A stretch of 64,000 nt of DNA from Desulfovibrio psychrotolerans (GTDB taxonomy: Bacteria; Desulfobacterota; Desulfovibrionia; Desulfovibrionales; Desulfovibrionaceae), in the NCBI RefSeq assembly GCF_013340305.1, contig NZ_BLVP01000036.1, positions 95,579 through 159,578 of the forward strand. The letters are read 5' to 3'. Shown here piece after piece: positions 1-64,000 of the stretch (position 1 is its first letter; each line of letters starts with the position of its first letter). The notes beneath the pieces were generated by a model. The model saw only the letters and a list, made by a program, of their open reading frames with translations. It was not told where the DNA came from and searched no databases. The position numbers and the translations under genes are program-made.

Positions 1-78
1 GATGAAAATCTTCAGGCTTTCCCCGGTCCCTAAGACCTTGGCGCTTCCTGCAAGCGGTTCCCTTTCGGGGAAGAAACG

Positions 79-155
79 TGGCGGGGCTGGAAGGATTCGA
101 ACCTCCGACCAACTGGTTCGTAGCCAGCTACTCTATCCAACTGAGCTACAGCCCC
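79..155 (-). tRNA. tRNA-Arg (anticodon ACG)
   Basis: The reverse complement folds as a cloverleaf: acceptor GGGGCTG pairs with CAGCCCC, the anticodon loop is CTACGAA with anticodon ACG, the T-arm contains GGTTCGAATCC, and the 3' CCA is encoded (positions 79-81). ACG is normally deaminated to ICG and reads CGU/CGC/CGA. The tRNA stands alone, with no tRNA neighbour. Confidence 0.96.
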
Positions 156-216
156 GCATGGTTGCCGCGTTCCCGCGCCAACGAGGAAAGGTATATAAGT
201 GGCGGTGCCTGAACTG

Positions 217-669
217 TCAAATACTTTCTCCCGAATTATCTACTTTGATGACATGCATATCCGTAATGCCATTCAGCAGTTGCAGCAGGTGAACCTGCAC
301 GTGGATGATGACCGTTTCCGCATCCTGCGCAAACCCTGTTAAGTGGGGCAGCCGTGCCGTCATGGCATGGAGCAGGTCCCGGTGTTCACAGGCAGGCAGC
401 AGGGTGGCGGTGCCTTCTACCGTGAGGGCGGCGGTTCCCGCATGGGGTGTTGCAGAATGGGCAAGGCGCGTGTCCACAAGCAGGCTTATGGTGGAGTTGT
501 TTTGTATATTCGAGTGCTTGCGCGTGTTGCGCCGTGTCAGCATGTACACATCCGCAACCGTTGGGCCGCAGAAATAGCTCATCAGTGATGCATGTGGCTT
601 GCAACCATCCGTGGTTGCAAGTACACAGAGGTCGTTACCGTGCAGAATTTCCTTCATGCGTTCCAGCAT
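217..669 (-). CDS. Pyridoxamine 5'-phosphate oxidase-like FMN-binding protein
   Basis: A 150-residue cytoplasmic protein. The N-terminal half (MKEILHGNDLCVLATTDG, then HASLMSYFCG and a VYMLTRRNTRKHSNI segment) matches the split-barrel flavin-binding fold of the PNPOx-like family, where the first strands carry 'vLaT...' and 'p..s.m.y'. These proteins bind FMN, or sometimes F420 or heme; the substrate is rarely known and cannot be read from sequence. I chose the ATG at 669 because GAGG sits 6 bases upstream; a longer frame to 720 lacks such a site and adds non-conserved residues. It is transcribed away from the PAPS-reductase-family gene to its right. Confidence 0.72.
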   Translation of the reverse strand: MLERMKEILHGNDLCVLATTDGCKPHASLMSYFCGPTVADVYMLTRRNTRKHSNIQNNSTISLLVDTRLAHSATPHAGTAALTVEGTATLLPACEHRDLLHAMTARLPHLTGFAQDAETVIIHVQVHLLQLLNGITDMHVIKVDNSGESI

Positions 670-971
670 GTTCGCCTCGCGTGAGTGATACAGTTGCGCC
701 GTTGTCCGTGCCCGGGACACACAGGTGTGCAGCCGGATGGCGGAGTGAGGAGTATGCAGGTTTCATAGGTCAGATGGGGGGCGGGGCGCAAGGCTCTTCG
801 TGCGGGAGAGTGCTGTGGCGTATCCGCCGGTTTTCCGGAATGATGGTCGGTTTGCGTTCCGCCCGTAGCGGGCAGCGCATTCCGTTCCGCGCTGTTTCGT
901 TGTTGCGGAACGGGCACGCAAGGAGAACCCCATTGTCAGGCAGTTGTTCGGATACTAACGGGGGAGAGAAG
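670..971. other. Intergenic region with stem-loop
   Basis: About 300 bases between two divergent genes. It holds one clear inverted repeat: CCGTTCCGC (882-890) pairs with GCGGAACGG (905-913) around a 14-base loop. A smaller one, GCCCG-TAG-CGGGC, lies just upstream near 861-873. Neither is followed by a T-run, so they are more likely leader structure or operator than terminator. No convincing gene is seen. Confidence 0.5.
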
Positions 972-1640
972 ATGACACTCGCTCATAAGGTGGCGCGGGC
1001 CAAGGATTTGCTGGAAGAAACCGCACTGGAATTCGGGCCGGAGAACGTGGTCGTGGCGTGGACCGGTGGAAAGGACTCCACCGTAACGCTGCACCTGTGG
1101 AGCGGTGTGCTGGCAGAAATGGGTTTTTCTGGGCTCCGGGCACTGAACATAGATACCGGATGTAAGTTCCCGGAAGTTATGGAGTTTCGTGACATGTTGA
1201 CCGCCGAGTGGGGGCTGCACCTTACTGTGGCGCGTCCCGCCGCCGACCTGCGGGACTACCCTGTTGCGCGGGATAAGGTTGCCTGCTGCGCGGCGCTGAA
1301 GGTGGAACCCCTTTCCCGGAGTGTACGCGAAATGGGGGCAGAAGCCCTGCTTACGGGCATCCGCCGTGATGAGCACCCGGAAAGAGGCAGGGCGCACAGC
1401 GAGCGCCGTGAAAGGCCCGATTGCCTGATGGTGCATCCCATTCTGGATTTTACGGAGATGGATGTCTGGGCGTACATCATGGAGCGCGGGGTGCCCTACT
1501 GTTCCCTGTATACCCAAGGCTACCGTTCCCTTGGATGTGTGCCCTGCACGCTGCCCGTGGCAGAAGGAGAGGAGAGGTCCGGGCGTAATGCGGAAAAGGA
1601 AGCGCACATGGGAACCCTGCGCGCGCTCGGCTACTTCTGA
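972..1640 (+). CDS. Phosphoadenosine phosphosulfate reductase (CysH)-family protein
   Basis: A 222-residue protein of the adenine-nucleotide alpha-hydrolase/PAPS reductase fold. The PP-loop AWTGGKDSTV lies near residues 29-38. A CC pair (VACCAALKVEPL) and a later GCVPCT match the four [4Fe-4S] cysteines of APS reductases (CC...GCxxCT), and R-rich substrate segments follow. However the chain ends ...GTLRALGYF soon after the last pair and lacks the C-terminal ECGLH-type tail that carries the catalytic cysteine of true APS/PAPS reductases. It is therefore either an enzyme using another thiol or an AMP-transfer relative, so I give no symbol. The start follows a GGGGAGAG site. No sulfate-assimilation partner is adjacent. 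Confidence 0.75.
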   Translation: MTLAHKVARAKDLLEETALEFGPENVVVAWTGGKDSTVTLHLWSGVLAEMGFSGLRALNIDTGCKFPEVMEFRDMLTAEWGLHLTVARPAADLRDYPVARDKVACCAALKVEPLSRSVREMGAEALLTGIRRDEHPERGRAHSERRERPDCLMVHPILDFTEMDVWAYIMERGVPYCSLYTQGYRSLGCVPCTLPVAEGEERSGRNAEKEAHMGTLRALGYF

Positions 1641-1741
1641 TGCCGGTCTGCGGCCCACCGGAGCAGAAATCTCGGTGCTCTGTCTTCTGAAGAATTTCCC
1701 GGTGCCTCTCCTTCCAGTATTCTGCGGTCGCCTGTGGCAAT

Positions 1742-1951
1742 CTACACCCTGTCGCAGAACACGCCTTCCATAAATTCTTCCAGCGCATCGTCCATCTGGG
1801 GGATGTAGTCGTTCAGTTCTCCCCGCTTGTTGCAGTGCTCACACTGCATATACACCTGCTGGCAACTGCGCATGGCCGTAATCGGCTTGCCGCAGTGCTT
1901 GCAGGGAATAGTGGTCTGGGCACTTCTGCCCCAGCGATAGCTGCCCCACAT
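1742..1951 (-). CDS. Small dual-CxxC (seleno)protein family member, cysteine form
   Basis: A 69-residue protein. PCKHCGK (near residues 17-23) and QCEHCNKRG (near 36-44) form a two-CxxC zinc-ribbon-like core, with another cysteine between them and FCDRV at the C-terminus. The pattern recalls a small family of Desulfovibrio-type genomes annotated as 'dual CXXC motif small (seleno)protein', in which one cysteine can be selenocysteine; here all positions are TGC/TGT and the stop is TAG, so this copy is the cysteine form. GGAGAG lies 5-8 bases before the ATG. Function is not known. It is convergent with the PAPS-reductase-like gene. Confidence 0.7.
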   Translation of the reverse strand: MWGSYRWGRSAQTTIPCKHCGKPITAMRSCQQVYMQCEHCNKRGELNDYIPQMDDALEEFMEGVFCDRV

Positions 1952-2323
1952 AGATTCTCTCCGTTCGGTATCGTATCGCGTTCATCCCTGCCGGAGGTGC
2001 AATCCGGCTGTAAAACGCAACCAGTGACGGCATACGCCATTGCGTCGTGTCAGGCAACCTTTCCGGGCTGCTCATTACCTGTGCCTGTCTTTCCGTCGGC
2101 AGACCGCCCGCGTTGCCGCATCCCTTCGCAACCTGCCGCCCTTCAAGTGTTCTTGCGGAGCGGGCGGGGTTGCATATTCCGGCTTTCCGTGTAGTATGAA
2201 AACTTGGTGTATGTGCCTCATGCCGCCCGTCACATCAAAATATCCACGCCTCACGGTGTTTTCGTAAGATCAAAACGCCCCGGCGCATCCCTTAATCATC
2301 CATTTCCCGAAAGGAGACTCTTC
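1952..2323. other. Divergent intergenic region (possible ftn promoter)
   Basis: A 372-base gap between the small dual-CxxC gene (minus) and ferritin (plus). A possible plus-strand sigma-70-like promoter is TTGCAT (2170-2175), 16 bases, TAGTAT (2192-2197), about 130 bases before ferritin. I did not recognise a Fur or PerR box. Open frames across the gap have no start signals and look like shadows. Confidence 0.35.
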
Positions 2324-2833
2324 ATGCTCAGCAAAACGATGAATCAGGCCCTCAATGAACAGGTAAAGTGGGAAATGTACTCCGGCTACCTGTATCTCTC
2401 CATGTCCGCCTATTTTGCCGAGCGCGGCATGGGCGGCTTTGCCCAGTGGATGCGCGTACAGGCACAGGAAGAGCTTTTCCACGCCATGAAGTTTTATGAC
2501 TTTATCAACGAGCGTGGGGGCAGCGTGCTTCTGCAATCTATCGATGCTCCCCGCCATGCGTGGAAGAACGTGCTTGAAGTCTTTGAGGAGACCCTCTCCC
2601 ACGAGCGTCACGTGACGGAGCGTATCAATAATCTGGCCAACCTTGCGCAGGATGAGCGCGACCATGCCACCGGCATTTTCCTGCAATGGTTCGTCACCGA
2701 GCAGGTGGAGGAAGAAGACAGCGTGAACACCGTGCTGGGCAAGCTGCGCATGATCAACGGCGAAGGGCAGGGCATGCTCATGCTGGACGCGGAACTGGGA
2801 GCAAGGGTCTTCACGCCTCCCGCGGCGGCATAG
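2324..2833 (+). CDS. ftnA: Ferritin
   Basis: A 169-residue four-helix ferritin that stores iron as a ferric mineral in a 24-subunit cytoplasmic cage. Ferroxidase-site residues are visible: a glutamate in helix A (VKWEMYSGYLY), E and H in QAQEELFHAMKF, and E/Q residues in the third and fourth helices (ETLSHERH, FVTEQVEEE). The lack of the bacterioferritin heme methionine and the Ftn-like C-terminus favour non-heme ferritin. AAGGAGA is placed 6 bases before the ATG, so longer upstream extensions are not used. It is followed by, but probably not co-regulated with, the 2-oxoacid oxidoreductase genes. Confidence 0.93.
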   Translation: MLSKTMNQALNEQVKWEMYSGYLYLSMSAYFAERGMGGFAQWMRVQAQEELFHAMKFYDFINERGGSVLLQSIDAPRHAWKNVLEVFEETLSHERHVTERINNLANLAQDERDHATGIFLQWFVTEQVEEEDSVNTVLGKLRMINGEGQGMLMLDAELGARVFTPPAAA

Positions 2834-2970
2834 CGGGGCAGTGCGCATTGTGGAACAGGGGGTGTTCCGCTCCACCGTGAGCAGGACTGCCCGGAATGTC
2901 GTCCATGCTCTGTTCGCACCGTTCAGGGCGGTCTGCCGGAGTTTTTTTACCATGCAGTCAGGAGTAGCAT

Positions 2971-4656
2971 GTGAGTAAGCAATCAAAACACATCATCATC
3001 GGTGGTGCCGCCGGTCAGGGGCTGGTCACCGTGGGACAGTTGCTGTGCAAGGCGCTCGTTCGCGCCGGATACGAGGTGCTGGTCACCCAGCACTACATGT
3101 CCCGTGTGCGCGGCGGTCACAACACCTTTAATATCCGTACAGGAGCGCAGCCCGTTACCGGTCCTGCGGATGCCTGCGACATCCTTGTGGCGCTCAATCA
3201 GGAAACCGTAACCCTGCATAAAGAAGAAATGGCCGGGAAGGGGTTTGTCATTCTGGATACAGCATTGAACGCGGAAGGGCTGCCCGCCCTGAAGGTTCCC
3301 TTTGACAAGCTTGCGCCCAAGGCCATTTTTCAGAACGTGGCAGCACTGGGTGTACTGTGCAGCGTGCTGGGAGTGGACAAGGAATACGCAGAGGAACTGC
3401 TGCGTGAGAGCTTTGGGAAAAAAGGCGAGGATGTGGTGCAGCAGAACAGGCAGGTGCTTGATGATGCCTGCGCGTGGGCGCAGGAGCAGCAGGCGCTGTG
3501 CGATGTATTGCCTGCCGTGCCCAGACGCGAACCCCGTATGCTCATCAACGGCAACGAGGCCATAGCCTTTGGTGCTTTGGCGGCGGGAGTGAAATTCTGT
3601 TCCTTCTATCCCATGACTCCTGCCACCACAGTGGCGCAGAACCTTATCCTGCACGGGCGCAAGCTCGGTGTCATTGTGGAGCAGGTAGAGGACGAGATAG
3701 CTGCCCTGAACATGGCGCTCGGCGCGTCCTATGCCGGGGCACCCACCCTTGTGCCCACTTCCGGCGGCGGATTCGCCCTGATGACAGAAGCTGTAAGCCT
3801 TGCGGGCGTCATGGAGCAGCCTGTGGTCATCGTGGTGGCTCAGCGTCCCGGTCCCGCCACCGGTCTGCCCACCCGTACGGAGCAGGCGGATCTTAACCTC
3901 GTGCTGTATTCGGGGCACGGGGAATTTCCCCGCGCCATCTTTGCCCCGTGCACACTGGAAGACTGCTTCCATCTTACCCACAAGGCCTTCGATATAACCG
4001 AAAAATACCAGTCTCCCGTTTTCGTGCTCACGGATCAGGATCTTTCGGACAGGCTTATGGGCGTGCCTCCCTTCGACCTTTCGTCTCTGCCGCCCGTTGC
4101 CGGGCCGGACCTTACGGATGATAACGCCGCAGGATACAAGCGCTATGCCTTCACTGAGAATGGCCTTTCTCCCCGGCGCATCCCCGGCTACGGCAGGTCG
4201 CTGGTGCTGGCAGACTGCCACGAGCATACGGAAGACGGCCATATCACGGAAGATATGGGCATCCGGACAGCCATGAACGACAAACGCTTTGCCAAGGAAC
4301 TGGGCATCCTTTCCGAGGTGGTGCCGCCCAGACGCTTCGGAGCGGAACAACCGGACCGCATTCTGCTGTGCTGGGGTTCCACAGAAGGCGCTGCGCGTGA
4401 AACGGCGGATATCCTTAACGCGCAGGGGCAGAAGGTGGCCGTGCTCAGCTTCCCGCAGGTGTGGCCGCTCAAGCCGGATCAGTTCCTGCCGTTCCTTGCC
4501 TCGGCAAAGGAAGTAGTGGCGGTAGAGGGCAACAAACTGGGACAGTTCGCCCGCCTGCTGCGGCAGGAAACCGGGTTTGTCGTACACCGTACGGTGCTCC
4601 GGTATGACGGACGTCCGTTCACTCCCGACTTCATTCTGGCCAAGCTGTCCGAATAG
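2971..4656 (+). CDS. korA: 2-oxoacid:acceptor oxidoreductase, fused gamma-alpha subunit
   Basis: A 561-residue cytoplasmic subunit. Residues 1 to about 180 are the gamma domain (IIGGAAGQGLVTVGQLL, then SRVRGGHN), and about 190 to the end are the alpha domain (INGNEAIAFGALAAGVKF; YPMTPATT; SGGGFALM; PTRTEQADL), the order found in KorA-type enzymes. With the next gene it should oxidise a 2-oxoacid (2-oxoglutarate or a branched/aryl analogue) to the acyl-CoA while reducing ferredoxin; the exact substrate cannot be read from sequence. The start codon is GTG, with GGAG 6 bases upstream. The partner beta gene begins 14 bases after the stop. Confidence 0.9.
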   Translation: MSKQSKHIIIGGAAGQGLVTVGQLLCKALVRAGYEVLVTQHYMSRVRGGHNTFNIRTGAQPVTGPADACDILVALNQETVTLHKEEMAGKGFVILDTALNAEGLPALKVPFDKLAPKAIFQNVAALGVLCSVLGVDKEYAEELLRESFGKKGEDVVQQNRQVLDDACAWAQEQQALCDVLPAVPRREPRMLINGNEAIAFGALAAGVKFCSFYPMTPATTVAQNLILHGRKLGVIVEQVEDEIAALNMALGASYAGAPTLVPTSGGGFALMTEAVSLAGVMEQPVVIVVAQRPGPATGLPTRTEQADLNLVLYSGHGEFPRAIFAPCTLEDCFHLTHKAFDITEKYQSPVFVLTDQDLSDRLMGVPPFDLSSLPPVAGPDLTDDNAAGYKRYAFTENGLSPRRIPGYGRSLVLADCHEHTEDGHITEDMGIRTAMNDKRFAKELGILSEVVPPRRFGAEQPDRILLCWGSTEGAARETADILNAQGQKVAVLSFPQVWPLKPDQFLPFLASAKEVVAVEGNKLGQFARLLRQETGFVVHRTVLRYDGRPFTPDFILAKLSE

Positions 4657-4670
4657 CAACGAGGTGCACA

Positions 4671-5522
4671 ATGATTGATATCAGCGTTTACGGCGACTAC
4701 AAGACCTCGTGGTGTCCCGGCTGCGGCAACCATGACGTGCTGGCGGCGCTCAAACAGGCCCTTGCCGAGATGGATCTTGCCCCGCATCAGGTGGCGCATG
4801 TTTCCGGCATCGGGCAAGCTGCCAAGGCCCCGCACTATATCACTATCAATGGTTTCAACGGGTTGCATGGCCGTGGTCTGCCTCCTGCGCAGGCCATCAA
4901 ACTGGTCAATCCGGAACTCACCGTCATTGCCGAAAGCGGCGATGGCTGCAACTACGGCGAGGGCGGCAACCACTTCCTCGCCGCCATCCGGCGCAATGTG
5001 GATATGACTCTGCTCGCCCACGACAATCAGGTCTACGGGCTGACCAAGGGACAAGCCAGCCCCACCACGGCGGAAGGACAGATCACCAAGTCGCAGCCCG
5101 ATGGAGTGACCAACGCCCCCTTTAACCCCATTGCCGTGGCGGTGGCCATGCGGGCCAATTTTGTGGCGCGTGCGTTTTCCGGCAACAAGCCGCACCTGAT
5201 CAAAATGATACAGGCTGCCATACGCCACCCCGGATTCGCCATGGTGGATATCTTCTCCCCGTGCGTCTCCTTCAACAAGGTGAATACCTTCGGCTGGTAC
5301 AAGCAGCGCTGCTATGAGCTGGATGCGAACTATGATCCCACCGACTGGAATGCGGCCATGGAAAAGGCCAACGAATTCGGCGACCGCATCCCCATAGGCG
5401 TTATCTGGAAGACGGACCGCAAGCCTCTGAACGAGCGTTTTGCCGTGTGCAAGCATGGTCCGCTGGGCAGGCAGCCGGTCGACCTTAAGGCGTTGGACGC
5501 AATCATGCATTCCTACATCTGA
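4671..5522 (+). CDS. korB: 2-oxoacid:acceptor oxidoreductase, beta subunit (TPP-binding)
   Basis: A 283-residue thiamine-diphosphate subunit, partner of the fused alpha-gamma chain just upstream. TSWCPGCGNHDV (Cys15, Cys18) is the cluster-binding CPGC motif. GDGCNYGEGGNHF together with HDNQVYGLTKGQ forms the TPP/Mg site. No ferredoxin domain is fused and no delta subunit gene is adjacent, as in the two-subunit Kor and archaeal-type enzymes. The two genes form an operon that probably ends at the strong hairpin at 5535-5565. Confidence 0.92.
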   Translation: MIDISVYGDYKTSWCPGCGNHDVLAALKQALAEMDLAPHQVAHVSGIGQAAKAPHYITINGFNGLHGRGLPPAQAIKLVNPELTVIAESGDGCNYGEGGNHFLAAIRRNVDMTLLAHDNQVYGLTKGQASPTTAEGQITKSQPDGVTNAPFNPIAVAVAMRANFVARAFSGNKPHLIKMIQAAIRHPGFAMVDIFSPCVSFNKVNTFGWYKQRCYELDANYDPTDWNAAMEKANEFGDRIPIGVIWKTDRKPLNERFAVCKHGPLGRQPVDLKALDAIMHSYI

Positions 5523-5534
5523 GAAAGTGAACCG

Positions 5535-5565
5535 GGCGGGCGTCTGACAGAACAGGACGCCCGCC
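5535..5565 (+). terminator. Strong hairpin after korB (attenuator or weak terminator)
   Basis: A perfect 10-bp stem, GGCGGGCGTC paired with GACGCCCGCC, around an 11-base loop. Only TT follows, and the Shine-Dalgarno of the next gene starts 6 bases later. It would end, weaken or protect the korAB transcript rather than fully terminate it. Confidence 0.5.
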
Positions 5566-5581
5566 TTGCAAGGAGACGGAC

Positions 5582-5944
5582 ATGCACGGAGAAACCATGC
5601 GCAAGGTAGCCCTGTTTCCTTTTAACGGAGACGTGATGTGCTTTATCCACGTACTGCTCAACGCGCTGGATATGCAGGAAAAAGGCTATGGGGTGAAGAT
5701 AGTGGTGGAGGGCAGCGCCTGTACGGTCATCCCCGCCATAGCGGACCCGCACCACTTCATGCATAAGCTGTATATACAGACCAGAGACGCGGGCCTTATC
5801 GTGGGAGCGTGCAGGGCGTGTTCCGTGAAGCAGCGGGTGGACAAAGCCATAGAGGCGGAAGGCATTCCCCTCATAGGCGACATGAGCGGGCATCCTTCCA
5901 TGAGTCAGTATATGGCCGCAGGCTATGAAATAGTCACTTTTTAG
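5582..5944 (+). CDS. DsrE-family protein
   Basis: A 120-residue cytoplasmic protein with a DsrE-like alpha/beta fold: VALFPFNGDVMCFIHVLLNALDM at the N-terminus, then YGVKIVVEGSACTVIP, and LIVGACRACS carrying two cysteines. The family includes sulfur-carrier subunits such as DsrE/TusD, but most single-gene members are uncharacterised; the C-x2-C here could carry sulfur or bind metal, which is inference. AAGGAGA precedes the ATG at 5582 by 5-6 bases, better than the internal ATG at 5597. It follows the korAB hairpin on the same strand. Confidence 0.68.
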   Translation: MHGETMRKVALFPFNGDVMCFIHVLLNALDMQEKGYGVKIVVEGSACTVIPAIADPHHFMHKLYIQTRDAGLIVGACRACSVKQRVDKAIEAEGIPLIGDMSGHPSMSQYMAAGYEIVTF

Positions 5945-6097
5945 CCGCGCTCCGCTCGCTTTCCGCCGTGGTCGATCACGGGCCAAGCCCCCCGGAGCAT
6001 TGTGACGTCAGGCGTGTGTCTGCCCACGCTCCGGGTGACCTTATGCAGGCCCCTGCTGGCTTTCGCAGTGCGGCACCGGCTGGAAAAGGCAGGCAGG

Positions 6098-7333
6098 CTA
6101 CCCCTCCTGTCCTGTTCCCTGCGGCGAAGCCGCCCGTACCGGGCGCATGGCTGTCACCGTGGCCACGGCCTTTATGCCTTTCTTCTCGCCGGTAAAGCCG
6201 AGCTTTTCTTCCGTGGTGGCCTTCACATTCACCTGTTCCGGAGCAAGCTTGAGCAGGCGGCAAAGGTTTTTCCTGATGTGCGGCTTCCACGGAGAGACTT
6301 TGGGCACCTGTGCGATCACGGTAACATCAACATGCGTTACCACAATGCCTTGCTGCAGGAGTTGATCGTACACCTCGTTCAGCAGAATGCCGCTTTCGAT
6401 GTTATCAAACTCCGCCGCCGTGTCCGGAAAGTGCTCCCCGATGTCTCCTCCGCCCATGCAGCCCAGCAGGGCGTCTGTAAGCGCATGCAGCAGCACGTCC
6501 CCGTCAGAATGTGCCACCACCTCCGGCGCGCCGGGAATGGGCACACCGCCCAGCTTCATGGGGCGTCCCGTGCCGTAACGGTGCACGTCATATCCCCAGC
6601 CCACAACGGGCAGCATGGAAACTCCGTCCACCGTGTCCCGCTCCCTGTTTCCGAGCATGGCAAGGTCCTCCGGGTGGGTGATTTTGTGGTTTTGCGGGTC
6701 GCCGGCAACGGTGACAACGGGTATCCCCGCCTGTTCCAGTACCAAGGCATCATCCGTCACCTGCCAGCCATGCGCACGGCAGGCTTGGTGTGCGGTGCTG
6801 AGCGTTGCACGGTTAAATCCCTGCGGGGTCTGCACCGCGCGCAAGGTATCGCGCACAGGGGTGGAAACAACGTGCGTCCCGGTAACAACCTTGATGGTGT
6901 CCGTGACAGGCAGAACGGGAATAACGCCACCGGCTCCGTCCTGAAGCGCGTCCAGTAGGCGGTTAACCAGCGCGGGAGAAAGAAAGGGACGCGCGGCATC
7001 GTGAACGAGCACGGTGTCGCACTGCTCGGGCAGAGCCATCAGGCCGTTGTATACAGAATCCTGCCTGCGCTCGCCACCTTCCGCAACAACCCACGGCAGT
7101 CCCAGCCCGCGCAGGCGGTCCAGATCTTCCAGTTCCGCGCGAGCTTCTTCCATGTCGCTTGGCGGGAAGACAAAAACAAGGCCGTGCAGACGTGCCACGC
7201 GGGCAAGGGTAACGGCAGACTGCCAGAACAGGGGGGCACCGTTCCAGCGGATAAACTGTTTCTTCACGCCGCCTGCGGCCTGAGCCATACGGCTACCGCT
7301 GCCCGCCGCAAGAATGATGGACCAACACTGCAT
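6098..7333 (-). CDS. ispDF: Bifunctional IspD/IspF (MEP isoprenoid pathway)
   Basis: A 411-residue fusion. Residues 1 to about 230 are IspD, 2-C-methyl-D-erythritol 4-phosphate cytidylyltransferase (LAAGSGSRM; VHDAARPF; TPQGF). Residues about 250 to the end are IspF, MECDP synthase, with metal ligands in GYDVHRYG and HSDGDVLLHALTDALLG and the C-terminal FTGEKKGI. The two enzymes bracket the IspE step, whose gene lies at 31.7 kb. The ATG at 7333 has GAGGAA 5-6 bases upstream; an in-frame ATG at 7366 is possible but adds residues not expected in IspD. It lies just downstream of the RNase P RNA gene and its terminator. Confidence 0.95.
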   Translation of the reverse strand: MQCWSIILAAGSGSRMAQAAGGVKKQFIRWNGAPLFWQSAVTLARVARLHGLVFVFPPSDMEEARAELEDLDRLRGLGLPWVVAEGGERRQDSVYNGLMALPEQCDTVLVHDAARPFLSPALVNRLLDALQDGAGGVIPVLPVTDTIKVVTGTHVVSTPVRDTLRAVQTPQGFNRATLSTAHQACRAHGWQVTDDALVLEQAGIPVVTVAGDPQNHKITHPEDLAMLGNRERDTVDGVSMLPVVGWGYDVHRYGTGRPMKLGGVPIPGAPEVVAHSDGDVLLHALTDALLGCMGGGDIGEHFPDTAAEFDNIESGILLNEVYDQLLQQGIVVTHVDVTVIAQVPKVSPWKPHIRKNLCRLLKLAPEQVNVKATTEEKLGFTGEKKGIKAVATVTAMRPVRAASPQGTGQEG

Positions 7334-7385
7334 GGGGTTCCTCGCGTGTTGCGCGGTTGTTTTCATTCCGACCTGCTCCGCCAAG

Positions 7386-7410
7386 AAAAAGGGCGCACTG
7401 GGCGCCCTTT
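7386..7410 (-). terminator. Intrinsic terminator of rnpB
   Basis: On the minus strand AAAGGGCGC pairs with GCGCCCTTT around a 5-base loop and runs into TTCTT. It sits right after the 3' end of the RNase P RNA. Confidence 0.85.
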
Positions 7411-7420
7411 CATTGCTAAC

Positions 7421-7781
7421 GGGAGTCGGACTGTAAGCCGGGTTCTGTCCCCTTTGCAGGGGGGGTATCATTCCTCTAGGATCATGGTTGCCCATGACCT
7501 CAAGCAACCTACCCGGAAGCATTGGCCGGGCCGACCGTAGCGCTTCCCTATTTGGTCTTGCTCCGAACGGGGTTTACCGAGCATACCGCGTCACCGCGGT
7601 ATCTGGTGGGCTCTTACCCCACCGTTTCACCCTTACCGCGCGGCATGCCGCACGGCGGTTTGTTTTCTGTGGCACTTTCCGAAGATCGCTCTCCCTGGGG
7701 GTTACCCAGCGTTCTGCCCTTTGGAGCCCGGACTTTCCTCTCCGGGTCGTATGACCCGCAGCGATACCCCGTCCGACTCCT
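7421..7781 (-). ncRNA. rnpB: RNase P RNA, bacterial class A
   Basis: The catalytic RNA that trims tRNA 5' leaders. The 5' end GGAGTCGGAC pairs with the 3' end GTCCGACTCC (P1). Conserved blocks are present: GAGGAAAGTCCGGGCTCC near the 5' end, CAGAACGCTGGGTAACCCCC, GAAAGTGCCACAGAAA, and near the 3' end GACAGAACCCGGCTTACAG. Length of about 360 nt is normal. The gene lies between cdsZ and ispDF on the same strand and has its own intrinsic terminator. Confidence 0.97.
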
Positions 7782-7791
7782 GAAAAACGTC

Positions 7792-8586
7792 TTAGGCCTC
7801 TGCGGATTCTTCCGCTTTAGCCTGCGCGGCGCTCTGTCCGCTCTGCGAAAGATTGGCAGGGCACTCATTAAAGTGCTCGCACCAGTAAATGAGCCGCTGG
7901 CAGTTGGGGCAGCTCAGAATCTGGTGGCCCTTTTGCAGTTCAATAAAGCTCTGCGGAGGAATGGCAATATGGCATCCGTTGCACACCCCGGCTTCCACAG
8001 GCACGATGACCGGGTTGTCCAGCCGTTCGCGGATAAACTCGTATCTGCTGAGAATGGGGGCGGGCACTTCCTGACAGGCTGTATCACGCTTTTTGTTGAG
8101 CTTGGCAATAACCTTGCTGGCTTCGTCAATGCGTGCCTGCAGACTGGCCTTCTTGGCTTCCAGATCGCTCTTCAGCGCGCTGTAGTCCACATCCAGTTCT
8201 TCCAGGCCGGACTGCTGCCGGGTCAGTTCTTCCGCAAGCGCCAGTTTTTCTTCTTCGCGCATGCGGTTCACTTTTTCAAGATTGTCCATCTCGCGCATCA
8301 TGGCGTGGTATTCTTTGGTATTCCCCACGAGCATGAGCTTGGACTTGCTCTTCTTCACCTTCAGGGCGTCGTTTTCTATTTCGCCGCCAAGGCGTTTTTC
8401 CTGTTCTTTCAGGTGTTCAATTTTTTCGACAAAGCGGGTTCGCTGTTCTTCAAGGCTGTCAAAGCGTTCCTGGAGAATCTTGACCTCGCTGGGCGCGTCT
8501 TTCAGTTCCCGTGCAATGACGAGGATTTCATCGTCCACCCTCTGCAGGGCTACAAGCTGTTCTATCTGCTTAAGATACAGGCTCAA
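7792..8586 (-). CDS. cdsZ: Zinc-ribbon coiled-coil regulatory protein (CdsZ/HP0958-like, C4-type)
   Basis: A 264-residue cytoplasmic protein. Residues about 10-185 form a long antiparallel coiled coil rich in E, K and L. Residues about 200-235 hold a C4 zinc ribbon, GVCNGCHIAI ... ILSCPNCQRLIYW. This is the layout of the DUF164/HP0958 (FlgZ)/CdsZ family, reported to act in flagellar or secretion regulation by RNA or protein binding; the role in this organism is inference. The start codon is TTG, fixed by AGGAGG 8 bases upstream. The C-terminal tail is low-complexity (Ala/Gln/Glu/Ser). Confidence 0.85.
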   Translation of the reverse strand: MSLYLKQIEQLVALQRVDDEILVIARELKDAPSEVKILQERFDSLEEQRTRFVEKIEHLKEQEKRLGGEIENDALKVKKSKSKLMLVGNTKEYHAMMREMDNLEKVNRMREEEKLALAEELTRQQSGLEELDVDYSALKSDLEAKKASLQARIDEASKVIAKLNKKRDTACQEVPAPILSRYEFIRERLDNPVIVPVEAGVCNGCHIAIPPQSFIELQKGHQILSCPNCQRLIYWCEHFNECPANLSQSGQSAAQAKAEESAEA

Positions 8587-8646
8587 GGTTGTTTCCTCCT
8601 GAACAGTGACCCTTCCGGCGGCATGCCGGGTCAGGGGTAAATTTCG

Positions 8647-9687
8647 TTAACGTGCGCCGCGCACGGCAAGGCGCATGGGATCCTGCGCGGGCAGGAAATA
8701 AATATCAACGCCGGGAAGGGCGCTTCCGAGATGCAGGGCAAACCGCCGCATCATTTCTTCCTCAAGGCAGAAATGGCCAACGTCCATCAGGCAGCCTATA
8801 GAGTCCAGAGCCGCGTGGTATTTCACATCGCCGGTGATGAACACGTCCGCCCCCATGCGGAAGGCGGCATCCGCCATGCCCGCGCCAGATCCTGTGCAAT
8901 ACGCCACCGTGGCTATGGTACCGGGAGTCTGCCCGCAGGTTACCCAATAGTCACGATCTATGATCTGGGCAAGCCTGTCGCGGAATCGTTCTAACGTCAT
9001 GGCTTCCGGCAGTGAGCCTATGCATCCGAACCCCAGCGTGCGGGGTTCGCCTTCCGGCAGGGCGGCAAGGAATACAGGCCGCATGCCCAGATCGCCTTCC
9101 ACGGCAGAGCGGGTTTCCGCTCCGCAGGATTTGCGGCAAGTCATATGCACCATGCCCATTGTGCGGCGCACGGTCTGCACTCCGGGCAGCAGGCTCCAGC
9201 GGGCTGTCAGGGCATCCAGCTTATCCAGCTTATCCGGCTCATCCGGCTTGCCGGAAGCATCCGGGGCAGAAACGGAAAAGGCAAATGCCTCCAGTTCTTC
9301 CCTGTGCACCGGTTCCACAACGCAACGGCCGGTCAGATGCAGTTCATCGGCCAGCCAGCTCACAGGCCCCTGCGGGTTCGCATCCAGCGTGGTGTGGGCA
9401 CTATACAGCCACACGCCGGATTCCAGCAGGGCGGCCACAATGCGGTAGTGGTCGTCCACCACATCAAGAAATTTGGGCTGCATGGAAAGGGGATGGTGCG
9501 TGAGGATGAAATCCACCCCTTCCGCAAGGGCGCGTTCCACCGTGCTCAGCGAGGCATCAAGGGCAACCGCGATGGATTTGACGGATCGCCGCCTGCCCGC
9601 CACCTGCACGCCGCATTTATCCCATGCAGCTGCTCCCGCCGGAACGGCGGTCTGTTCGATGGTGGAAATAATTTCCAGCGGCTTCAT
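8647..9687 (-). CDS. Nif3-like dinuclear metal-centre protein (GTP cyclohydrolase I type 2 family)
   Basis: A 346-residue protein of the NIF3/YqfO family. N-terminal metal ligands lie in WDKCGVQV and ILTHHPL; the C-terminal set is GHFCLEEEM. Between the two halves lies an inserted domain of about 120 residues (about 130-250), as in long YqfO-type members. Function is debated: some homologues have been reported with GTP cyclohydrolase-like activity, but the annotation is weak. AAGGC precedes the ATG at 9687; the frame upstream to 9768 has no start signal. It forms a likely unit with cdsZ and rnpB downstream. Confidence 0.85.
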   Translation of the reverse strand: MKPLEIISTIEQTAVPAGAAAWDKCGVQVAGRRRSVKSIAVALDASLSTVERALAEGVDFILTHHPLSMQPKFLDVVDDHYRIVAALLESGVWLYSAHTTLDANPQGPVSWLADELHLTGRCVVEPVHREELEAFAFSVSAPDASGKPDEPDKLDKLDALTARWSLLPGVQTVRRTMGMVHMTCRKSCGAETRSAVEGDLGMRPVFLAALPEGEPRTLGFGCIGSLPEAMTLERFRDRLAQIIDRDYWVTCGQTPGTIATVAYCTGSGAGMADAAFRMGADVFITGDVKYHAALDSIGCLMDVGHFCLEEEMMRRFALHLGSALPGVDIYFLPAQDPMRLAVRGAR

Positions 9688-9802
9688 GCAGTGCCTTAAA
9701 AAAGCAGGTGCTTCCCGGAATACGCATTCACTAAGCACCTGCATTCTGTTTGCATGTGTGCGTGGCAATCAACGCACAATGTGCTGATAAGCAAAGAAAA
9801 AA

Positions 9803-9878
9803 TGGTGGGCCCACCAGGATTTGAACCTGGGACCTGCCGGTTATGAGCCGGAGGCTCTGCCAACTGAGCTATAGGCCC
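9803..9878 (-). tRNA. tRNA-Met (anticodon CAT; elongator-type)
   Basis: The reverse complement folds with acceptor GGGCCTA opposite TGGGCCC, anticodon loop CTCATAA (CAT), T-arm GGTTCAAATCC and an encoded CCA. The acceptor starts with a G-C pair, so it is not initiator tRNA (which has an unpaired 1-72). CAT tRNAs can also be lysidine-modified tRNA-Ile2; the sequence alone does not exclude that. Confidence 0.9.
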
Positions 9879-9963
9879 ACGTCATTGGCAATGAGCCGAT
9901 TTCTATATCCGCAAGCCTCGGGCTTGTCAAGAATCCAGTGCGCATTTTTTGTAGCGCACCGTG

Positions 9964-10866
9964 TTAGGCGCAGAGCTTTTTTACATAGGATATGGCGGCT
10001 TTGGCGGCTTTAGCCCCTTCACCCACGGCAACCCCTATCTGCATAAAGCCACCCGTGCAGTCGCCTGCGGCAAAAACTCCTTGAATATTGGTGCGTTGCT
10101 CATTGTCAGCCACCAGAAAAACACCATTGCGCTCCACACCCAGTGAATAAGCAAAGTCCAGTGAAGAGGCTTCACCCATGGCAATGAACAGGCCCTCCGC
10201 CTCCAAAGAGCCGCCTTCCTGCAACGTCACCGAAGAAAGGCCGTTATCCCCCGCAAGAGACGTCACCCGTGTTTCAAGAACCGGAATCCCGGCCGTCTTG
10301 AGCTGCTTGCTGAAAGCCTCGGTCATGTTCAGCGTTCCGCCCTGCGTGCATATGGTCACATGCGGTGTGTAAGTGAGCAGTTCCAGCGCCTGATTGGCGG
10401 CATAAATGCCTTCACCCAGTACCACAACCTTGCGGCCCTTGTAGAAAAAGCCGTCGCAGCTCACGCAGTACGATACCCCCTTGCCTTCGTAGTCTGTCAG
10501 ATTGGCAATGCCGGGACGCACGCGCGCCACCCCGGTGGCAAGGATGATACCGCAGGCGGTGTATTCTCCGCTGTCGGTATGAATGCGGAACCCTCCGTTA
10601 TCGCCATGGTGCAGAGAAAGCACCTTTGCGTCCGTTATTCTGGCACCGAATCGCTGCGCCTGCATCCTGCCGCGGGTAATGAGTTCCCTGCCTGTTATGG
10701 TTTCATGAAAACCGAAGTAGTTGTCTATGTCATAATCTCCGGCAACCTTTGGTTCGCTGCCGAAGATGAGGGTGTTGATTCCTGCCCGCGCTGTGTAGAT
10801 ACCTGCCGATAAACCAGCCGGACCTGCACCGATGATCGCCAGCGGGATATTGTTGTTTTCAGACAT
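9964..10866 (-). CDS. Thioredoxin reductase-like FAD flavoprotein, atypical pyridine-nucleotide site
   Basis: A 300-residue flavoprotein. FAD-binding GAGPAG is at residues 13-18 and the C-terminal FAD motif is FAAGDCTGGFMQIG. The redox pair CVSC lies in the usual TrxR position (YCVSCDG). The second dinucleotide fold reads VVVLGEGIYAANQAL, where TrxR has GGGxSA, and the HRRxxxR phosphate-binding segment is replaced by CTQGGTLNM. NADPH binding by the standard route is therefore unlikely; ferredoxin-dependent flavin thioredoxin reductases show comparable losses, but that donor is inference. No thioredoxin gene is adjacent. The 5' side faces tRNA-Met and the 3' side the cheZ terminator. Confidence 0.8.
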   Translation of the reverse strand: MSENNNIPLAIIGAGPAGLSAGIYTARAGINTLIFGSEPKVAGDYDIDNYFGFHETITGRELITRGRMQAQRFGARITDAKVLSLHHGDNGGFRIHTDSGEYTACGIILATGVARVRPGIANLTDYEGKGVSYCVSCDGFFYKGRKVVVLGEGIYAANQALELLTYTPHVTICTQGGTLNMTEAFSKQLKTAGIPVLETRVTSLAGDNGLSSVTLQEGGSLEAEGLFIAMGEASSLDFAYSLGVERNGVFLVADNEQRTNIQGVFAAGDCTGGFMQIGVAVGEGAKAAKAAISYVKKLCA

Positions 10867-10925
10867 GGGCGCCTGCCTTTGTAAAAGGGTGAAATGAACA
10901 TATCACTTCTGACAATATGGCACCT

Positions 10926-10975
10926 GCAGAAAAAAAGACAAGCCCCGTGACGGTCATCGGCAGACCGCCACGGGG
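10926..10975 (-). terminator. Intrinsic terminator of cheZ
   Basis: On the minus strand CCCCGTGGCGGTC pairs with GACCGTCACGGGG (one mismatch) around 7 bases, followed by CTTGTCTTTTTTT. It lies 47 bases beyond the cheZ stop. Confidence 0.85.
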
Positions 10976-11021
10976 AAAAGGGCAGGGGAGGGGCGTATTG
11001 CGGAATAGAGCCGTTCTGCGA

Positions 11022-11759
11022 CTACCCCAGACCAAGCTGGGCAAGCAGGTCATCCACATCGTTCTGCGAGGCGTCTCGGGTGGGGCCTTTCAGTTCAGAT
11101 ACCTTCTGCTTGGACTTGGCTTCCAGTGCGTCAAAATCTTCTTCCGGGTTTTCTTCCCGTGCCTTGATGATGAGTCCCGTGGAAAGATACAGGTCCAGAA
11201 CCGTTGCCTCAATGCGCTGAATGGCGTTGATGATGCGCTTGATGCGCTGTCCGGTAAGATCCTGAAAGCTCAGGTGCGTCATAATGTCGGTCAGGCTGTT
11301 GCCAAGATTGTCTTCCAGTGTCAGCAATGCCTTAACATCTTTATCATTTGCGTACCGGGCACTCAGGTCCTTCAGGTGCGAGGCAGCCTTGGTGCGCAGC
11401 ACCATCTGCAGTTCCAGAACATCCATAATTTTGCCGGTGGCTTCTTCCAGCGTCACGCGAACTTCGTCCAGTTGCATGGAAGCTTCGCTGAACAACTGGT
11501 TGGTCTGAGCCTGAGGGCTTGCTTCCGGGCCGCCGTTTTCCTTTTTGGCGGCAGAAGATATCTCTTTGTAGATGGATTGCAGCCCATCGCGCATGTCTTC
11601 GCTGATTCGGCGGTAAAATTCGCTTTCAAGCAACGCGCGGGTCAGGTTGGTGGTAAGGGCCTGCTCCACAGTATTCGTGATAACGTCCTTTATGCTTTCC
11701 GCCACCTGCGCGGAAACGCGTTCCATGACGGCTTCTACCATCTGGTCGTGTGCTCGCAT
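11022..11759 (-). CDS. cheZ: CheY-phosphate phosphatase CheZ
   Basis: A 245-residue cytoplasmic protein that dephosphorylates CheY-P to reset flagellar switching. It shows long helical segments, then the active-site region LSFQDLTGQRIKRI (conserved D and Q of the family) near residues 165-180, and the C-terminal CheY-binding peptide NDVDDLLAQLGLG separated by a charged linker. GGGAGAA precedes the ATG. It is far from the CheY-CheA-CheR-CheB cluster at 49.8-54.3 kb but presumably acts on that or another CheY. The PilZ gene is immediately upstream, probably the same operon. Confidence 0.93.
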   Translation of the reverse strand: MRAHDQMVEAVMERVSAQVAESIKDVITNTVEQALTTNLTRALLESEFYRRISEDMRDGLQSIYKEISSAAKKENGGPEASPQAQTNQLFSEASMQLDEVRVTLEEATGKIMDVLELQMVLRTKAASHLKDLSARYANDKDVKALLTLEDNLGNSLTDIMTHLSFQDLTGQRIKRIINAIQRIEATVLDLYLSTGLIIKAREENPEEDFDALEAKSKQKVSELKGPTRDASQNDVDDLLAQLGLG

Positions 11760-11846
11760 CGAATTTCTCCCTTTAATGTGTGCGGCTCGACCACCGCAAA
11801 AAAAGACCGCTGTGCCGCCGCGGTTGCGCAGGGCGCGGGCAGGTTT

Positions 11847-12374
11847 TCAGTCTTCCAGCCGCATGGTGCGGATTTGACGCCGCTCTTCCACAAAGACGTG
11901 CTGAACAATTTTTTCCAGATCATCCTCACGGATGCGGAAAAACTCCACGGCGCAGACAGGGCGGCCTGTCCCGTCGGCTTCCTTGCGCAGCACCCTGCCC
12001 ATGGCACCAGCCACGCGCAGGGGAAATTCGCTGAGAAAGAGTACCATTTCCACAAGGTCTCCCTCATTCAGGTCTCCCGAGTCCACGCACCGTACGCCGG
12101 CTCCGCTCAGTTCCAGAATCTCCGCGCGCAGCGGAAAGTCCTCCTGAAGCACATCCTGTTTTATATGGGCGAGCACTGCGTTCAGTTTGGCGTCAAAATC
12201 AAGCAGAAACGAAACCAGCACTTCCGGGATGTGCGACTGGGCAAGTGACTTGGCATCCACAGGAGCATCGGGCAGCGTAAAGCCGGAAAACCGGGGAGAC
12301 TCCGTTTCGGAGGCGAGCAGGCGCATCCGGCCTTTCATGAAGAGCCTGATGCGGGAAAACGATCTTTTATCCAT
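11847..12374 (-). CDS. PilZ-domain protein
   Basis: A 175-residue protein. RSFSRIRL near the N-terminus and AEILELSGAGVRC further on resemble the c-di-GMP-binding RxxxR and (D/N)xSxxG motifs, although the second is ELSGAG, so c-di-GMP affinity is uncertain. The following strands (GDLVEMVLFL; VAGAMGRVLRKE; VCAVEFFRIREDD) match the PilZ barrel. An insert of about 50 residues lies between the two motifs. GGAG precedes the ATG. Adjacent cheZ suggests a role in motility control. Confidence 0.75.
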   Translation of the reverse strand: MDKRSFSRIRLFMKGRMRLLASETESPRFSGFTLPDAPVDAKSLAQSHIPEVLVSFLLDFDAKLNAVLAHIKQDVLQEDFPLRAEILELSGAGVRCVDSGDLNEGDLVEMVLFLSEFPLRVAGAMGRVLRKEADGTGRPVCAVEFFRIREDDLEKIVQHVFVEERRQIRTMRLED

Positions 12375-12399
12375 ATGCCGCTCCGGGCCCCGTCCGTGT

Positions 12400-12834
12400 C
12401 TACCAGGGGCCGTTTTCCGTTTCCACGCTCATGGCATTAACAGGGCATATGCGCACGCACATGCCGCATGCCGTGCAGCGTTCTTTGTCAAACAGCACTA
12501 CGCGCATCTCCCTGTCCATGCACAGGGAGCTGTTGGGACAGATGGCCGTGCACATGCCACAGTGCATGCACGATTCTTCATCGCGCGAGATGCGTTGCGC
12601 CACGGGAGCCACCCGTATGCCGTTATCCGCAAGATACTCCACACCTTTGCGGTAATTCTCTTCAGACCCGATAAGCTCAAGGGTCATATACCCTTCCTTG
12701 CGGGGCGTAATCTGCGCCTTAAGGATATTGAAGCTCAGATCATACAGCCGCGTCAGGTTGCAGACAACGGGGTTGCCAGAAACATCCGGCGGGAAGGTGA
12801 GGTGTATGTTTTTCCTGAAGTGCTTGCTGGTCAT
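12400..12834 (-). CDS. NIL domain plus 2x[4Fe-4S] ferredoxin
   Basis: A 144-residue protein. Residues 1-75 form a NIL domain (the small-molecule domain also found at the end of MetN ABC ATPases): IHLTFPPD..., LSFNILKAQITP, GYMTLELIG. Residues about 88-140 hold two clusters, CMHCGMCTAICP and CTACGMCVRICP. Fusions of this kind are common in sulfate reducers and methanogens and are suggested to act in sulfur or homocysteine metabolism; that role is inference here. It probably belongs to a transcript with cpoB upstream and pilZ downstream. Confidence 0.85.
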   Translation of the reverse strand: MTSKHFRKNIHLTFPPDVSGNPVVCNLTRLYDLSFNILKAQITPRKEGYMTLELIGSEENYRKGVEYLADNGIRVAPVAQRISRDEESCMHCGMCTAICPNSSLCMDREMRVVLFDKERCTACGMCVRICPVNAMSVETENGPW

Positions 12835-12870
12835 GCAATGTCGTCCTTAAATGTCGTCCTGGCACCGGCG

Positions 12871-13917
12871 CTATTTGATTTCCGCAATGGCCTTTTTGGC
12901 GCGTTCGGCTTCCGGGGATTTGGGGAATTTCTTGATCAGTTCTTCAAGCCGCACCTTGCCGGGTTCCGACTTGCCCATGCGGACAAAGGAAATTCCCTGC
13001 TTGAGCAGGGCAGAAGGGTACTTGTCGCTCTTGGGGTGATGGTCAATGACGCGCTGGTAGGCCAGAATGGCGCGGCCATAATCATTCATCTGATAATGAC
13101 TTTCGCCCTGCCAGAAAACGGAGTTGGCAATCAGATTGTGCTTGGGAAAGGCTTTTTCAAAATCTTCCCACATGCGCACGGCATCCTTGTACCGGCGATC
13201 ATTGAATGCCTGAAAGGCTGCGTCATACAACTGCTGTTCAGAAACAGCCTGTGCGGGTGCTGCGACCGGTGTCTGTCCGCCGGGAGGTGTTATGGTTGCG
13301 GCTTCCGTCTGTGCCGGAAGCTGAGGTGCCTGCCGGGGAGCCTGTCCGGGATTCACAACAAGCTCAGTGCCGTCCGGTGCCACCAGCACATTGCGGTCAG
13401 CAGCTCCGGGAACAGCGGGAACAGCGGGAAAAGCCGGTGCCTGTGCCGGGGTCTGGGCCTGTACAGCCTGAGCAGGAGCCTGTGCTGCATCGGCTGCGGG
13501 TGCGGCCGGGCTGCTCTGCATGGCCGGAGGACTTTGCAGCATGGGCAGGTCTATGGCCAACTGCGATGCCATAGCGCGGATGGAGGCGTCCAGATTGAGC
13601 ACATTGCGCTGCACCACGTCAATCTTGCGGGCCATCTCCTCATTCTGTCTGGAACTCATCTGCATGTCTTCCAACTGAGCTTCCATGGCGGCAAGGCGGG
13701 AACGCATGCTCTGCACCTCCGACCATGTGTCGGCCTGCTCCGGGCGTGAAGCTTCAATCTGCTTGGATGTCTGCCCAAGTTGCTGGCTCATCTGACGGAT
13801 CTGGCGGTCCTGATCGGCCACGCGCATTTCCAGCACATCCAGATCACTGCGGTTCACGCAGCCGGGAATAAGGAACAGGCAGAAAATCACCAGAAAGATA
13901 CGGGAAAAAGTATGCAT
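12871..13917 (-). CDS. cpoB: Tol-Pal system lipoprotein-like CpoB/YbgF
   Basis: A 348-residue envelope protein. Signal peptide MHTFSRIFLVIFCLFLIPGC ends in a lipobox-like LIPGC, so it may be lipidated, unlike E. coli YbgF. Residues about 25-110 are a coiled coil, about 130-225 a Pro/Ala/Gln-rich linker, and about 230-345 three TPR repeats of the YbgF type (YDAAFQAFNDRRYKDA; SVFWQGESHYQMNDYGRAI; PSALLKQGISFVRMG). It coordinates peptidoglycan synthesis with outer-membrane constriction in E. coli. No tol or pal genes are within the window. Confidence 0.85.
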   Translation of the reverse strand: MHTFSRIFLVIFCLFLIPGCVNRSDLDVLEMRVADQDRQIRQMSQQLGQTSKQIEASRPEQADTWSEVQSMRSRLAAMEAQLEDMQMSSRQNEEMARKIDVVQRNVLNLDASIRAMASQLAIDLPMLQSPPAMQSSPAAPAADAAQAPAQAVQAQTPAQAPAFPAVPAVPGAADRNVLVAPDGTELVVNPGQAPRQAPQLPAQTEAATITPPGGQTPVAAPAQAVSEQQLYDAAFQAFNDRRYKDAVRMWEDFEKAFPKHNLIANSVFWQGESHYQMNDYGRAILAYQRVIDHHPKSDKYPSALLKQGISFVRMGKSEPGKVRLEELIKKFPKSPEAERAKKAIAEIK

Positions 13918-13970
13918 GGTTCCTTCCTTGTCATGTAATTGGGGCTGTGTTCAGGACGGAGCCGTAACCG

Positions 13971-14240
13971 CTACCGTCTGGTCGGGCTCTTTGCCCAGTC
14001 GGCCAGTCCGCGGGTGCGTCTCCAGCCGAACAGCAGATACAGCAGGCCACCTGCAACGGGAATGAAAACTCCCGCCAGCATCCATCCGTACTTCTCTGCG
14101 GGAGTGGAAAATTCATGTTTATACGCATGCCAAATACACCATAGATTCGGCAAAATGGGAAGCGCAAGCGCCAGCAGCCAGACTGCGGAAAACCCGCCGT
14201 CCTGCTGCAAAAGGTCCAGAATGGGAAATAACTCTTTCAT
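13971..14240 (-). CDS. PLDc_N (phospholipase D-nuclease N-terminal)-domain small membrane protein
   Basis: An 89-residue protein with two membrane segments (WLLALALPILPNLWCIWHAY and YGWMLAGVFIPVAGGLLYLLFG) joined by a short loop. The WxxHAYK...GxxxPxxGxxxYxxFG pattern is that of PLDc_N. These occur as stand-alone small proteins or before cardiolipin synthases; function unknown. It lies between lspA and cpoB. Confidence 0.7.
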   Translation of the reverse strand: MKELFPILDLLQQDGGFSAVWLLALALPILPNLWCIWHAYKHEFSTPAEKYGWMLAGVFIPVAGGLLYLLFGWRRTRGLADWAKSPTRR

Positions 14241-14283
14241 GGTAAGTGCCCGTGCGTTTGCGCCGTTTAGTGTTCCGGCGCGT

Positions 14284-14751
14284 TCAGCGTTGCCTGATAA
14301 GGGTCAGCAGCACCAATCCCGTGCCCACGCATATGCCTATGTCCGCCACGTTAAAGGCGGGCCAGTGATATTGGCCGATGTGAAAGTCCAAAAAATCAAT
14401 CACCGCCCGCAGCCGTATCCGGTCAATAAGGTTGCCCAGCGCGCCTCCCAATATGCAGCCCAGACCTATGGCAAAGGTGTTGCACGATGCCGTGCGCCCC
14501 ATCAGGTGAATGATAACCACGGCCACAATGGCCGCAGTGGCAAAGAGCCATATCTGCCACTCGGTATTCGGATTGTCCAGAAAGCCGAAGGCCGCACCGC
14601 TGTTGCGCACGTTCACCAGATTGAAAAAGCCGGGAATGATCGTAATGGTGAGATAGCGGGGAATGGTGGTCACGGCCCAGTACTTGGTCGCCTGGTCCAG
14701 CAGCATGATGAAGAGGCCTAAGCCATATATGGTCTTGTAATACGGGCGCAT
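14284..14751 (-). CDS. lspA: Lipoprotein signal peptidase (signal peptidase II)
   Basis: A 155-residue inner-membrane aspartyl protease that removes signal peptides from prolipoproteins. Four membrane segments are visible, and the catalytic aspartates fall in GALGNLIDRIRLRAVIDFLDF and FNVADIGICVG. NVRNSGAAFGFL is the family motif of the periplasmic loop. I chose the ATG at 14751; no strong ribosome site precedes it (AGGA is about 14 bases away), and an ATG at 14802 in the same frame would add 17 unlikely residues. It follows ileS, the usual partner, but a terminator-like hairpin lies between them. Confidence 0.92.
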   Translation of the reverse strand: MRPYYKTIYGLGLFIMLLDQATKYWAVTTIPRYLTITIIPGFFNLVNVRNSGAAFGFLDNPNTEWQIWLFATAAIVAVVIIHLMGRTASCNTFAIGLGCILGGALGNLIDRIRLRAVIDFLDFHIGQYHWPAFNVADIGICVGTGLVLLTLIRQR

Positions 14752-14807
14752 GGGGTCGCAGTAATTCCTGTGCTTTAGTTCCCGGCTGCATGCCGGCATC
14801 ATTTTGT

Positions 14808-14836
14808 AAAAGGGCCCGCCGTGGCACGGCAGGCCC
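14808..14836 (-). terminator. Terminator-like hairpin between ileS and lspA
   Basis: On the minus strand GGGCCTGCCGTG faces CACGGCGGGCCC (one mismatch, one-base loop), followed by TTTTAC. It starts about 10 bases after the ileS stop and would limit read-through into lspA. Confidence 0.65.
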
Positions 14837-14845
14837 ATAGTATTT

Positions 14846-17674
14846 CTATTCTGCCGCGTCCTGCGGCATGGTCTGCATCACTCCGGTGCAGCGGGGGCAG
14901 ATGGTGGGGTGCCCCGGGTCTGTCCCCAGCTCCTCGCTGTAAATCCAGCAGCGTTCGCACTTCTCACCGGGAGCCTTGGCAACCAGAATACGCAGCCCGT
15001 TCACTTCTTCCGCCGTGTGGGCGTTATCCGGTGCATCGGCAAGCGGTGCCGTAGAAAGCGCGGAAACAATGCAGGTGGCGCGCAGGTCCGTATTCAGGCT
15101 GCGCAGCGTGGCGGCAAGCGCATCATCCATGTACAGGGTGATGTGGGTGTCCAGCGGGTGTCCCACCTCGCCGGACTTGCGCACCGGCTCAATGGCCTTC
15201 GTTATCTCCGAGCGGACAAGAAGCAGGGTTTCCCACGCTGTCCGCTCCTCTGCCGACATCTGACAGGCGGAAAGGTCGTCGTCAGCCACGGCAAACACGG
15301 TTGCCGCGTTCATCTTCAGCCCGTCCGGCAGGTGGCGGAACACTTCTTCGGCGGTGAAGCTGAGCACCGGTGCCATGTCACGGATGAGCAGGCGCAGGAT
15401 GCAGAGCATGGCGGTCTGCGCACTGCGGCGCGCGCGGCTGTCCCGTGCCGAAGAATAGAGGCGGTCCTTGAGAATATCCAGATAGAACGCCGAAAGGTCC
15501 GTGGTGCACAGGTTGTGCAGGGTGTGATACACCTTGTGGAATTCGTACTCGTCATACGCGGACTGAATGCGCAGGTGGGCGCGGTACACCACGTCCAGCG
15601 CGTAACGGTCCAGCGATTCCATTTGGTCGAACGGCACCAGCCCTTCGGGAGCAAGGTCGCTTATGTTGCCCAGTATGTAGCGGCAGGTGTTGCGTATGCG
15701 GCGATAGGCGTCCACAAGGCGGTTGAGTATCTCGTCCGAGATACGCACATCCTCACGGTAGTCCACGGAAGAAACCCACATGCGCAGAATTTCCGCGCCG
15801 TGTTTGTTGATGACTTCCTGCGGCTCAATGCCGTTGCCCAGAGACTTGGACATCTTGTGTCCGTTGCCGTCCACCGCGTACCCGTGGGTAAGCACCTGAC
15901 GGTAGGGCGCGCAGCCGCGCGTGCCCATGGAGGCGAGCAGCGAGCTGTGGAACCAGCCGCGATGCTGGTCCGATCCTTCCAGATACATGTCGGCAGGGAA
16001 CCGCAGTTCCTTACGCTGTTCCACCACGGCGGCAAAGCTGGTGCCGGAGTCAAACCACACGTCCAGAATGTCTTTGCTCAGCTTCCAGTGGTTGCCGCCG
16101 CATTTGGGGCACGCAAGTCCCTGCGGAACAATTTCTTCCAGCGGAGCAGAGAACCAGTAGTCACAGCCCAGCGGATGCTTTTCGAACCGGGAGACAATGT
16201 CCATCACCCAGTCCGTGTCGTACCATGCCTCGTCGCAGCTTTCACACAGCAGGGCGATGATGGGCACACCCCACATGCGCTGGCGCGATATGCACCAGTC
16301 CGGGCGGTGTTCGATCATCTGGTGTATGCGCTCCTCACCCCATGCGGGAATCCAGCGCACATCGTTGCGTATGGCCTTGAGCGAACGTGCGCGCAGGTCA
16401 TTGGCTTCCATGGTGATGAACCACTGCGTGGTGGCGCGGAAAATAACCGGCTCCTTGCATCTCCAGCAATGGGGGTAAGAGTGGCTTACCTTGCTCTGCG
16501 CCAGCAGATTACCCATTTCTTTCAGCTTTTCAATGACCACCGGGTTGGCTTCAAAAACGGTAAGCCCCGCGAAGAACTCCACGGAATCCAGGAACCGACC
16601 CTCGTCGTTCATGGGCGAAAAGGTTTCCAGACCGTACTTCTGGCCAACCTCAAAGTCTTCACGGCCATGACCGGGAGCGGTGTGTACGCAGCCCGTGCCC
16701 GCTTCCAGCGTCACATGGTCGCCAAGACAGATGGGGGAGGGGCGTCCATAAATGGGGTGGCTGGCAACCAGTCCCTCAAGGGCAGTGCCCATAGCGGTTC
16801 CGGCTACGGTGTAGGCGTCCCAGCCAAAGGCCTTGACGCAGGCTTCCGCAAGCCCGGAGGCCACCAGATGGTATTCGCCGCCATGCTCAAGCAGGGAGTA
16901 TTCCAGTTCCGGGTGCACGGCTATGCCCATGTTGTCCGGAATGGTCCACGGGGTGGTTGTCCAGATCACGGCATACGACTTCGCAGGGTCTGCGGCGGGG
17001 AAGACGGCACGCAGCTTTTCGTCATTCAACGGAAAACGCACATGGATGGAAGGCGAAACATGGTCGGCGTATTCCACTTCAGCTTCGGCAAGCGCGGTCT
17101 TGCAGGAGCAGCACCAGTAGATGGGCTTCTTGCTGCGGGCCACATAGCCGCCTTTCATAAAATTGCCGAGTTCGCGCGCGGTTGCGGCCTCATAGCCGGG
17201 GTGCATGGTCAGGTAGGGTTCGTCCCATACGCCCATAACGCCCAGACGCTTGAATTCCTTGCGCTGAATCTCCACATACTTGGCGGCATATTCGCGGCAG
17301 AGTTTGCGGAACACATGCTCCGGCAGGGTCTTCTTTTTCTCGCCGAGCTGCTTTTCCACTTTCAGTTCAATGGGCAGTCCGTGACAGTCCCATCCGGGCA
17401 CGTATTCCGAACGGAAGCCCTGCATGTTCTTGGACTTGACGATGATATCCTTGATGATCTTGTTCAGAGCGTGTCCCAAATGGATGCTGCCGTTGGCATA
17501 GGGCGGGCCGTCATGCAGGACATATTCGCCCTTGGCTCCGCTGGCGGCGATCATGGCGTCGTAGGCCCCGGTCTTTTCCCAGAAGGCGAGCATTTCCGGC
17601 TCGTTCTGCGTAAGATTGGCTTTCATGGGAAAGGTGGTCTGGGGCAGATGCAGCGTCTTTTTGTAGTCGCTCAT
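14846..17674 (-). CDS. ileS: Isoleucyl-tRNA synthetase
   Basis: A 942-residue class I synthetase. HIGH-type motif IHLGHALNK lies near residues 65-73 and KMSKSLGN in the second half ([16 protein letters not shown]). The large CP1 editing domain lies between, and a C-terminal zinc site CERCWIY ... CPRC is present, placing it with bacterial-type IleRS. The start ATG agrees with the family ([23 protein letters not shown]). No T-box leader was recognised upstream. Confidence 0.97.
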
Positions 17675-18250
17675 TGAAATCTCGTTCTTTTTTGTGTCGT
17701 TGATGATGCAAGGGGGGAAGAATGCTGCAATGCATTCGTAAAGTCAAGGCGCGGGCAGGCTGTGTCGGCTTGCAAAGGGCCATCCGCCATGGCGCGCAAG
17801 CCGATAGACCGGGGCACCATATCCGCTATTGCCGGCTTTCCACCGTCACCACCGTTACCATTGGCATCACCGCCACCGCGGTCGCCACCGTCGTCGCGGG
17901 AGTTACGGTTGCAATGGTCTCTATTGTCGCGACTGTCGGGATAGTCGCGACTGTCGGGATTGTCGTGCCAGTCGAGCCATTCCTGCCGGTCGTGCCTGTT
18001 CTGCCTGTTCTGCCGGTCCTGCCAGTCACGATTGTCTGCCGTGCTTTGTCCGCAGGCGCACCGTGCGCGAACAACCTATCCCGTCGGGAAGGGCATGCCT
18101 GATTACGCGCAAATGGAGCAATCTGTTCCGTGTACTGCAGAACCATGGCAAAAACTATGCACGCAGGGCTGTTCAGCGCAGTCACGCACAAAAACAGCAC
18201 AAGAAGAGGCGGATACATCCGCAACAATACGGCAGACGGCTCCCGGTGTG
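17675..18250. other. Gene-poor region with degenerate triplet-rich repeats
   Basis: A gap of 576 bases between ileS and the esterase. From about 17826 to 18060 the sequence is low-complexity, with imperfect direct repeats such as GTCGCGACTGTCGGGATA/T (copied twice near 17930-17965) and CTGCCTGTTCTGCC-type units near 17998-18030. Several frames on both strands stay open, which is what repetitive DNA gives. One minus frame encodes a D/N/R/Q-rich chain and another starts with a hydrophobic leader (MYPPLLVLFLCVTALNSP, 18218 downward), but neither has a good ribosome site. Confidence 0.5.
17930..18030. repeat. Short imperfect direct repeats upstream of ileS
   Basis: GTCGCGACTGTCGGGAT occurs twice in tandem near 17928-17960, and CTGCCTGTTCTGCC-type units repeat at 17995-18025. 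They lie within the gene-poor 17675-18250 region. Confidence 0.55.
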
Positions 18251-18820
18251 TTACCGGATGCGCCCCAGCAATGTCTCAACCGAAGGGAGGATATTCTGCG
18301 CTATCCTTGTCATGCCTTCAGCATTGGGGTGGATGCCGTCTTCAAGATTCAGCGCAGGCTTGCCCAGCACGCCCTCAAGGAAGAAGGGGTAGAATACCGG
18401 GTCAAACCGCTCCACAAGCTTAGGGAAAAGCCCCTCGAACGCCCGGACGTATTCCTCGTCCGCAGGAACGAGTGGTCGCATTCCGGCGAGCAGGGCAGGA
18501 ATCTCTTCCTCCGCCAGCCGTTGCAGCAGGCTGTCCAGAGTGGCTTCCACTTCCCATGGGTCGGTGAGCTGAATGGCATCGTTAGCACCCAGTTCCACGA
18601 TAACGGCGTCTGGTCTGGGCCGCGTGGCGAGGTACCGTTCCAGCCGTTTAAGCCCTCCCCACGCCGTGTCACCGGAAAGGCCCTGATTGATAATGGAGAC
18701 ATTGTGCCCGCGCTGGCGCAGCAGTCTTTGCAGCACGGCGGGAAAGGAAGCCTCAGTCGGGAGGCCGTATCCCTCTGTGAGAGAATCTCCGAGGGCGAGG
18801 ATGGTTTTCAAACGGTTCAC
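18251..18820 (-). CDS. SGNH/GDSL-family esterase (TesA-like)
   Basis: A 189-residue hydrolase. Block I is ALGDSLTEGYG with the nucleophilic serine, block II has GLSGDTAWGG, block III is ELGANDAIQ (the oxyanion Asn), and block V is DGIHPNAEG with the catalytic Asp-His. Homologues are TesA-type arylesterase/thioesterase I. I chose the GTG at 18820, preceded by CAGGTG; an upstream TTG in frame lacks a site. It has no export signal, unlike E. coli TesA, so it is probably cytoplasmic. It is the last gene of the hydrogenase block, after hypC. Confidence 0.85.
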   Translation of the reverse strand: MNRLKTILALGDSLTEGYGLPTEASFPAVLQRLLRQRGHNVSIINQGLSGDTAWGGLKRLERYLATRPRPDAVIVELGANDAIQLTDPWEVEATLDSLLQRLAEEEIPALLAGMRPLVPADEEYVRAFEGLFPKLVERFDPVFYPFFLEGVLGKPALNLEDGIHPNAEGMTRIAQNILPSVETLLGRIR

Positions 18821-18850
18821 AACAGCACCTGATGCAAACAATCGTATGGG

Positions 18851-19102
18851 TTAGAAAGCGCCGGGGGAATCTTCGTTGATATTCGCCATTTGCCTGAGAA
18901 GGCGCAGTGTTTCCTGCGCTTCTTGAAAATCGAGTTTGCGCAGGGCAAAGCCCGCGTGCACAATAAGGTAGTCGCCAATTTCAGCGGCAGTTTCCAGCAA
19001 CATGGTGGAAACGTCCACATAGGTGTCGCTTTTACCCACACGGCAACGGGCCATGTCGTTGGGATGCAATTCAACAACTTCAGCGGGTATGGCAAGACAC
19101 AT
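18851..19102 (-). CDS. hypC: [NiFe] hydrogenase maturation chaperone HypC
   Basis: An 83-residue chaperone that delivers the Fe(CN)2CO unit to the large-subunit precursor. It starts MCLAIPAEVVE, the family signature with the essential N-terminal Cys2, and continues through VSTMLLETAAEIGDYLIVHAGFAL. GGAGG precedes the ATG. It sits after the hynC-type protease and could serve both hydrogenases in this block. Confidence 0.95.
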   Translation of the reverse strand: MCLAIPAEVVELHPNDMARCRVGKSDTYVDVSTMLLETAAEIGDYLIVHAGFALRKLDFQEAQETLRLLRQMANINEDSPGAF

Positions 19103-19144
19103 GGCAACCTCCGGGTCTGTTTATCCAAAAAATGTCGGTCAGCG

Positions 19145-19639
19145 TCAGCAAACAATGGGCGTGTAGCTTCCGCCTGCGGCAGTTATTTCATCAAGAACAC
19201 ATCGGCACATGTGGGGCAACCGTTCAGCCACATCGGGCGAAACCTCCAGCCCCATGCTATGGTAGTCCACAGGCTCCATGCCTATAACCACCGTTTCCGG
19301 CCTGTTGCCCGCAAGTTCACAGTAGATGAGCGTGTCAACAAGATCCGTCTGATGCATGGAATCGTTGAACCCCAGACTCTTGCGCAGGTCTTCGCCCGTC
19401 AGGCGGTAAACTGTGGCAGGAGTGCTGCCCCCGAGCACTGCATCTACTACGATCAGATACTGGCTGTCCATCATGGAATCCATGAGTTTCATGCCCAAGG
19501 TGCCGCCATCCATAAGGGTTACGTTGTCGGAAAACGTATATTCCCGTTGCAGCATTTCCACGGCGCGCACGCCCAGCCCTTCGTCAGTGTACAGGATGTT
19601 GCCTACGCCAAGCACCAGAATTCGTTTAGCATCACTCAT
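19145..19639 (-). CDS. hynC: Hydrogenase maturation protease (for HynA)
   Basis: A 164-residue nickel-dependent endopeptidase of the HybD/HyaD family, which removes the C-terminal peptide of the large subunit after nickel insertion. LVLGVGNILYTDEGLGV carries the first acidic ligand; DAVLGG and further D/E/H positions follow (VVIGMEPVD). It shares its fold with the hysD-like protease at 23178-23669. It lies downstream of hynA behind a terminator, so it is expected to be transcribed at a lower level than hynBA. Confidence 0.88.
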   Translation of the reverse strand: MSDAKRILVLGVGNILYTDEGLGVRAVEMLQREYTFSDNVTLMDGGTLGMKLMDSMMDSQYLIVVDAVLGGSTPATVYRLTGEDLRKSLGFNDSMHQTDLVDTLIYCELAGNRPETVVIGMEPVDYHSMGLEVSPDVAERLPHMCRCVLDEITAAGGSYTPIVC

Positions 19640-19655
19640 GCGTGCACCTTATCTG

Positions 19656-19687
19656 AAAAAGGGAACCCGGCGCAAGGCCGGGTTCCC
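19656..19687 (-). terminator. Intrinsic terminator after hynA
   Basis: On the minus strand GGGAACCCGGC pairs perfectly with GCCGGGTTCCC around a 5-base loop, followed by TTTTTC. It lies in the gap between the hynA stop and the maturation protease. Confidence 0.9.
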
Positions 19688-19710
19688 GTGTTTTGAGGAT
19701 TTTCTTTCAA

Positions 19711-21414
19711 TTACAGAATCTTGAACTTGTGCACTTCGTTGGTGCGGCTGTCTATGACGTGCACACCGCAGGCGATGCAGGGGTCAAAGGAGTGCACCGT
19801 GCGCAGAATTTCCACCGGGCGCTTGGGATCTGCCACGGGGGTGTTCATCAGGGCTTCTTCCACGGGGGCGAGCTTGTTATTGCCGCAGCGCGGTCCAAGG
19901 CTCCATGTGGAAGGCACCACGAGCTGGAAGTTCTCGATCTTGTGATCGCGGATCTTGATCCAGTGAGAAAGTGCGCCGCGCGGTGCGGTGACAAAGCCCA
20001 CGCCTTCCGCATCGCGGGGCATTTCAATCTCTTCGTATATCTTTCCGTCACCGGCGGCCACATTGGCTTCCAGTTCGTCCAGCATGCGTCCGGTTTCTTC
20101 CGCAATAACCACGGTCTCAATGCCCCGTGCCGCCGTGCGGCCAAGGGTGGAGAACAGGGCTCCTGCGCCCACGCCAAGCTTACCGAGAACCATGTCCACC
20201 AGCGGCTTGATCTTGGGATGCCCCTTGGCATAGGCGGCCAGCACCTGCGCCAGCGGCCCGGTTTCCATGGCCTCGTTCATGTAGCGGGGAGCTTTCATCC
20301 ACGAGTAACGGTCTTCGCCGTGCATGTCAGTGTAGCGCGGCTCGGTAACGCCTTCATAGGGATGATGGGCCTTGTCGCCTTCATACCAGCTGTACTTGAC
20401 GTGTTCTTCGATCTTGTTCTGATCAAATGCCTGCATGTTGCCAAGGTCACGGTTAAAGATGACACCGGGCGGCAGGAAGCGGCTGTTGAGGTTGTATTCA
20501 TCCGTCGGGAATTCCCCGAAGGTGATGAAGTTCGAGGTGCCGCCGTACTGGGTCCAGTCCTTGTAATTGGCGGCAACGGCCAGCAGGTCAGGAATATAGA
20601 CCTGATTGATGAAGTCGGTGGTTTCTTTCCACAGTTCGCGGAATTCCTTGATGCGCTTGGGGGTAAGGGCATCGTAACAGGTAACGCCGCCGGCCACTGT
20701 GAACTGGGTGTGCGGATTCTTTCCGCCGAAGGCGGCCATCATGCGTGCGGCCTTTACCTGAAGGCGCAGGGCTTCCAGATAGTGCGCGGTGGCGATGAGG
20801 TCCACTTCCGGTTCCAGATAGTAGGAGGGGTGCCCGCCAAGGAAGTAGGCGTTGGTGAAGGGGCCAAGCTGGCCGCTGTCCACAAACGCTTTCAGTTTGG
20901 TCTGCACGGCCTTCAGGTCTTCCGCCTTTGTGGGGCGTCCGGAGATAGTGTTGGCAATTTTGGCTGCCTTTACCGGGTCAGCCTTCAGTGCGTTGGTTAC
21001 GTCCACCCAGTCAAGGGCGTGCAGATGATAGAAATGCACAAGATGGTCGTGCATATACTGTGCACCAAGCACTATGTTGCGGATAAGGGTCGCGTTCTTG
21101 GGAATACGTACGCCTATGGCGTTATCCACACAGCGTGTGGATGCGAGGGCATGCACATAGGTGCACACGCCGCACGAACGCTGGGTAAAGTGCTGCGCAT
21201 CGCGCGGGTCGCGGCCTTTGAGAATGATTTCCAAGCCGCGGAACAGCTGGGAAGAGCTCCATACGTTGGAGATTCTGCCGTTGTCCACTTCCACTTCAAT
21301 ACGAAGATGCCCCTCAATGCGGGTAATGGGGTCAACGACCACCTTGCCCGAATAATTGCTCTGCGGAGTAACCGGGATACCGGCAGGGGCCTTCTGCGCT
21401 CTACAACCACTCAT
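19711..21414 (-). CDS. hynA: Periplasmic [NiFe] hydrogenase, large subunit
   Basis: A 567-residue catalytic subunit that oxidises or evolves H2 in the periplasm. The L1 motif RSCGVCTYVH (Cys81, Cys84) and L2 DPCIACGVH (Cys546, Cys549) ligate the Ni-Fe site; the 15 residues after the final His (VIDSRTNEVHKFKIL) are the peptide removed by the protease. All four metal cysteines are true cysteine, in contrast to hysA. The AAGGAGG site abuts the ATG at 21420, so the ATG at 21414, six bases further, is the better start. It is exported with HynB, whose Tat signal carries the complex. Confidence 0.97.
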   Translation of the reverse strand: MSGCRAQKAPAGIPVTPQSNYSGKVVVDPITRIEGHLRIEVEVDNGRISNVWSSSQLFRGLEIILKGRDPRDAQHFTQRSCGVCTYVHALASTRCVDNAIGVRIPKNATLIRNIVLGAQYMHDHLVHFYHLHALDWVDVTNALKADPVKAAKIANTISGRPTKAEDLKAVQTKLKAFVDSGQLGPFTNAYFLGGHPSYYLEPEVDLIATAHYLEALRLQVKAARMMAAFGGKNPHTQFTVAGGVTCYDALTPKRIKEFRELWKETTDFINQVYIPDLLAVAANYKDWTQYGGTSNFITFGEFPTDEYNLNSRFLPPGVIFNRDLGNMQAFDQNKIEEHVKYSWYEGDKAHHPYEGVTEPRYTDMHGEDRYSWMKAPRYMNEAMETGPLAQVLAAYAKGHPKIKPLVDMVLGKLGVGAGALFSTLGRTAARGIETVVIAEETGRMLDELEANVAAGDGKIYEEIEMPRDAEGVGFVTAPRGALSHWIKIRDHKIENFQLVVPSTWSLGPRCGNNKLAPVEEALMNTPVADPKRPVEILRTVHSFDPCIACGVHVIDSRTNEVHKFKIL

Positions 21415-21461
21415 AGTCATCCTCCTTGGGATGTTCGTTCAAGATCAGTTTTCCTTGCGGC

Positions 21462-22415
21462 CTACATTTCATAGAAGGGGCTCATGTCATCCCAGAAATT
21501 GGGCTCTGAGCACCCAATGCAGGGATGACCGGCTTCTACGGGCCAGCTGGTCTGGTTGAACTTGATCTTGGGGCAGTTGTTGTAGGTGCTGGGGCCTTTA
21601 CAGCCCAGCTCATACAGGCACCAGCCCTTGCGGGCTTCTTCCGAGTCAAATGAGGGGGCGAACTCTCCCGCCTCAAAGTGGGGAAGGCGTTCGCACTGTT
21701 CATGCACGGTCAGTCCGAAGAACATGGTGGGCCGGTTCAGGCTGTCCAGTTCGGGCAGGGCCTTCTTGGTCAGGTAGTACACGATGGTGCCCACCAGATT
21801 ATACGGGTTGGGCGGACAGCCGGCAATGTTGATGCCGTTCACACCCAGATGTGCCAGAGCATCGTTAATACCCTTGGCGTCGGTGGGGTTCGGGGCGGCC
21901 GCCTGCACGCCGCCGAAGGTGGCGCAGGTGCCGTAATTGATAACAGCCAGTGCCTTGGGCAGGATTTCGCTGTTAATCTGCAGCATGGTGTGCCCGGCAA
22001 CCTTGCCGTAGATGCCGTTATCCTTGGTGGGAATGGCCCCTTCGGTGATGGCGATAAAGCCATGCGGGCTGTTAACGGCATGGTGCAGTGCTTCTTCAGC
22101 CGCATCGCCGGCGGCAGCCATAATGGTTTCGTGATAGTCCAGCGAGATGGTGTCGAGGATAAGCTCGTCAATGAAAGGCTGGAAAGTCCGCAGCACGGAT
22201 TCGGAACACCCGGTACACTCGGCATTGTGCAGATACACCACGGAAGGACGGCCGGGAGCGGTCATTGCTTTAGCAATCTGCGCTCCGAATGCCGGTCCCA
22301 TTCCCATGGCAACAGCAAGTGCGGAGCAGAACTTCAGGAAGTCACGGCGGGAGACGCCGTTCTTTTCCAGCCGTTCCTCAACGCCTTCTTTGCCGAGACC
22401 CACAGAGAACTTCAT
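21462..22415 (-). CDS. hynB: Periplasmic [NiFe] hydrogenase, small subunit
   Basis: A 317-residue iron-sulfur subunit that passes electrons from the Ni-Fe site to periplasmic cytochrome c3. Tat signal: SRRDFLKFC at residues 22-30, then a hydrophobic stretch ending ...FGAQIAKA. Cluster ligands include ECTGCSES (proximal), [30 protein letters not shown], and [12 protein letters not shown]. No C-terminal anchor is present, so it is soluble. AAGGAGG precedes the ATG. The long leader contains two perfect hairpins. Confidence 0.97.
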
Positions 22416-22447
22416 AGGAACCTCCTTGAATGAAACAGGGTCTACTG

Positions 22448-22500
22448 CCCCGGAGTATCCCTATCTCCGGGGAGAACACCGGCAACACGAATTGCCGGTG
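22448..22500 (-). promoter_or_regulatory. Two tandem perfect hairpins in the hynB leader
   Basis: CCCCGGAG (22448-22455) pairs with CTCCGGGG (22465-22472), and CACCGGCAA (22477-22485) pairs with TTGCCGGTG (22492-22500). They are separated by 4 bases and precede the hynB start by about 33 bases. No T-run follows, so they are mRNA structure (stability or control) rather than a standard terminator. Confidence 0.6.
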
Positions 22501-22502
22501 CT

Positions 22503-22520
22503 GTGCGTTACCTTCTGCCA
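22503..22520 (+). repeat. 18-bp dispersed repeat, copy 1
   Basis: GTGCGTTACCTTCTGCCA is found here two bases from the leader hairpin of hynB, and again, reversed, at 23864-23881 next to a 24-bp palindrome. The identity is exact over 18 bases. Confidence 0.7.
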
Positions 22521-22640
22521 GGATAGGTTAGCACGACTCCCGCAAAAAGCAGCACCCTCATGCAGGAGTCACGGGAACCATACAATAAAAAAGTACAAAA
22601 GATAAAGTGGTGTGGAGAAAAATGTTTTGTTGGATTGTTT

Positions 22641-22669
22641 ATTATAATGCAGGGATAAAAAATGTATTC
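22641..22669 (-). promoter_or_regulatory. Candidate hynB promoter
   Basis: Reverse strand: GAATAC (-35, poor), 17-base spacer, TATAAT (-10, perfect; 22641-22646). It would give a leader of about 220 nt that includes the two hairpins. The weak -35 suggests an activator or a different sigma factor. Confidence 0.4.
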
Positions 22670-23177
22670 GCTTTTTCGATGGAGTGAGAAACAGTTTCAT
22701 GCTCGTGCGTAACACATTGAATGAATGAACAGTCGTTGTTGCCAGTAGTCACCTGCAAAGGTATACAAAGGGCGAACGCAGTAAAGACGCATGCACTTGT
22801 GTGCAAGTCTTTGTAGTCAGTGCGGTGATGGGCAAATGCGGTGCGCGGCAGAGCATCATTGCACCCAGTTGCGCTCTCAGCGACGGGGTTGGATCAGACT
22901 TGAAACCGGAAAATGCTGATTGCCTGAACAGGGGGCCGAAGGGCATATCTATGCTGCGGTGTCTATAGAAAAGTGCGCCTGGTTGGGCGTAGGTGTGGAT
23001 GAACCAAGAAGCGCCCCGGATTTTTTTATGCCGGAGCGCTTCAAAAAGCTCGTGCGGGGAAAAGCCGCTGATAAAAAGGGTGAAGAAAAACAGAAGCAAA
23101 GCCGGACATACACCATCAAGAAAAAATCTTGATGTTCTCCAGACCATTTCCTTGCGAATACGTAGGGTGCGTAACTG

Positions 23178-23669
23178 TCAGGGGTTGTTACGCATCTCGC
23201 TGACAATACGGGCAATTTCCTTCCGGGCCAGTTCCAGAAACGTATCAAAGCGTTCTTGGCAGGGCACAGAAAGGCCAATGTTCCATGTGGTTATATCCTG
23301 CGGCTCCATGCCCAGAATTTCCATGCGGGGGCGTGAGCCGTTCTTCAGTTCGCACATCTTCAGCGAGTCCAGCATGTCAATATCGTGTATGGAAATACGC
23401 TGGCTTTCGTTGGAAACAAGGTCATTCTCGGTAAGCGTGTACAGCGTGCCGGGCTCGTGCCCACCGTGGATGACATCCAGCACCAGCAGCCTGTCATATC
23501 CTTCAAAAAGATAGAAGATATCCTGTGTAAAGGTGCCACCTTCCATGATGGTCACTTCCGGCGGCCAGGTTTCTTTCTGCAAAGCCTCAGCGGCAAAAAC
23601 GCCTACGCCATCGTCTGTGAGCAGGCTGTTGCCTATGCCCAGAACAAGCAGTTTCTTCGGTGTGGACAT
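23178..23669 (-). CDS. hysD: Hydrogenase maturation protease (for HysA)
   Basis: A 163-residue HybD-family endopeptidase. LVLGIGNSLLTDDGVGV carries the first nickel ligand and DVIHGGHEPG the second acidic residue; the C-terminal part contains EILGMEPQDIT. Its place after hysBA suggests it removes the C-terminal peptide of the selenium hydrogenase large subunit. The start at 23669 agrees with the family; the longer frame to 23816 has no signal. A terminator lies between it and hysA, as between hynA and its protease. Confidence 0.87.
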   Translation of the reverse strand: MSTPKKLLVLGIGNSLLTDDGVGVFAAEALQKETWPPEVTIMEGGTFTQDIFYLFEGYDRLLVLDVIHGGHEPGTLYTLTENDLVSNESQRISIHDIDMLDSLKMCELKNGSRPRMEILGMEPQDITTWNIGLSVPCQERFDTFLELARKEIARIVSEMRNNP

Positions 23670-23837
23670 GCTTTGAATCCGGTAACGTTTGAGTGGTTGT
23701 ATGAAACAGCAGGGCAGCGGGTAAGGGCAAGCGTATGTTGTGCTTTGCACAATGCATGTCCTTATGCACCTGCCAACGGCATTCCGCAGGAAGAATACCG
23801 GCAGTACGCCCCGCACCGCAAGCGGATATTCTGCACG

Positions 23838-23861
23838 CCGGGGCAGGCATGCCTGCCCCGG
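23838..23861. repeat. 24-bp perfect palindrome
   Basis: The half-site CCGGGGCAGGCA is followed directly by its exact reverse complement, giving a 24-base palindrome downstream of hysA. As RNA it could form a 10-bp stem with a CATG loop; on the plus strand TTT follows. It may be a protein-binding site or a terminator-like element; no gene starts here. Confidence 0.65.
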
Positions 23862-23863
23862 TT

Positions 23864-23881
23864 TGGCAGAAGGTAACGCAC
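23864..23881 (-). repeat. 18-bp dispersed repeat, copy 2 (inverted)
   Basis: The reverse complement reads GTGCGTTACCTTCTGCCA, identical to 22503-22520. It starts 2 bases from the 24-bp palindrome, as copy 1 starts 2 bases from a hairpin. Confidence 0.7.
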
Positions 23882-23905
23882 CGCATTGCTGCAGGCGGTT
23901 CCACT

Positions 23906-23934
23906 AAAAAAGAGGGCCGGAATGCCCGGCCCTC
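23906..23934 (-). terminator. Intrinsic terminator after hysA
   Basis: On the minus strand GAGGGCCGG pairs with CCGGCCCTC around a 5-base loop and is followed by TTTTTT. It ends the hysBA transcript 27 bases after the true hysA stop. Confidence 0.92.
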
Positions 23935-23960
23935 TTCAGTATGGCGGTATCTATGTCAAG

Positions 23961-25499
23961 TTACTTGCACTCAACAACGGAAACCTTGCCGGTCTCTGCG
24001 TGCATCACGTGCACGGCACAGCCCAGTCACGGGTCAAAGGCGCGGATAAGCCGCGCCACGTTTACCGGGTTTTCAATGTCCGGTACGGGAATGCCGATGA
24101 GCGCTTCTTCCACGGGACCACGCTGCCCCTTATCGTCGCGGGGGTTGCAGTTCCACAGGGTGGCGGAAACGATCTGGTAGTTGTCAATCTTCTTGTCCTT
24201 GATGCTCAGGAAGTGCAGCAGGGAGCCGCGGGGGGCTTCGGTGAAGCCGGTACCCACGCCGGTGTCCGGAATTTCGGGCTTAACGTAGGTTTCTTCGCCG
24301 GGCTTAACTTCCTTCAGCCAGGATTCGATGAAGTCGAGCATGTACCACGTTTCTTCCGCACGGGCCACATGGCGACCCATAAGGGAGAAGGCAGCGTCTT
24401 CACCAAGGTCGCGGAAGCGCTTGGCGTCCAGACCAAAGTGCTCCTTGAGCGCCTTCTGGCCGATGGGCGACAGCGGCGGGTTCTCAATCCACATACGGGC
24501 GAGGGGGCCCACTTCGCAGGCAACACCGTTGTAACGGGGAGCCTTGACGAAGGAGTAGGCACCTTCCTTATGGGGGTTGGGCTTGGTCTGCCCCTTGGAG
24601 TAATGCAGACCGGTGGTGCTGTCGTCAAACCAGGAGTACTTCACGTCTTCGTGAATCTGGGCCGGATCAAGTGCATGATCCTGTCCGTTGTAGTATACGC
24701 CGGGCTTAAGCATGAACTCTGTCATGGCATCGTTCAGGGGGAACACGCCGTAAGCGATGCATGCGCGGTGTCCCTGGCCCACAGCAAACAGGTCCTTGTA
24801 CTGGGAACCCACCAGATATACGACAGGCAGGTATTTTTCGATAACGAACTTCTTCACCAGATCAAAACGCGCAGCATATTCTATGAGGCGTTCCTTGGTG
24901 GGAATTTCGGATGAACCGCCGGCAACAATACCCTGAACATGGGGCATCTTGCCGCCGAACATGGCTACCATTTCATGGCAGACCTGGCGCACGGTAAGGG
25001 CTTCCACGTACTGGTCAACAGCAGCGGCGTTGACAGCGGCAAGGCCCTTGTTACGGTCTGTCAGCAGGTCGGAGTTTTTGTAGCGCGGCACAAAGGGGGC
25101 GCTGTCCGGGCCCTGCACAAAGTCCTGCGCAGCCAGATGGTAGAAGTGCAGAATGTGAGACTGCAGGTAGTTGGCACCAAAGATAAGGTTACGGGTAATG
25201 CGTCCGTTGGTGGTCACCTTGGTGTCCATGGCAGCATCCTGCGCCATAACGGATGCGGTGGCGTGCGCAGTGGGGCATACGCCGCAGATGCGCTGAACGA
25301 TCTGGGAAGAGTCGCGCGGATCGCGTCCGCGCAGAATGGTTTCAAATCCGCGGAACATACCGCCGGAAAGCTTGGCATCGACAACCTTGCCACCCTCAAC
25401 CACCACCTCGGCTTTGAGGTGGCCTTCGATACGGGTAACCGGATCGATGTGCAGCGTGGTCTTGCCGGTTGCGCCAGCAACGCGCTTACAAGAAGACAT
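23961..25499 (-). CDS. hysA: Periplasmic [NiFeSe] hydrogenase large subunit (selenoprotein)
   Basis: A 512-residue catalytic subunit read through an in-frame TGA. L1 is RICGVCPTAHA; the L2 motif reads DP-(TGA, 24029-24027)-LGCAVHV, where Sec491 replaces the usual first L2 cysteine and is a terminal nickel ligand. After it 21 more codons run to TAA; the peptide after the final His (VMHAETGKVSVVECK) would be removed by the protease. A SECIS-like hairpin begins right after the TGA. Selenium makes these enzymes more O2-tolerant and H2-evolving in known family members. AAGGAGG precedes the ATG; hysB is 38 bases upstream. Confidence 0.95.
23989..24026 (-). promoter_or_regulatory. Bacterial SECIS element of hysA
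   Basis: Right after the UGA the mRNA can form a hairpin: lower stem CUGG/CCGG, upper stem GUGCA/UGCAC extended by C-G, and an apical loop CGUGA containing the GU expected for SelB binding, about 18 nt after the UGA. The structure directs SelB-dependent Sec insertion in the bacterial mode. Confidence 0.8.
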
Positions 25500-25537
25500 A
25501 TGATTCCTCCTTCAAACAATGAAAGACAAGGGTGCGA

Positions 25538-26491
25538 CTACATTTCGTAGAAAGGCGACTTACCATCAGGGAAGTCCGGTTCCACGCAGCCGATGCACAC
25601 GGCGTTGTCGATGCACCAGTTAATGCCGTTGTTCCACTTGCGCTTGTAGCAGTCTGCCATGGTGCTCGGGCCTTTACAGCCCACTTCCATGCGGCAGCCG
25701 TCCTTGTCGCTCAGTGTTTTACACATCTTGTCATCATCGAAAGCAGGCAGGTACGGACAGTTGTCATGGATGTTCTCGCCGAAGAAGGGCGTGGGACGTC
25801 CCTCGCTGTCGAGAAGCTTCACCACTTCGCCCAGACCGGCAGCAAGGCCGTGGGTCTTGATGGCTTCCAGGGCAACAACCACGGTTCCCACAATCCAGTC
25901 GGGGTGGGGCGGGCAGCCGGGAATGTTCACTACGGGCGTGGCAATGCCTTCCTGAGCAAAGAAGTCGCGAACCGACATGGCGCCGGTTTCGCTGCCTTCC
26001 GCAGCAGGAATACCGCCGTAGGCGGCGCAGGTGCCAAGGGCAAGAACGGCGGCAGCCTTGGGTGCCAGGTCCTTCATGGCCTGCACCATGGAGATTTCCT
26101 TGTGGTGCGCTTCACCAATGATGCAGTACTTGCCGTCTGCGGCAACAGGAATGGAGCCTTCAACCGCGAGGAAGAAGCCACCCTTGTATTCTTCGGCAAT
26201 CTTGTACATGTGCTCCATGGCGGGTTCGCCTTCCCACGCCATAACGGTGGGGTGATACTCCAGACTGATCACATCAAGAAGCAGATCCTTGATATGCGGG
26301 TTTACGGAGTTCAGCAAAGATACTGAACATCCGGTGCAGCCTGAGCCCTGAACCCACAGCACGGGGGGGCGGCTGCCATTAAGCGAGCCGGAAATGGCTT
26401 CACAGACACTGGGGTGGAACATCTGGGAAATTCCCATTCCAGCCACCGTGCCTGTGCACAGTTTAACAAAGTCACGCCTGCTGAGACTCAT
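25538..26491 (-). CDS. hysB: Periplasmic [NiFeSe] hydrogenase small subunit
   Basis: A 317-residue iron-sulfur subunit. Tat signal SRRDFVKLC is at residues 4-12. Cluster cysteines lie in GCTGCSVS, GTCAAYGG, GCPPHPDW, MEVGCKGPSTMADC and CIGCVEPDFPDG. It is a diverged relative of hynB; the signal is much shorter before the twin arginines (3 versus 21 residues). It forms the operon hysBA with a strong AGGAGG site. Confidence 0.96.
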   Translation of the reverse strand: MSLSRRDFVKLCTGTVAGMGISQMFHPSVCEAISGSLNGSRPPVLWVQGSGCTGCSVSLLNSVNPHIKDLLLDVISLEYHPTVMAWEGEPAMEHMYKIAEEYKGGFFLAVEGSIPVAADGKYCIIGEAHHKEISMVQAMKDLAPKAAAVLALGTCAAYGGIPAAEGSETGAMSVRDFFAQEGIATPVVNIPGCPPHPDWIVGTVVVALEAIKTHGLAAGLGEVVKLLDSEGRPTPFFGENIHDNCPYLPAFDDDKMCKTLSDKDGCRMEVGCKGPSTMADCYKRKWNNGINWCIDNAVCIGCVEPDFPDGKSPFYEM

Positions 26492-26532
26492 CCCTGCCTC
26501 CTTACCTTTTTGGCGTTTTGAAAAAACCCCTC

Positions 26533-26553
26533 AGCTATAAACACCCTATAGCT
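26533..26553. promoter_or_regulatory. Inverted repeat AGCTATA-N7-TATAGCT (candidate operator)
   Basis: A perfect 7+7 inverted repeat with a 7-base spacer, lying between the predicted hysB start of transcription and the hysB ribosome site. A further GATAGCT half-site lies in the -10 region (26570-26576). The arrangement is what a repressor or leader structure would show. Confidence 0.55.
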
Positions 26554-26571
26554 TTGTGAAATACCTATTGA

Positions 26572-26601
26572 TAGCTACAATCCTTTTTAATGTTGTGTCA
26601 A
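26572..26601 (-). promoter_or_regulatory. Candidate hysBA promoter
   Basis: Reverse strand: TTGACA (26596-26601), 18-base spacer, TAGCTA (26572-26577). It is about 80 bases before the hysB ATG. The -35 is perfect; the -10 is fair and overlaps a half-site of the AGCTATA repeat. The rest of 26492-26863 shows no gene. Confidence 0.5.
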
Positions 26602-26863
26602 TGGATTACAAATGTTTTCGACCAGAATCGATAGAGAAAAGTTATCGTATCACAGCTCAAAAAGTGTTTGGGTACACAGTTCTTTGTACGAGTGTGTGAA
26701 TCGTGAGGAAAGAACAACCTGAAAAACTGTGCAATTTTACGCTCGGCAGCCAGATGTAGCCGGGGCAAGATGTGGATTGTGCAATCAATCAATAAAAGAG
26801 GGGGGTGAGGGGGCATCCGAAGACATTTGCAAAGCAGCGGACAAGGCGAAGAGGTTGCATATG

Positions 26864-26901
26864 AAAAAGCCTGCCCCGATAGTGCACGGAGCAGGCTTTT
26901 T
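26864..26901. terminator. Bidirectional intrinsic terminator after rho
   Basis: AAAAAGCCTGC (26864-26874) pairs perfectly with GCAGGCTTTTT (26891-26901) around 16 bases. It is flanked by A and T runs on both sides, so it can work in both directions; it ends the rho transcript 28 bases after the stop. Confidence 0.9.
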
Positions 26902-26928
26902 GTATTGTATTATCAGAAGGTGTGGTGA

Positions 26929-28398
26929 CTACTTGTTCATCGCCATGAAGAACTCGGCATTACTCTTTGTGCCACGCATCTTTCCAAGCAGGAATTCCAT
27001 GCTGTCGATGGAGGACATGGGCGAAAGTATTTTGCGGAGAATCCACACGCGGTTGAGCGTTTCCTCGTCCAGCAGCAGGTCTTCTTTGCGGGTGCCCGTG
27101 CGGTTTATGTCTATGGCGGGGAAGACGCGCTTGTCGGCTAGGTGGCGGTCCAGATAGATATCCAGGTTGCCGGTGCCCTTGAATTCTTCGAAGATGACTT
27201 CATCCATGCGTGAGCCGGTGTCTATCAGCGCGGTGGCAATGATGGTCAGGCTGCCACCTTCCTCAAGGTTGCGCGCAGCACCGAAGAAGCGTTTGGGGCG
27301 TTGCAGTGCGTTGGCATCCAGACCGCCGGAAAGCACGCGGCCGGAAGAGGGGGTAACAGCGTTGTAGGCGCGGCCCAAACGGGTGATGGAGTCCAGAAGA
27401 ATCACAACATCCCGTCCGCGTTCCACAAGTCGCTTGGCCTTTTCCTGAACCATTTCAGCAACCTGAACGTGGCGCTGCGGCGGTTCGTCAAAGGTGGAGC
27501 TTACCACTTCCGCGTTTTTGACCGTGCGCTCCATGTCCGTCACTTCCTCGGGACGTTCGTCAATGAGGAGGATGATGAGGTAAACGTCCGGGTTGTTGGC
27601 GTTTATGGAGTTGGCAAGAGATTGCAGAATCATGGTCTTGCCGGTGCGCGGCGGTGCCACGATAAGGCCGCGCTGTCCGCAGCCGATGGGGGCCATAAGG
27701 TCAATGACGCGCCCGGAGTTGTTGTCCTGCCCCGTTTCCATCTTGAGTTGCCGCAGGGGGTAGATGGGGGTTAGGTTGTCGAAAAGAACCAGATTCTTGG
27801 AGCGCTCCGGCGGCTCAAAGCCTATCTCGGTCACGCGCAGCAGGGCGAAATAGCGTTCCCCTTCCTTGGGCGGACGTATGTGGCCGGAAACCACATCGCC
27901 TTTGCGCAGGCCAAATCGGCGGATCTGGGAAGGAGAGACATAGATGTCGTCCGGGCCGGGCATGTAGCTGTACATGGGGGAGCGCAGAAACCCGAACCCA
28001 TCGGGAAGAATTTCCAGCACGCCATCGCCCGAAATGGCTCCGTTCTGCGCCGCACAGCGCTGGAGCAAGGCGAAAATCAGCTCCTGCTTGCGTAGGTTGC
28101 TGGGGTTCTCAACCTGATACTGGTCCGCAAGCTCCATGAGCTCGGCTGCGGATTTGAGCTTAAGCTCCGAAAGATTGAGCCCGCCTTCGCCGTTCACATC
28201 AGGGGTGACAGCCATATCCAGATCGGCGTCATCATACATGTCCGCTTTTCGATTCTGGTGCTGGGAAGGTTTGGACTTGGAGTCGCCCTTGTTGGAAGAG
28301 GGGGATTGTTTGCGTTTTCTCTGAGCAGGCTTGGACTGTCCTCGCGGGCGCTGTGGGGACTCCTGCCTGTTATCATCAACGTCTTTCTTTGTAGCCAT
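26929..28398 (-). CDS. rho: Transcription termination factor Rho
   Basis: A 489-residue hexameric RNA-dependent ATPase. Residues 1 to about 70 are a non-conserved extension (basic, Q/N/S/K rich, then acidic) before the usual Rho_N helix bundle ([16 protein letters not shown]). The RNA-binding CSD has DGFGFLRSP, Walker A is PPRTGKT, Walker B region [15 protein letters not shown], and the Q/R-loops follow ([12 protein letters not shown]-like [10 protein letters not shown]). The hairpin at 28508-28525 in the upstream region might be part of autoregulation. Confidence 0.96.
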
Positions 28399-28644
28399 AA
28401 GGACTCAGATGCGTTGGAGGGTGATGTTTCGGATGTATGTGCGCATGCAAAGCAGAATGGAATCCTGCTAGCCTGAAATGAATGGATGATACTAGGAAAT
28501 TCTGTCTGTGCATCTGCCGATGCACGGCAGGAAGGACACCGGACGCTTGTAGCGGGGAAATGTCATGACGGCGCATGCAGTAAACCCCAAGCTTGTCCGG
28601 GAAAAAACCTAGCCTATTGCAACGTGGAAAGCAACTGGAAACCG

Positions 28645-29160
28645 CTAATTTTTTTCCTGCGCCTCAAGCACATCGGCAAACATGGCTTCAATCTCAGACT
28701 GCACGGCCGCCTGTTCCCGGTCAAGGGCATGGGCCAGTTCCAGCGTTATGAGTCCCATGGCCTGTTCCAGAAGCCTTCTTTCACCAAAAGAAAGCTCCTT
28801 ATCCTTGCCTATGAGCAGCAGTTCCTTAAGCACGTAAGCCACATCGGCAAGCTCGCCGCTTTTCAGCTTTTCGGAATACTCTCTATAGCGGCGGTTCCAG
28901 TTCTGGCCGGTGTACCCGGTAAAGTCGGAACGGTCAGCAAGGCTTTGCAGGATGGAGTTTCCCTTCTCTGCGGAACATACAGCCCGCAGACCCACGTTGG
29001 TGGCGTTTTTCACGGGCACCATGAGGGTAACGTTGTTGCTCAGGATGCGTACAATGTAGAACTCGGCTGCGGCAGACCCACCTATGGTCTGGCTCTCAAC
29101 CTTTTCCACTCTGCCCACACCCTGGGCCGGATACACCACTAATTGGTTCGGCACGAACAA
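28645..29160 (-). CDS. carD: CarD-family transcriptional regulator
   Basis: A 171-residue RNA polymerase-binding protein. The N-terminal CarD/TRCF RID (NQLVVYPAQGVGRVEKVE ... FYIVRILSNNVTLMVPV) contacts the beta subunit, and the C-terminal helical part (RYREYSEKLKSGELADVAYVLKELL) contacts promoter DNA. The start codon is TTG, fixed by AAGGAG 8 bases upstream. It sits in the run prs-rplY-pth-carD-rho on one strand, next to rho. Confidence 0.9.
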   Translation of the reverse strand: MFVPNQLVVYPAQGVGRVEKVESQTIGGSAAAEFYIVRILSNNVTLMVPVKNATNVGLRAVCSAEKGNSILQSLADRSDFTGYTGQNWNRRYREYSEKLKSGELADVAYVLKELLLIGKDKELSFGERRLLEQAMGLITLELAHALDREQAAVQSEIEAMFADVLEAQEKN

Positions 29161-29259
29161 CTGTCAAACTCCTTGGATACTCCGCACGGTTTTTTAGCGC
29201 GAAAAAGAAATATAGCCCAAACCGCCATAAGAGTCCATGTCAATTTGGTAAAGCCGTAA

Positions 29260-29868
29260 TCATACTCCCGCATCAAAGGCGTTAACCATATGAATGGCCT
29301 GCGTTGCTCCCTGCTCGGCAAAGCAGAGCATGCCGCGCACTGCGCCGACCATTACTCGTTGAACAGTGGTCCACTCCTGCGGCGAAAAGCGGCTGAGCAC
29401 GTAGCTTGCGGTGTTGGGATGATCCGGCTTGCCTATACCGAGACGCAGCCGGTGAAAGTCGCGGGTGCCCAAATGTTGTGCTATAGATTTCAGGCCGTTA
29501 TGACCAGCCAATCCTCCGCCTGTTTTGAACTTCATGCGTCCGAGAGGCAGATCCAGCTCATCATGCACTACAAGCACCTGTTCCGGGTTCAGATTGTAAA
29601 ATCCGCAGATATGTCCCACGGCATCACCGGAAAGATTCATGTATGTCTGTGGCTTGGCAATGAGCCACGGAGTACGCAGGCCACCGGGAAAACACTTCCA
29701 GAGCAGATACTTCTTCTTGCCGGAAGAGAGGGGGGTGCACGCGTCAGGCTGAAAGCGACGCGCATCGTCCATCAGCGCGTCCACAGCCATAAAGCCCATG
29801 TTGTGGCGCGTGTTGTCGTATTCTTTGCCGGGGTTGCCCAGTCCTACGATAAGTCCCGCTACCTGCAT
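29260..29868 (-). CDS. pth: Peptidyl-tRNA hydrolase
   Basis: A 202-residue esterase that recycles peptidyl-tRNA. IVGLGNPGKEYDNTRHNMGF holds Asn10- and His20-type residues, with KPQTYMNLSG, VVHDELDLPLG (catalytic Asp) and GGGLAGHNGLKSI further on. GGAGG precedes the ATG at 29868, so a longer upstream frame to 29982 is rejected. It follows rplY behind a terminator. Confidence 0.95.
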   Translation of the reverse strand: MQVAGLIVGLGNPGKEYDNTRHNMGFMAVDALMDDARRFQPDACTPLSSGKKKYLLWKCFPGGLRTPWLIAKPQTYMNLSGDAVGHICGFYNLNPEQVLVVHDELDLPLGRMKFKTGGGLAGHNGLKSIAQHLGTRDFHRLRLGIGKPDHPNTASYVLSRFSPQEWTTVQRVMVGAVRGMLCFAEQGATQAIHMVNAFDAGV

Positions 29869-29945
29869 TCGTGTGCCTCCCCGCCGGATGGAGAATAGTC
29901 CTGTAACCCGTTGACCAAGCGCTGTCAGGGCATCCGTTAAAAATA

Positions 29946-29978
29946 GAAAAACGGCCCCAAGCCATTCGGCAAGGGGCC
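29946..29978 (-). terminator. Intrinsic terminator after rplY
   Basis: On the minus strand CGGCCCC and GGGGCCG pair; an inner GCC-GAAT-GGC extends the stem, and TTTTTCT follows. It lies between rplY and pth. Confidence 0.85.
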
Positions 29979-29996
29979 GCAAAGGATAAGCAAAGC

Positions 29997-30602
29997 TTAC
30001 TTTTTCTTCTTCTTGCCGGTTTCTTCAGGGGTTTCTTCGGCAGCAGAGGAACGGCCGGGCACAACACGCAGGATGACAAAGTCATTGTCGTACACTACGC
30101 GCACGCCTTCAGGCAGCTGAAGAGCAGAAGCGAAAACGGCGTCTTCGATCTGCATTTCAGTAACGTCCACAGTAATGAAGGGGGGCAGCAGTTCGGGCTT
30201 GCCGACAATGGTTACGGTGTCACGGTAATCTTCCAGACGACCGCCAGCCTTAACACCCTTGGAGGCGCCAACCTGCTTGATCTCAACCTTTACGGAAACT
30301 TCCTTGTCAAGGTCCACACCGTAGAAGTCGATATGCTGCACGCGGCTTTTGAAGGGGTGCATTTCCACCTTCCACAGCATGCAGGGCTTGCTCTCGCCTT
30401 CGATATCCAGATTGAAGACGGTGGTCTTGCCCACGCTCTTATACAGCTTTGCGAAGGGGAGCACTTCCGTTTCCACGGGAATGTTTTCACCGGTGGGGCT
30501 GTAGAAGATGCCGGGGATAAGGCCATTCTCGCGCAGGCGGCGGTTTGCGCCCTTGCCCAGACCTTCGCGCTTTTTGACGGGGTAGGTAATTCTTTCGGAC
30601 AT
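29997..30602 (-). CDS. rplY: 50S ribosomal protein L25/Ctc
   Basis: A 201-residue long-form L25 (the Ctc type) that binds 5S rRNA. The N-terminal domain carries KKREGLGKGANRRLRENGLIPGIFY; the C-terminal domain (ITVDVTEMQIEDAVFASALQLPEGV) is that of TL5/Ctc. The chain ends in Lys-rich GKKKKK. It follows prs by 55 bases, a common order. Confidence 0.95.
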   Translation of the reverse strand: MSERITYPVKKREGLGKGANRRLRENGLIPGIFYSPTGENIPVETEVLPFAKLYKSVGKTTVFNLDIEGESKPCMLWKVEMHPFKSRVQHIDFYGVDLDKEVSVKVEIKQVGASKGVKAGGRLEDYRDTVTIVGKPELLPPFITVDVTEMQIEDAVFASALQLPEGVRVVYDNDFVILRVVPGRSSAAEETPEETGKKKKK

Positions 30603-30657
30603 GAGTTACTCCTTTGGGTTCCACCGCGAGGTGTTTCACTCGCTACGGATGAACATG

Positions 30658-31596
30658 CTAAACGAATAGCACGCTTACGGACGATTCCGTATGTATGTTA
30701 TGAATGGAGCGGGCCAGCAGGCTGGCTATGGAAAGTACGGTAATCTTGTCACAGTGCTCAAGCTTATCGCCTAGAGGCACGGTGTCTGTTACCAGAACCT
30801 TGGAAAATGCGGAATTATTCAAGCGTTCTATGGCGGGGCCGGAGAGAACGGGGTGGGTGGCGCAGGCCATAACTTCCTTGGCACCGTTTTCCATGAGCAC
30901 CCTTGCGGCTGCCACCATGGTACCTGCGGTGTCGATCATGTCGTCCACCACAACGGCCACCTTGCCCTTCACGTCACCAATGACATGCATGGCCTGAGCC
31001 TGATTGGGCTGGTCGCGGCGCTTGTCGATGATGGCAAGCCCTGCGTTCAGCCGCTTGGCAAAGGCACGGGCGCGTTCAACCCCACCTGCGTCGGGAGAAA
31101 CCATCACGATGTCGCCCTGAATGTCGCGCAGGTAGTCAAGGATGACGGGCGCGGCATACAGGTTGTCCACCGGAGTGTTGAAGAATCCTTGAATTTGTCC
31201 TGCGTGCAGATCAACCGTAACCAGCCGGTGCATACCGGCAGTGGTGAGGAAGTCCGCCACAACCTTGGCGCTTATGGGCGCTCTGGGTACAACTTTGCGG
31301 TCCTGTCGTGCGTAGCCGTAGTAGGGCACAACGGCAGTCACGCGGCCCACGCTGGCGCGCTTAAGCGCGTCGAGCATAAGGCAGAGCTGCATAAGGTTGT
31401 AGTTAACGGGTGCGCAGGTGGACTGAACAACGAAAACGTCATCGCCGCGGACATTGGCCCCGATTTCAATGCGTATCTCGCCGTCGCTAAATGTCTCGCA
31501 GACAGCAGGAGTGAGCTGGCAGCCCAGATGGTTGCATATGGCCTTAGCCAGTTCCGGATTGGATGAGCCAGTGAGTATCTTCAAGTCGCCGTGCAT
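30658..31596 (-). CDS. prs: Ribose-phosphate pyrophosphokinase
   Basis: A 312-residue class I PRPP synthase making PRPP from ribose 5-phosphate and [14 protein letters not shown] opens the chain; YARQDRK is the flexible loop, [12 protein letters not shown] and [13 protein letters not shown] the pyrophosphate and PRPP-binding loops. It follows ispE and tRNA-Gln, and precedes rplY on the same strand. Confidence 0.96.
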
Positions 31597-31647
31597 GATT
31601 TTCAGGTCCGGGCTTGAGGTAAGTAACTCACCTGTAAATGGAGTAAA

Positions 31648-31723
31648 TGGCTGGGGCGGAAGGACTCGAACCCTCGAATGACGGGACCAAAACCCGTTGC
31701 CTTACCAACTTGGCGACACCCCA
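31648..31723 (-). tRNA. tRNA-Gln (anticodon TTG)
   Basis: The reverse complement starts TGGGGTGTCGCC as bacterial tRNA-Gln does; acceptor TGGGGTG faces CGCCCCA, the anticodon loop is TTTTGGT, T-arm GGTTCGAGTCC, discriminator G and encoded CCA. It lies between ispE and prs, 4 bases from the ispE stop, so it may be co-transcribed and processed. Confidence 0.96.
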
Positions 31724-31727
31724 ACAT

Positions 31728-32648
31728 CTACAGGTGGTGGATGTAGGTCCGCACGCCTTCTTTTTCCAGAAGTGCTGCGGCCTGCATTGCCTTTTCCATC
31801 TCTCTGTACAGGCCGAAGAGGCTTGCGCCACTTCCACTCATCAACGCAACGGCGGCACCATGCCTGATGAGTGATTCCTTATACGCCCGCAGCTTCGGAA
31901 AGGCTGCAAATACCACCGACTCAAAGCTGTTAAAAAGCCACAAGGCACGAGAGAAGGGCCTTGTAAACGTATGGGCGGAATATGTCAACCGCTCCGCTTC
32001 GCCTGCGGGAAGGATTTTTCCGGGATTCTGCCTATCCCACGCGCCATATGCCCATGGTGTGGAAACACGTTCAGGCGGACAGGCCAGAAGCAGGGTGAAC
32101 CCGCTCAGGTTCACGGGGTGTGGAGTCAGCTTTTCGCCAATGCCGGTTGCCCGTGCCGGAACATTGCGCAGAAAAAAAGGCACATCCGCCCCGATGCGCG
32201 CCGCAAGCATTGCCATCTGTTGCTCAGATAACGCTGCAGGGCCGGAGGTGGATGCTTCGTTCATACCGTTCGTCGCATGCCGGTTCAAATAGTCGAGAAA
32301 CACCGCTGCATCAGAGCTGCCTCCCCCCAGACCCGCTCCGTCCGGAATGCCTTTGAACAGCCGCACCTGCAGGTCCGGGGCATGCCCGGTCATCTCGGCA
32401 AACAGCCGCCACGTTTTGTGCAGAATGTTGTCCTCCGTGCACAGATCGGCCCGGTCACATTCCAGTACAAGGCCAGCCCCTGCCGTTGCAGGCGCAATTT
32501 CCAGCCTGTCGCAGGGAAAGGGCAGGGGGTGGAACAACGTATCGAGCTCGTGGTAGCCGTCCGGGCGAACCCCTATGATGTGGAGGGAGAGATTTATCTT
32601 GCATCCGGCCGTGAGAATGACCGGGGGGTGCTGTGATGTTGATGACAT
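31728..32648 (-). CDS. ispE: 4-diphosphocytidyl-2-C-methyl-D-erythritol kinase
   Basis: A 306-residue GHMP kinase of the MEP pathway, acting between the two activities of IspDF (6.1 kb). CKINLSLHIIGVRPDGYHEL is the N-terminal family motif, KGIPDGAGLGGGSSDAA the ATP-binding GHMP loop, ALMSGSGASLFGLY the C-terminal motif. It directly follows hslV (10 bases). Confidence 0.95.
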   Translation of the reverse strand: MSSTSQHPPVILTAGCKINLSLHIIGVRPDGYHELDTLFHPLPFPCDRLEIAPATAGAGLVLECDRADLCTEDNILHKTWRLFAEMTGHAPDLQVRLFKGIPDGAGLGGGSSDAAVFLDYLNRHATNGMNEASTSGPAALSEQQMAMLAARIGADVPFFLRNVPARATGIGEKLTPHPVNLSGFTLLLACPPERVSTPWAYGAWDRQNPGKILPAGEAERLTYSAHTFTRPFSRALWLFNSFESVVFAAFPKLRAYKESLIRHGAAVALMSGSGASLFGLYREMEKAMQAAALLEKEGVRTYIHHL

Positions 32649-32658
32649 GCCTTAACGC

Positions 32659-33198
32659 CTACCGGGAAATGGTTTCCACCGTGAGATTGGCGTTGGTGAA
32701 AACGCATATTTCTCCTGCGATCTCCATGGACTTGCGGCAGATATCTTCAGCCGAAAGCTCCGTGTTGCGGGAAAGGGCACGCGCGGCGGAAAGAGCATAC
32801 GCACCGCCGCTGCCTATGGCGGCAAGGCCGTCATCCGGCTCAATGACATCCCCCGTGCCGCTGACAATCAGAATGTGCTCCGCGTCCGCCACAATGAGCA
32901 TGGCTTCAAGCCTGCGCAGGTATTTATCCTTGCGCCAGTCCTTGGCCATCTCCACACTGGCACGCAAAAGATTGCCCGCAAACTCTTCCAGCTTGGCCTC
33001 AAACCGTTCAAACAGGGTAAAGGCATCGGCCGTTGCTCCGGCAAAACCCGCGATAATGCGGTCCCTGTAGATACGTCGCACCTTGCGGGCGGTGTGCTTC
33101 ATGACAATGCTCTGGCCAAGCGTTACCTGCCCGTCACCCGCCATGGACACTCCGTTGGCGTCCTTCACCGCAAGAATCGTGGTTCCCCTGAGTTGCAT
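32659..33198 (-). CDS. hslV: ATP-dependent protease peptidase subunit HslV
   Basis: A 179-residue threonine protease of the HslUV (ClpQY) machine. The active Thr follows a 5-residue propeptide: [36 protein letters not shown] and [15 protein letters not shown] are family motifs. The ATPase partner hslU is not in the neighbouring genes, so the pair must be split in this genome. Confidence 0.95.
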
Positions 33199-33210
33199 GT
33201 ATGCTCCGTA

Positions 33211-34695
33211 CTAATCCTTGTTCCAGAACTCAGCCCGCTCGGCGTGGCGCAGGTCAAACCGTTCCAGCGCTTCCTTGTCTTCCGGGGTGGCCGCGTTGCT
33301 GCGTGCAAGGCCTAAATGGTATTGTGTTTTCTTTTTATCGTTCTTGTACAGGGCACTGTATGCAAGGTGCAGGTGCGCCTTGAACAGTCGCCTGTTCTGT
33401 CCGAGAAGCCGCCCGTAGTAATAGTGAATTTCAGGGTCTTCAGGCAGGTGCACAAGCATTTCTTCAAAGTAGTTCGCAGCGCCGTTTATGTCGCCCTTGT
33501 CGCCCAGAAGTCGTGCGTAATAGAAAAACGCCATGAAGTCGCGCGGGTTAAGCAGAATGGCTTTTTGCAGCAGGCTGCCCGCCCGGTTCAGGTCTCCTTT
33601 AAGATAGTGGAAGGTGCCCGCCTCGCGGGAGATAAGATGGTCACGCGGGCCGCATGTCAGAGCCCTTTCAAAGGAATCCGCCGCCTCTGTCACCCGGTTC
33701 AGCCGCGAAAGCGTAATGCCCCGGCCCATCAGGCTTATGCAGTCCTGCTGGGTATCGGTATTGTCAAAATGCAGCAGAGCCACTTTGGGGTCTGTGTAAC
33801 GGGCGCGTATGAGCGTCTGTATGCGCCTGAAGCGGCTGTTGTCTTCCGTGCGTGCGCGGATTTCTTCCGGCAGGGCGCGTATGCGGTCAGAAAGATACTG
33901 CAGACGCTCGTCAATATCCGGGTGGGTGCTCAGATAGGCGGGCATGGTGGAGCCCATCTGCCAGCGCCGTTTACGGATGGCTTCAAATCCGCCGAGCATG
34001 CCCTGCGGAGGATACCCGCCGCCCACCAGATAGATAAGTCCCATCTGGTCCGCGTCGCGTTCATCCTGTCGGCTGTAGTTGAGCATGGCCGTCTGAGCCG
34101 CCGCGATGGATCCCACGGCAAGCCCGCCCTGCATGTTGCTGTCGCCTCCCAGCAGAATCCCTGCCAGAGCACCCGCAAGACCAAGCAGTTGCGTCTTCTT
34201 CGCTTTGGCAAGGCGGCTGGCAATATGCTGCTGGGTAATGTGCGCCAGTTCGTGCGCCAGAATACCTGCAAGGTCCGACTCATTTTCCAGATTGAGCAGC
34301 ATGCCGGTGTTTATGAACAGGTAGCCGCCGGGAACGGCAAAGGCGTTCATGGAGTTGTCCAGCAGAACGCTGGCCTCAAACGTGTAGGGATGTGGCCGCA
34401 TGGAGGCTTTCAGCCGGTCAATAATCTCGGCGATGTAGTTGACCACCTCCGGGTCTTCAATGATAGGCATGCGCGATTTGATCAGCACGCTGAACTTGCG
34501 GCCCAGTTCCATCTCGTCTTTGAGGGTGAAGTCGCCAAACAGGTCGCGGATATCCGCATTGCCGGACTGCACCGGCATAAGCAGTGTTGCGCACACCAAA
34601 GTCAGGCACAGCAAAAGCCGTCCGCAACGGCGCGCGCAGAACCCAAGGGCGGTGCGGCGTGCTGCGGACACGGTTCCGGCGGACGGCTTGTTCAT
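33211..34695 (-). CDS. M48-family periplasmic metalloprotease with TPRs (BepA-like)
   Basis: A 494-residue protein. Signal peptide (RRCGRLLLCLTLVCATLLMPVQSGNA). Zinc motif HELAHITQQH lies near residue 165 with the third ligand in QDERDADQMG; an NSMNAFAVPGGYLFINTGM segment precedes it. C-terminal TPRs follow. Organisation matches BepA (YfgC), which degrades misassembled outer-membrane proteins. AGGAAA precedes the ATG at 34695. It lies between cysS and hslV, all of which deal with protein supply or quality. Confidence 0.87.
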   Translation of the reverse strand: MNKPSAGTVSAARRTALGFCARRCGRLLLCLTLVCATLLMPVQSGNADIRDLFGDFTLKDEMELGRKFSVLIKSRMPIIEDPEVVNYIAEIIDRLKASMRPHPYTFEASVLLDNSMNAFAVPGGYLFINTGMLLNLENESDLAGILAHELAHITQQHIASRLAKAKKTQLLGLAGALAGILLGGDSNMQGGLAVGSIAAAQTAMLNYSRQDERDADQMGLIYLVGGGYPPQGMLGGFEAIRKRRWQMGSTMPAYLSTHPDIDERLQYLSDRIRALPEEIRARTEDNSRFRRIQTLIRARYTDPKVALLHFDNTDTQQDCISLMGRGITLSRLNRVTEAADSFERALTCGPRDHLISREAGTFHYLKGDLNRAGSLLQKAILLNPRDFMAFFYYARLLGDKGDINGAANYFEEMLVHLPEDPEIHYYYGRLLGQNRRLFKAHLHLAYSALYKNDKKKTQYHLGLARSNAATPEDKEALERFDLRHAERAEFWNKD

Positions 34696-34703
34696 TTGGT
34701 TTC

Positions 34704-36161
34704 CTACAGCACATCCCATGCGGGACCGGCGGGAGTATCCCGCACGTCCACACCCAGAGCGGCCAGTTTATCACGCAGGGTGTCAGAAAGGGCAAAGTCC
34801 TTTGCCTTCCGGGCTTCCTGCCGCTGCTGTATCAGGTCTTCCACATGGGAAGGAACAATGCCTTTGCGGGCAGCCCTGCACAGCTTCAGTTCATCAAGAA
34901 AGGCGCGCGCGTCCGTTCCGAACAGACCGAGCACGGTATTCCACGATGCAAATTCATCCAGAGCTTTCTGGAAAAGAGCACTCGCTCCCTGACACTTGCG
35001 CAGGTTCTTGTCCTCGGCCACACGATTCAGCAGTCTGACCAGTCCGAATACATGGCCCAGTGCACCGGCGGTATTCATATCGTCTTCCATGGCGGCATGC
35101 CATGCGGTCACATGCTGGTCAAACTCCTCCGTCATTTCGGCGGGCAGTTCCGCACCGGTCCACTTGTCGCGGGCCAGTTCCTCGTGCAGCAGGGCCTTGG
35201 TTTCATAGATGCGCTTGAGATTCTTCTCTGCCTCCTCCATCACGTCAAAGCTGAAGTCGATGGGACTGCGGTAGTGCTTTGTGAGAAGGAAAAACCGAAG
35301 CGTTTCAGGAAGGTATCGCTCAAGAATGTCGCGTATGGTTTTAAAGTTGCCGAGCGACTTGGACATCTTTTCCGAATCCACCTGCACAAACCCGTTGTGC
35401 ACCCAGTAGCGGGCCATGTGCTTGTCCGTTGCCGCTTCCGTCTGGGCGATTTCATTTTCGTGGTGCGGGAAGATAAGGTCCAGACCGCCTCCATGAATAT
35501 CAAGCGGCAGCGGCATGTGCTTTTCGCTCATGGCAGAGCATTCAATATGCCATCCGGGACGTCCCGCACCCCACGGGCTTTGCCAGTGCGGCTCGCCCGG
35601 CTTGGCGCTTTTCCACAGCGCAAAATCCAGCGGGTCTTCCTTTTCCTCGCCGGGGGCAACCCTCGCGCCGGAACGCATTTCGTCAACATCCCGACCGGAA
35701 AGCTTGCCGTATTCCGGGAAGGCGCGCACACGAAAGTACACGTCTCCGGAAGCGGTGGCATAGGCCTTGCCCTTGGCAATCAGGTCCTCGCACAGGGCAA
35801 TCATCTCGCCTATATGCTCTGTGCATCTGGGTTCTATGTCCGCCCGCAGCACATTCAGCCTGTCCATGTCTTCATAGAAGGTGCGTATGTACTTTTCCGC
35901 CACCTCCGTGCTGGAAATGCCTTCCTGATTGGCGCGGACGATAATCTTGTCGTCCACGTCCGTGAAATTGCGGGCAAAGGTCACGTCCAGCCCCTTGCTG
36001 CGCAGGTAGCGGACCAGAACGTCAAAAACCACGGCGGAACGGGCGTGACCTATATGGCAGAGGTCGTATGCGGTTATGCCGCACACGTACATGTTCACTT
36101 TGCCGGGTACGGCGGGAACAAATTCCTCTTTTTTGCGGGTAAGGGTATTGTAGAGTTGCAT
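34704..36161 (-). CDS. cysS: Cysteinyl-tRNA synthetase
   Basis: A 485-residue class I synthetase. CGITAYDLCHIGHARS holds the first zinc cysteine and HIGH-type motif; HIECSAM holds other zinc ligands; KMSKSLGN is near residue 265. The C-terminal helical DALR and anticodon-binding region (KAKDFALSDTLRDKL) is normal. It is adjacent to the BepA-like gene (8-base gap) and to rpiB. Confidence 0.96.
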   Translation of the reverse strand: MQLYNTLTRKKEEFVPAVPGKVNMYVCGITAYDLCHIGHARSAVVFDVLVRYLRSKGLDVTFARNFTDVDDKIIVRANQEGISSTEVAEKYIRTFYEDMDRLNVLRADIEPRCTEHIGEMIALCEDLIAKGKAYATASGDVYFRVRAFPEYGKLSGRDVDEMRSGARVAPGEEKEDPLDFALWKSAKPGEPHWQSPWGAGRPGWHIECSAMSEKHMPLPLDIHGGGLDLIFPHHENEIAQTEAATDKHMARYWVHNGFVQVDSEKMSKSLGNFKTIRDILERYLPETLRFFLLTKHYRSPIDFSFDVMEEAEKNLKRIYETKALLHEELARDKWTGAELPAEMTEEFDQHVTAWHAAMEDDMNTAGALGHVFGLVRLLNRVAEDKNLRKCQGASALFQKALDEFASWNTVLGLFGTDARAFLDELKLCRAARKGIVPSHVEDLIQQRQEARKAKDFALSDTLRDKLAALGVDVRDTPAGPAWDVL

Positions 36162-36170
36162 CGGGCGTTC

Positions 36171-36605
36171 TCAGTTTCCTTCAAAGATATCGATTCGTCG
36201 CTGGTGGCGGCCCCCCTCAAAGGGGGTTTCCAGAAAAATGCGGGCAAGTTCCATGGCAACGCCGGGGCCGGTCACGCGCTCGCCAAGGCAGAGCACGTTG
36301 GCGTTGTTGTGCTGGCGGGTGGCCCGGGCATGGAATTCGTTTGTGCACAGGGCGGCGCGTATACCCGGCTGCCTGTTGGCTGCCATGGACATGCCTATGC
36401 CTGTGCCGCAGATAAGAATGCCGGGAACCTCTTCCGCCAGCACCATATCGCACACCTTGCGGGCAAAGACGGGGTAGTCGCAGCTCTGGGCCGATTCGGG
36501 ACCGGCATCGGAAACGGTGTATCCGAGTGACTCAAGGTGCCGCACGAGCACTTCCTTGAGTGCAAAACCCGCGTGGTCCGAGCCGATGATCACTTTCTTG
36601 GACAT
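36171..36605 (-). CDS. rpiB: Ribose 5-phosphate isomerase B
   Basis: A 144-residue sugar-phosphate isomerase of the RpiB/LacAB family. IGSDHAGFALKE is the N-terminal signature and LICGTGIGMSMAANRQPGIRAAL holds the catalytic cysteine; NNANVLCLGERVTGP is the later family motif. AGAGG precedes the ATG. Confidence 0.94.
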   Translation of the reverse strand: MSKKVIIGSDHAGFALKEVLVRHLESLGYTVSDAGPESAQSCDYPVFARKVCDMVLAEEVPGILICGTGIGMSMAANRQPGIRAALCTNEFHARATRQHNNANVLCLGERVTGPGVAMELARIFLETPFEGGRHQRRIDIFEGN

Positions 36606-36656
36606 GGAATTACCTCTGTATGGGCGGTGGGCCGTCTTCCCGGCAGGAAGTTCCGA

Positions 36657-37016
36657 CTAGTCGCGGTTGTTGTGGGGCGCACGTTCCCGTGCCCTGTTGG
36701 CAGCATCTTCCTGTTCCGAGCGCAGACGCAGAATTTCGTCCTGCAGAAACTGCACCTGCCGGGCGGAGCGGATCATATCAAAAGAAGGCGGCACGGCTTC
36801 TTCACCGGAGGCGGCAAGATGTTCGGCAGTATGCCTGCCAAGCGCAGCGCATTCTTCGTCCAGCCGTCTTTGCAACTGGCGCAGTTCAAAGGCTCTGCCT
36901 GCTCCCACGAGCAACAGTCTCATCTCTCCCAGCCATACCTGAAATCCTATGCGCAGGTTGCGCAGAATAGTGGTTTCCGGCTGTACCCCGGCGTGTTGGT
37001 TATTTTCTGTAGTCAT
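36657..37016 (-). CDS. Small coiled-coil protein, function unknown
   Basis: A 119-residue protein I do not recognise. Residues about 15-110 are mostly helical with heptad-like L/I/V positions (ILRNLRIGFQVWLGEMRLLL; FELRQLQRRLDEECAAL; QFLQDEILRLRSEQED), and the C-terminus is charged. No signal peptide. GGAGG precedes the ATG at 37016, so a longer reading from 37133 is discarded. It is between rpiB and a lipoprotein gene. Confidence 0.6.
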   Translation of the reverse strand: MTTENNQHAGVQPETTILRNLRIGFQVWLGEMRLLLVGAGRAFELRQLQRRLDEECAALGRHTAEHLAASGEEAVPPSFDMIRSARQVQFLQDEILRLRSEQEDAANRARERAPHNNRD

Positions 37017-37048
37017 TGCATCCTCCGGTAAACCGGGGCTTGATGATG

Positions 37049-37945
37049 TCAGTTGCGCGGCAGGGGCTTGATGTGCGTTCCTGCAGGAATGTCCACCGCC
37101 AACTGAGCGTCGGAGAAGGGCGTTTCCGGCCATGCCCGTTCCCGTATGAGCAGGATGGCGTTCTTGTCTTCTCCCATCTGGATGGTGAAGCGGCGGGGCA
37201 GGGCCTCCGGCGTGTCATACCCGGCAATGGTCAGCGCCATGCGGTTGGTTCCTTTGCCTGCCACCCACTCTTCTGGCTGACCGGCAGCGTTCAGCCGCAA
37301 TACGCTGCCGTGGCCGTCTCTGGAAGTGGCGGGAAGAGTATAGGCAAAGCCGCCTCCGGGGGCAATGGCAACCGAGGAGTATTCCCCAGGTATTACGCGG
37401 TCAAACCTGCCTGTCATCAGATTGCCCAGATCGCGGATGCCGAATGGCACAGGCAGACCAAAGCGGAGCAGCACGTTCCCGGTGTCGTTGTTCACATAGG
37501 CCTTCTGTCCGCGGGGGTCATAAGCGACAAAGGAATGGCTGTCCTGCCGTATAAGGGCAAGGGTCTGGCCCACACCGGCCTCAATGTCTATGCGCATGGG
37601 ATCCAGCCCGTTGCCCCATGCCCGCAGCACGAGGCGGTGGCCGGAGTCCGGCGTCGAGTAGCGCAGCGATGCGCCGATGAGGAAGGGCGCTTCGGAGTTT
37701 CTGCTTTTGGCGGTGTGCAGATACTGCAGCCAAAGGGCGTGCGCTGTCTCACGCACGGCAGGGTCCTGAATGGCCTCCGGCGGCAACGTCTGCCGCGTGG
37801 CACAGCCGGAGAGTGCGGCCAGTGCCAGCAGGAGCACGGCGGAGAGAAGAATGGGCATGCGTCGCGGCGTCGCACTCTGTCCGTTTCCGTGGCACGAACA
37901 GGAGAAATGCGGCAGAAGCGCGTGAAGCCTCCGTGCTATGGGCAT
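37049..37945 (-). CDS. Outer-membrane lipoprotein, LolB/DUF4292-like
   Basis: A 298-residue predicted lipoprotein. A hydrophobic stretch (MPILLSAVLLLALAALSGC) ends in lipobox LSGC; the mature part begins ATRQTLPP. The pattern of beta strands after that (LRAWGNGLDPMRIDIEAGVGQTLALIRQDS; KAYVNNDTGN) fits a LolB-like half-barrel, but the match is weak. The start is uncertain: ATG 37945, 37987 (overlapping the upstream gene) or 37858. The preceding gene is the TPR lipoprotein. Confidence 0.6.
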   Translation of the reverse strand: MPIARRLHALLPHFSCSCHGNGQSATPRRMPILLSAVLLLALAALSGCATRQTLPPEAIQDPAVRETAHALWLQYLHTAKSRNSEAPFLIGASLRYSTPDSGHRLVLRAWGNGLDPMRIDIEAGVGQTLALIRQDSHSFVAYDPRGQKAYVNNDTGNVLLRFGLPVPFGIRDLGNLMTGRFDRVIPGEYSSVAIAPGGGFAYTLPATSRDGHGSVLRLNAAGQPEEWVAGKGTNRMALTIAGYDTPEALPRRFTIQMGEDKNAILLIRERAWPETPFSDAQLAVDIPAGTHIKPLPRN

Positions 37946-37949
37946 GGTA

Positions 37950-39686
37950 CTATTTTTCCTGAAGTTTCTTCTTGATTTCATCGGCATTTCCCGGGTTCAT
38001 CTTCAAAGCTTCCCGGTATCCCTTACGGGCTTCTGCCTTCCGGCCCATGGCCTTGGCAATATCGCCATAGTGTTCCCATATGGTGGGGTCTTCCACGCCA
38101 AGCGAGAGACAGCGGTTAATGGCTTCCCATGCCTCTTCCAGATTACCCAGCCGGTAATGTACCCAGGCAAGGGAATCCACAATGTACGCCTTGTCCGGTT
38201 CCTGCTTGAGCGCAGTCTCAATGAGCACAAGGGCGCGCTCAAGGTTCAGTCCCTTGTCCGCCAGTGTGTATCCCACGTAATTCAGGGCCTGCGGATTTTC
38301 CGGGTCTATGGTGATAACCCGCTCCATGGTCTGAAAGGCTCGCTCCTTGTCCCCGGCAAGGTCGTAAATTGACCCCTTGGAGAAAAGCAGTTCCGGGTCA
38401 TCGGACCATCGGGCAAGGGCCTCATCCAGAGTGGCGTGGGCCTCGTCAAACAATTGCATGGAGGCGAGCATGTCCACTTCCATGTCCCAGAATTCTCTGT
38501 CGCCGGGGTCAGAGGTCCGTCCCTGCGTCACTATCTGCAACGCTTCGTCCTTGCGGTCCACCTCATAGAGCAGCTGTGCGCGGAAACGGGCACTTTTAGC
38601 CCACAGCGGGCTGTGCTCCGGTATGTTCTCCAGCAGATCCACGGCCCGTGCAAAATCCTTGTCCACCGAAAAGGCTATGAGTGCGAGATGAAAAAAGACC
38701 TCGGCGGGCGGATTGTTCTGGTCGGCAAGCGGTTCGAGCAGCTCCCTGGCGTGTTCGTTGAATCCTTCCTCCATGAACGCTGTTGCCGCCTGCAGATGAA
38801 AACCCGTCTCTTCCGGCCCGTTCTTGGCTATGGAAAGTGCTTTGTCGGGCCTGTTCAGCTTTATGTTCAGGGCAATGAGCCGCAGCCACACTTCCTGCCC
38901 TGCCTGACCAAGCTCGATGATGCGCTCATAGGTCTTTTCCGCAGCGACGTAGTCCTTCATCACCTCATACAGAAAAGCCAGTTCAGCCCAAGCCTCCACA
39001 AAGTCGCTGTTGGATTTTACAGCGGCCTTTAGTTCGCGCTCAGCATCCCTGAATTTCTTAAGGTTAATGTAGGCGCGCGACAGGTAGTACCGGGTAAGCG
39101 GGCCGGAACGGATGGCAGATGGTGCGGCCAGAAGGTCCGCCGCTTCGGCGAAACGGTCATGGGCCAGAAGTACCTGTCCCAGATGCAGCCGGGCGTCGGC
39201 CGATTCGGGGTTGCGGGTTATGAGGTCCCGCAAAATCCCCACCGCCTCGTCAATGCGGTTTTCTTCCAGATAGGTTTCCGCCAGCAGCACTGTCAGATCA
39301 AAGTGGTCAGGAAATTTCTCCAGCCCCATTTTGGCTATGTCGCGGGCAAGGGTAATCTCCTTGCGCAGTCCGTAAAAGCGCGCAGCATCCAGAAATACCG
39401 GAACACCGGGGTCCAGTTGCAGCAACTGCCCGATAGCCCTTCCGCCGGCGCGCAGATCGTTGTTGCGGGCCGCCTCGTCCAGCATGAGGTAGTAGTAAAC
39501 CTGCGCGGCTTCAGGCGTCATGGTCAGCTTCTGACCGGAATCGGGAGGAGCCGCCTGTGTTTCAGGCTCCGCAGGCTTAGGCGACATGGTCGGCTGGCGA
39601 ACGCATGCGGTCGCCGCAAGGCTCAGGCAGATCAATGCGCATGCGGCGGTGTTGCGCATCAGGCGTGAAGAGGAGCGTGCTGTCAT
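37950..39686 (-). CDS. TPR-repeat lipoprotein
   Basis: A 578-residue envelope protein. Signal with lipobox LAATAC near residue 28 of this start. From about residue 60 to the end about fifteen TPR-like helical pairs follow (for example LTVLLAETYLEENRIDEAVGIL; LTRYYLSRAYINLKKFRDAE; AYIVDSLAWVHYRLGNLEEAW). Such lipoproteins scaffold envelope machines; no partner can be named. Start choice is weak: ATG 39686 has no clear ribosome site; ATG 39722, inside rpoH, has AAGGA but with no spacer. Confidence 0.8.
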   Translation of the reverse strand: MTARSSSRLMRNTAACALICLSLAATACVRQPTMSPKPAEPETQAAPPDSGQKLTMTPEAAQVYYYLMLDEAARNNDLRAGGRAIGQLLQLDPGVPVFLDAARFYGLRKEITLARDIAKMGLEKFPDHFDLTVLLAETYLEENRIDEAVGILRDLITRNPESADARLHLGQVLLAHDRFAEAADLLAAPSAIRSGPLTRYYLSRAYINLKKFRDAERELKAAVKSNSDFVEAWAELAFLYEVMKDYVAAEKTYERIIELGQAGQEVWLRLIALNIKLNRPDKALSIAKNGPEETGFHLQAATAFMEEGFNEHARELLEPLADQNNPPAEVFFHLALIAFSVDKDFARAVDLLENIPEHSPLWAKSARFRAQLLYEVDRKDEALQIVTQGRTSDPGDREFWDMEVDMLASMQLFDEAHATLDEALARWSDDPELLFSKGSIYDLAGDKERAFQTMERVITIDPENPQALNYVGYTLADKGLNLERALVLIETALKQEPDKAYIVDSLAWVHYRLGNLEEAWEAINRCLSLGVEDPTIWEHYGDIAKAMGRKAEARKGYREALKMNPGNADEIKKKLQEK

Positions 39687-39706
39687 GGGGGAGGTGTCCC
39701 TCGGAC

Positions 39707-40768
39707 TTAACGGTTGATCCATTCCTTGGAAAAATCCTTAATCTCCCGGAACAGGTGGTCCCGGATTTTCTGGAGCAGGCGGGCCTCAATCTGTCGGACC
39801 CGCTCCCTCGTAATGTCATATTTCTCGCCAATTTCCCGGAGCGTGACGGGGTCTTCAGAGAGCAGCCGCCCGTGCAGTATTTCCAATTCCTTGTCATTGA
39901 GCAAGGGCTCAATGGTCTTGAGGTGTTCCCTGAGCATAGTGCTTAATTCGTTGTTGGCAAGCACATCTTCCACTCCGGGCCCAAGAGCGGGCAGAAAGTC
40001 CATACGGGTAGCCGTAGAGCCTTCGTCGCCCACAGGAATGTCCAGCGACATGTCGTTGCTGTTCAGCCGCTGCTCCATTTCCACGATCTGCTCTTCAGAA
40101 ACGTTCAGCTTTTCAGAAAGCATGGCCGAATCGGGCGAAAAGCCCTGCGAAATAAGCCTCTGGCGCTCTTTGTTCAGGTTGTAGAACAGTTTGCGCTGAG
40201 CCTGCGTGGTGCCTATCTTCACCAGCCGCCAGTTGTCCATGATGAATTTAAGGATATAGGCCTTTATCCAGAAGGAGGCATAGTAGGAAAATTTAATGCC
40301 CTTTTCGGGATCGAACTTGTGCACTGCGCGCATAAGTCCCACGTTGCCTTCCTGCACCAGGTCAAGCACGTTCTGCATCCAGCGGCGTTGGAAATCCATG
40401 GCTATTTTTACGACAAGACGCAGATGCGAAGAGACAAGACGGAAGGCGGCGTCCTGATCACCTTCGTCCAGAACCTTGCGTGCAAGCTGAAACTCCTCGT
40501 CCGGCTTGAGCAGCGGAAATTTGCTGATTTCACGCAGGTACAGGTGCAGCGAGTCCTTGGAAGAAGCCTTGTCCGGCGAGAGTGCGAACGGAACAGGGGC
40601 GAGTGAGCTTTCCAGGTCGATGGTTACGTCATCGTCCAGGTCGATGAAATCCTCGTCAAGCTCCAGCGATTCGTCCTCATCCTCTTCAGGGCCGTCCAGT
40701 ACCTCAACCTCGGTTTCTTCGTGTTCCGGGAGTATATCTTTTTTCTGGGAATTCTTGGATTTGGTCAT
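39707..40768 (-). CDS. rpoH: Heat-shock sigma factor, RpoH (sigma-32) family
   Basis: A 353-residue sigma factor. Region 2 ([45 protein letters not shown]) and region 4 ([25 protein letters not shown]) are complete, and [13 protein letters not shown] is the RpoH box. The first about 65 residues form an acidic extension (many D/E between residues 10 and 60) absent from E. coli RpoH. The gene is divergent from metH. A weak promoter-like TTGAAA-N15-TATACC lies upstream. Confidence 0.87.
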
Positions 40769-40974
40769 TGTTTCGTCTTGTTGGAAATCTCGGATGCTTT
40801 GGCCGGACGCCGAACGCGATAGGCATAACATATGAATGGTATAGTTTTCGTTTGTCCTTTTCAATGTTTTTCAGTAGACCGGATCGGGCAATGATCATGA
40901 TGGGTTCCCGACTGGCGCGCGTTGCCGCCGGAGAACGGGGTAACGATACTACGCTTTTTGCCGAGGGATAGCAC

Positions 40975-43392
40975 GTGCTTGATTTCAGACGGGCCTTACA
41001 CGAAGGGCGTTTTCTGTTTTTTGACGGTGGTATGGGAACCATGCTGCAGGCAAGGGGCTTGCCTGCGGGCGTGAGCCCGGAAATGTGGTGTCTGTCCAAC
41101 CCGGATGTGCTTAAGGGTATCCATCTGGACTACGCCCGCGCCGGGGCCGATGTACTCACCACAAACACCTTTGGCGGCACCCGCTACAAAATGCCTGCGG
41201 GAACGGATATCGTCGGGTTCAACCGCGCCATGGCCCACGCCGCGCGCCGCGCTGCGCAGGAGGCTGGCCGTCCGGTGTTCGTGGCGGGCAGTGTCGGGCC
41301 CACAGGGCATTTCCTCAGGCCGCTCGGCGATGTGGACTTCCATGAACTGGTGGATGCCTTCAAGGAACAGATGCGCGGTCTGGTGGAAGGCGGGGTGGAC
41401 CTCATCCTTCTGGAAACCCACTTTGACATCGCGGAACTGCGCGCCGCCGTTGTTGCCGCACGCGAGGTCTGCGACCTGCCCGTGGGCGCGTCCATGACCT
41501 TTGAAAACGGCGTAAGCCTTACGGGCAGCGCGCCGGACGTGTTCGTGGAAACGGCGGTCAACATGGGAGTGGACCTTGTGGCCACCAACTGCAGCGCCGG
41601 CCCCGAGCAGATGGTCGCCGTGGTGGAACACATGCTGGCTGTCTCTTCCGTCCCCGTGCTGGTCATGCCTAACGCCGGACTGCCGGAACTGGATGCGGCG
41701 GGCAACACTGTCTTCAGGCTCAACCCGGCATCCTTTGCGGAGCAGACCAGACGCTTTGCGGAAATGGGCGTGCGCTGTATGGGCGGATGCTGCGGCACCA
41801 CGCCGGATCATATCGCCGCGCTCAAGCAGGCCGTTGCGGATGTGCCGTGTCAGCCCGTGCGTGCGCCGCAGGCGGGAATGGCGGTCACATCCCGCGCTGC
41901 GCTGGTCCATTTCGGCGAGCGGCATCCCGTGCGCATCATCGGCGAGCGCATTAACCCCACGGGCAAGAAGCAGCTTATCGCGGAATTGCAGAACGGCCAG
42001 TTCACCACCTGCATGATGTTCGTACAGGAACAGGTCGATTGTCATGCGCCGCTGCTGGACGTGAACGTGGGCGCACCCATGGTGGATGAAACAGTGCTCC
42101 TGCCGGAACTTGTGGGCCGCATTGTTTCACAGTATCCCGTGCCGCTGGTGCTGGACACCTCGAACATGGACGCTCTGGAAAACGCTCTCGCCATGTATCC
42201 CGCTTCGCCCCTTGTGAACTCCATCAGCGGCGAACCGGGGCGCTTGGAGCGGCTCGGCCCGCTCTGCCGCAAGTTCGGCGCGCCGTTCATCCTGCTGCCC
42301 CTCAAGGGCCGCAAGCTGCCCGTGGCGGCGCCTGAACGTATTGCCATCATAGAAGAACTGCTCGCGCAGGCAGACGCGCTGGGTATTCCGCGCCGTCTCA
42401 TCATGGTGGACGTGCTGGCGCTGGCGGTTTCTTCCAAGGCAGAGGCCGCCAAGGCGTGTCTGGAAACCATCCGCCATTGCACGCGGGAACTGGGGCTGCC
42501 CACTACCATCGGGCTTTCGAACATTTCCTTCGGCCTTCCTGCGCGCGGTCTGCTGAACAGCACCTTCCTCGCCATGGCGGCTGCGGAAGGGCTTTCCTCC
42601 TGCATCGCGCACCCCGGCAACGCGCGTATCCGCGAAACGCTTGCCGCAGCAGAAGTACTGCTGGGCCGCGATGCCAACGCCGCTCAGTTCATCGCCGATT
42701 ATGCGGAATGGAAACCGGGCAACGCCACGGTTGCGGGTGGAGGAGCCGTCTTTACTGGTGCCGCTGCCACCGCATACGAGGCAGTGGTGAAGGGAGACAA
42801 GGACAACGTGGTGGAACTGGTCCGCAAGGAGCTGGAAGGGGGCAAAACCGCGTTCGAAGTGGTGAACGGAATGCTCATCCCTGCCATAACCGAAGTGGGC
42901 GGAAAATATGAGCGCAAGGAGTACTTCCTGCCTCAACTGCTGCGTTCGGCAGAGACCATGCAGCACGGGTTCGCCTTCCTCAGGCCCATGCTGGAGGAGT
43001 CTGGTGAATCAGGCGTAAAACCCACCATAGTCATGGCAACGGTGGAGGGCGATATCCACGATATAGGCAAAAATATCGTCTGCCTCATGCTCGGCAATCA
43101 CGGTTTCAACGTGGTGGACCTCGGCAAGGACGTGAAGGCGCAGGCCATCGTGGACGCCGCCGAAAAACATGGTGCCGGCATCATCGGCCTTTCCGCCCTC
43201 ATGACCACCACCATGGTGCGCATGCAGGATACCGTAGACCTTTTGCGCGAGCGTGGACTCGACCACATCAAGGTCATGGTAGGCGGCGCCGTGGTTACAC
43301 AGGCCTTTGCGGACGCCATAGGAGCCCACGGCTATTCCGTGGACGCCGTTTCCGCAGTACGGATCGCGCAGTCATTTGCCGCTGCACCATAG
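40975..43392 (+). CDS. metH: Cobalamin-dependent methionine synthase, short form
   Basis: An 805-residue enzyme with three modules: homocysteine-binding (residues about 1-300; zinc cysteines in GGCCGTTP), methyltetrahydrofolate-binding (about 315-600; IGERINPTGKKQLI), and B12-binding with cap (about 615-805; VVNGMLIPAITEVGGKYERKEY and GDIHDIGKNIVCLML, with DxHxxG). The C-terminal reactivation domain that binds SAM in E. coli MetH is absent, so another protein must reactivate the cobalamin. The GTG start follows GAGG. Confidence 0.93.
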   Translation: MLDFRRALHEGRFLFFDGGMGTMLQARGLPAGVSPEMWCLSNPDVLKGIHLDYARAGADVLTTNTFGGTRYKMPAGTDIVGFNRAMAHAARRAAQEAGRPVFVAGSVGPTGHFLRPLGDVDFHELVDAFKEQMRGLVEGGVDLILLETHFDIAELRAAVVAAREVCDLPVGASMTFENGVSLTGSAPDVFVETAVNMGVDLVATNCSAGPEQMVAVVEHMLAVSSVPVLVMPNAGLPELDAAGNTVFRLNPASFAEQTRRFAEMGVRCMGGCCGTTPDHIAALKQAVADVPCQPVRAPQAGMAVTSRAALVHFGERHPVRIIGERINPTGKKQLIAELQNGQFTTCMMFVQEQVDCHAPLLDVNVGAPMVDETVLLPELVGRIVSQYPVPLVLDTSNMDALENALAMYPASPLVNSISGEPGRLERLGPLCRKFGAPFILLPLKGRKLPVAAPERIAIIEELLAQADALGIPRRLIMVDVLALAVSSKAEAAKACLETIRHCTRELGLPTTIGLSNISFGLPARGLLNSTFLAMAAAEGLSSCIAHPGNARIRETLAAAEVLLGRDANAAQFIADYAEWKPGNATVAGGGAVFTGAAATAYEAVVKGDKDNVVELVRKELEGGKTAFEVVNGMLIPAITEVGGKYERKEYFLPQLLRSAETMQHGFAFLRPMLEESGESGVKPTIVMATVEGDIHDIGKNIVCLMLGNHGFNVVDLGKDVKAQAIVDAAEKHGAGIIGLSALMTTTMVRMQDTVDLLRERGLDHIKVMVGGAVVTQAFADAIGAHGYSVDAVSAVRIAQSFAAAP

Positions 43393-43404
43393 GAGTGTTT
43401 TTTT

Positions 43405-43944
43405 ATGTATCCTACCTATTGTTCAGAAGGCTCTGTGCAGGCCCGCAGGGGACTTTTTTCCCGGTGGGCAACCCTGCTGTGCGCACTTGCGTTTATGCTG
43501 GTTCTGGGAGCCGGTTGCGCGCAGGCGGAAAAAGAGGCCGTAACCGCGGTGGAAGAGATTTCAGCCACCGACCTGCTCACCAAAATCCGGGCAGAGCGCG
43601 GCAAGGTTGTGGTGGTGAATTTTTTTGCTTCGTGGTGCCCCCCCTGCAAGGTGGAAGTACCGGAGCTTATACGCCTGCGCAATGAAGTCAGCGAGGAACA
43701 TATGGTGCTGCTCGGCGTTTCCGTAGACGAGAATCCGTCTGAACTGCAGGCCATGGTGGCCCGTGCGGGCTTCAATTATCCCGTTTTCAGAGCCAAGCAG
43801 GATCTGCCCCCCGTCTTCAATATCTCCTCCATCCCCCGCCTGCTTATCTACGACACCAGAGGCGCTCTGGTTGTGGACCATGTGGGCGTGGCCGATCAGG
43901 CGGCTTTGTCCGCCAAGGTTGATGAACTGAAGAGGAACAACTAG
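43405..43944 (+). CDS. TlpA/ResA-like thioredoxin-fold lipoprotein
   Basis: A 179-residue periplasmic thiol-disulfide protein. The N-terminal segment (RRGLFSRWATLLCALAFMLVLGAGC) ends in a lipobox. The active site is FFASWCPPCKVEVP (WCPPC); VNFFASW and the cis-Pro region SSIPRLLIYDT follow. It starts 12 bases after metH and its stop directly precedes the next gene, so metH-tlpA-GNAT form an operon. Confidence 0.88.
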   Translation: MYPTYCSEGSVQARRGLFSRWATLLCALAFMLVLGAGCAQAEKEAVTAVEEISATDLLTKIRAERGKVVVVNFFASWCPPCKVEVPELIRLRNEVSEEHMVLLGVSVDENPSELQAMVARAGFNYPVFRAKQDLPPVFNISSIPRLLIYDTRGALVVDHVGVADQAALSAKVDELKRNN

Positions 43945-44412
43945 ATGGGCAAGCCCTATATCCGCAAGGCCCGCATGCAGGATGTGAAGGCAGTGCACAA
44001 GCTGCTCATGGAATGCTCGGGGCAGGGGCTGCTGCTGCCCCGCCCGTTGAACCAGCTATACGGACATCTTCGCGAGTTTTACGTGGTGGACCCTGACGAT
44101 GGCGGTCCCATACAGGGCTGCTGCGCCCTTGCCATTGTGTGGGACGGTCTTGCAGAGGTCCGTTCCCTTGCGGTGGATGAGCGGCTGAGAGGACAGGGCT
44201 TCGGGCGTAAGCTGGTGGAGGCGTGCCTGAGCGAGTCGCTCACGCTGGGTATTTACAAAGTCTTCACTCTCACCTATCAGGACTCCTTTTTCAGGAAAAT
44301 GGGATTTGCAGAGGTTTCTAAGGATGTGCTACCCCAAAAGGTGTGGGCAGACTGCATCAATTGTCCCAAATTCCCGGAATGTGATGAAATTGCCATGCAG
44401 ATTGATCTGTAG
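43945..44412 (+). CDS. GNAT-family N-acetyltransferase (N-acetylglutamate synthase-like)
   Basis: A 155-residue protein that starts on the base after the previous stop. The acetyl-CoA loop is VDERLRGQGFGRKLVEACL; the N-terminal RKARMQDVKAVHKLL and the pattern FFRKMGFAEV are those of the short ArgA-type NAG synthases. The C-terminus has a CINCPKFPEC cysteine cluster typical of these. It is possibly the arginine-pathway enzyme; no other arg gene is close. Confidence 0.75.
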   Translation: MGKPYIRKARMQDVKAVHKLLMECSGQGLLLPRPLNQLYGHLREFYVVDPDDGGPIQGCCALAIVWDGLAEVRSLAVDERLRGQGFGRKLVEACLSESLTLGIYKVFTLTYQDSFFRKMGFAEVSKDVLPQKVWADCINCPKFPECDEIAMQIDL

Positions 44413-44435
44413 CATCGCACACGGAGCGTGACGGA

Positions 44436-44963
44436 ATGATAGTCAAGGAATTGAGAGTGGTGTATGACGAGGCAGCGATAGACAGGCGCCTCAATGAGCT
44501 TGCCGAGCAGATAAACCACGACTACGCGGAAGAAGAGCTGGTGGTGGTGTGTGTGCTCAAGGGCGCGTTCATGTTTTTTTCCGATCTGGTCAAGCGCATA
44601 ACTGTGCAGCCGGAAGTGGACTTTGTGCGGTGTGCAAGTTACGGAAAGGGAACAAGCAGCACCAAAACCATATCCTTTACAAAGGATCTCGAGGTTTCCA
44701 TCGAAGGCAAGCACGTGCTTGTGGTCGAAGATATAGTGGACACCGGGCATACCATGGCGTTTTTGGTGCGCCAGCTTGAGGCGCGCGGAGCCAGAAGCAT
44801 CAGCATTGCTGCCATCGTGGACAAGTTTGAGCGCCGCGAGGTGGACGTAACCGTCCGGTACCCCGGCTTTACGTTGCAAAAAGGGTTCATTGTCGGATAT
44901 GGCATGGACTATGCCGAAAAATATCGTGAACTCGGGGCTATTTACGAGGCAATTGTCGAATAG
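44436..44963 (+). CDS. hpt: Hypoxanthine phosphoribosyltransferase
   Basis: A 175-residue purine-salvage enzyme. CVLKGAFMFFSDL, the PRPP loop VLVVEDIVDTGHTM and the C-terminal PGFTLQKGFIVGYGMDYAEKYREL agree with the family. A typical length. It follows the acetyltransferase by 23 bases on the same strand. Confidence 0.95.
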   Translation: MIVKELRVVYDEAAIDRRLNELAEQINHDYAEEELVVVCVLKGAFMFFSDLVKRITVQPEVDFVRCASYGKGTSSTKTISFTKDLEVSIEGKHVLVVEDIVDTGHTMAFLVRQLEARGARSISIAAIVDKFERREVDVTVRYPGFTLQKGFIVGYGMDYAEKYRELGAIYEAIVE

Positions 44964-45007
44964 CTGCACCAGAGCAGCAGAGCATTGAGCAGAAAACAGG
45001 AATCGCA

Positions 45008-45793
45008 ATGCACGTAACATGTCCGAATTGTTCTACAAAATATAATCTTCCTGATAAGATGTTCAAGCCCGGTGCCAAGGCTCGCTGCACCGTGTGCAAA
45101 CATCTGTTCCCGCTTGCCGCCCCTGTGCGCGAGATGAAGCCGGAACATGCCCCGCTGAATGATGATTCGCTAGACGATTTGCTGGGCGACAACGATGCCT
45201 CATTCAGCATAGACTCCAAGCCCGCGAAAAAGAAGAGTGCCAAGGGCGGAAAAAAGGCCCTCGTGCTGGTACTCCTGCTTCTTGTTCTGGGCGGTGCCGG
45301 GGCGGGGGTGTTCTTTTTCAAGCCCGATATTCTGGATAACGCCACGCAGGCACTGGTGCAGGGCAACGCAAGCCCGGAAGATGTGGTGGCTACAGATAAC
45401 ATCAAGCATCTGGCGTTGCGCAACATCCGGCAATACTATCAGCCCAACGAAAAAGTGGGGCAGCTGTTCGTCATAGAAGGAAAGGTGGTGAACAACTTCA
45501 ACGTTCCCAAGGAACTGGTGAAGGTGGAAGCAACCCTTTTTGATGCCAGCAACGTCACCCTTACCAGCAAGCAGCAGTACGGGGGAGTAACCGTCTCTCT
45601 TTTCCAGTTGCAGGTTCTCGGACAGCAGGAACTGGAATCCGCCCTCAACAATAAGATAGAAATCCTCACCAACAACACAAACATCGCTCCCGGGCAGGAA
45701 GTGCCCTTCATGGTGGTGTTCTACAATCCTCCCGCCAACGTGGCTGAGTTCGGCGTGAAGGTTATAGAAGCGAAAGACCCGCCCAAAAATTAG
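45008..45793 (+). CDS. MJ0042 zinc-ribbon, DUF3426-type membrane protein
   Basis: A 261-residue protein. CPNCSTKYNLPDKMFKPGAKARCTVC is split between two zinc CxxC pairs at residues 4-34. A basic linker leads to one membrane segment (ALVLVLLLLVLGGAGAGVFFF, about 84-104), and the C-terminal domain (LRNIRQYYQPNEKVGQLFVIEGKVVNNF ... EVPFMVVFYNPP) would be outside. Its C-terminal domain is clearly related to the protein encoded just after radA (47147-47683). Confidence 0.78.
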   Translation: MHVTCPNCSTKYNLPDKMFKPGAKARCTVCKHLFPLAAPVREMKPEHAPLNDDSLDDLLGDNDASFSIDSKPAKKKSAKGGKKALVLVLLLLVLGGAGAGVFFFKPDILDNATQALVQGNASPEDVVATDNIKHLALRNIRQYYQPNEKVGQLFVIEGKVVNNFNVPKELVKVEATLFDASNVTLTSKQQYGGVTVSLFQLQVLGQQELESALNNKIEILTNNTNIAPGQEVPFMVVFYNPPANVAEFGVKVIEAKDPPKN

Positions 45794-45805
45794 CCGGGAT
45801 TTTTC

Positions 45806-47146
45806 GTGAAGACCAAAGAGATTTACCACTGTTCATCCTGCGGAGCCTCCTCGCCGCAGTGGCGCGGTCAATGCCCCCGCTGCGGCGAATGGAATACCCT
45901 TGAGGCAAAAATTGTCCACAAGGAGCAGGAACGGCGGCGCGCCGCATCCCCTCATGCGTCCGGGGCAAAGATTTTGCCGTTGCGCGAAGTCTCCGAGGAG
46001 CGCGAAGAGCCCTTCGCCACGGGCATGCCGCAACTCGACCGCATCCTCGGCAACGGGCTTGTGCCCGGTGCCGCGCTGCTCATCGGTGGCGAGCCGGGCA
46101 TAGGCAAGTCCACCCTGCTTTTGCAGGTGGCCGGTGCTGTTGCCCATGCGGGCAGAAGGGTGCTCTACCTTTCCGGCGAAGAAACCCTCGCGCAGCTCAA
46201 AACCCGTGCGGAAAGGCTGGACGCCCTTGCCGAAAACCTCACCGCCGTGTCCACATCGCGCCTCGATGATGTGCTGCCCGCTCTGGAAGATTCTTCTCCT
46301 CCCGACCTGCTTATCGTGGATTCCGTGCAAACCCTCACTTCCGTGCGTGCCGAAGGCATTCCCGGCAGCGTCAGTCAGGTGCGCGCCGTTGCCACGGAGC
46401 TTATAGAGGTATGCAAGCGCGTGGGCACCACGCTGTTGTTGGTGGGCCATGTCACCAAGGACGGCCAGCTGGCCGGGCCCAAGCTGCTGGAACACATGGT
46501 GGATACCGTCATTTCGCTGGAAGGCGACAGGCGGCAGATGTTCCGCATGCTCCGCGTCTTCAAAAACCGTTTCGGCCCCAATCAGGAGCTGCTGGTTTTT
46601 GAAATGGCCCAGCAGGGCATGTGCGTGGTGGACGATCCCTCCACGTATTTTCTGGGAGCGCGCAATCCGGAGCTTTCCGGCACCGCCGTGGTCATGGCGG
46701 TGGACGGGCAGCGTCCCTTTGCCGTGGAGGTGCAGGCCCTTGTCAGCCGCAGCTATCTGACCATTCCGCGGCGTACCGGGCTGGGGTTCGACGTCAACCG
46801 GCTGCACCTGCTTCTCGCCGTTCTGGAAAAACGGCTGCGTCTCAACTTCGGGCAGGTGGACATCTACGCCAAGGTGGGCGGCGGCATGCGGGTGCAGGAC
46901 CCCGGCATGGACCTCGCCCTTGTGGCGGCCGTGCTTTCCTCCTTTTATGACATCCCGTTGCCGGAACGGTGCGTCCTGTGGGGAGAGGTGGACCTGAACG
47001 GTCAGGTGCGCCCTGTGGCGGGGCACGATATCCGCCTTTCGCAGGCCCGTCGCCTCGGCTATTCCCCCATTTATTGCCCCGGCGGCAACGGCAACGCGCC
47101 GGATACCATCCTTTCGTTGCAGGAATCCTTGTTCAGGCGGTCATGA
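45806..47146 (+). CDS. radA: DNA repair protein RadA
   Basis: A 446-residue ATPase that promotes branch migration in recombination. The zinc finger is YHCSSCGASSPQWRGQCPRCGEW, Walker A GEPGIGKST, KNRFGPNQE the RadA signature, and the C-terminal Lon-like domain (GGGMRVQDPGMDLALVAAVLSS) is present. The GTG start is 12 bases after the previous gene. Its stop touches the next ATG (TGA-ATG), so the paralogue flanking it is translated next. Confidence 0.96.
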   Translation: MKTKEIYHCSSCGASSPQWRGQCPRCGEWNTLEAKIVHKEQERRRAASPHASGAKILPLREVSEEREEPFATGMPQLDRILGNGLVPGAALLIGGEPGIGKSTLLLQVAGAVAHAGRRVLYLSGEETLAQLKTRAERLDALAENLTAVSTSRLDDVLPALEDSSPPDLLIVDSVQTLTSVRAEGIPGSVSQVRAVATELIEVCKRVGTTLLLVGHVTKDGQLAGPKLLEHMVDTVISLEGDRRQMFRMLRVFKNRFGPNQELLVFEMAQQGMCVVDDPSTYFLGARNPELSGTAVVMAVDGQRPFAVEVQALVSRSYLTIPRRTGLGFDVNRLHLLLAVLEKRLRLNFGQVDIYAKVGGGMRVQDPGMDLALVAAVLSSFYDIPLPERCVLWGEVDLNGQVRPVAGHDIRLSQARRLGYSPIYCPGGNGNAPDTILSLQESLFRRS

Positions 47147-47683
47147 ATGCGCAGGGATACCAAGCCTTTCCCCTGTCGCCCGTTTCGCCTGTCCTCACCA
47201 TCCCGGCCCGCCGCTTTGCTTTGTGTCCTGATCCTCACCGTAATGAGCGGCGGTGTATCGTTGTGTCTGGCAGAAGAAAACACCCTGCACCTGCGGCATG
47301 TGCGGCAGTATATGCAGCCCCTGCGTGACGGTCGGCAGGCGGTGGTCATTGAAGGCGAGGTGCTGAACGGCACATCTGCCGCCCTTGATCATGTAGCCGT
47401 CACTGTCATCCTGTATGACCGTGACGGCAGTGTCATTGCCTCCCTGCGCAGATTGTGCGGCCATGTGCTTAGTCGCGAACGTCTTTCTGTTATGGATACG
47501 CAGGCTGTTGTCGCCGCGTTCGGTTCCGGCGTTTTCCATAAGCCGCCGGCTGCAACCGCAACGGTGTTGCCCCGGCAGTCCGTTCCGTTCATGGTTGTCT
47601 TTCCCGATGAAAATATGTTGTATGAATACAGTGTTTCCGCATACCGTATAGATATTGGCGGCAGCAACGTTTCCGCTGAATGA
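47147..47683 (+). CDS. Secreted protein related to the DUF3426 C-terminal domain
   Basis: A 178-residue protein. A signal peptide (ALLCVLILTVMSGGVSLCLA) ends near residue 42. The rest repeats the plan of the C-terminal domain of 45008-45793: LRHVRQYMQPLRDGRQAVVIEGEVLNGT matches LRNIRQYYQPNEKVGQLFVIEGKVVNNF, and PRQSVPFMVVFPDEN matches PGQEVPFMVVFYNPP. It lacks the zinc ribbon. The pair flanks radA on the same strand. Function is unknown. Confidence 0.72.
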   Translation: MRRDTKPFPCRPFRLSSPSRPAALLCVLILTVMSGGVSLCLAEENTLHLRHVRQYMQPLRDGRQAVVIEGEVLNGTSAALDHVAVTVILYDRDGSVIASLRRLCGHVLSRERLSVMDTQAVVAAFGSGVFHKPPAATATVLPRQSVPFMVVFPDENMLYEYSVSAYRIDIGGSNVSAE

Positions 47684-47724
47684 TGTTGCCCGCAGATTGT
47701 TCTGCGGTGTTCCGCGCGGCCTTT

Positions 47725-47774
47725 CGTAACCGTACGTAAGTGTTTGTAACCGTTCGTAGCCGTGCGTAACCGTG
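47725..47774. repeat. Five 10-bp tandem direct repeats
   Basis: Units CGTAACCGTA, CGTAAGTGTT, TGTAACCGTT, CGTAGCCGTG and CGTAACCGTG follow without gap (consensus YGTAACCGTN). The 10-base period is close to one helical turn. They precede the MCP-like gene by 66 bases and lie in a short gap with no gene. Confidence 0.8.
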
Positions 47775-47840
47775 CACACAGGTACACCTCGGTGCGCGCG
47801 TTGCTTGCCCTGTGTACCATCTGACATGCCGGAGCTTTTG

Positions 47841-49580
47841 ATGATCGATTCCAGCCTCACTGCAATGCTCACCGTCCGGAGTCGTCTAGGCAGAATAATC
47901 GCCTCGCGTGAGGATGATTTCCTCGCCCTCGGTGCCGACCTGCACGCCCTTTCTGACCGGGTGGAACTGTTGGCGCAGAAGGGTGGCGAACTTATCGAGA
48001 CCACCTCCGGGGCCATCCTGCACAATTCCATCGCACAGCTTGCGGATAAGATGGTCGCCATGCGCTCTCTGTGCGCCACCGGCGACGGAAGCGATCTTGC
48101 AGAAATAAGCAAGGTCCGTGCTGCGCTTGCAGAACTTGTGCGTCTGCTGGAAAGCTACGGGCGCATCGTACGCACCCTGCAGATGCTGGGCATCTCCACG
48201 CGTATAGAAAGTGCCCGGCTGGGCACAGACGGCAAAGGATTCACCACCCTCGCGGACGATGTGGAAAAACTCGGCCTAAAAATTGTGGAATACTCTGCAA
48301 GCATACGCGGATTCGCGGAACGGCTGGAGCAGCTCTCTCTTGTGGCGCATGACCGGATAACCACCATGCAGTCCATGCAGACGGAGTGCTCTGTTACCCT
48401 GTTCGACCGGGTTCAGGGGAATCTGGAGCGCCTTCGCGCCCATTCGGAAAAAACCGTTGCCGCCTCCCGAGAACTCAGTGCCATTGTACAGGCTGTGCAT
48501 GATCATACCGGAGAGATCGTTTCCTCTGTGCAGTTTCACGATATAGTCCGTCAGCAGGTGGAGCATGTGGAAGAGGCTCTGGATGAGTCCGCCCGTTTCG
48601 TTAAGGCGGAACGGGGCAGGCATCCGGAGCAAGATGTCGCACAATGGCTTTCGGCAGTGAACACCGTGCAGGCTTCACAACTGGACAATGCGCGGCAGAG
48701 CTTTTCCCGCGCCGTGCAGGGGCTGCGCACAGGGCTCAATGCTCTGGGCGGTCAGGTGGACGGCGTGCACCATGTCCTTGCCTCCGTAAGCACCGGCGAA
48801 ACCGGCGAATCGCCGCTGGCTACCATAGGCGGCACGGTGCGTGAAATTGCTGAGCGGTTTGGCGAACTTGCCCGTCAGGGCGAGAGCATGGGCAACGTTA
48901 TGATGGACGTGGCCAACACCGTGTCTGACATGACCGCCTATCTGGATAAGATTGAGGAAGTGGGGGCAGAGATTGAACTCATTGCCCTGAACGCAAGCAT
49001 AAAGGCGGCGCACACCGGCGACATGGGCAAGGCCCTGGGCGTGCTTGCCACGTCCATCCAGCGTCTGTCGCAGGACGCTGCGGAACAGACTTCGGGCATT
49101 GCCGCCAACCTCACGGCCGTGGATGCCTCGGCCATGCTGCTGCGCGAGCATGCTGCCACTTACTTAGATACATCCCGGGCAGAGGCCGTGGTGACTGAGC
49201 TTTCCGGCCTTATGACGGAATTGCGCTCCGTGCAGGGCAGGGCGGATGGCCTGATTGAAACCGTGGACCGCGAGGCCTCGGACCTCTCGCACGAAACAGC
49301 ATCGCTGGCACAGTCCATCCGGGTGGATGAGGATGTGTGCGCCGCACTGGCTGAGGCGCAGGAGTCGCTGGAACATCTGGTTTCCGGCCTGCCGCAGCAG
49401 ACAGGCAGTGTTGTGCTGCCTCCCGCCCTGCAAGCATTACTGGACCGCTACACCATGGAGAGCGAACGCCATATCCACCGAACCCTGCTGGGGCGCGGCG
49501 GTCACGGAACTTCGGCCCATGCCGGGGACGATGTGGAATTGTTCGATGATTCCTTGGGTGATAATGTCGAATTGTTCTAA
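47841..49580 (+). CDS. Cytoplasmic MCP-like chemotaxis protein with two signalling segments
   Basis: A 579-residue protein with no signal peptide or membrane segment. ISTRIESARLGTDGKGF...DDVEKLG (about 120-160) and, in the second half, ALNASIKAAHTGDMGKALGVLATSIQRLS look like diverged copies of the MCP signalling-tip region (usual form IEAARAGexGkGFaVVAdEVrkLA). Long helices connect them. The C-terminus carries two similar peptides, DDVELFDD and GDNVELF. It heads the chemotaxis cluster (cheY 184 bases later). The ATG at 47841 has GGAG 6 bases upstream; the reading from 47772 does not. Confidence 0.75.
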   Translation: MIDSSLTAMLTVRSRLGRIIASREDDFLALGADLHALSDRVELLAQKGGELIETTSGAILHNSIAQLADKMVAMRSLCATGDGSDLAEISKVRAALAELVRLLESYGRIVRTLQMLGISTRIESARLGTDGKGFTTLADDVEKLGLKIVEYSASIRGFAERLEQLSLVAHDRITTMQSMQTECSVTLFDRVQGNLERLRAHSEKTVAASRELSAIVQAVHDHTGEIVSSVQFHDIVRQQVEHVEEALDESARFVKAERGRHPEQDVAQWLSAVNTVQASQLDNARQSFSRAVQGLRTGLNALGGQVDGVHHVLASVSTGETGESPLATIGGTVREIAERFGELARQGESMGNVMMDVANTVSDMTAYLDKIEEVGAEIELIALNASIKAAHTGDMGKALGVLATSIQRLSQDAAEQTSGIAANLTAVDASAMLLREHAATYLDTSRAEAVVTELSGLMTELRSVQGRADGLIETVDREASDLSHETASLAQSIRVDEDVCAALAEAQESLEHLVSGLPQQTGSVVLPPALQALLDRYTMESERHIHRTLLGRGGHGTSAHAGDDVELFDDSLGDNVELF

Positions 49581-49764
49581 CTGATGGCAGATACTGGCAT
49601 TCTTCTGCGGGCCGTTAAAGAATGGTAAAAAGCAGAAATCAGGAAATGTTCAGGATTGAAGCGTAGATAGGCACACGATACTCTGAGCATTATTGCGTCG
49701 GAAGCTGAAGACGCAGGGGGATTTGCGGTTCGCCGCAGCAAATAATTGCCGTAAGGGGTTTGGA

Positions 49765-50127
49765 ATGACAAAGACTATAATGACAGTGGACGACTCCGCC
49801 AGCGTGCGGCAGATGGTAAGCCTTACGCTGAAAAAGGCAGGATATGACGTCATTGAGGCGCAGGACGGTAAGGACGCTCTGGCAAAGATGAAAGGCTCCG
49901 TACATATGGTTATAACAGACCTGAACATGCCGAATATGGATGGCATCACGCTCATCCGCAGCATCCGCGCCATTCCCGCCTACAAGTTCATACCTATTGT
50001 CATGCTGACCACGGAGTCGCAGGCGTCCAAGAAGCAGGAAGGCAAATCCGCGGGGGCAACGGGCTGGATAGTCAAACCCTTCAAGCCCGAACAGCTTGTG
50101 GACGTGGTGCGCAAGGTGTTGCGCTAG
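49765..50127 (+). CDS. cheY: Chemotaxis response regulator CheY
   Basis: A 120-residue single receiver domain. Acidic pair Asp9-Asp10, phosphoacceptor Asp52 (VITDLNMP), Thr in MLTTES and Lys in VKPFKP. It diffuses to the flagellar switch when phosphorylated by CheA (next gene). AAGGGG precedes the ATG at 49765. Confidence 0.92.
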   Translation: MTKTIMTVDDSASVRQMVSLTLKKAGYDVIEAQDGKDALAKMKGSVHMVITDLNMPNMDGITLIRSIRAIPAYKFIPIVMLTTESQASKKQEGKSAGATGWIVKPFKPEQLVDVVRKVLR

Positions 50128-50194
50128 GCGGCAGAGCAGTGGGCGTGTTCCCATGCCTTCGGGGTCCGACAACGCAGCGTATAAGGACATGGCA

Positions 50195-52300
50195 ATGCAG
50201 GATGACATAAACACTCAGGCCTTTCGCGAAGAGGCGCAGGATCTGCTCGCGGAGCTTGAGACGGCCCTTCTGGAACTCGAGGAGCAGCCCGAAGACGCCG
50301 ATCTGGTGGATCGCGTCTTCCGGGCCATGCACACCATCAAAGGCTCCGGGGCCATGTTCGGGTTTGACGATATTGCCGCGTTTACCCACGATGTGGAGAA
50401 TATGTTCGACAGGGTGCGCAACAATGAACTGCCCGTCACCCGCGAGCTGCTCAGCCTCACCTTGCGTTCGCGCGACCATATCGCCCACCTGCTTGCGTGC
50501 AGCGTTTCCGGCGAACATCCGGATATGGATCAGGCTGCGGAGCTCACCGCCGCCCTCAAGGGGTTTCTGGGAGAAGTTCCCCCTGCGCAAGGGCAGGATA
50601 TCCGGCCGGAAGAGAGTTTCGAGGAACTGGCTTCCGGCAAGGTTACCTACCGCATCCGGTTCAAACCCGCGCGGGATATCTTCCTTTCCGGCATCAATCC
50701 GTTGCATCTGCTGGACGATCTTGCGCAGATGGGCGAAATGCGCTGCTTCCCCCATGTGCGCGAACTGCCTGCACTGGAGGAACTGGAGCCTGAATCCTGC
50801 TACCTGTGGTGGGACGTGCTTCTGCACACCACGCAGAACGAGGAATCTATCCGCGATGTTTTCATGTTCGTGGAAGATGAATGCGAACTGTTCATTCAGG
50901 TCATAGATAAAGGCGACCGCCTGAACAATGAAACGGCCTACAAGCGTCTGGGCGAAATTCTGCTGGAACGCGGCGACATTACGCCGGAAAGCCTCAAATC
51001 GGTTCTGGACGAGCATAAGCCGTTGGGCAGGGTGTTGCAAGATGCCGGTCTGGTCACGGAAGATCAGGTGGACTCTGCCCTTGCGGAACAGCAGATCGTG
51101 CGCGAAATGCGCCGGAGCCGCGAGGTGGGAGAAAAGCCAGAACCCGCAGGCGCGTCCAGTATCCGCGTGGCGGCGGACAAGCTGGACAGTCTGGTGGATC
51201 TGGTGGGGGAACTGGTCATCGTGCAGGCGCAGATAGCCCAGTACGTGCATTCTTCGCCCGATTCTCTTCTGGTGAACCTTTCCGAACAGCTGGAACGCCT
51301 TTCCAACGATCTGCGCGATTCCACGCTGGGCATCCGCATGCTGCCCATAGGCACCACCTTCAGCAAGTTCCGGCGGCTCATCCGCGACCTTTCGTCCGAA
51401 TTGGGCAAGGAGGTGGAACTGGTCACCCACGGCGCAGAAACGGAACTGGACAAGACCGTCATAGAACGGCTGGGCGACCCGCTCATCCATTGCCTGCGCA
51501 ACAGTCTGGACCACGGTATAGAAAAGCCGGAGGCGCGCAGGGCTGCGGGCAAACCTTCTGTGGGCACCATCACTCTTTCAGCGGAGCATTCCGGCGGCGA
51601 GGTGCTCATTACCATTGCTGACGACGGTTCCGGGCTGAACAGGGAGAAGCTGTACTCTTCGGCGGTATCAAAGGGTATCATCAGCCCGGATGCGGAGCTT
51701 TCCGACCGCGAAATCTGCAATCTCATCTTCGCACCGGGTTTTTCCACGGCGGCGCAGATAACCAATGTTTCCGGGCGTGGCGTGGGTATGGATGTGGTCA
51801 AACGCTCCATAGACTCGCTGCGCGGCAGCATAGAATTGCAAAGCGTTTTCGGAAAGGGCACCACCATCACCATACGGCTGCCGCTCACACTCGCCATAAT
51901 AGATGGTCTGCAGATCCAGGTGGGCAACGAATACTTCGTCATTCCCCTCAATCATGTGGAAGAGTGCGTGGAGCACATCCGCGCTTCCGTGAACGGGGGC
52001 AGCCAGCGCATCATCAATCTGCGCGGCGAGATAGTGCCCTATATCACCCTGCGCGAGCAGTTCGAGGTGCCGGGAGAAGAACCCGCCATAGAGCAGATCG
52101 TGGTGGTCAGTTCCGGCGGGGCTCGCTACGGCATCGTGGTGGATCATGTCATCGGCGAGCACCAGACGGTCATAAAGTCGCTGGGCAAGGTCTACAAGGA
52201 TGTGGAAGGCATTTCCGGGGCAACCATCAAAGGCGACGGGTCCATGGCGCTGATACTGGATATCCCCCGCCTCGTACAGAGTGCCATAGCCGGTCAGTAG
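50195..52300 (+). CDS. cheA: Chemotaxis histidine kinase CheA with MshEN-like insert
   Basis: A 701-residue kinase. HPt: MHTIKGSGAMFGF (His46). A P2-like region follows (YRIRFKPARDIFLSG..., about 150-245). Then comes an unusual segment KRLGEILLERGDITPESLKSVLDE...PLGRVLQDAGLVTEDQVDSALAEQQ (about 250-310), like the N-terminal module of type II secretion/MshE ATPases. Dimer and ATP domains follow (HCLRNSLDHGIEKPEAR N-box; ADDGSGLN G1; FSTAAQITNVSGRGVGMDVVK), then a C-terminal CheW-like domain. The ATG at 50195 has AAGG 8 bases before it. No separate cheW gene is nearby. Confidence 0.9.
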   Translation: MQDDINTQAFREEAQDLLAELETALLELEEQPEDADLVDRVFRAMHTIKGSGAMFGFDDIAAFTHDVENMFDRVRNNELPVTRELLSLTLRSRDHIAHLLACSVSGEHPDMDQAAELTAALKGFLGEVPPAQGQDIRPEESFEELASGKVTYRIRFKPARDIFLSGINPLHLLDDLAQMGEMRCFPHVRELPALEELEPESCYLWWDVLLHTTQNEESIRDVFMFVEDECELFIQVIDKGDRLNNETAYKRLGEILLERGDITPESLKSVLDEHKPLGRVLQDAGLVTEDQVDSALAEQQIVREMRRSREVGEKPEPAGASSIRVAADKLDSLVDLVGELVIVQAQIAQYVHSSPDSLLVNLSEQLERLSNDLRDSTLGIRMLPIGTTFSKFRRLIRDLSSELGKEVELVTHGAETELDKTVIERLGDPLIHCLRNSLDHGIEKPEARRAAGKPSVGTITLSAEHSGGEVLITIADDGSGLNREKLYSSAVSKGIISPDAELSDREICNLIFAPGFSTAAQITNVSGRGVGMDVVKRSIDSLRGSIELQSVFGKGTTITIRLPLTLAIIDGLQIQVGNEYFVIPLNHVEECVEHIRASVNGGSQRIINLRGEIVPYITLREQFEVPGEEPAIEQIVVVSSGGARYGIVVDHVIGEHQTVIKSLGKVYKDVEGISGATIKGDGSMALILDIPRLVQSAIAGQ

Positions 52301-52309
52301 GGGAAACCA

Positions 52310-53191
52310 GTGAAGAACGCCGAGAGCATGCCGGAACCCTCGCCCAATGCCGCAGCCGTTAATTTTCGTCCTTCTCCCATGTCGGATAAGGTCTTCCAGC
52401 GTCTCAGCCTGTTCATTCATGAGCGGGTGGGCATAAAACTGCCGCCCAGCAAGCGGACCATGCTGGAGGCGCGGCTGCAGAAACGCCTGCGCACGCTGGG
52501 CTACATGTCCTACGAAAAGTACGTGGACTTCGTGTTCACGGAGCAGGGCATGGAGCAGGAACTGCGCAACCTTATTGATGTTGTCACCACCAACACCACG
52601 GAATTTTTCCGGGAACCCAAGCACTTCGAGTTCCTTGTCAACACGGTGCTGCCCGACTGGGTGCGCCGTTACGGAAGTCGTCAGTTCTGTCTGTGGAGTG
52701 CGGGCTGCTCCATAGGTATGGAGCCGTACACGCTGGGCATGGTCATGAGCGATTTCGCAGAACAGTATTCCGGGTTCTCCTTCCGCATACTGGCTACGGA
52801 TATCTCGTCCCGCGCCCTGCAAACCGCCGTTAAGGCCGTGTATGAGGAAGACAGAATATCCACCATCCCGGACCGGCTGTGCAAAAAATACCTGCTGCGC
52901 AGCAAAGACCGCACCAAGCGGCTTATCCGCATCGCTCCGGAGGTACGCCGCGTTGTGGAATTCCAGCGGCTTAACTTCATGGAGCGTTTTTCCTTCAAGA
53001 ATCCTATGGATGTTATTTTCTGCCGCAATGTCATCATTTATTTTGACAAGCCTACGCAGGAGCGCCTCTTCCGGCAGTTCTGCCAGTTTTTACAGCCGGG
53101 TGGCTACCTGTTCATAGGTCACTCAGAAAGCCTTGCCGGAATGGACCTGCCGCTTACGCAGGCGGCTCCGACTGTTTACAGGAGGATATAA
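52310..53191 (+). CDS. cheR: Chemotaxis methyltransferase CheR
   Basis: A 293-residue SAM-dependent enzyme that methylates glutamates of chemoreceptors. The N-terminal helical domain is followed by [19 protein letters not shown], a Gly-rich SAM site ([17 protein letters not shown]), [20 protein letters not shown] and the end [11 protein letters not shown]. The GTG start has AGGGGA upstream. Confidence 0.94.
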
Positions 53192-53195
53192 CGAC

Positions 53196-54263
53196 ATGCC
53201 CCCCCGTATAAAGGTGCTCATCGTGGACGATTCCGCTCTGGTGCGGCAGACCCTTGCAGATATTTTTGCCGCCGACCCGGAACTGGAAGTGGTGGGCACC
53301 GCGTCCGATCCTTTTGTCGCCGCCAAACGCATGGAGTCCGTGGTGCCGGACGTGATCACGCTGGATGTGGAAATGCCCCGCATGGACGGCATCACCTTCC
53401 TGAAAAAGATTATGACCCAGCATCCCATCCCCGTGGTCATCTGTTCGGCTGTTACGGAAAAGGGGGCGGAAGCCACGTTCAAGGCGCTGGAGTACGGCGC
53501 GGTGGAAATCATCACCAAACCCCGGCTCAGCACCAAGCAGTTTCTGGAAGAATCCGCCATCCGCATATGCGATGCAGTTAAAGCCGCTGCCCGTGCCCGC
53601 ATGAAACGGGTAACGGAAAAGCTTAAGGTGTCCCCCAAGCTTTCGGCAGATGCCATGCTGCCGCCGCCATCGTCCGCCACCCGCACCGTTGGTGCCACGG
53701 GCAAGGTGGTCGTTGTGGGGGCATCCACAGGAGGCACCGAGGCACTGGCAGCCCTGCTTATGGGCATGCCCGCCAACTGTCCGCCCATAGCCATTGTGCA
53801 GCACATGCCGGAACATTTCACCAATGCCTTTGCCAGCAGGCTCAACCTTTCCTGTGCCATGTACGTGAAAGAGGCAGAGGATAATGACCGCATGGAACCG
53901 GGCAAGGTGCTCATCGCCCCCGGCAACATGCATATGCTGCTCAAGCGCAACGGCTCGAACTATTTTGTGGAATTGAAGGACGGCCCGCTGGTACGCCGCC
54001 ACCGTCCCTCAGTGGACGTGCTGTTCCGTTCCGCCGCGCGCTATGCAGGCGGTAACGTGGTGGGAGCCATCCTTACCGGCATGGGCGATGACGGAGCAGC
54101 AGGCATGAAAGAAATGTTTGATGTAGGTGCCCACACCATCGCGCAGGACGAGGCCACCTGCGTGGTCTTCGGCATGCCGCAGGAAGCCATAAAGCTCGGC
54201 GGTGTGCGCAAGGTGCTGCCCCTGCAGGGTATTGCCGCCGAGATACTGCGCATGTGCGGCTGA
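53196..54263 (+). CDS. cheB: Chemotaxis-specific protein-glutamate methylesterase CheB
   Basis: A 355-residue receiver-methylesterase. Receiver: Asp11-Asp12 and phosphoacceptor Asp57 ([13 protein letters not shown]). Catalytic residues: Ser in [10 protein letters not shown], His in VQHMPEHF, Asp in [16 protein letters not shown] lies 10 bases before the ATG. It ends the cheY-A-R-B set; no cheD or cheW follow. Confidence 0.94.
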
Positions 54264-54446
54264 TGTTCTGACAAGTAACAATTTCCCCCGGCTGTTCATC
54301 GTGGCAGATTGCAGATGGTTGTACCCGTCCGGTACTGCTGTGCGCGTAAAAGCGGGTGCATGTCCGCAGGGCTTGTGCCGTCTGTGGCCCACCATTTCAG
54401 GCAGCCGGCTGCCATGAACCCGAAAATGAAAAAAAGGATGCATCGC

Positions 54447-55100
54447 ATGTCAAATCCCCTGGAAGGCGCCATACTGCAACGCGACAAGCAGACCTACGCC
54501 ATTGTTCCCCGTACTCCCGCGGGCATGCTTACCCCTGAGATTCTGGACACCATCTCCTACGTTTGTAAAAAGTATGAGATTCCCATCATAAAGATTACCT
54601 CCGGGCAGCGTATCGCGCTTGTGGGTATGCGTGAAGAACAGGTGCAACCCGTGTGGGATGAGCTTCAATGGCGGGTGGGGCGTGCCACGGAGCTGTGCGT
54701 GCACTATGTGCAGGCATGTCCCGGCACCGCCGTGTGCAAGCTTGGGTTGCAGGATTCGCTGGGCATGGGGCTGGAGATAGAAAATATGTTCCACGAAAAA
54801 CCGTACCCCGCCAAAGTGAAGATAGGCGTGTCCGGCTGTCCCATGTGCTGCGGCGAAAGCTACGTGCGCGATGTAGGGCTTGTGGGCACCAAACATGGCT
54901 GGAACGTAATCGTGGGCGGCAACTCAGGCGGACGCCCGCGCATCGGCGATGTGCTGGCAGAAAACCTCTCAACGGAAGACGCCAGGGCGCTGGTGGACAA
55001 GTTCATGGACTACTACCGCGAAGGTTCCGGCAAACGGCTGCGGGTAGCCCGCTTTGTGGAAAAGGTGGGAATTGATGCTGTGCGCGCGGCGGTGCTGTAG
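54447..55100 (+). CDS. Assimilatory-type small sulfite reductase
   Basis: A 217-residue siroheme/[4Fe-4S] enzyme that reduces sulfite to sulfide. The ligands are CPGTAVC (Cys91, Cys97; C-x5-C) and GCPMCCGE (Cys131, Cys135; C-x3-C); SGQRIALVG lies near residue 52. This is the short single-subunit form known as alSiR in Desulfovibrio vulgaris, about half the size of ordinary siroheme reductases. AAGGAT precedes the ATG at 54447. It follows the chemotaxis genes and ends at the convergent terminator. Confidence 0.9.
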   Translation: MSNPLEGAILQRDKQTYAIVPRTPAGMLTPEILDTISYVCKKYEIPIIKITSGQRIALVGMREEQVQPVWDELQWRVGRATELCVHYVQACPGTAVCKLGLQDSLGMGLEIENMFHEKPYPAKVKIGVSGCPMCCGESYVRDVGLVGTKHGWNVIVGGNSGGRPRIGDVLAENLSTEDARALVDKFMDYYREGSGKRLRVARFVEKVGIDAVRAAVL

Positions 55101-55186
55101 CCTTCGTCTCCGTTCCGGCAGTTCCGGCAGTTGCGGCAACATGACGCAGAATCATGTTCGCGTCCGGCTCCGGTTGAAAAAGGAAT

Positions 55187-55237
55187 GCCTGATCCCGAAG
55201 ACCGTGCATGAACGGTCTGTCAGGGGTCAGGCGTTTT
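55187..55237. terminator. Convergent intrinsic terminator
   Basis: GCCTGATCCC pairs with GGGGTCAGGC with one mismatch; an inner AGACCGT/ACGGTCT stem fills the loop. The plus strand runs into GTTTTTCTT; on the minus strand ATTCCTTTTT follows. It ends alSiR and overlaps the DUF190 stop. Confidence 0.75.
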
Positions 55238-55580
55238 TCTTCCCCTCGTTATGGCGGTAGAAGATGACGCGCACAGGCTCCACGGTTACCAGTCCCTCAA
55301 GGATAATGGCGTCCAGCAGGGGCAGAAAGGCGTTAATCTTTTCCGGGGTGTCAATAATTTCCACCAGCAGGGGCAGGTCTTCGGAAAGACGCAGCACCTT
55401 TATGGTGTGCACCCGGCTGTTGGCGCCAAACCCGGCAATACCCCGCGTGACCGTAGCGCCCGCAAGGCCGTTTGCGCGGGCCATTTCCACAATGCACTCG
55501 TGCAACGGACGCCCCTTGTGAGAGTCTTTTTCTCCGGTGTAGATGCACAGGCGTTCTGCCGTCTGGGGAAGAGAAATCAT
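55227..55580 (-). CDS. DUF190 protein, partner of CrcB
   Basis: A 117-residue cytoplasmic protein of the DUF190/PII-like family: AERLCIYTGEKDSHKGRPLHECIVEMARANGLAGATVTRGIAGFG is the family opening (broken here by my limit only at positions 1-60), with a ferredoxin-like fold. Members often neighbour crcB and are thought to regulate the channel. GGAGG precedes the ATG at 55580; crcB ends 58 bases upstream. Confidence 0.85.
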   Translation of the reverse strand: MISLPQTAERLCIYTGEKDSHKGRPLHECIVEMARANGLAGATVTRGIAGFGANSRVHTIKVLRLSEDLPLLVEIIDTPEKINAFLPLLDAIILEGLVTVEPVRVIFYRHNEGKKNA

Positions 55581-55638
55581 GGTCTGCCTCCGGTGAGATA
55601 TCGTGATGTCCCCGCATGGTGTGGGAAGCGTTTTTGCG

Positions 55639-56013
55639 TTACAGCAGTTTTCCCGCATACAGCCCAAGCCACAGCAAGGCCATTCCGACAAGGAGCTGTC
55701 CTGCGCAGTTAGCAAAGGCATACAGCCACTGTCCTCCGTTCAGCAGGTTGGCTGTCTCGAAGATGAATGTTGAAAAGGTGGTAAAGGCTCCCATAAAACC
55801 CGTCAGCACAATGATACGTGTATCCGGGGGCAGTGAGAGACGTTCTTCAATAACGCTCCATGCCACGCCGAAAAGCAGGCAGCCAAGGCAGTTCACCATA
55901 AAGGTACCTGCGGGAAAGCCAGCCCCGAACACACGGTGCACAAGGCCGGAAATAGTGTACCTGCCAAGGGTTCCTAGTCCGCCCGCAAGGGCAATAAGCA
56001 AAACCTTCTGCAC
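55639..56013 (-). CDS. crcB: Fluoride channel CrcB (Fluc)
   Basis: A 124-residue four-helix membrane protein that exports fluoride. [24 protein letters not shown] and [12 protein letters not shown] are the family motifs, with the Phe-box and Na+ site Gly/Thr. The start codon is GTG, after GAGGAG. I did not recognise a fluoride riboswitch in the 130 bases upstream. Confidence 0.92.
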
Positions 56014-56143
56014 TGTAAAAACTCCTCATGCTGCGGCGCGGCACTTGCATGGCACGGCGCATTGAACGTTGCCCGGAACTATATACCAAGGTTGCGCAAA
56101 AGCCCATACACATAATGGGTAAACAGACGAGGGGGAGGGATGT

Positions 56144-56743
56144 ATGGCCCACGAAACAGAACTTAAATTCATAGATGCCGATTTTTCGTCCTTGCGGAAA
56201 TGTCTTGCCGGGCTTGGCGCAAAGAGCTTGGGGCGGCATGTGGAGCGGAACATGGTCTTTGACACGCCGGAGCGTACCCTGCGGCAGGCACACACGTTGC
56301 TGCGCCTGCGTTCCCAGCAGTGGAAGGACCGTCAGGCTACGCTGCTCACGCTCAAATGTCCCCCCTCCGCGCCTGTCCCGCAGGACGTGAAAGTCTACGA
56401 TGAGCGGGAAACTGCCGTGGATGATTTCAATGCCATGCGTTCCGTGCTGGAGGGGCTGGGCTACGGGGTCGCCTTCCTGTACGAGAAACTGCGCGAGGAA
56501 TGGCGGCTTCCCGGTGTGGAAATCTGTCTGGACACCATGCCCTTCGGCCATGTGGTGGAACTTGAAGGAGAACGCGATGCCATCCTCGCCTGCGCCCGGC
56601 AGCTGGGACTTTCCATGGACAAGGCAAGCCGTGCTACGTACCATGAACTGAACCGGCAATGGCGGCTTGCAGAAGGGCTTGCGCCCGACGAAAGCTTCTG
56701 TTTTCCGCCGCAACGGTTGCATGAACTCATCAAGGGATTATAG
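56144..56743 (+). CDS. CYTH-domain protein (class IV adenylate cyclase/thiamine triphosphatase-like)
   Basis: A 199-residue triphosphate tunnel enzyme. The ExExK signature is ETELK at residues 4-8, and charged tunnel strands follow (LLRLRSQQ; TLLTLKCPP; DVKVYDERE; FLYEKLREEW; EICLDTMPFGHVVELEG). Possible products: cAMP, or hydrolysis of a triphosphate; it cannot be decided from sequence. It is divergent from crcB. Confidence 0.8.
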   Translation: MAHETELKFIDADFSSLRKCLAGLGAKSLGRHVERNMVFDTPERTLRQAHTLLRLRSQQWKDRQATLLTLKCPPSAPVPQDVKVYDERETAVDDFNAMRSVLEGLGYGVAFLYEKLREEWRLPGVEICLDTMPFGHVVELEGERDAILACARQLGLSMDKASRATYHELNRQWRLAEGLAPDESFCFPPQRLHELIKGL

Positions 56744-56881
56744 TATGGCATCGCGGCATCAGTGCCGTGTGCCGGACAACGCGCAGGTTTGCAGTGTCCG
56801 CGGCAACCGGCCGCCTTGCCGTATCCGGCGGTTTGCCGACACGGGAGCAGGTGCCGCTATGATAAACAGGAAGAGCCGGAT

Positions 56882-56907
56882 CGAACCATGAGTGCGAACC
56901 ATGAGTG
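56882..56907. repeat. 13-bp tandem duplication at the clpS start
   Basis: CGAACCATGAGTG occurs twice in a row (56882-56894, 56895-56907). It copies the start codon and its upstream context; the first ATG opens a six-codon reading frame ending in TGA that overlaps the clpS start. Confidence 0.9.
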
Positions 56908-57215
56908 ATAAATTTGCCAGTCCCGACCGCAGGGAAGACATCCTTCTGGAAGACGAGGTGCGCGAACCGCGCCGCTTCCGGGTGCTTCTGCACAATGACG
57001 ACTACACAACCATGGAGTTCGTCATCGCCATTCTGACGGAGGTTTTCCGTAAAACCACGCGGGAGGCCACAGCCATCATGCTCAGTGTGCACGAGCAGGG
57101 AGTGGGGGAGTGCGGCGTTTATACCGCTGAAGTGGCGGAAACAAAGGTAGCCATAGTGCATGCGCGTGCCCGCAAACAGGGGTTTCCCCTGCGGTGCAGC
57201 ATGGAAGAGGTGTAG
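56901..57215 (+). CDS. clpS: ATP-dependent Clp protease adaptor ClpS
   Basis: A 104-residue adaptor that brings N-degron substrates to ClpA. VLLHNDDYTTMEFVIAIL is the binding pocket, with the conserved HNDDYT/M and VHEQGVGECGVYTAEVAETK. The start is unusual: the ATG lies in the second copy of a tandem duplication, with no clear purine-rich ribosome site. clpA follows 3 bases after the stop, and aat after that: a complete bacterial N-end-rule set. Confidence 0.93.
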   Translation: MSDKFASPDRREDILLEDEVREPRRFRVLLHNDDYTTMEFVIAILTEVFRKTTREATAIMLSVHEQGVGECGVYTAEVAETKVAIVHARARKQGFPLRCSMEEV

Positions 57216-57217
57216 AT

Positions 57218-59476
57218 ATGCTCGGAAAACGGCTTGAATCTGTCCTTTCTGCGGCAGTGGCAGAGGTGCGGGTGCGTAACCACGAGTTTCTCACTCTGGA
57301 GCATCTCCTGTTCGCTATCCTTAACGATGAACAGGGCAAGGGCATTCTGGTGGGGTGCGGTGCGGACGCCGAAGCCCTGCTCCGCAGGCTGGAAGTCTTC
57401 TTCTCCTCGCATTTGGAGCCGCTCCCGGCAGATACCCCCACAGAGGTGGTGCAGACGCTGGGTGTCCAGCGGGTGCTGCAGCGCGCCGTGGTGCAGATGC
57501 AGTCCTCCGGCAAGGAGATAGTGGACGTGGGCGACGTGCTGGCTGCCCTGTTTGAAGAAGAGGATTCCTATGCTGTGTATTTTATGCGTTCGCAGGGACT
57601 CACACGGCTGGACGTGCTTGAATACATTTCTCACTCTCTTCCCGGCGAAACATGGACAGGAGCGGAGTCTCCCAAGGGCGATGCGGACAAGGCAGATGCC
57701 CTGCGCCAGTTCTGCGTGGATCTCACGGCTCGTGCCCGTGAAGGAGGCATAGACCCGCTCATAGGCCGCGCGGAGGAACTGGAGCGCACCATTCAGGTGC
57801 TTGCCCGCAGGCGCAAGAACAACCCCCTTTATGTGGGTGAACCGGGCGTGGGCAAAACCGCGCTGGCAGAGGGGCTTGCCCTGCGCATAGTGGACGGCAC
57901 CGTGCCGGAAAGCTTCCTCAATGCCACCGTCTTTGCGCTGGACATGGGCTCACTGCTGGCGGGCACCAAGTACCGCGGCGATTTCGAAGCACGCCTCAAG
58001 GCCGTCATCAAGGAGCTTACGAACAGAGAAGGAGCCATCCTGTTCATAGACGAGATCCACACCATCGTGGGTGCCGGAGCAACCAGCGGCGGCTCCATGG
58101 ATGCCTCAAACATCCTCAAGCCCGTGCTTGCCTCCGGTGCCATACGCTGCATCGGCTCCACCACCTATGAGGAATACCGTAATCATTTCGAAAAGGATCG
58201 CGCCCTTTCCCGGCGGTTCCAGAAGATAGACGTGCCGGAACCTTCCACGGAAGAATGCCTGGAAATCCTCAAGGGACTCAAGCCCTATTATGAGGAGCAT
58301 CATGGCGTACGGTACACTCAGCCTGCCATCAAGGCGGCGGTGGAGCTTTCCGCCCGCTACATCAACGAGCGGTTCCTGCCCGACAAGGCCATAGACGTCA
58401 TAGACGAGGCCGGTGCAGCCTACCGCCTGCGCAGTGCGCAGCGCAAACGCAATACCATCACGGCGGGCGATATCGAGCGTGTGGTGGCCCGCATGGCCCG
58501 CATTCCGGAGCAGCGTGTCTCCGCAGGCGACCGGCTCAAGCTGGCCGATCTGGCTCCCACGCTCAAGGGTGTGGTCTTCGGGCAGGATGATGCCGTAGAC
58601 GTGGTAGGCAAGGCCATCCTGCGAAGCAGGGCGGGCTTCGGGCGAGATGACAGGCCCACCGGTTCCTTCCTGTTCTACGGTCCCACGGGCGTGGGTAAAA
58701 CGGAGCTTGCCAAGCAGCTTGCGGCCACGCTGGGCGTGCAGTTCCTGCGGTACGACATGAGCGAGTATATGGAAAAACATGCCGTATCCCGTCTCATCGG
58801 TGCGCCTCCCGGTTATGTGGGATTCGATCAGGGCGGGCAGCTCACAGACGCCATCCGCAAGCATCCTTACGCCGTGGTGCTTATGGACGAGATAGAAAAG
58901 GCCCATCCGGATGTCTTTAATATACTGCTGCAGGTCATGGATTACGCCACCCTCACCGACAACACCGGGCGCAAGGCAGATTTCCGTAACGTCATACTCA
59001 TCATGACCTCCAACGCCGGAGCACGGGAAATGGCGGCCAAACCCATTGGCTTCGGGTCCGTGGCAGAAGCGGATGTGGCCGGGCGCGGCCTCCGGGAGGT
59101 GGAAAAGACCTTCTCGCCGGAATTCCGCAACCGGCTGGATGCGCTTGTGCCGTTCCACGGGCTGTCGGAATCCGTGATGCTGGGCATTGTGGACAAATTC
59201 GTGGGTGAACTGGAAGTCCAGATGAAGGACAAGCGTGTCCGGATAGAACTTACCGATGCTGCCCGTAAGCGGCTGGCACATCTGGGATACGACCCGGCCT
59301 TCGGGGCACGGCCCATGCGCCGCGTCATCCGGCGCGGGCTGGAAGATGAGCTTGCCCGCGAGGTGCTGTTCGGCAAGCTGCAGCGCGGCGGAGTGGTCAA
59401 GGTGGGAGCCCGCAGGCTCAAACCTGAAGAGGGCAAAGAGGTATACGGCCTCACCTTTACCTATTCCCCCCTGTAG
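57218..59476 (+). CDS. clpA: ATP-dependent Clp protease ATP-binding subunit ClpA
   Basis: A 752-residue AAA+ unfoldase for ClpP. The N-domain (LEHLLFAIL...) is followed by AAA1 (Walker A GEPGVGKTAL, Walker B FIDEIHT) and AAA2 (GPTGVGKTEL, VVLMDEIEKAHPD), with the C-terminal sensor (AFGARPMRRVI). The ClpP-binding IGF/IGL-like loop is in KPIGFGS. AGAGG precedes the ATG. Confidence 0.96.
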   Translation: MLGKRLESVLSAAVAEVRVRNHEFLTLEHLLFAILNDEQGKGILVGCGADAEALLRRLEVFFSSHLEPLPADTPTEVVQTLGVQRVLQRAVVQMQSSGKEIVDVGDVLAALFEEEDSYAVYFMRSQGLTRLDVLEYISHSLPGETWTGAESPKGDADKADALRQFCVDLTARAREGGIDPLIGRAEELERTIQVLARRRKNNPLYVGEPGVGKTALAEGLALRIVDGTVPESFLNATVFALDMGSLLAGTKYRGDFEARLKAVIKELTNREGAILFIDEIHTIVGAGATSGGSMDASNILKPVLASGAIRCIGSTTYEEYRNHFEKDRALSRRFQKIDVPEPSTEECLEILKGLKPYYEEHHGVRYTQPAIKAAVELSARYINERFLPDKAIDVIDEAGAAYRLRSAQRKRNTITAGDIERVVARMARIPEQRVSAGDRLKLADLAPTLKGVVFGQDDAVDVVGKAILRSRAGFGRDDRPTGSFLFYGPTGVGKTELAKQLAATLGVQFLRYDMSEYMEKHAVSRLIGAPPGYVGFDQGGQLTDAIRKHPYAVVLMDEIEKAHPDVFNILLQVMDYATLTDNTGRKADFRNVILIMTSNAGAREMAAKPIGFGSVAEADVAGRGLREVEKTFSPEFRNRLDALVPFHGLSESVMLGIVDKFVGELEVQMKDKRVRIELTDAARKRLAHLGYDPAFGARPMRRVIRRGLEDELAREVLFGKLQRGGVVKVGARRLKPEEGKEVYGLTFTYSPL

Positions 59477-59500
59477 GGGCAGAGCGGCCTGTGTGATCCG

Positions 59501-60205
59501 ATGAATGTCTTCTGGCTGCCGGACAAAGGGGTGGATTTTCCCAACCCGCAACTGGCCGATGCGGAAGGGTTGCTCGCTATAGGGGGCGACCTGAGCGTGG
59601 AGCGGCTCATCTCCGCGTACGCCTGCGGAATTTTTCCGTGGTACAGTGAAGACAGCCCCGTGCTGTGGTGGTCGCCTGACCCGCGCTTCGTTCTTTACCC
59701 GGAAAAACTGCACATTCCCCGCAGTCTCAGGCGGGTTCTCAATGCACGGCGTTTCACCGTCACCATGGATACCGCCTTCCCGCAGGTCATCCGTAACTGT
59801 GCCTGCGCGTTGCGTCCCAACCAGAACGGCACATGGATCGTGCCGGAGGTGGTGCGTGCCTATACGGAACTGCACGCCCACGGCATAGCGCATTCCGTAG
59901 AGGCGTGGAACGGGCACCGGCTGGTCGGCGGCATCTACGGCGTATCGCTGGGCAGGGTTTTTTTCGGGGAATCCATGTTCTTCAATGAACCGGATGCCTC
60001 CAAGGTCGTACTGGTCTGGCTGGTGCGGCTGCTGCGGGAGTCTGGCTTCGCCATGCTGGATTGCCAGCAGGTTTCGGACAATCTTGCCCGCTTCGGCGCA
60101 GAGTGCGTTCCCCGCAGCAGATTTCTCGGGGAACTGTCAGAGGCCCTGCGCACGCCTACGGTGCAGGGCCTCTGGGCGTTTCCCGAATCGTTTTTTCCGC
60201 TCTGA
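59501..60205 (+). CDS. aat: Leucyl/phenylalanyl-tRNA-protein transferase
   Basis: A 234-residue aminoacyl transferase that adds Leu or Phe to N-terminal Arg/Lys, making N-degrons read by ClpS. WWSPDPRFVLYP and VGGIYGVSLGRVFFGESMF are family motifs. It lies 24 bases after clpA, as in many proteobacteria. The stop is followed at once by the 11-bp repeats. Confidence 0.95.
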   Translation: MNVFWLPDKGVDFPNPQLADAEGLLAIGGDLSVERLISAYACGIFPWYSEDSPVLWWSPDPRFVLYPEKLHIPRSLRRVLNARRFTVTMDTAFPQVIRNCACALRPNQNGTWIVPEVVRAYTELHAHGIAHSVEAWNGHRLVGGIYGVSLGRVFFGESMFFNEPDASKVVLVWLVRLLRESGFAMLDCQQVSDNLARFGAECVPRSRFLGELSEALRTPTVQGLWAFPESFFPL

Positions 60206-60260
60206 TGGCCGCCTGCTGACCGTCTGTTAACCGCCTGCTGGCCGCCTGCTGGCCGCCTGT
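60206..60260. repeat. Five 11-bp tandem direct repeats after aat
   Basis: Units TGGCCGCCTGC, TGACCGTCTGT, TAACCGCCTGC, TGGCCGCCTGC, TGGCCGCCTGT abut without gap, starting on the base after the aat stop; a partial sixth follows. The gap to the next gene (60261-60383) is rich in CCGGCCTG-like words but holds no gene. Confidence 0.8.
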
Positions 60261-60383
60261 GGACCGGCTTCGGCTCACTGGCCCAGACAGGACGCGCTCG
60301 ACAGGCCAAGATTGACAGGCTGCGCCGCTACTGTCGGGCCTCCGGTGTCCTGCCTTTACCGCACAGCCTCTGCTGTCCGGCCT

Positions 60384-60893
60384 CTAGCGGCCGGCCTGTT
60401 CGCCTTCCTCTCCGGCCTGATGCACCAGCGGTTCATGCTGGGCAAGGTCGTAGAAGCCGCGTATGGCAAAGGGCAGCGGATACTCCTTCACATCCGTGAA
60501 CCGGATAAAGCCGAAGCTCTTCCCCTCCGTTATGGAGGAAAGCGGCGTAACTCCCTGCGGTACCGGCAGTTCAACGGGGCAGGCAATGATGGATTCCAGC
60601 CTGCTGCCGTAGCGTTCGGCAAGATAGGCCACCACGGCGTCCCGCTCCTCCCGCGTAAAGGCCTCCATAAGGGTCTTGCGGGCATCCTCTGCCGTGCCGG
60701 GATGCTGGGGGTCCATGGGCGGGCCGATCAGGCTGTTCCAGTCGTACCCGGCTGCTTCCGTCATGTCCGCATCGCACCGGAAGACATGCGCCTCCACGTT
60801 GCGGCGTCCCTTGAACGTGCGAATGGTGATGGAGATGCTGTATATGCGTTCGATGGGGCTGTCCGCGCCAGCCTCAAGTATCGTGGTCTGCAT
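60384..60893 (-). CDS. Conserved-looking protein of unknown function
   Basis: A 169-residue protein I do not recognise. Predicted strands (RIYSISITIRTFK; NVEAHVFRCD) are followed by helices (AEDARKTLMEAFTREERDAVVAYLAERYGSRLES) and a proline-rich strand region (VELPVPQGVTPLSS; FGFIRFTDVKEYPLPFAIRGFYDL). No signal or membrane segment. GGAGG precedes the ATG by 5 bases and codon use fits coding DNA. It is convergent with aat and divergent from uvrB. Confidence 0.65.
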   Translation of the reverse strand: MQTTILEAGADSPIERIYSISITIRTFKGRRNVEAHVFRCDADMTEAAGYDWNSLIGPPMDPQHPGTAEDARKTLMEAFTREERDAVVAYLAERYGSRLESIIACPVELPVPQGVTPLSSITEGKSFGFIRFTDVKEYPLPFAIRGFYDLAQHEPLVHQAGEEGEQAGR

Positions 60894-61080
60894 GGTTCCT
60901 CCGGAAGAAGTGGTTCTGGGGATGGATCATACCTAGTCCATATTTTGCGTGTCCGCAACCGTGCCCGCCCATCCCCTGCATAATCCCCGCCTGCCGCTCC
61001 TGCTTCGCGGACATGAGCGCTCTCCGCTCTTTACCGTGCCTGCGGGGCGGTATAGAGTATCCGCCGAGGTTCTAATCCGC

Positions 61081-63108
61081 ATGCACGATTCCACATTCAG
61101 GCTCAGCACGGAGTTTGTCCCGCAGGGCGACCAGCCGCAGGCTATTGCGGAACTGACCGCCAATCTCAACGCGGGCATCCGCGATCAGGTGCTGCTCGGT
61201 GCCACCGGCACGGGCAAGACCTTCACCGTGGCGCAGACCATTGCGGCAACCCAGCGCCCAGCGCTGGTGCTGGCACCCAACAAAACCCTTGCCGCCCAGC
61301 TTTACAACGAGTTCAAGGAGCTTTTTCCGCATAACGCCGTGGAGTATTTCGTCAGCTATTACGATTACTACCAGCCGGAAGCCTATGTGCCCAGTTCCGA
61401 TACCTACATAGAAAAAGACTCCTCCATAAATGACAACATAGACAAGCTGCGCCACGCGGCAACCCACGCGCTGCTCACCCGGCGCGATGTCATCATCATC
61501 GCCTCGGTTTCCTGCATCTATGGTCTGGGTTCGCCGGAATACTACGCCAAACTGGTCATTCCAGTGGAAACGGGGCAGGCCATGAGCATGGATTCGCTCA
61601 TCACCCGCCTGATAGAGGTGCAGTACAAGCGTAATGACTACGATTTTCACCGCGGCACCTTCCGGGTGCGGGGCGATGTGCTGGAAATTATCCCCGCCTA
61701 CCATCACGAGCGCGCCTTGCGGCTGGAATTCTTCGGGGACGAGATAGAGTCCATGAGCGACATAGACCCTATTACGGGCAACGTGCTGGGCAAGGTGGGC
61801 AAAACGGTCATCTATCCCGCAAGCCACTATGTTTCAGACAGAGACAACCTCAGCCGCGCGGTAAGCGATATCCGCACGGAATTGCAGCAACGGCTCCGGC
61901 TGCTCAAAGATGGCAACAAACTCGTGGAAGCCCAGCGGCTGGAACAGCGCACCATGCTTGATCTGGAGATGATCGAAGAGATGGGCTACTGCACGGGCAT
62001 AGAAAACTACTCCCGCCATCTGGATAACCGTCCGGAAGGCTCGCCCCCCTCCTGCCTGCTGGACTATTTTGCAGATGATTTCGTGCTCTATGTGGACGAA
62101 AGCCACATCACAGTCTCGCAGGTGGGGGCCATGTTCAAGGGCGACCGCTCCCGCAAGCAAACCCTTGTGGAATACGGATTCCGCCTGCCCTCCGCACTGG
62201 ACAACCGTCCCCTGAACTTCGATGAATTTCTGGAACGCATCGGGCAGACGGTCTATGTTTCCGCCACGCCCGGTAAATGGGAACTGGAACGGGCGCAGGG
62301 CTTGGTGGTGGAGCAGATCATCCGCCCCACCGGCCTTCTGGACCCCGTGGTAGAAGTGCGCCCCGTGCAGGGGCAGATGGACAACCTGCTGGGAGAATGC
62401 AAGCTGCGGGCGGCGCGTGATGAGCGTGTGCTGGTTACCACCCTTACCAAACGCATGGCAGAAGACCTCACGGAATACTTTAACAGTATGGGCACAGCCT
62501 CGCGTTACCTGCATTCGGATATAGATACCATGGAGCGCATGGCCATTCTTCAGGCGCTGCGCCGTAAAGAGTTCGATGTTCTTGTGGGCATAAACCTGCT
62601 GCGCGAAGGGCTTGATATCCCGGAAGTTTCTCTGGTAGCCATTCTGGATGCGGATAAGGAGGGCTTTCTGCGGTCCATGGGGTCGCTCATTCAGACCTTC
62701 GGGCGCGCTGCCCGGAATGTGGACGGTCGGGTCATCATGTACGCAGACGCGGTAACCCGCTCCATGCGTGCCGCCATGGACGAGACGGCACGCCGCAGGG
62801 AACGGCAGCAGAATTTCAACAGCGAGCACGGCATAACGCCCACCACCATCCGCAAAAAGCTGGAGAGTTCCTTCGATTCCCTGTACACCGCCGCCGATGC
62901 CAAGGCCAAATCCGGCAAGGGCAGGGCGGAAGCGCCGCAGACTCAGGCAGAAGGCTGGGGGCTTTCGTCGGAAGAACTGGGCAAGCGCATTCAGCAGTTG
63001 GAACGCGAGATGCGCGAAGCAGCGCGTGAGCTGGAGTTCGAACGGGCGGCGGAATTGCGTGACCGTATACACGTGCTGCGCCGCAGGTTGCTGGAAGCCG
63101 AGGCATAA
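61081..63108 (+). CDS. uvrB: Excinuclease ABC subunit B
   Basis: A 675-residue damage-verifying helicase. Walker A GATGTGKT lies near residue 40; the beta-hairpin region [23 protein letters not shown] is complete; DESH and helicase motifs ([29 protein letters not shown]) follow, and a UVR domain ([24 protein letters not shown]) ends the chain, where UvrC binds. I chose the ATG at 61081; the frame upstream to 60949 has no family match. Confidence 0.96.
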
Positions 63109-63134
63109 CCGGAACGGAAGAGAGAAGGGCGGTA

Positions 63135-63890
63135 ATGGCCGGAGAAACAACGCCTTCCATGCGCATTGCGGTGATCATACTCCATTATGGCAGGCCAGCC
63201 CTTGCGGGGCGTCTTTACGCCCAGATAACCGGGGCAGACCCGCAGTATGCGGAGCACGTCTTCGTGCTGGACAACTGCGCCCCGGAACCGTATCCCGGCG
63301 CATGGCGCAGAACGGAGCACAACCTGTACTGGGCGGGGGCGCTGGACTACGCCCTTTGCGAGATGGCGCAGCAGGACTACAGCCACGTCTGGTTTTTGAA
63401 CAACGACCTGCTGTTTGACGGACCGCCGCCTTATCTGCGCCGTGCCATGGGCAGGCTGGCGCGCATGGAGGGCACCCTCGGCCCCGTGGGTATTTACGCC
63501 CCTGCCGTGACCGGCAATCCCTACCATCCGCAGATGGTGGCGGCACCGGGCATGCAGTACCGCACCGTGGAGTATGTAGACGGCATTGCTCCCCTTGTGA
63601 GCGTGGCCTGCTGGCAGGCGCTGGGCGGGGTGGATTACACGGGCAATCCATACGGCTACGGCGTAGACGTATGGTTTTCCCTATGCGCCCACCGGGCGGG
63701 CTGGCGGGTGGTGGTGGACCACGGGGTTCCCGTGCGGCACCGCTACCATTCCACCGCGCGGGAGATTTCCGGCTTCATGCATACCGCAGCGCAGGCGGAA
63801 GCGGCATACCTTGCGGCCCGTCTCGGCCCGGACTACCGGACCGTTCTGGCGCAGAGTGCCCGGCACTGGCACGATGCCGATTCCCTGTAA
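63135..63890 (+). CDS. Glycosyltransferase family 2-like protein
   Basis: A 251-residue cytoplasmic enzyme. IAVIILHYGRPALAGRLYAQ begins the nucleotide-sugar fold; the acidic motif LNNDLLF takes the DxD role; LGGVDYTGNPYGYGVDVWFSLCAHRAGWRVVVDHGVPVRH resembles the acceptor end of GT2 enzymes. No membrane segment. Substrate unknown. It follows uvrB by 26 bases with AAGGGCGGT ahead of the ATG. Confidence 0.75.
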   Translation: MAGETTPSMRIAVIILHYGRPALAGRLYAQITGADPQYAEHVFVLDNCAPEPYPGAWRRTEHNLYWAGALDYALCEMAQQDYSHVWFLNNDLLFDGPPPYLRRAMGRLARMEGTLGPVGIYAPAVTGNPYHPQMVAAPGMQYRTVEYVDGIAPLVSVACWQALGGVDYTGNPYGYGVDVWFSLCAHRAGWRVVVDHGVPVRHRYHSTAREISGFMHTAAQAEAAYLAARLGPDYRTVLAQSARHWHDADSL

Positions 63891-63935
63891 CGGGCTGTGT
63901 TTTCAGCGACAGTAATTCAAGGATAATGAAAGAGC

Positions 63936-64000
63936 ATGGCAGATTCTGTTTCGCCTCCCGTATCAGCGCTCCGCGAGGCGCATGCCCGCGCCGAAGAGCT
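63936..64000 (+). CDS. Start of a gene cut by the window edge
   Basis: The ATG at 63936 opens a frame of 21 codons: MADSVSPPVSALREAHARAEE. It could be the N-terminus of NAD-dependent DNA ligase or another protein, but it is too short to name. AAGG lies 14 bases before, and an earlier ATG at 63926 in another frame gives a less protein-like chain. Confidence 0.45.
   Translation, partial: MADSVSPPVSALREAHARAEE

Follow-up and report, generated by a model that had tools for sequence, protein, structure and literature searches.

The hysBA genes of Desulfovibrio psychrotolerans encode a predicted periplasmic [NiFeSe] hydrogenase and lie next to the genes of an ordinary [NiFe] hydrogenase. The window, the whole stretch of 64,000 nucleotides analyzed here (GC content 0.579), carries both sets of genes on its minus strand. 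The small subunit gene hysB (25538..26491; NF045520, 587.1 bits, cut-off 470) encodes a Tat signal (TIGR01409, 21.8 bits, cut-off 16.7) and is followed by the large subunit gene hysA (23961..25499) and by a gene for a hysD-type [NiFeSe] hydrogenase maturation protease (23178..23669; NF045519, 250.4 bits, cut-off 190). The protease match covers residues 54-205 of the 23816 open reading frame, whose likely start, the ATG at residue 50, was picked by inspection. Further downstream are the small subunit (21462..22415; TIGR00391, 396.9 bits, cut-off 179.5) and the large subunit (19711..21420) of the neighboring [NiFe] hydrogenase, a second maturation protease of the HupD type (19145..19639; TIGR00140, 181.9 bits, cut-off 151.8) and a HypC/HupF-type hydrogenase chaperone (18851..19102; TIGR00074, 67.6 bits, cut-off 48). 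The [NiFe] large subunit contains the motif FDPCIACGVH, with a TGC cysteine codon where hysA has TGA, and reaches 400.8 bits against the HysA model, below the cut-off of 780. An intrinsic terminator (23906..23935) between hysA and the protease gene was spotted by eye and is absent from the list of a pattern scan; the fold of 23942-23901 has an energy of -24.9 kcal/mol and a z-score of -5.0, with 0 of 200 shuffles as good. Because this strong terminator separates the two genes, hysBA may form a transcript of its own. A promoter scan of 18800-26950 returned 3 sites compared with 4.8 in shuffles, and the nearest coding-strand match upstream of hysB, a 9-of-12 match at 26931-26904, is more than 400 bases away.

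The hysA frame contains a single internal stop codon located at a metal-ligand position. Reading on the minus strand from the ATG at 25499, 490 codons precede a TGA at 24029-24027 (codon 491), the sole internal stop, which is followed by 21 sense codons (LGCAVHVMHAETGKVSVVECK) and a TAA at 23963-23961. The read-through product is 512 amino acids long with a predicted selenocysteine (Sec) at residue 491. A standard-code ORF caller places the gene at 24027..25499 and ends the protein at residue 490, the truncation that the sequence-only reading had expected of naive gene calling; its coordinates for the TGA, the 21 further codons and the TAA proved exact on translation. That reading had put the TGA one residue into the L2 motif. 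Relative to the L2 metal-ligand motif, DP-U-xx-C-xx-H, the codon is instead found at the first metal-ligand position (DP-U-LGCAVH), with U491 and C494 occupying the first and second L2 ligand positions. The HysA N-terminus reads MSSC (25488-25499, minus strand). When other loci are read from their aligned start, HysA opens with MSGC or MSSC in Nitratidesulfovibrio-type loci and in loci of the same genus as well, and does not do so in Desulfomicrobium-type loci. A lipid-modified cysteine has reportedly been proposed for the D. vulgaris HysA.

The read-through protein belongs to the HysA family. It reaches 906.8 bits against NCBIfam NF045518 (HysA; cut-off 780) and 677 bits against the broader NF033181 (cut-off 600), and also matches Pfam PF00374; the small subunit with its Tat signal and the dedicated protease, all over their cut-offs, are encoded alongside. 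In the PDB it is most similar to large subunits of periplasmic [NiFeSe] hydrogenases, whose chains bear the name 'selenocysteine-containing'. Alignment of the read-through product with known [NiFeSe] large subunits had been proposed as a check, and the top two PDB alignments span query residues 8-512, with X, a non-standard residue, in the Sec column of 5jsh and C in that of 5jsu. In several PDB chains the last residue is the one aligned with His497, the L2 histidine. Entries 3ze6, 5jsh and 5jsu presumably come from D. vulgaris Hildenborough. Entry 2wpn likewise represents HysAB of Desulfovibrio (Nitratidesulfovibrio) vulgaris Hildenborough, and 1cc1 is the [NiFeSe] hydrogenase of Desulfomicrobium baculatum, as stated in the text available from Tamura et al., 2016 (PMC4730141). 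The large subunit described here and that of D. vulgaris Hildenborough are of one family over residues 8-512, and the two differ by ordinary sequence divergence only, with no functional difference seen. The D. baculatum enzyme is also of the same family. Desulfomicrobium loci are 71% identical and carry the TGA, but possess a GEEHV-type tail in place of the GKVSVVE tail of the window's genus.

The in-frame TGA is conserved among the HysA genes of the order. Searching 348 genomes of the order, we found 88 places in 87 genomes that exceed the HysA cut-off and read the codon at all of them, the window's own included. TGA is present at codon 491 in 87 of the 88 (30 of 30 loci of the first set and 57 of the 58 remaining). 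At the last place (G084) the HysA model match ends at position 442, the frame is lost near residue 456, and FDP-TGA-LGCAVH and the tail follow downstream in another frame. No reversion from Sec to Cys was seen among the 88 places. In a separate collection of 80 loci from named genome contigs, the aligned codon is TGA in 21 and TGC or TGT in 59. The Cys loci include L031, the same gene as that of G084 and as locus L185, some species being present in both collections; its aligned gene is the neighboring [NiFe] one, and since its motif could not be read in the aligned frame it was left out of the first codon comparison, which used 51 of 52 loci. Since TGA loci are about 50% or more identical to the window protein and Cys loci about 45% or less, TGA at this codon marks the HysA clade. 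The closest named relative is Halodesulfovibrio spirochaetisodalis (81%). This distribution bears on whether the TGA could have arisen through an error in sequencing, or through a recent nonsense mutation in a Cys codon that leaves the gene truncated. TGA is indeed one base away from TGC and TGT, and the Cys paralogue in the window has TGC. Yet TGA is kept in the nine other searched genomes of the window's genus and at all but one place in the order, where it is present out of frame, and the codons 3' of it are conserved as well. As the codon is conserved across independent genomes, an error or pseudogene is rejected, and we consider its probability vanishingly small.

The genome encodes a complete set of genes for selenocysteine decoding. 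In the organism's own genome, an assembly of 3.79 Mb in 47 contigs with a completeness of 99.86%, we identified SelA (611 bits, cut-off 268), SelD (341 bits, cut-off 125) and SelB (366 bits against a family cut-off of 242), the last carrying both SelB winged-helix domains (Pfam SelB-wing_2 and SelB-wing_3). A single tRNA-Sec match (79.4 bits, gathering score 47) is called tRNA-SeC with anticodon TCA by ARAGORN. Hence selA, selB, selC and selD all reside in one genome with hysA; the absence of selB or selC had been named beforehand as the result that would overturn a Sec assignment. SelB is also over the cut-off in 37 of 39 relative genomes, the organism's own included. Near-cognate readthrough of UGA occurs in bacteria, and the codon might in principle be read by an ordinary tRNA, for example that for Trp or Cys, with no involvement of selenium. 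We regard this as extremely unlikely given that all four Sec genes are present, that a SECIS-type hairpin is conserved behind the codon and that the nearest homologues of solved structure bear the name selenocysteine-containing. SelD (L010, C8:668866-669792) contains one in-frame TGA and is a predicted selenoprotein itself. Three formate dehydrogenase alpha subunits of this genome exceed the cut-off, and one of them has a TGA inside. L130 (C8), a formate dehydrogenase alpha subunit, and L133 (C2), a second, formate dehydrogenase-like match below the cut-off, contain in-frame TGA codons and are probably further selenoproteins.

A putative bacterial SECIS element directly follows the UGA. Folded as RNA, 24029-23989 (minus strand) yields a hairpin with an energy of -17.9 kcal/mol, whose upper stem has 5 bp (24014-24010 paired with 24004-24000) and whose apical loop, CGUGA (24009-24005), lies 17 nt past the UGA, in agreement with the GU-containing loop anticipated from the letters. 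These properties lie within the constraints on bacterial SECIS elements given in the available part of PMC13188914, and binding of SelB is predicted. At gathering scores, Rfam returned RNase P and three tRNAs for the whole window and nothing at the hairpin. Folding z-scores against shuffles are -1.76 (40 nt), -2.03 (41 nt), -1.63 (56 nt) and -0.09 (80 nt), and 10 of 200 shuffles are as stable as the 41-nt hairpin, so by energy alone the element is modestly unusual. Folding energy by itself is weak proof of a SECIS element and we therefore used comparative tests. Among synonymous recodings, 25 of 2000 are as stable as the 42-nt hysA stretch, 307 of 2000 as the 21-nt core and, for the neighboring Cys paralogue, 346 of 2000. 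The relatives vary widely, with 1 (L033), 10 (L034), 21 (L041) and 36 (L023) of 500 recodings as stable in some loci and unremarkable values of 194 (L020), 200 (L118), 318 (L036), 350 (L037) and 381 (L127) in others.

Conservation of the hairpin very probably extends beyond that of the protein. Of 51 distinct 41-nt sequences, 50 form every one of the five upper-stem pairs, and three of these pairs are invariant. The pair analysis of the second set included 57 of 58 loci. Across the two collections, L020, L022 and six of L100-L106 share one 41-nt sequence. The lower-stem pairs of the window's fold are conserved unevenly, being formed in 8 to 23 of 24 distinct sequences. A codon-constraint test retained 29 of the 51 Sec loci, no two of which reach 90% identity in nucleotide sequence. 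Downstream of the UGA seven codons could be scored, and in these the commonest codon has a mean fraction of 0.847, compared with 0.604 over 166 upstream columns; of 160 upstream stretches of seven codons, none attains 0.847 (maximum 0.769). It could be argued that the hairpin is a by-product of protein conservation, the codons of VHV-L/M-H being self-complementary, and that the real signal is located elsewhere. The ordinary energy of the 21-nt core among synonymous recodings and the invariance of three pairs are compatible with this view. It does not account for third-codon positions that vary less than elsewhere in the gene, nor for the variation of the same codons in Cys homologues, where V496 is GTG in 23 of 53 genes as opposed to 23 of 24 Sec genes. 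Two compensatory changes at stem pair 18-28 further argue against it. This pair is GC in 49 of the 51 distinct sequences, TA in one (which L033 shares with six loci of the window's genus and in which Asn replaces His500) and CG in one (L168, with His500 replaced by Asp), so that each change preserves pairing while altering the amino acid. An origin of the hairpin in protein conservation alone is thus very unlikely, and we favor a conserved RNA element. In L181, where His500 is replaced by Gln, the outermost upper-stem pair is broken.

Taken together, we propose that hysBA encodes a periplasmic [NiFeSe] hydrogenase in which UGA 491 is decoded as Sec by means of SelB and the hairpin and from which a tail is removed after His497, a reading to which we assign a probability of about 0.98. 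SelB carrying Sec-tRNA(Sec) would bind the hairpin that starts right after UGA 491 and deliver Sec to the ribosome at this codon in place of translation end. The selenolate of Sec491 would then serve as a nickel ligand in the active site and, after metal insertion, the HysD-type protease would cut off the 15-residue tail behind His497. The sequence shows the gene with its TGA codon, conservation of the hairpin, a Sec machinery encoded in the same genome and homology to solved enzymes of the class; that the organism actually inserts Sec, that this residue ligates nickel and that the tail is cleaved is what we infer.

The gene type is known from earlier work. The available text of Tamura et al., 2016 (PMC4730141) describes several [NiFeSe] large subunits that are truncated at an in-frame opal codon and read through as Sec, with SECIS elements detected directly after the opal codon; the legend of its Table 1 refers to twelve strains. 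The hysA gene of the window resembles these putative [NiFeSe] hydrogenases in both its opal-truncated large subunit and the SECIS-type element right after it, and since that study described the gene type it is a correctly recognized member of a described family. A 2006 survey (PMC1794560), in the portion available, counts an FrhA-type hydrogenase as a selenoprotein in two Desulfovibrio species, and this hydrogenase is probably a HysA-type enzyme. The UGA and the SECIS element being known already, hysA is a textbook case of the described enzyme family. No new enzyme biology is added, because [NiFeSe] hydrogenases have been solved structurally and catalogued with UGA and SECIS. The value of the observation lies in annotation, where standard ORF calling cuts this gene short and the sequence-only reading recognized it correctly.

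The hairpin and the C-terminal propeptide overlap. The propeptide VMHAETGKVSVVECK (23964..24008) has a predicted cut site after His497, consistent with the PDB chains that end at the matching residue and with the protease gene downstream, and codons 499-500 within it form the 3' arm of the hairpin. HysA tails are readable at 87 places in the order, 86 of them with the end in view, and range from 4 to 25 residues, none being of zero length. The shortest, VLHA with four residues, are found in L184 and L186 (genomes G068 and G070 of genus g5). A tail is entirely missing from nine of the 59 Cys homologues. These nine (L042, L043, L045-L047, L049, L050, L052 and L057) end right after the L2 histidine and are about 39-45% identical to the window protein. 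We ran the [NiFeSe] protease model on 36 hand-chosen genomes of the 87 with HysA, consisting of 11 with loose tails and 25 others. No protease over the cut-off was found in the 11 genomes, which belong to g5 and g32 and have short or mutually unlike HysA tails, and one was found in 23 of the 25 others, the two exceptions being G346, which is 64% complete and gave no match, and G045, with a match of 129 bits. All 11 loose tails start with V-L/M-H, so that in relatives lacking a recognizable dedicated protease it is the residues encoding the hairpin's 3' arm alone that are kept. The pattern agrees with a tail retained for its RNA role after the protease ceased to require the remaining residues. 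It is possible, if somewhat less than an even bet, that the propeptide has a second function, its first 3-4 codons carrying the SECIS 3' arm, that loss of these codons is precluded as long as Sec is used and that RNA pairing dictates their residues. The start of the propeptide would then be retained even where the protease has seemingly gone. The loose-tailed genomes may instead hold a diverged protease, as weaker best matches of 123-153 bits are present in all 11, or the pattern may stem from incomplete genomes or from the shared ancestry of the 11. Because of these weak matches, the incompleteness of several genomes and the relatedness of the 11, a tail held by RNA is a lead and not proof. 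If true, it suggests that an RNA element can keep a piece of a propeptide in place. The VLHA tails are just long enough to encode the hairpin's 3' arm, and neither G068 nor G070 has a [NiFeSe] protease over the cut-off.

Individual HysA loci show further peculiarities. In L116 (G210, of the window's genus) another TGA lies in frame in addition to the Sec TGA, at the position of a conserved Trp (aligned residue 449); it most likely represents an assembly error or a broken gene and not a second Sec. The alignment of L191 contains an extra stop at aligned residue 10, ahead of the likely start. Genome G071 encodes two HysA genes over the cut-off (L141 and L182), with tails of 15 and 10 residues.
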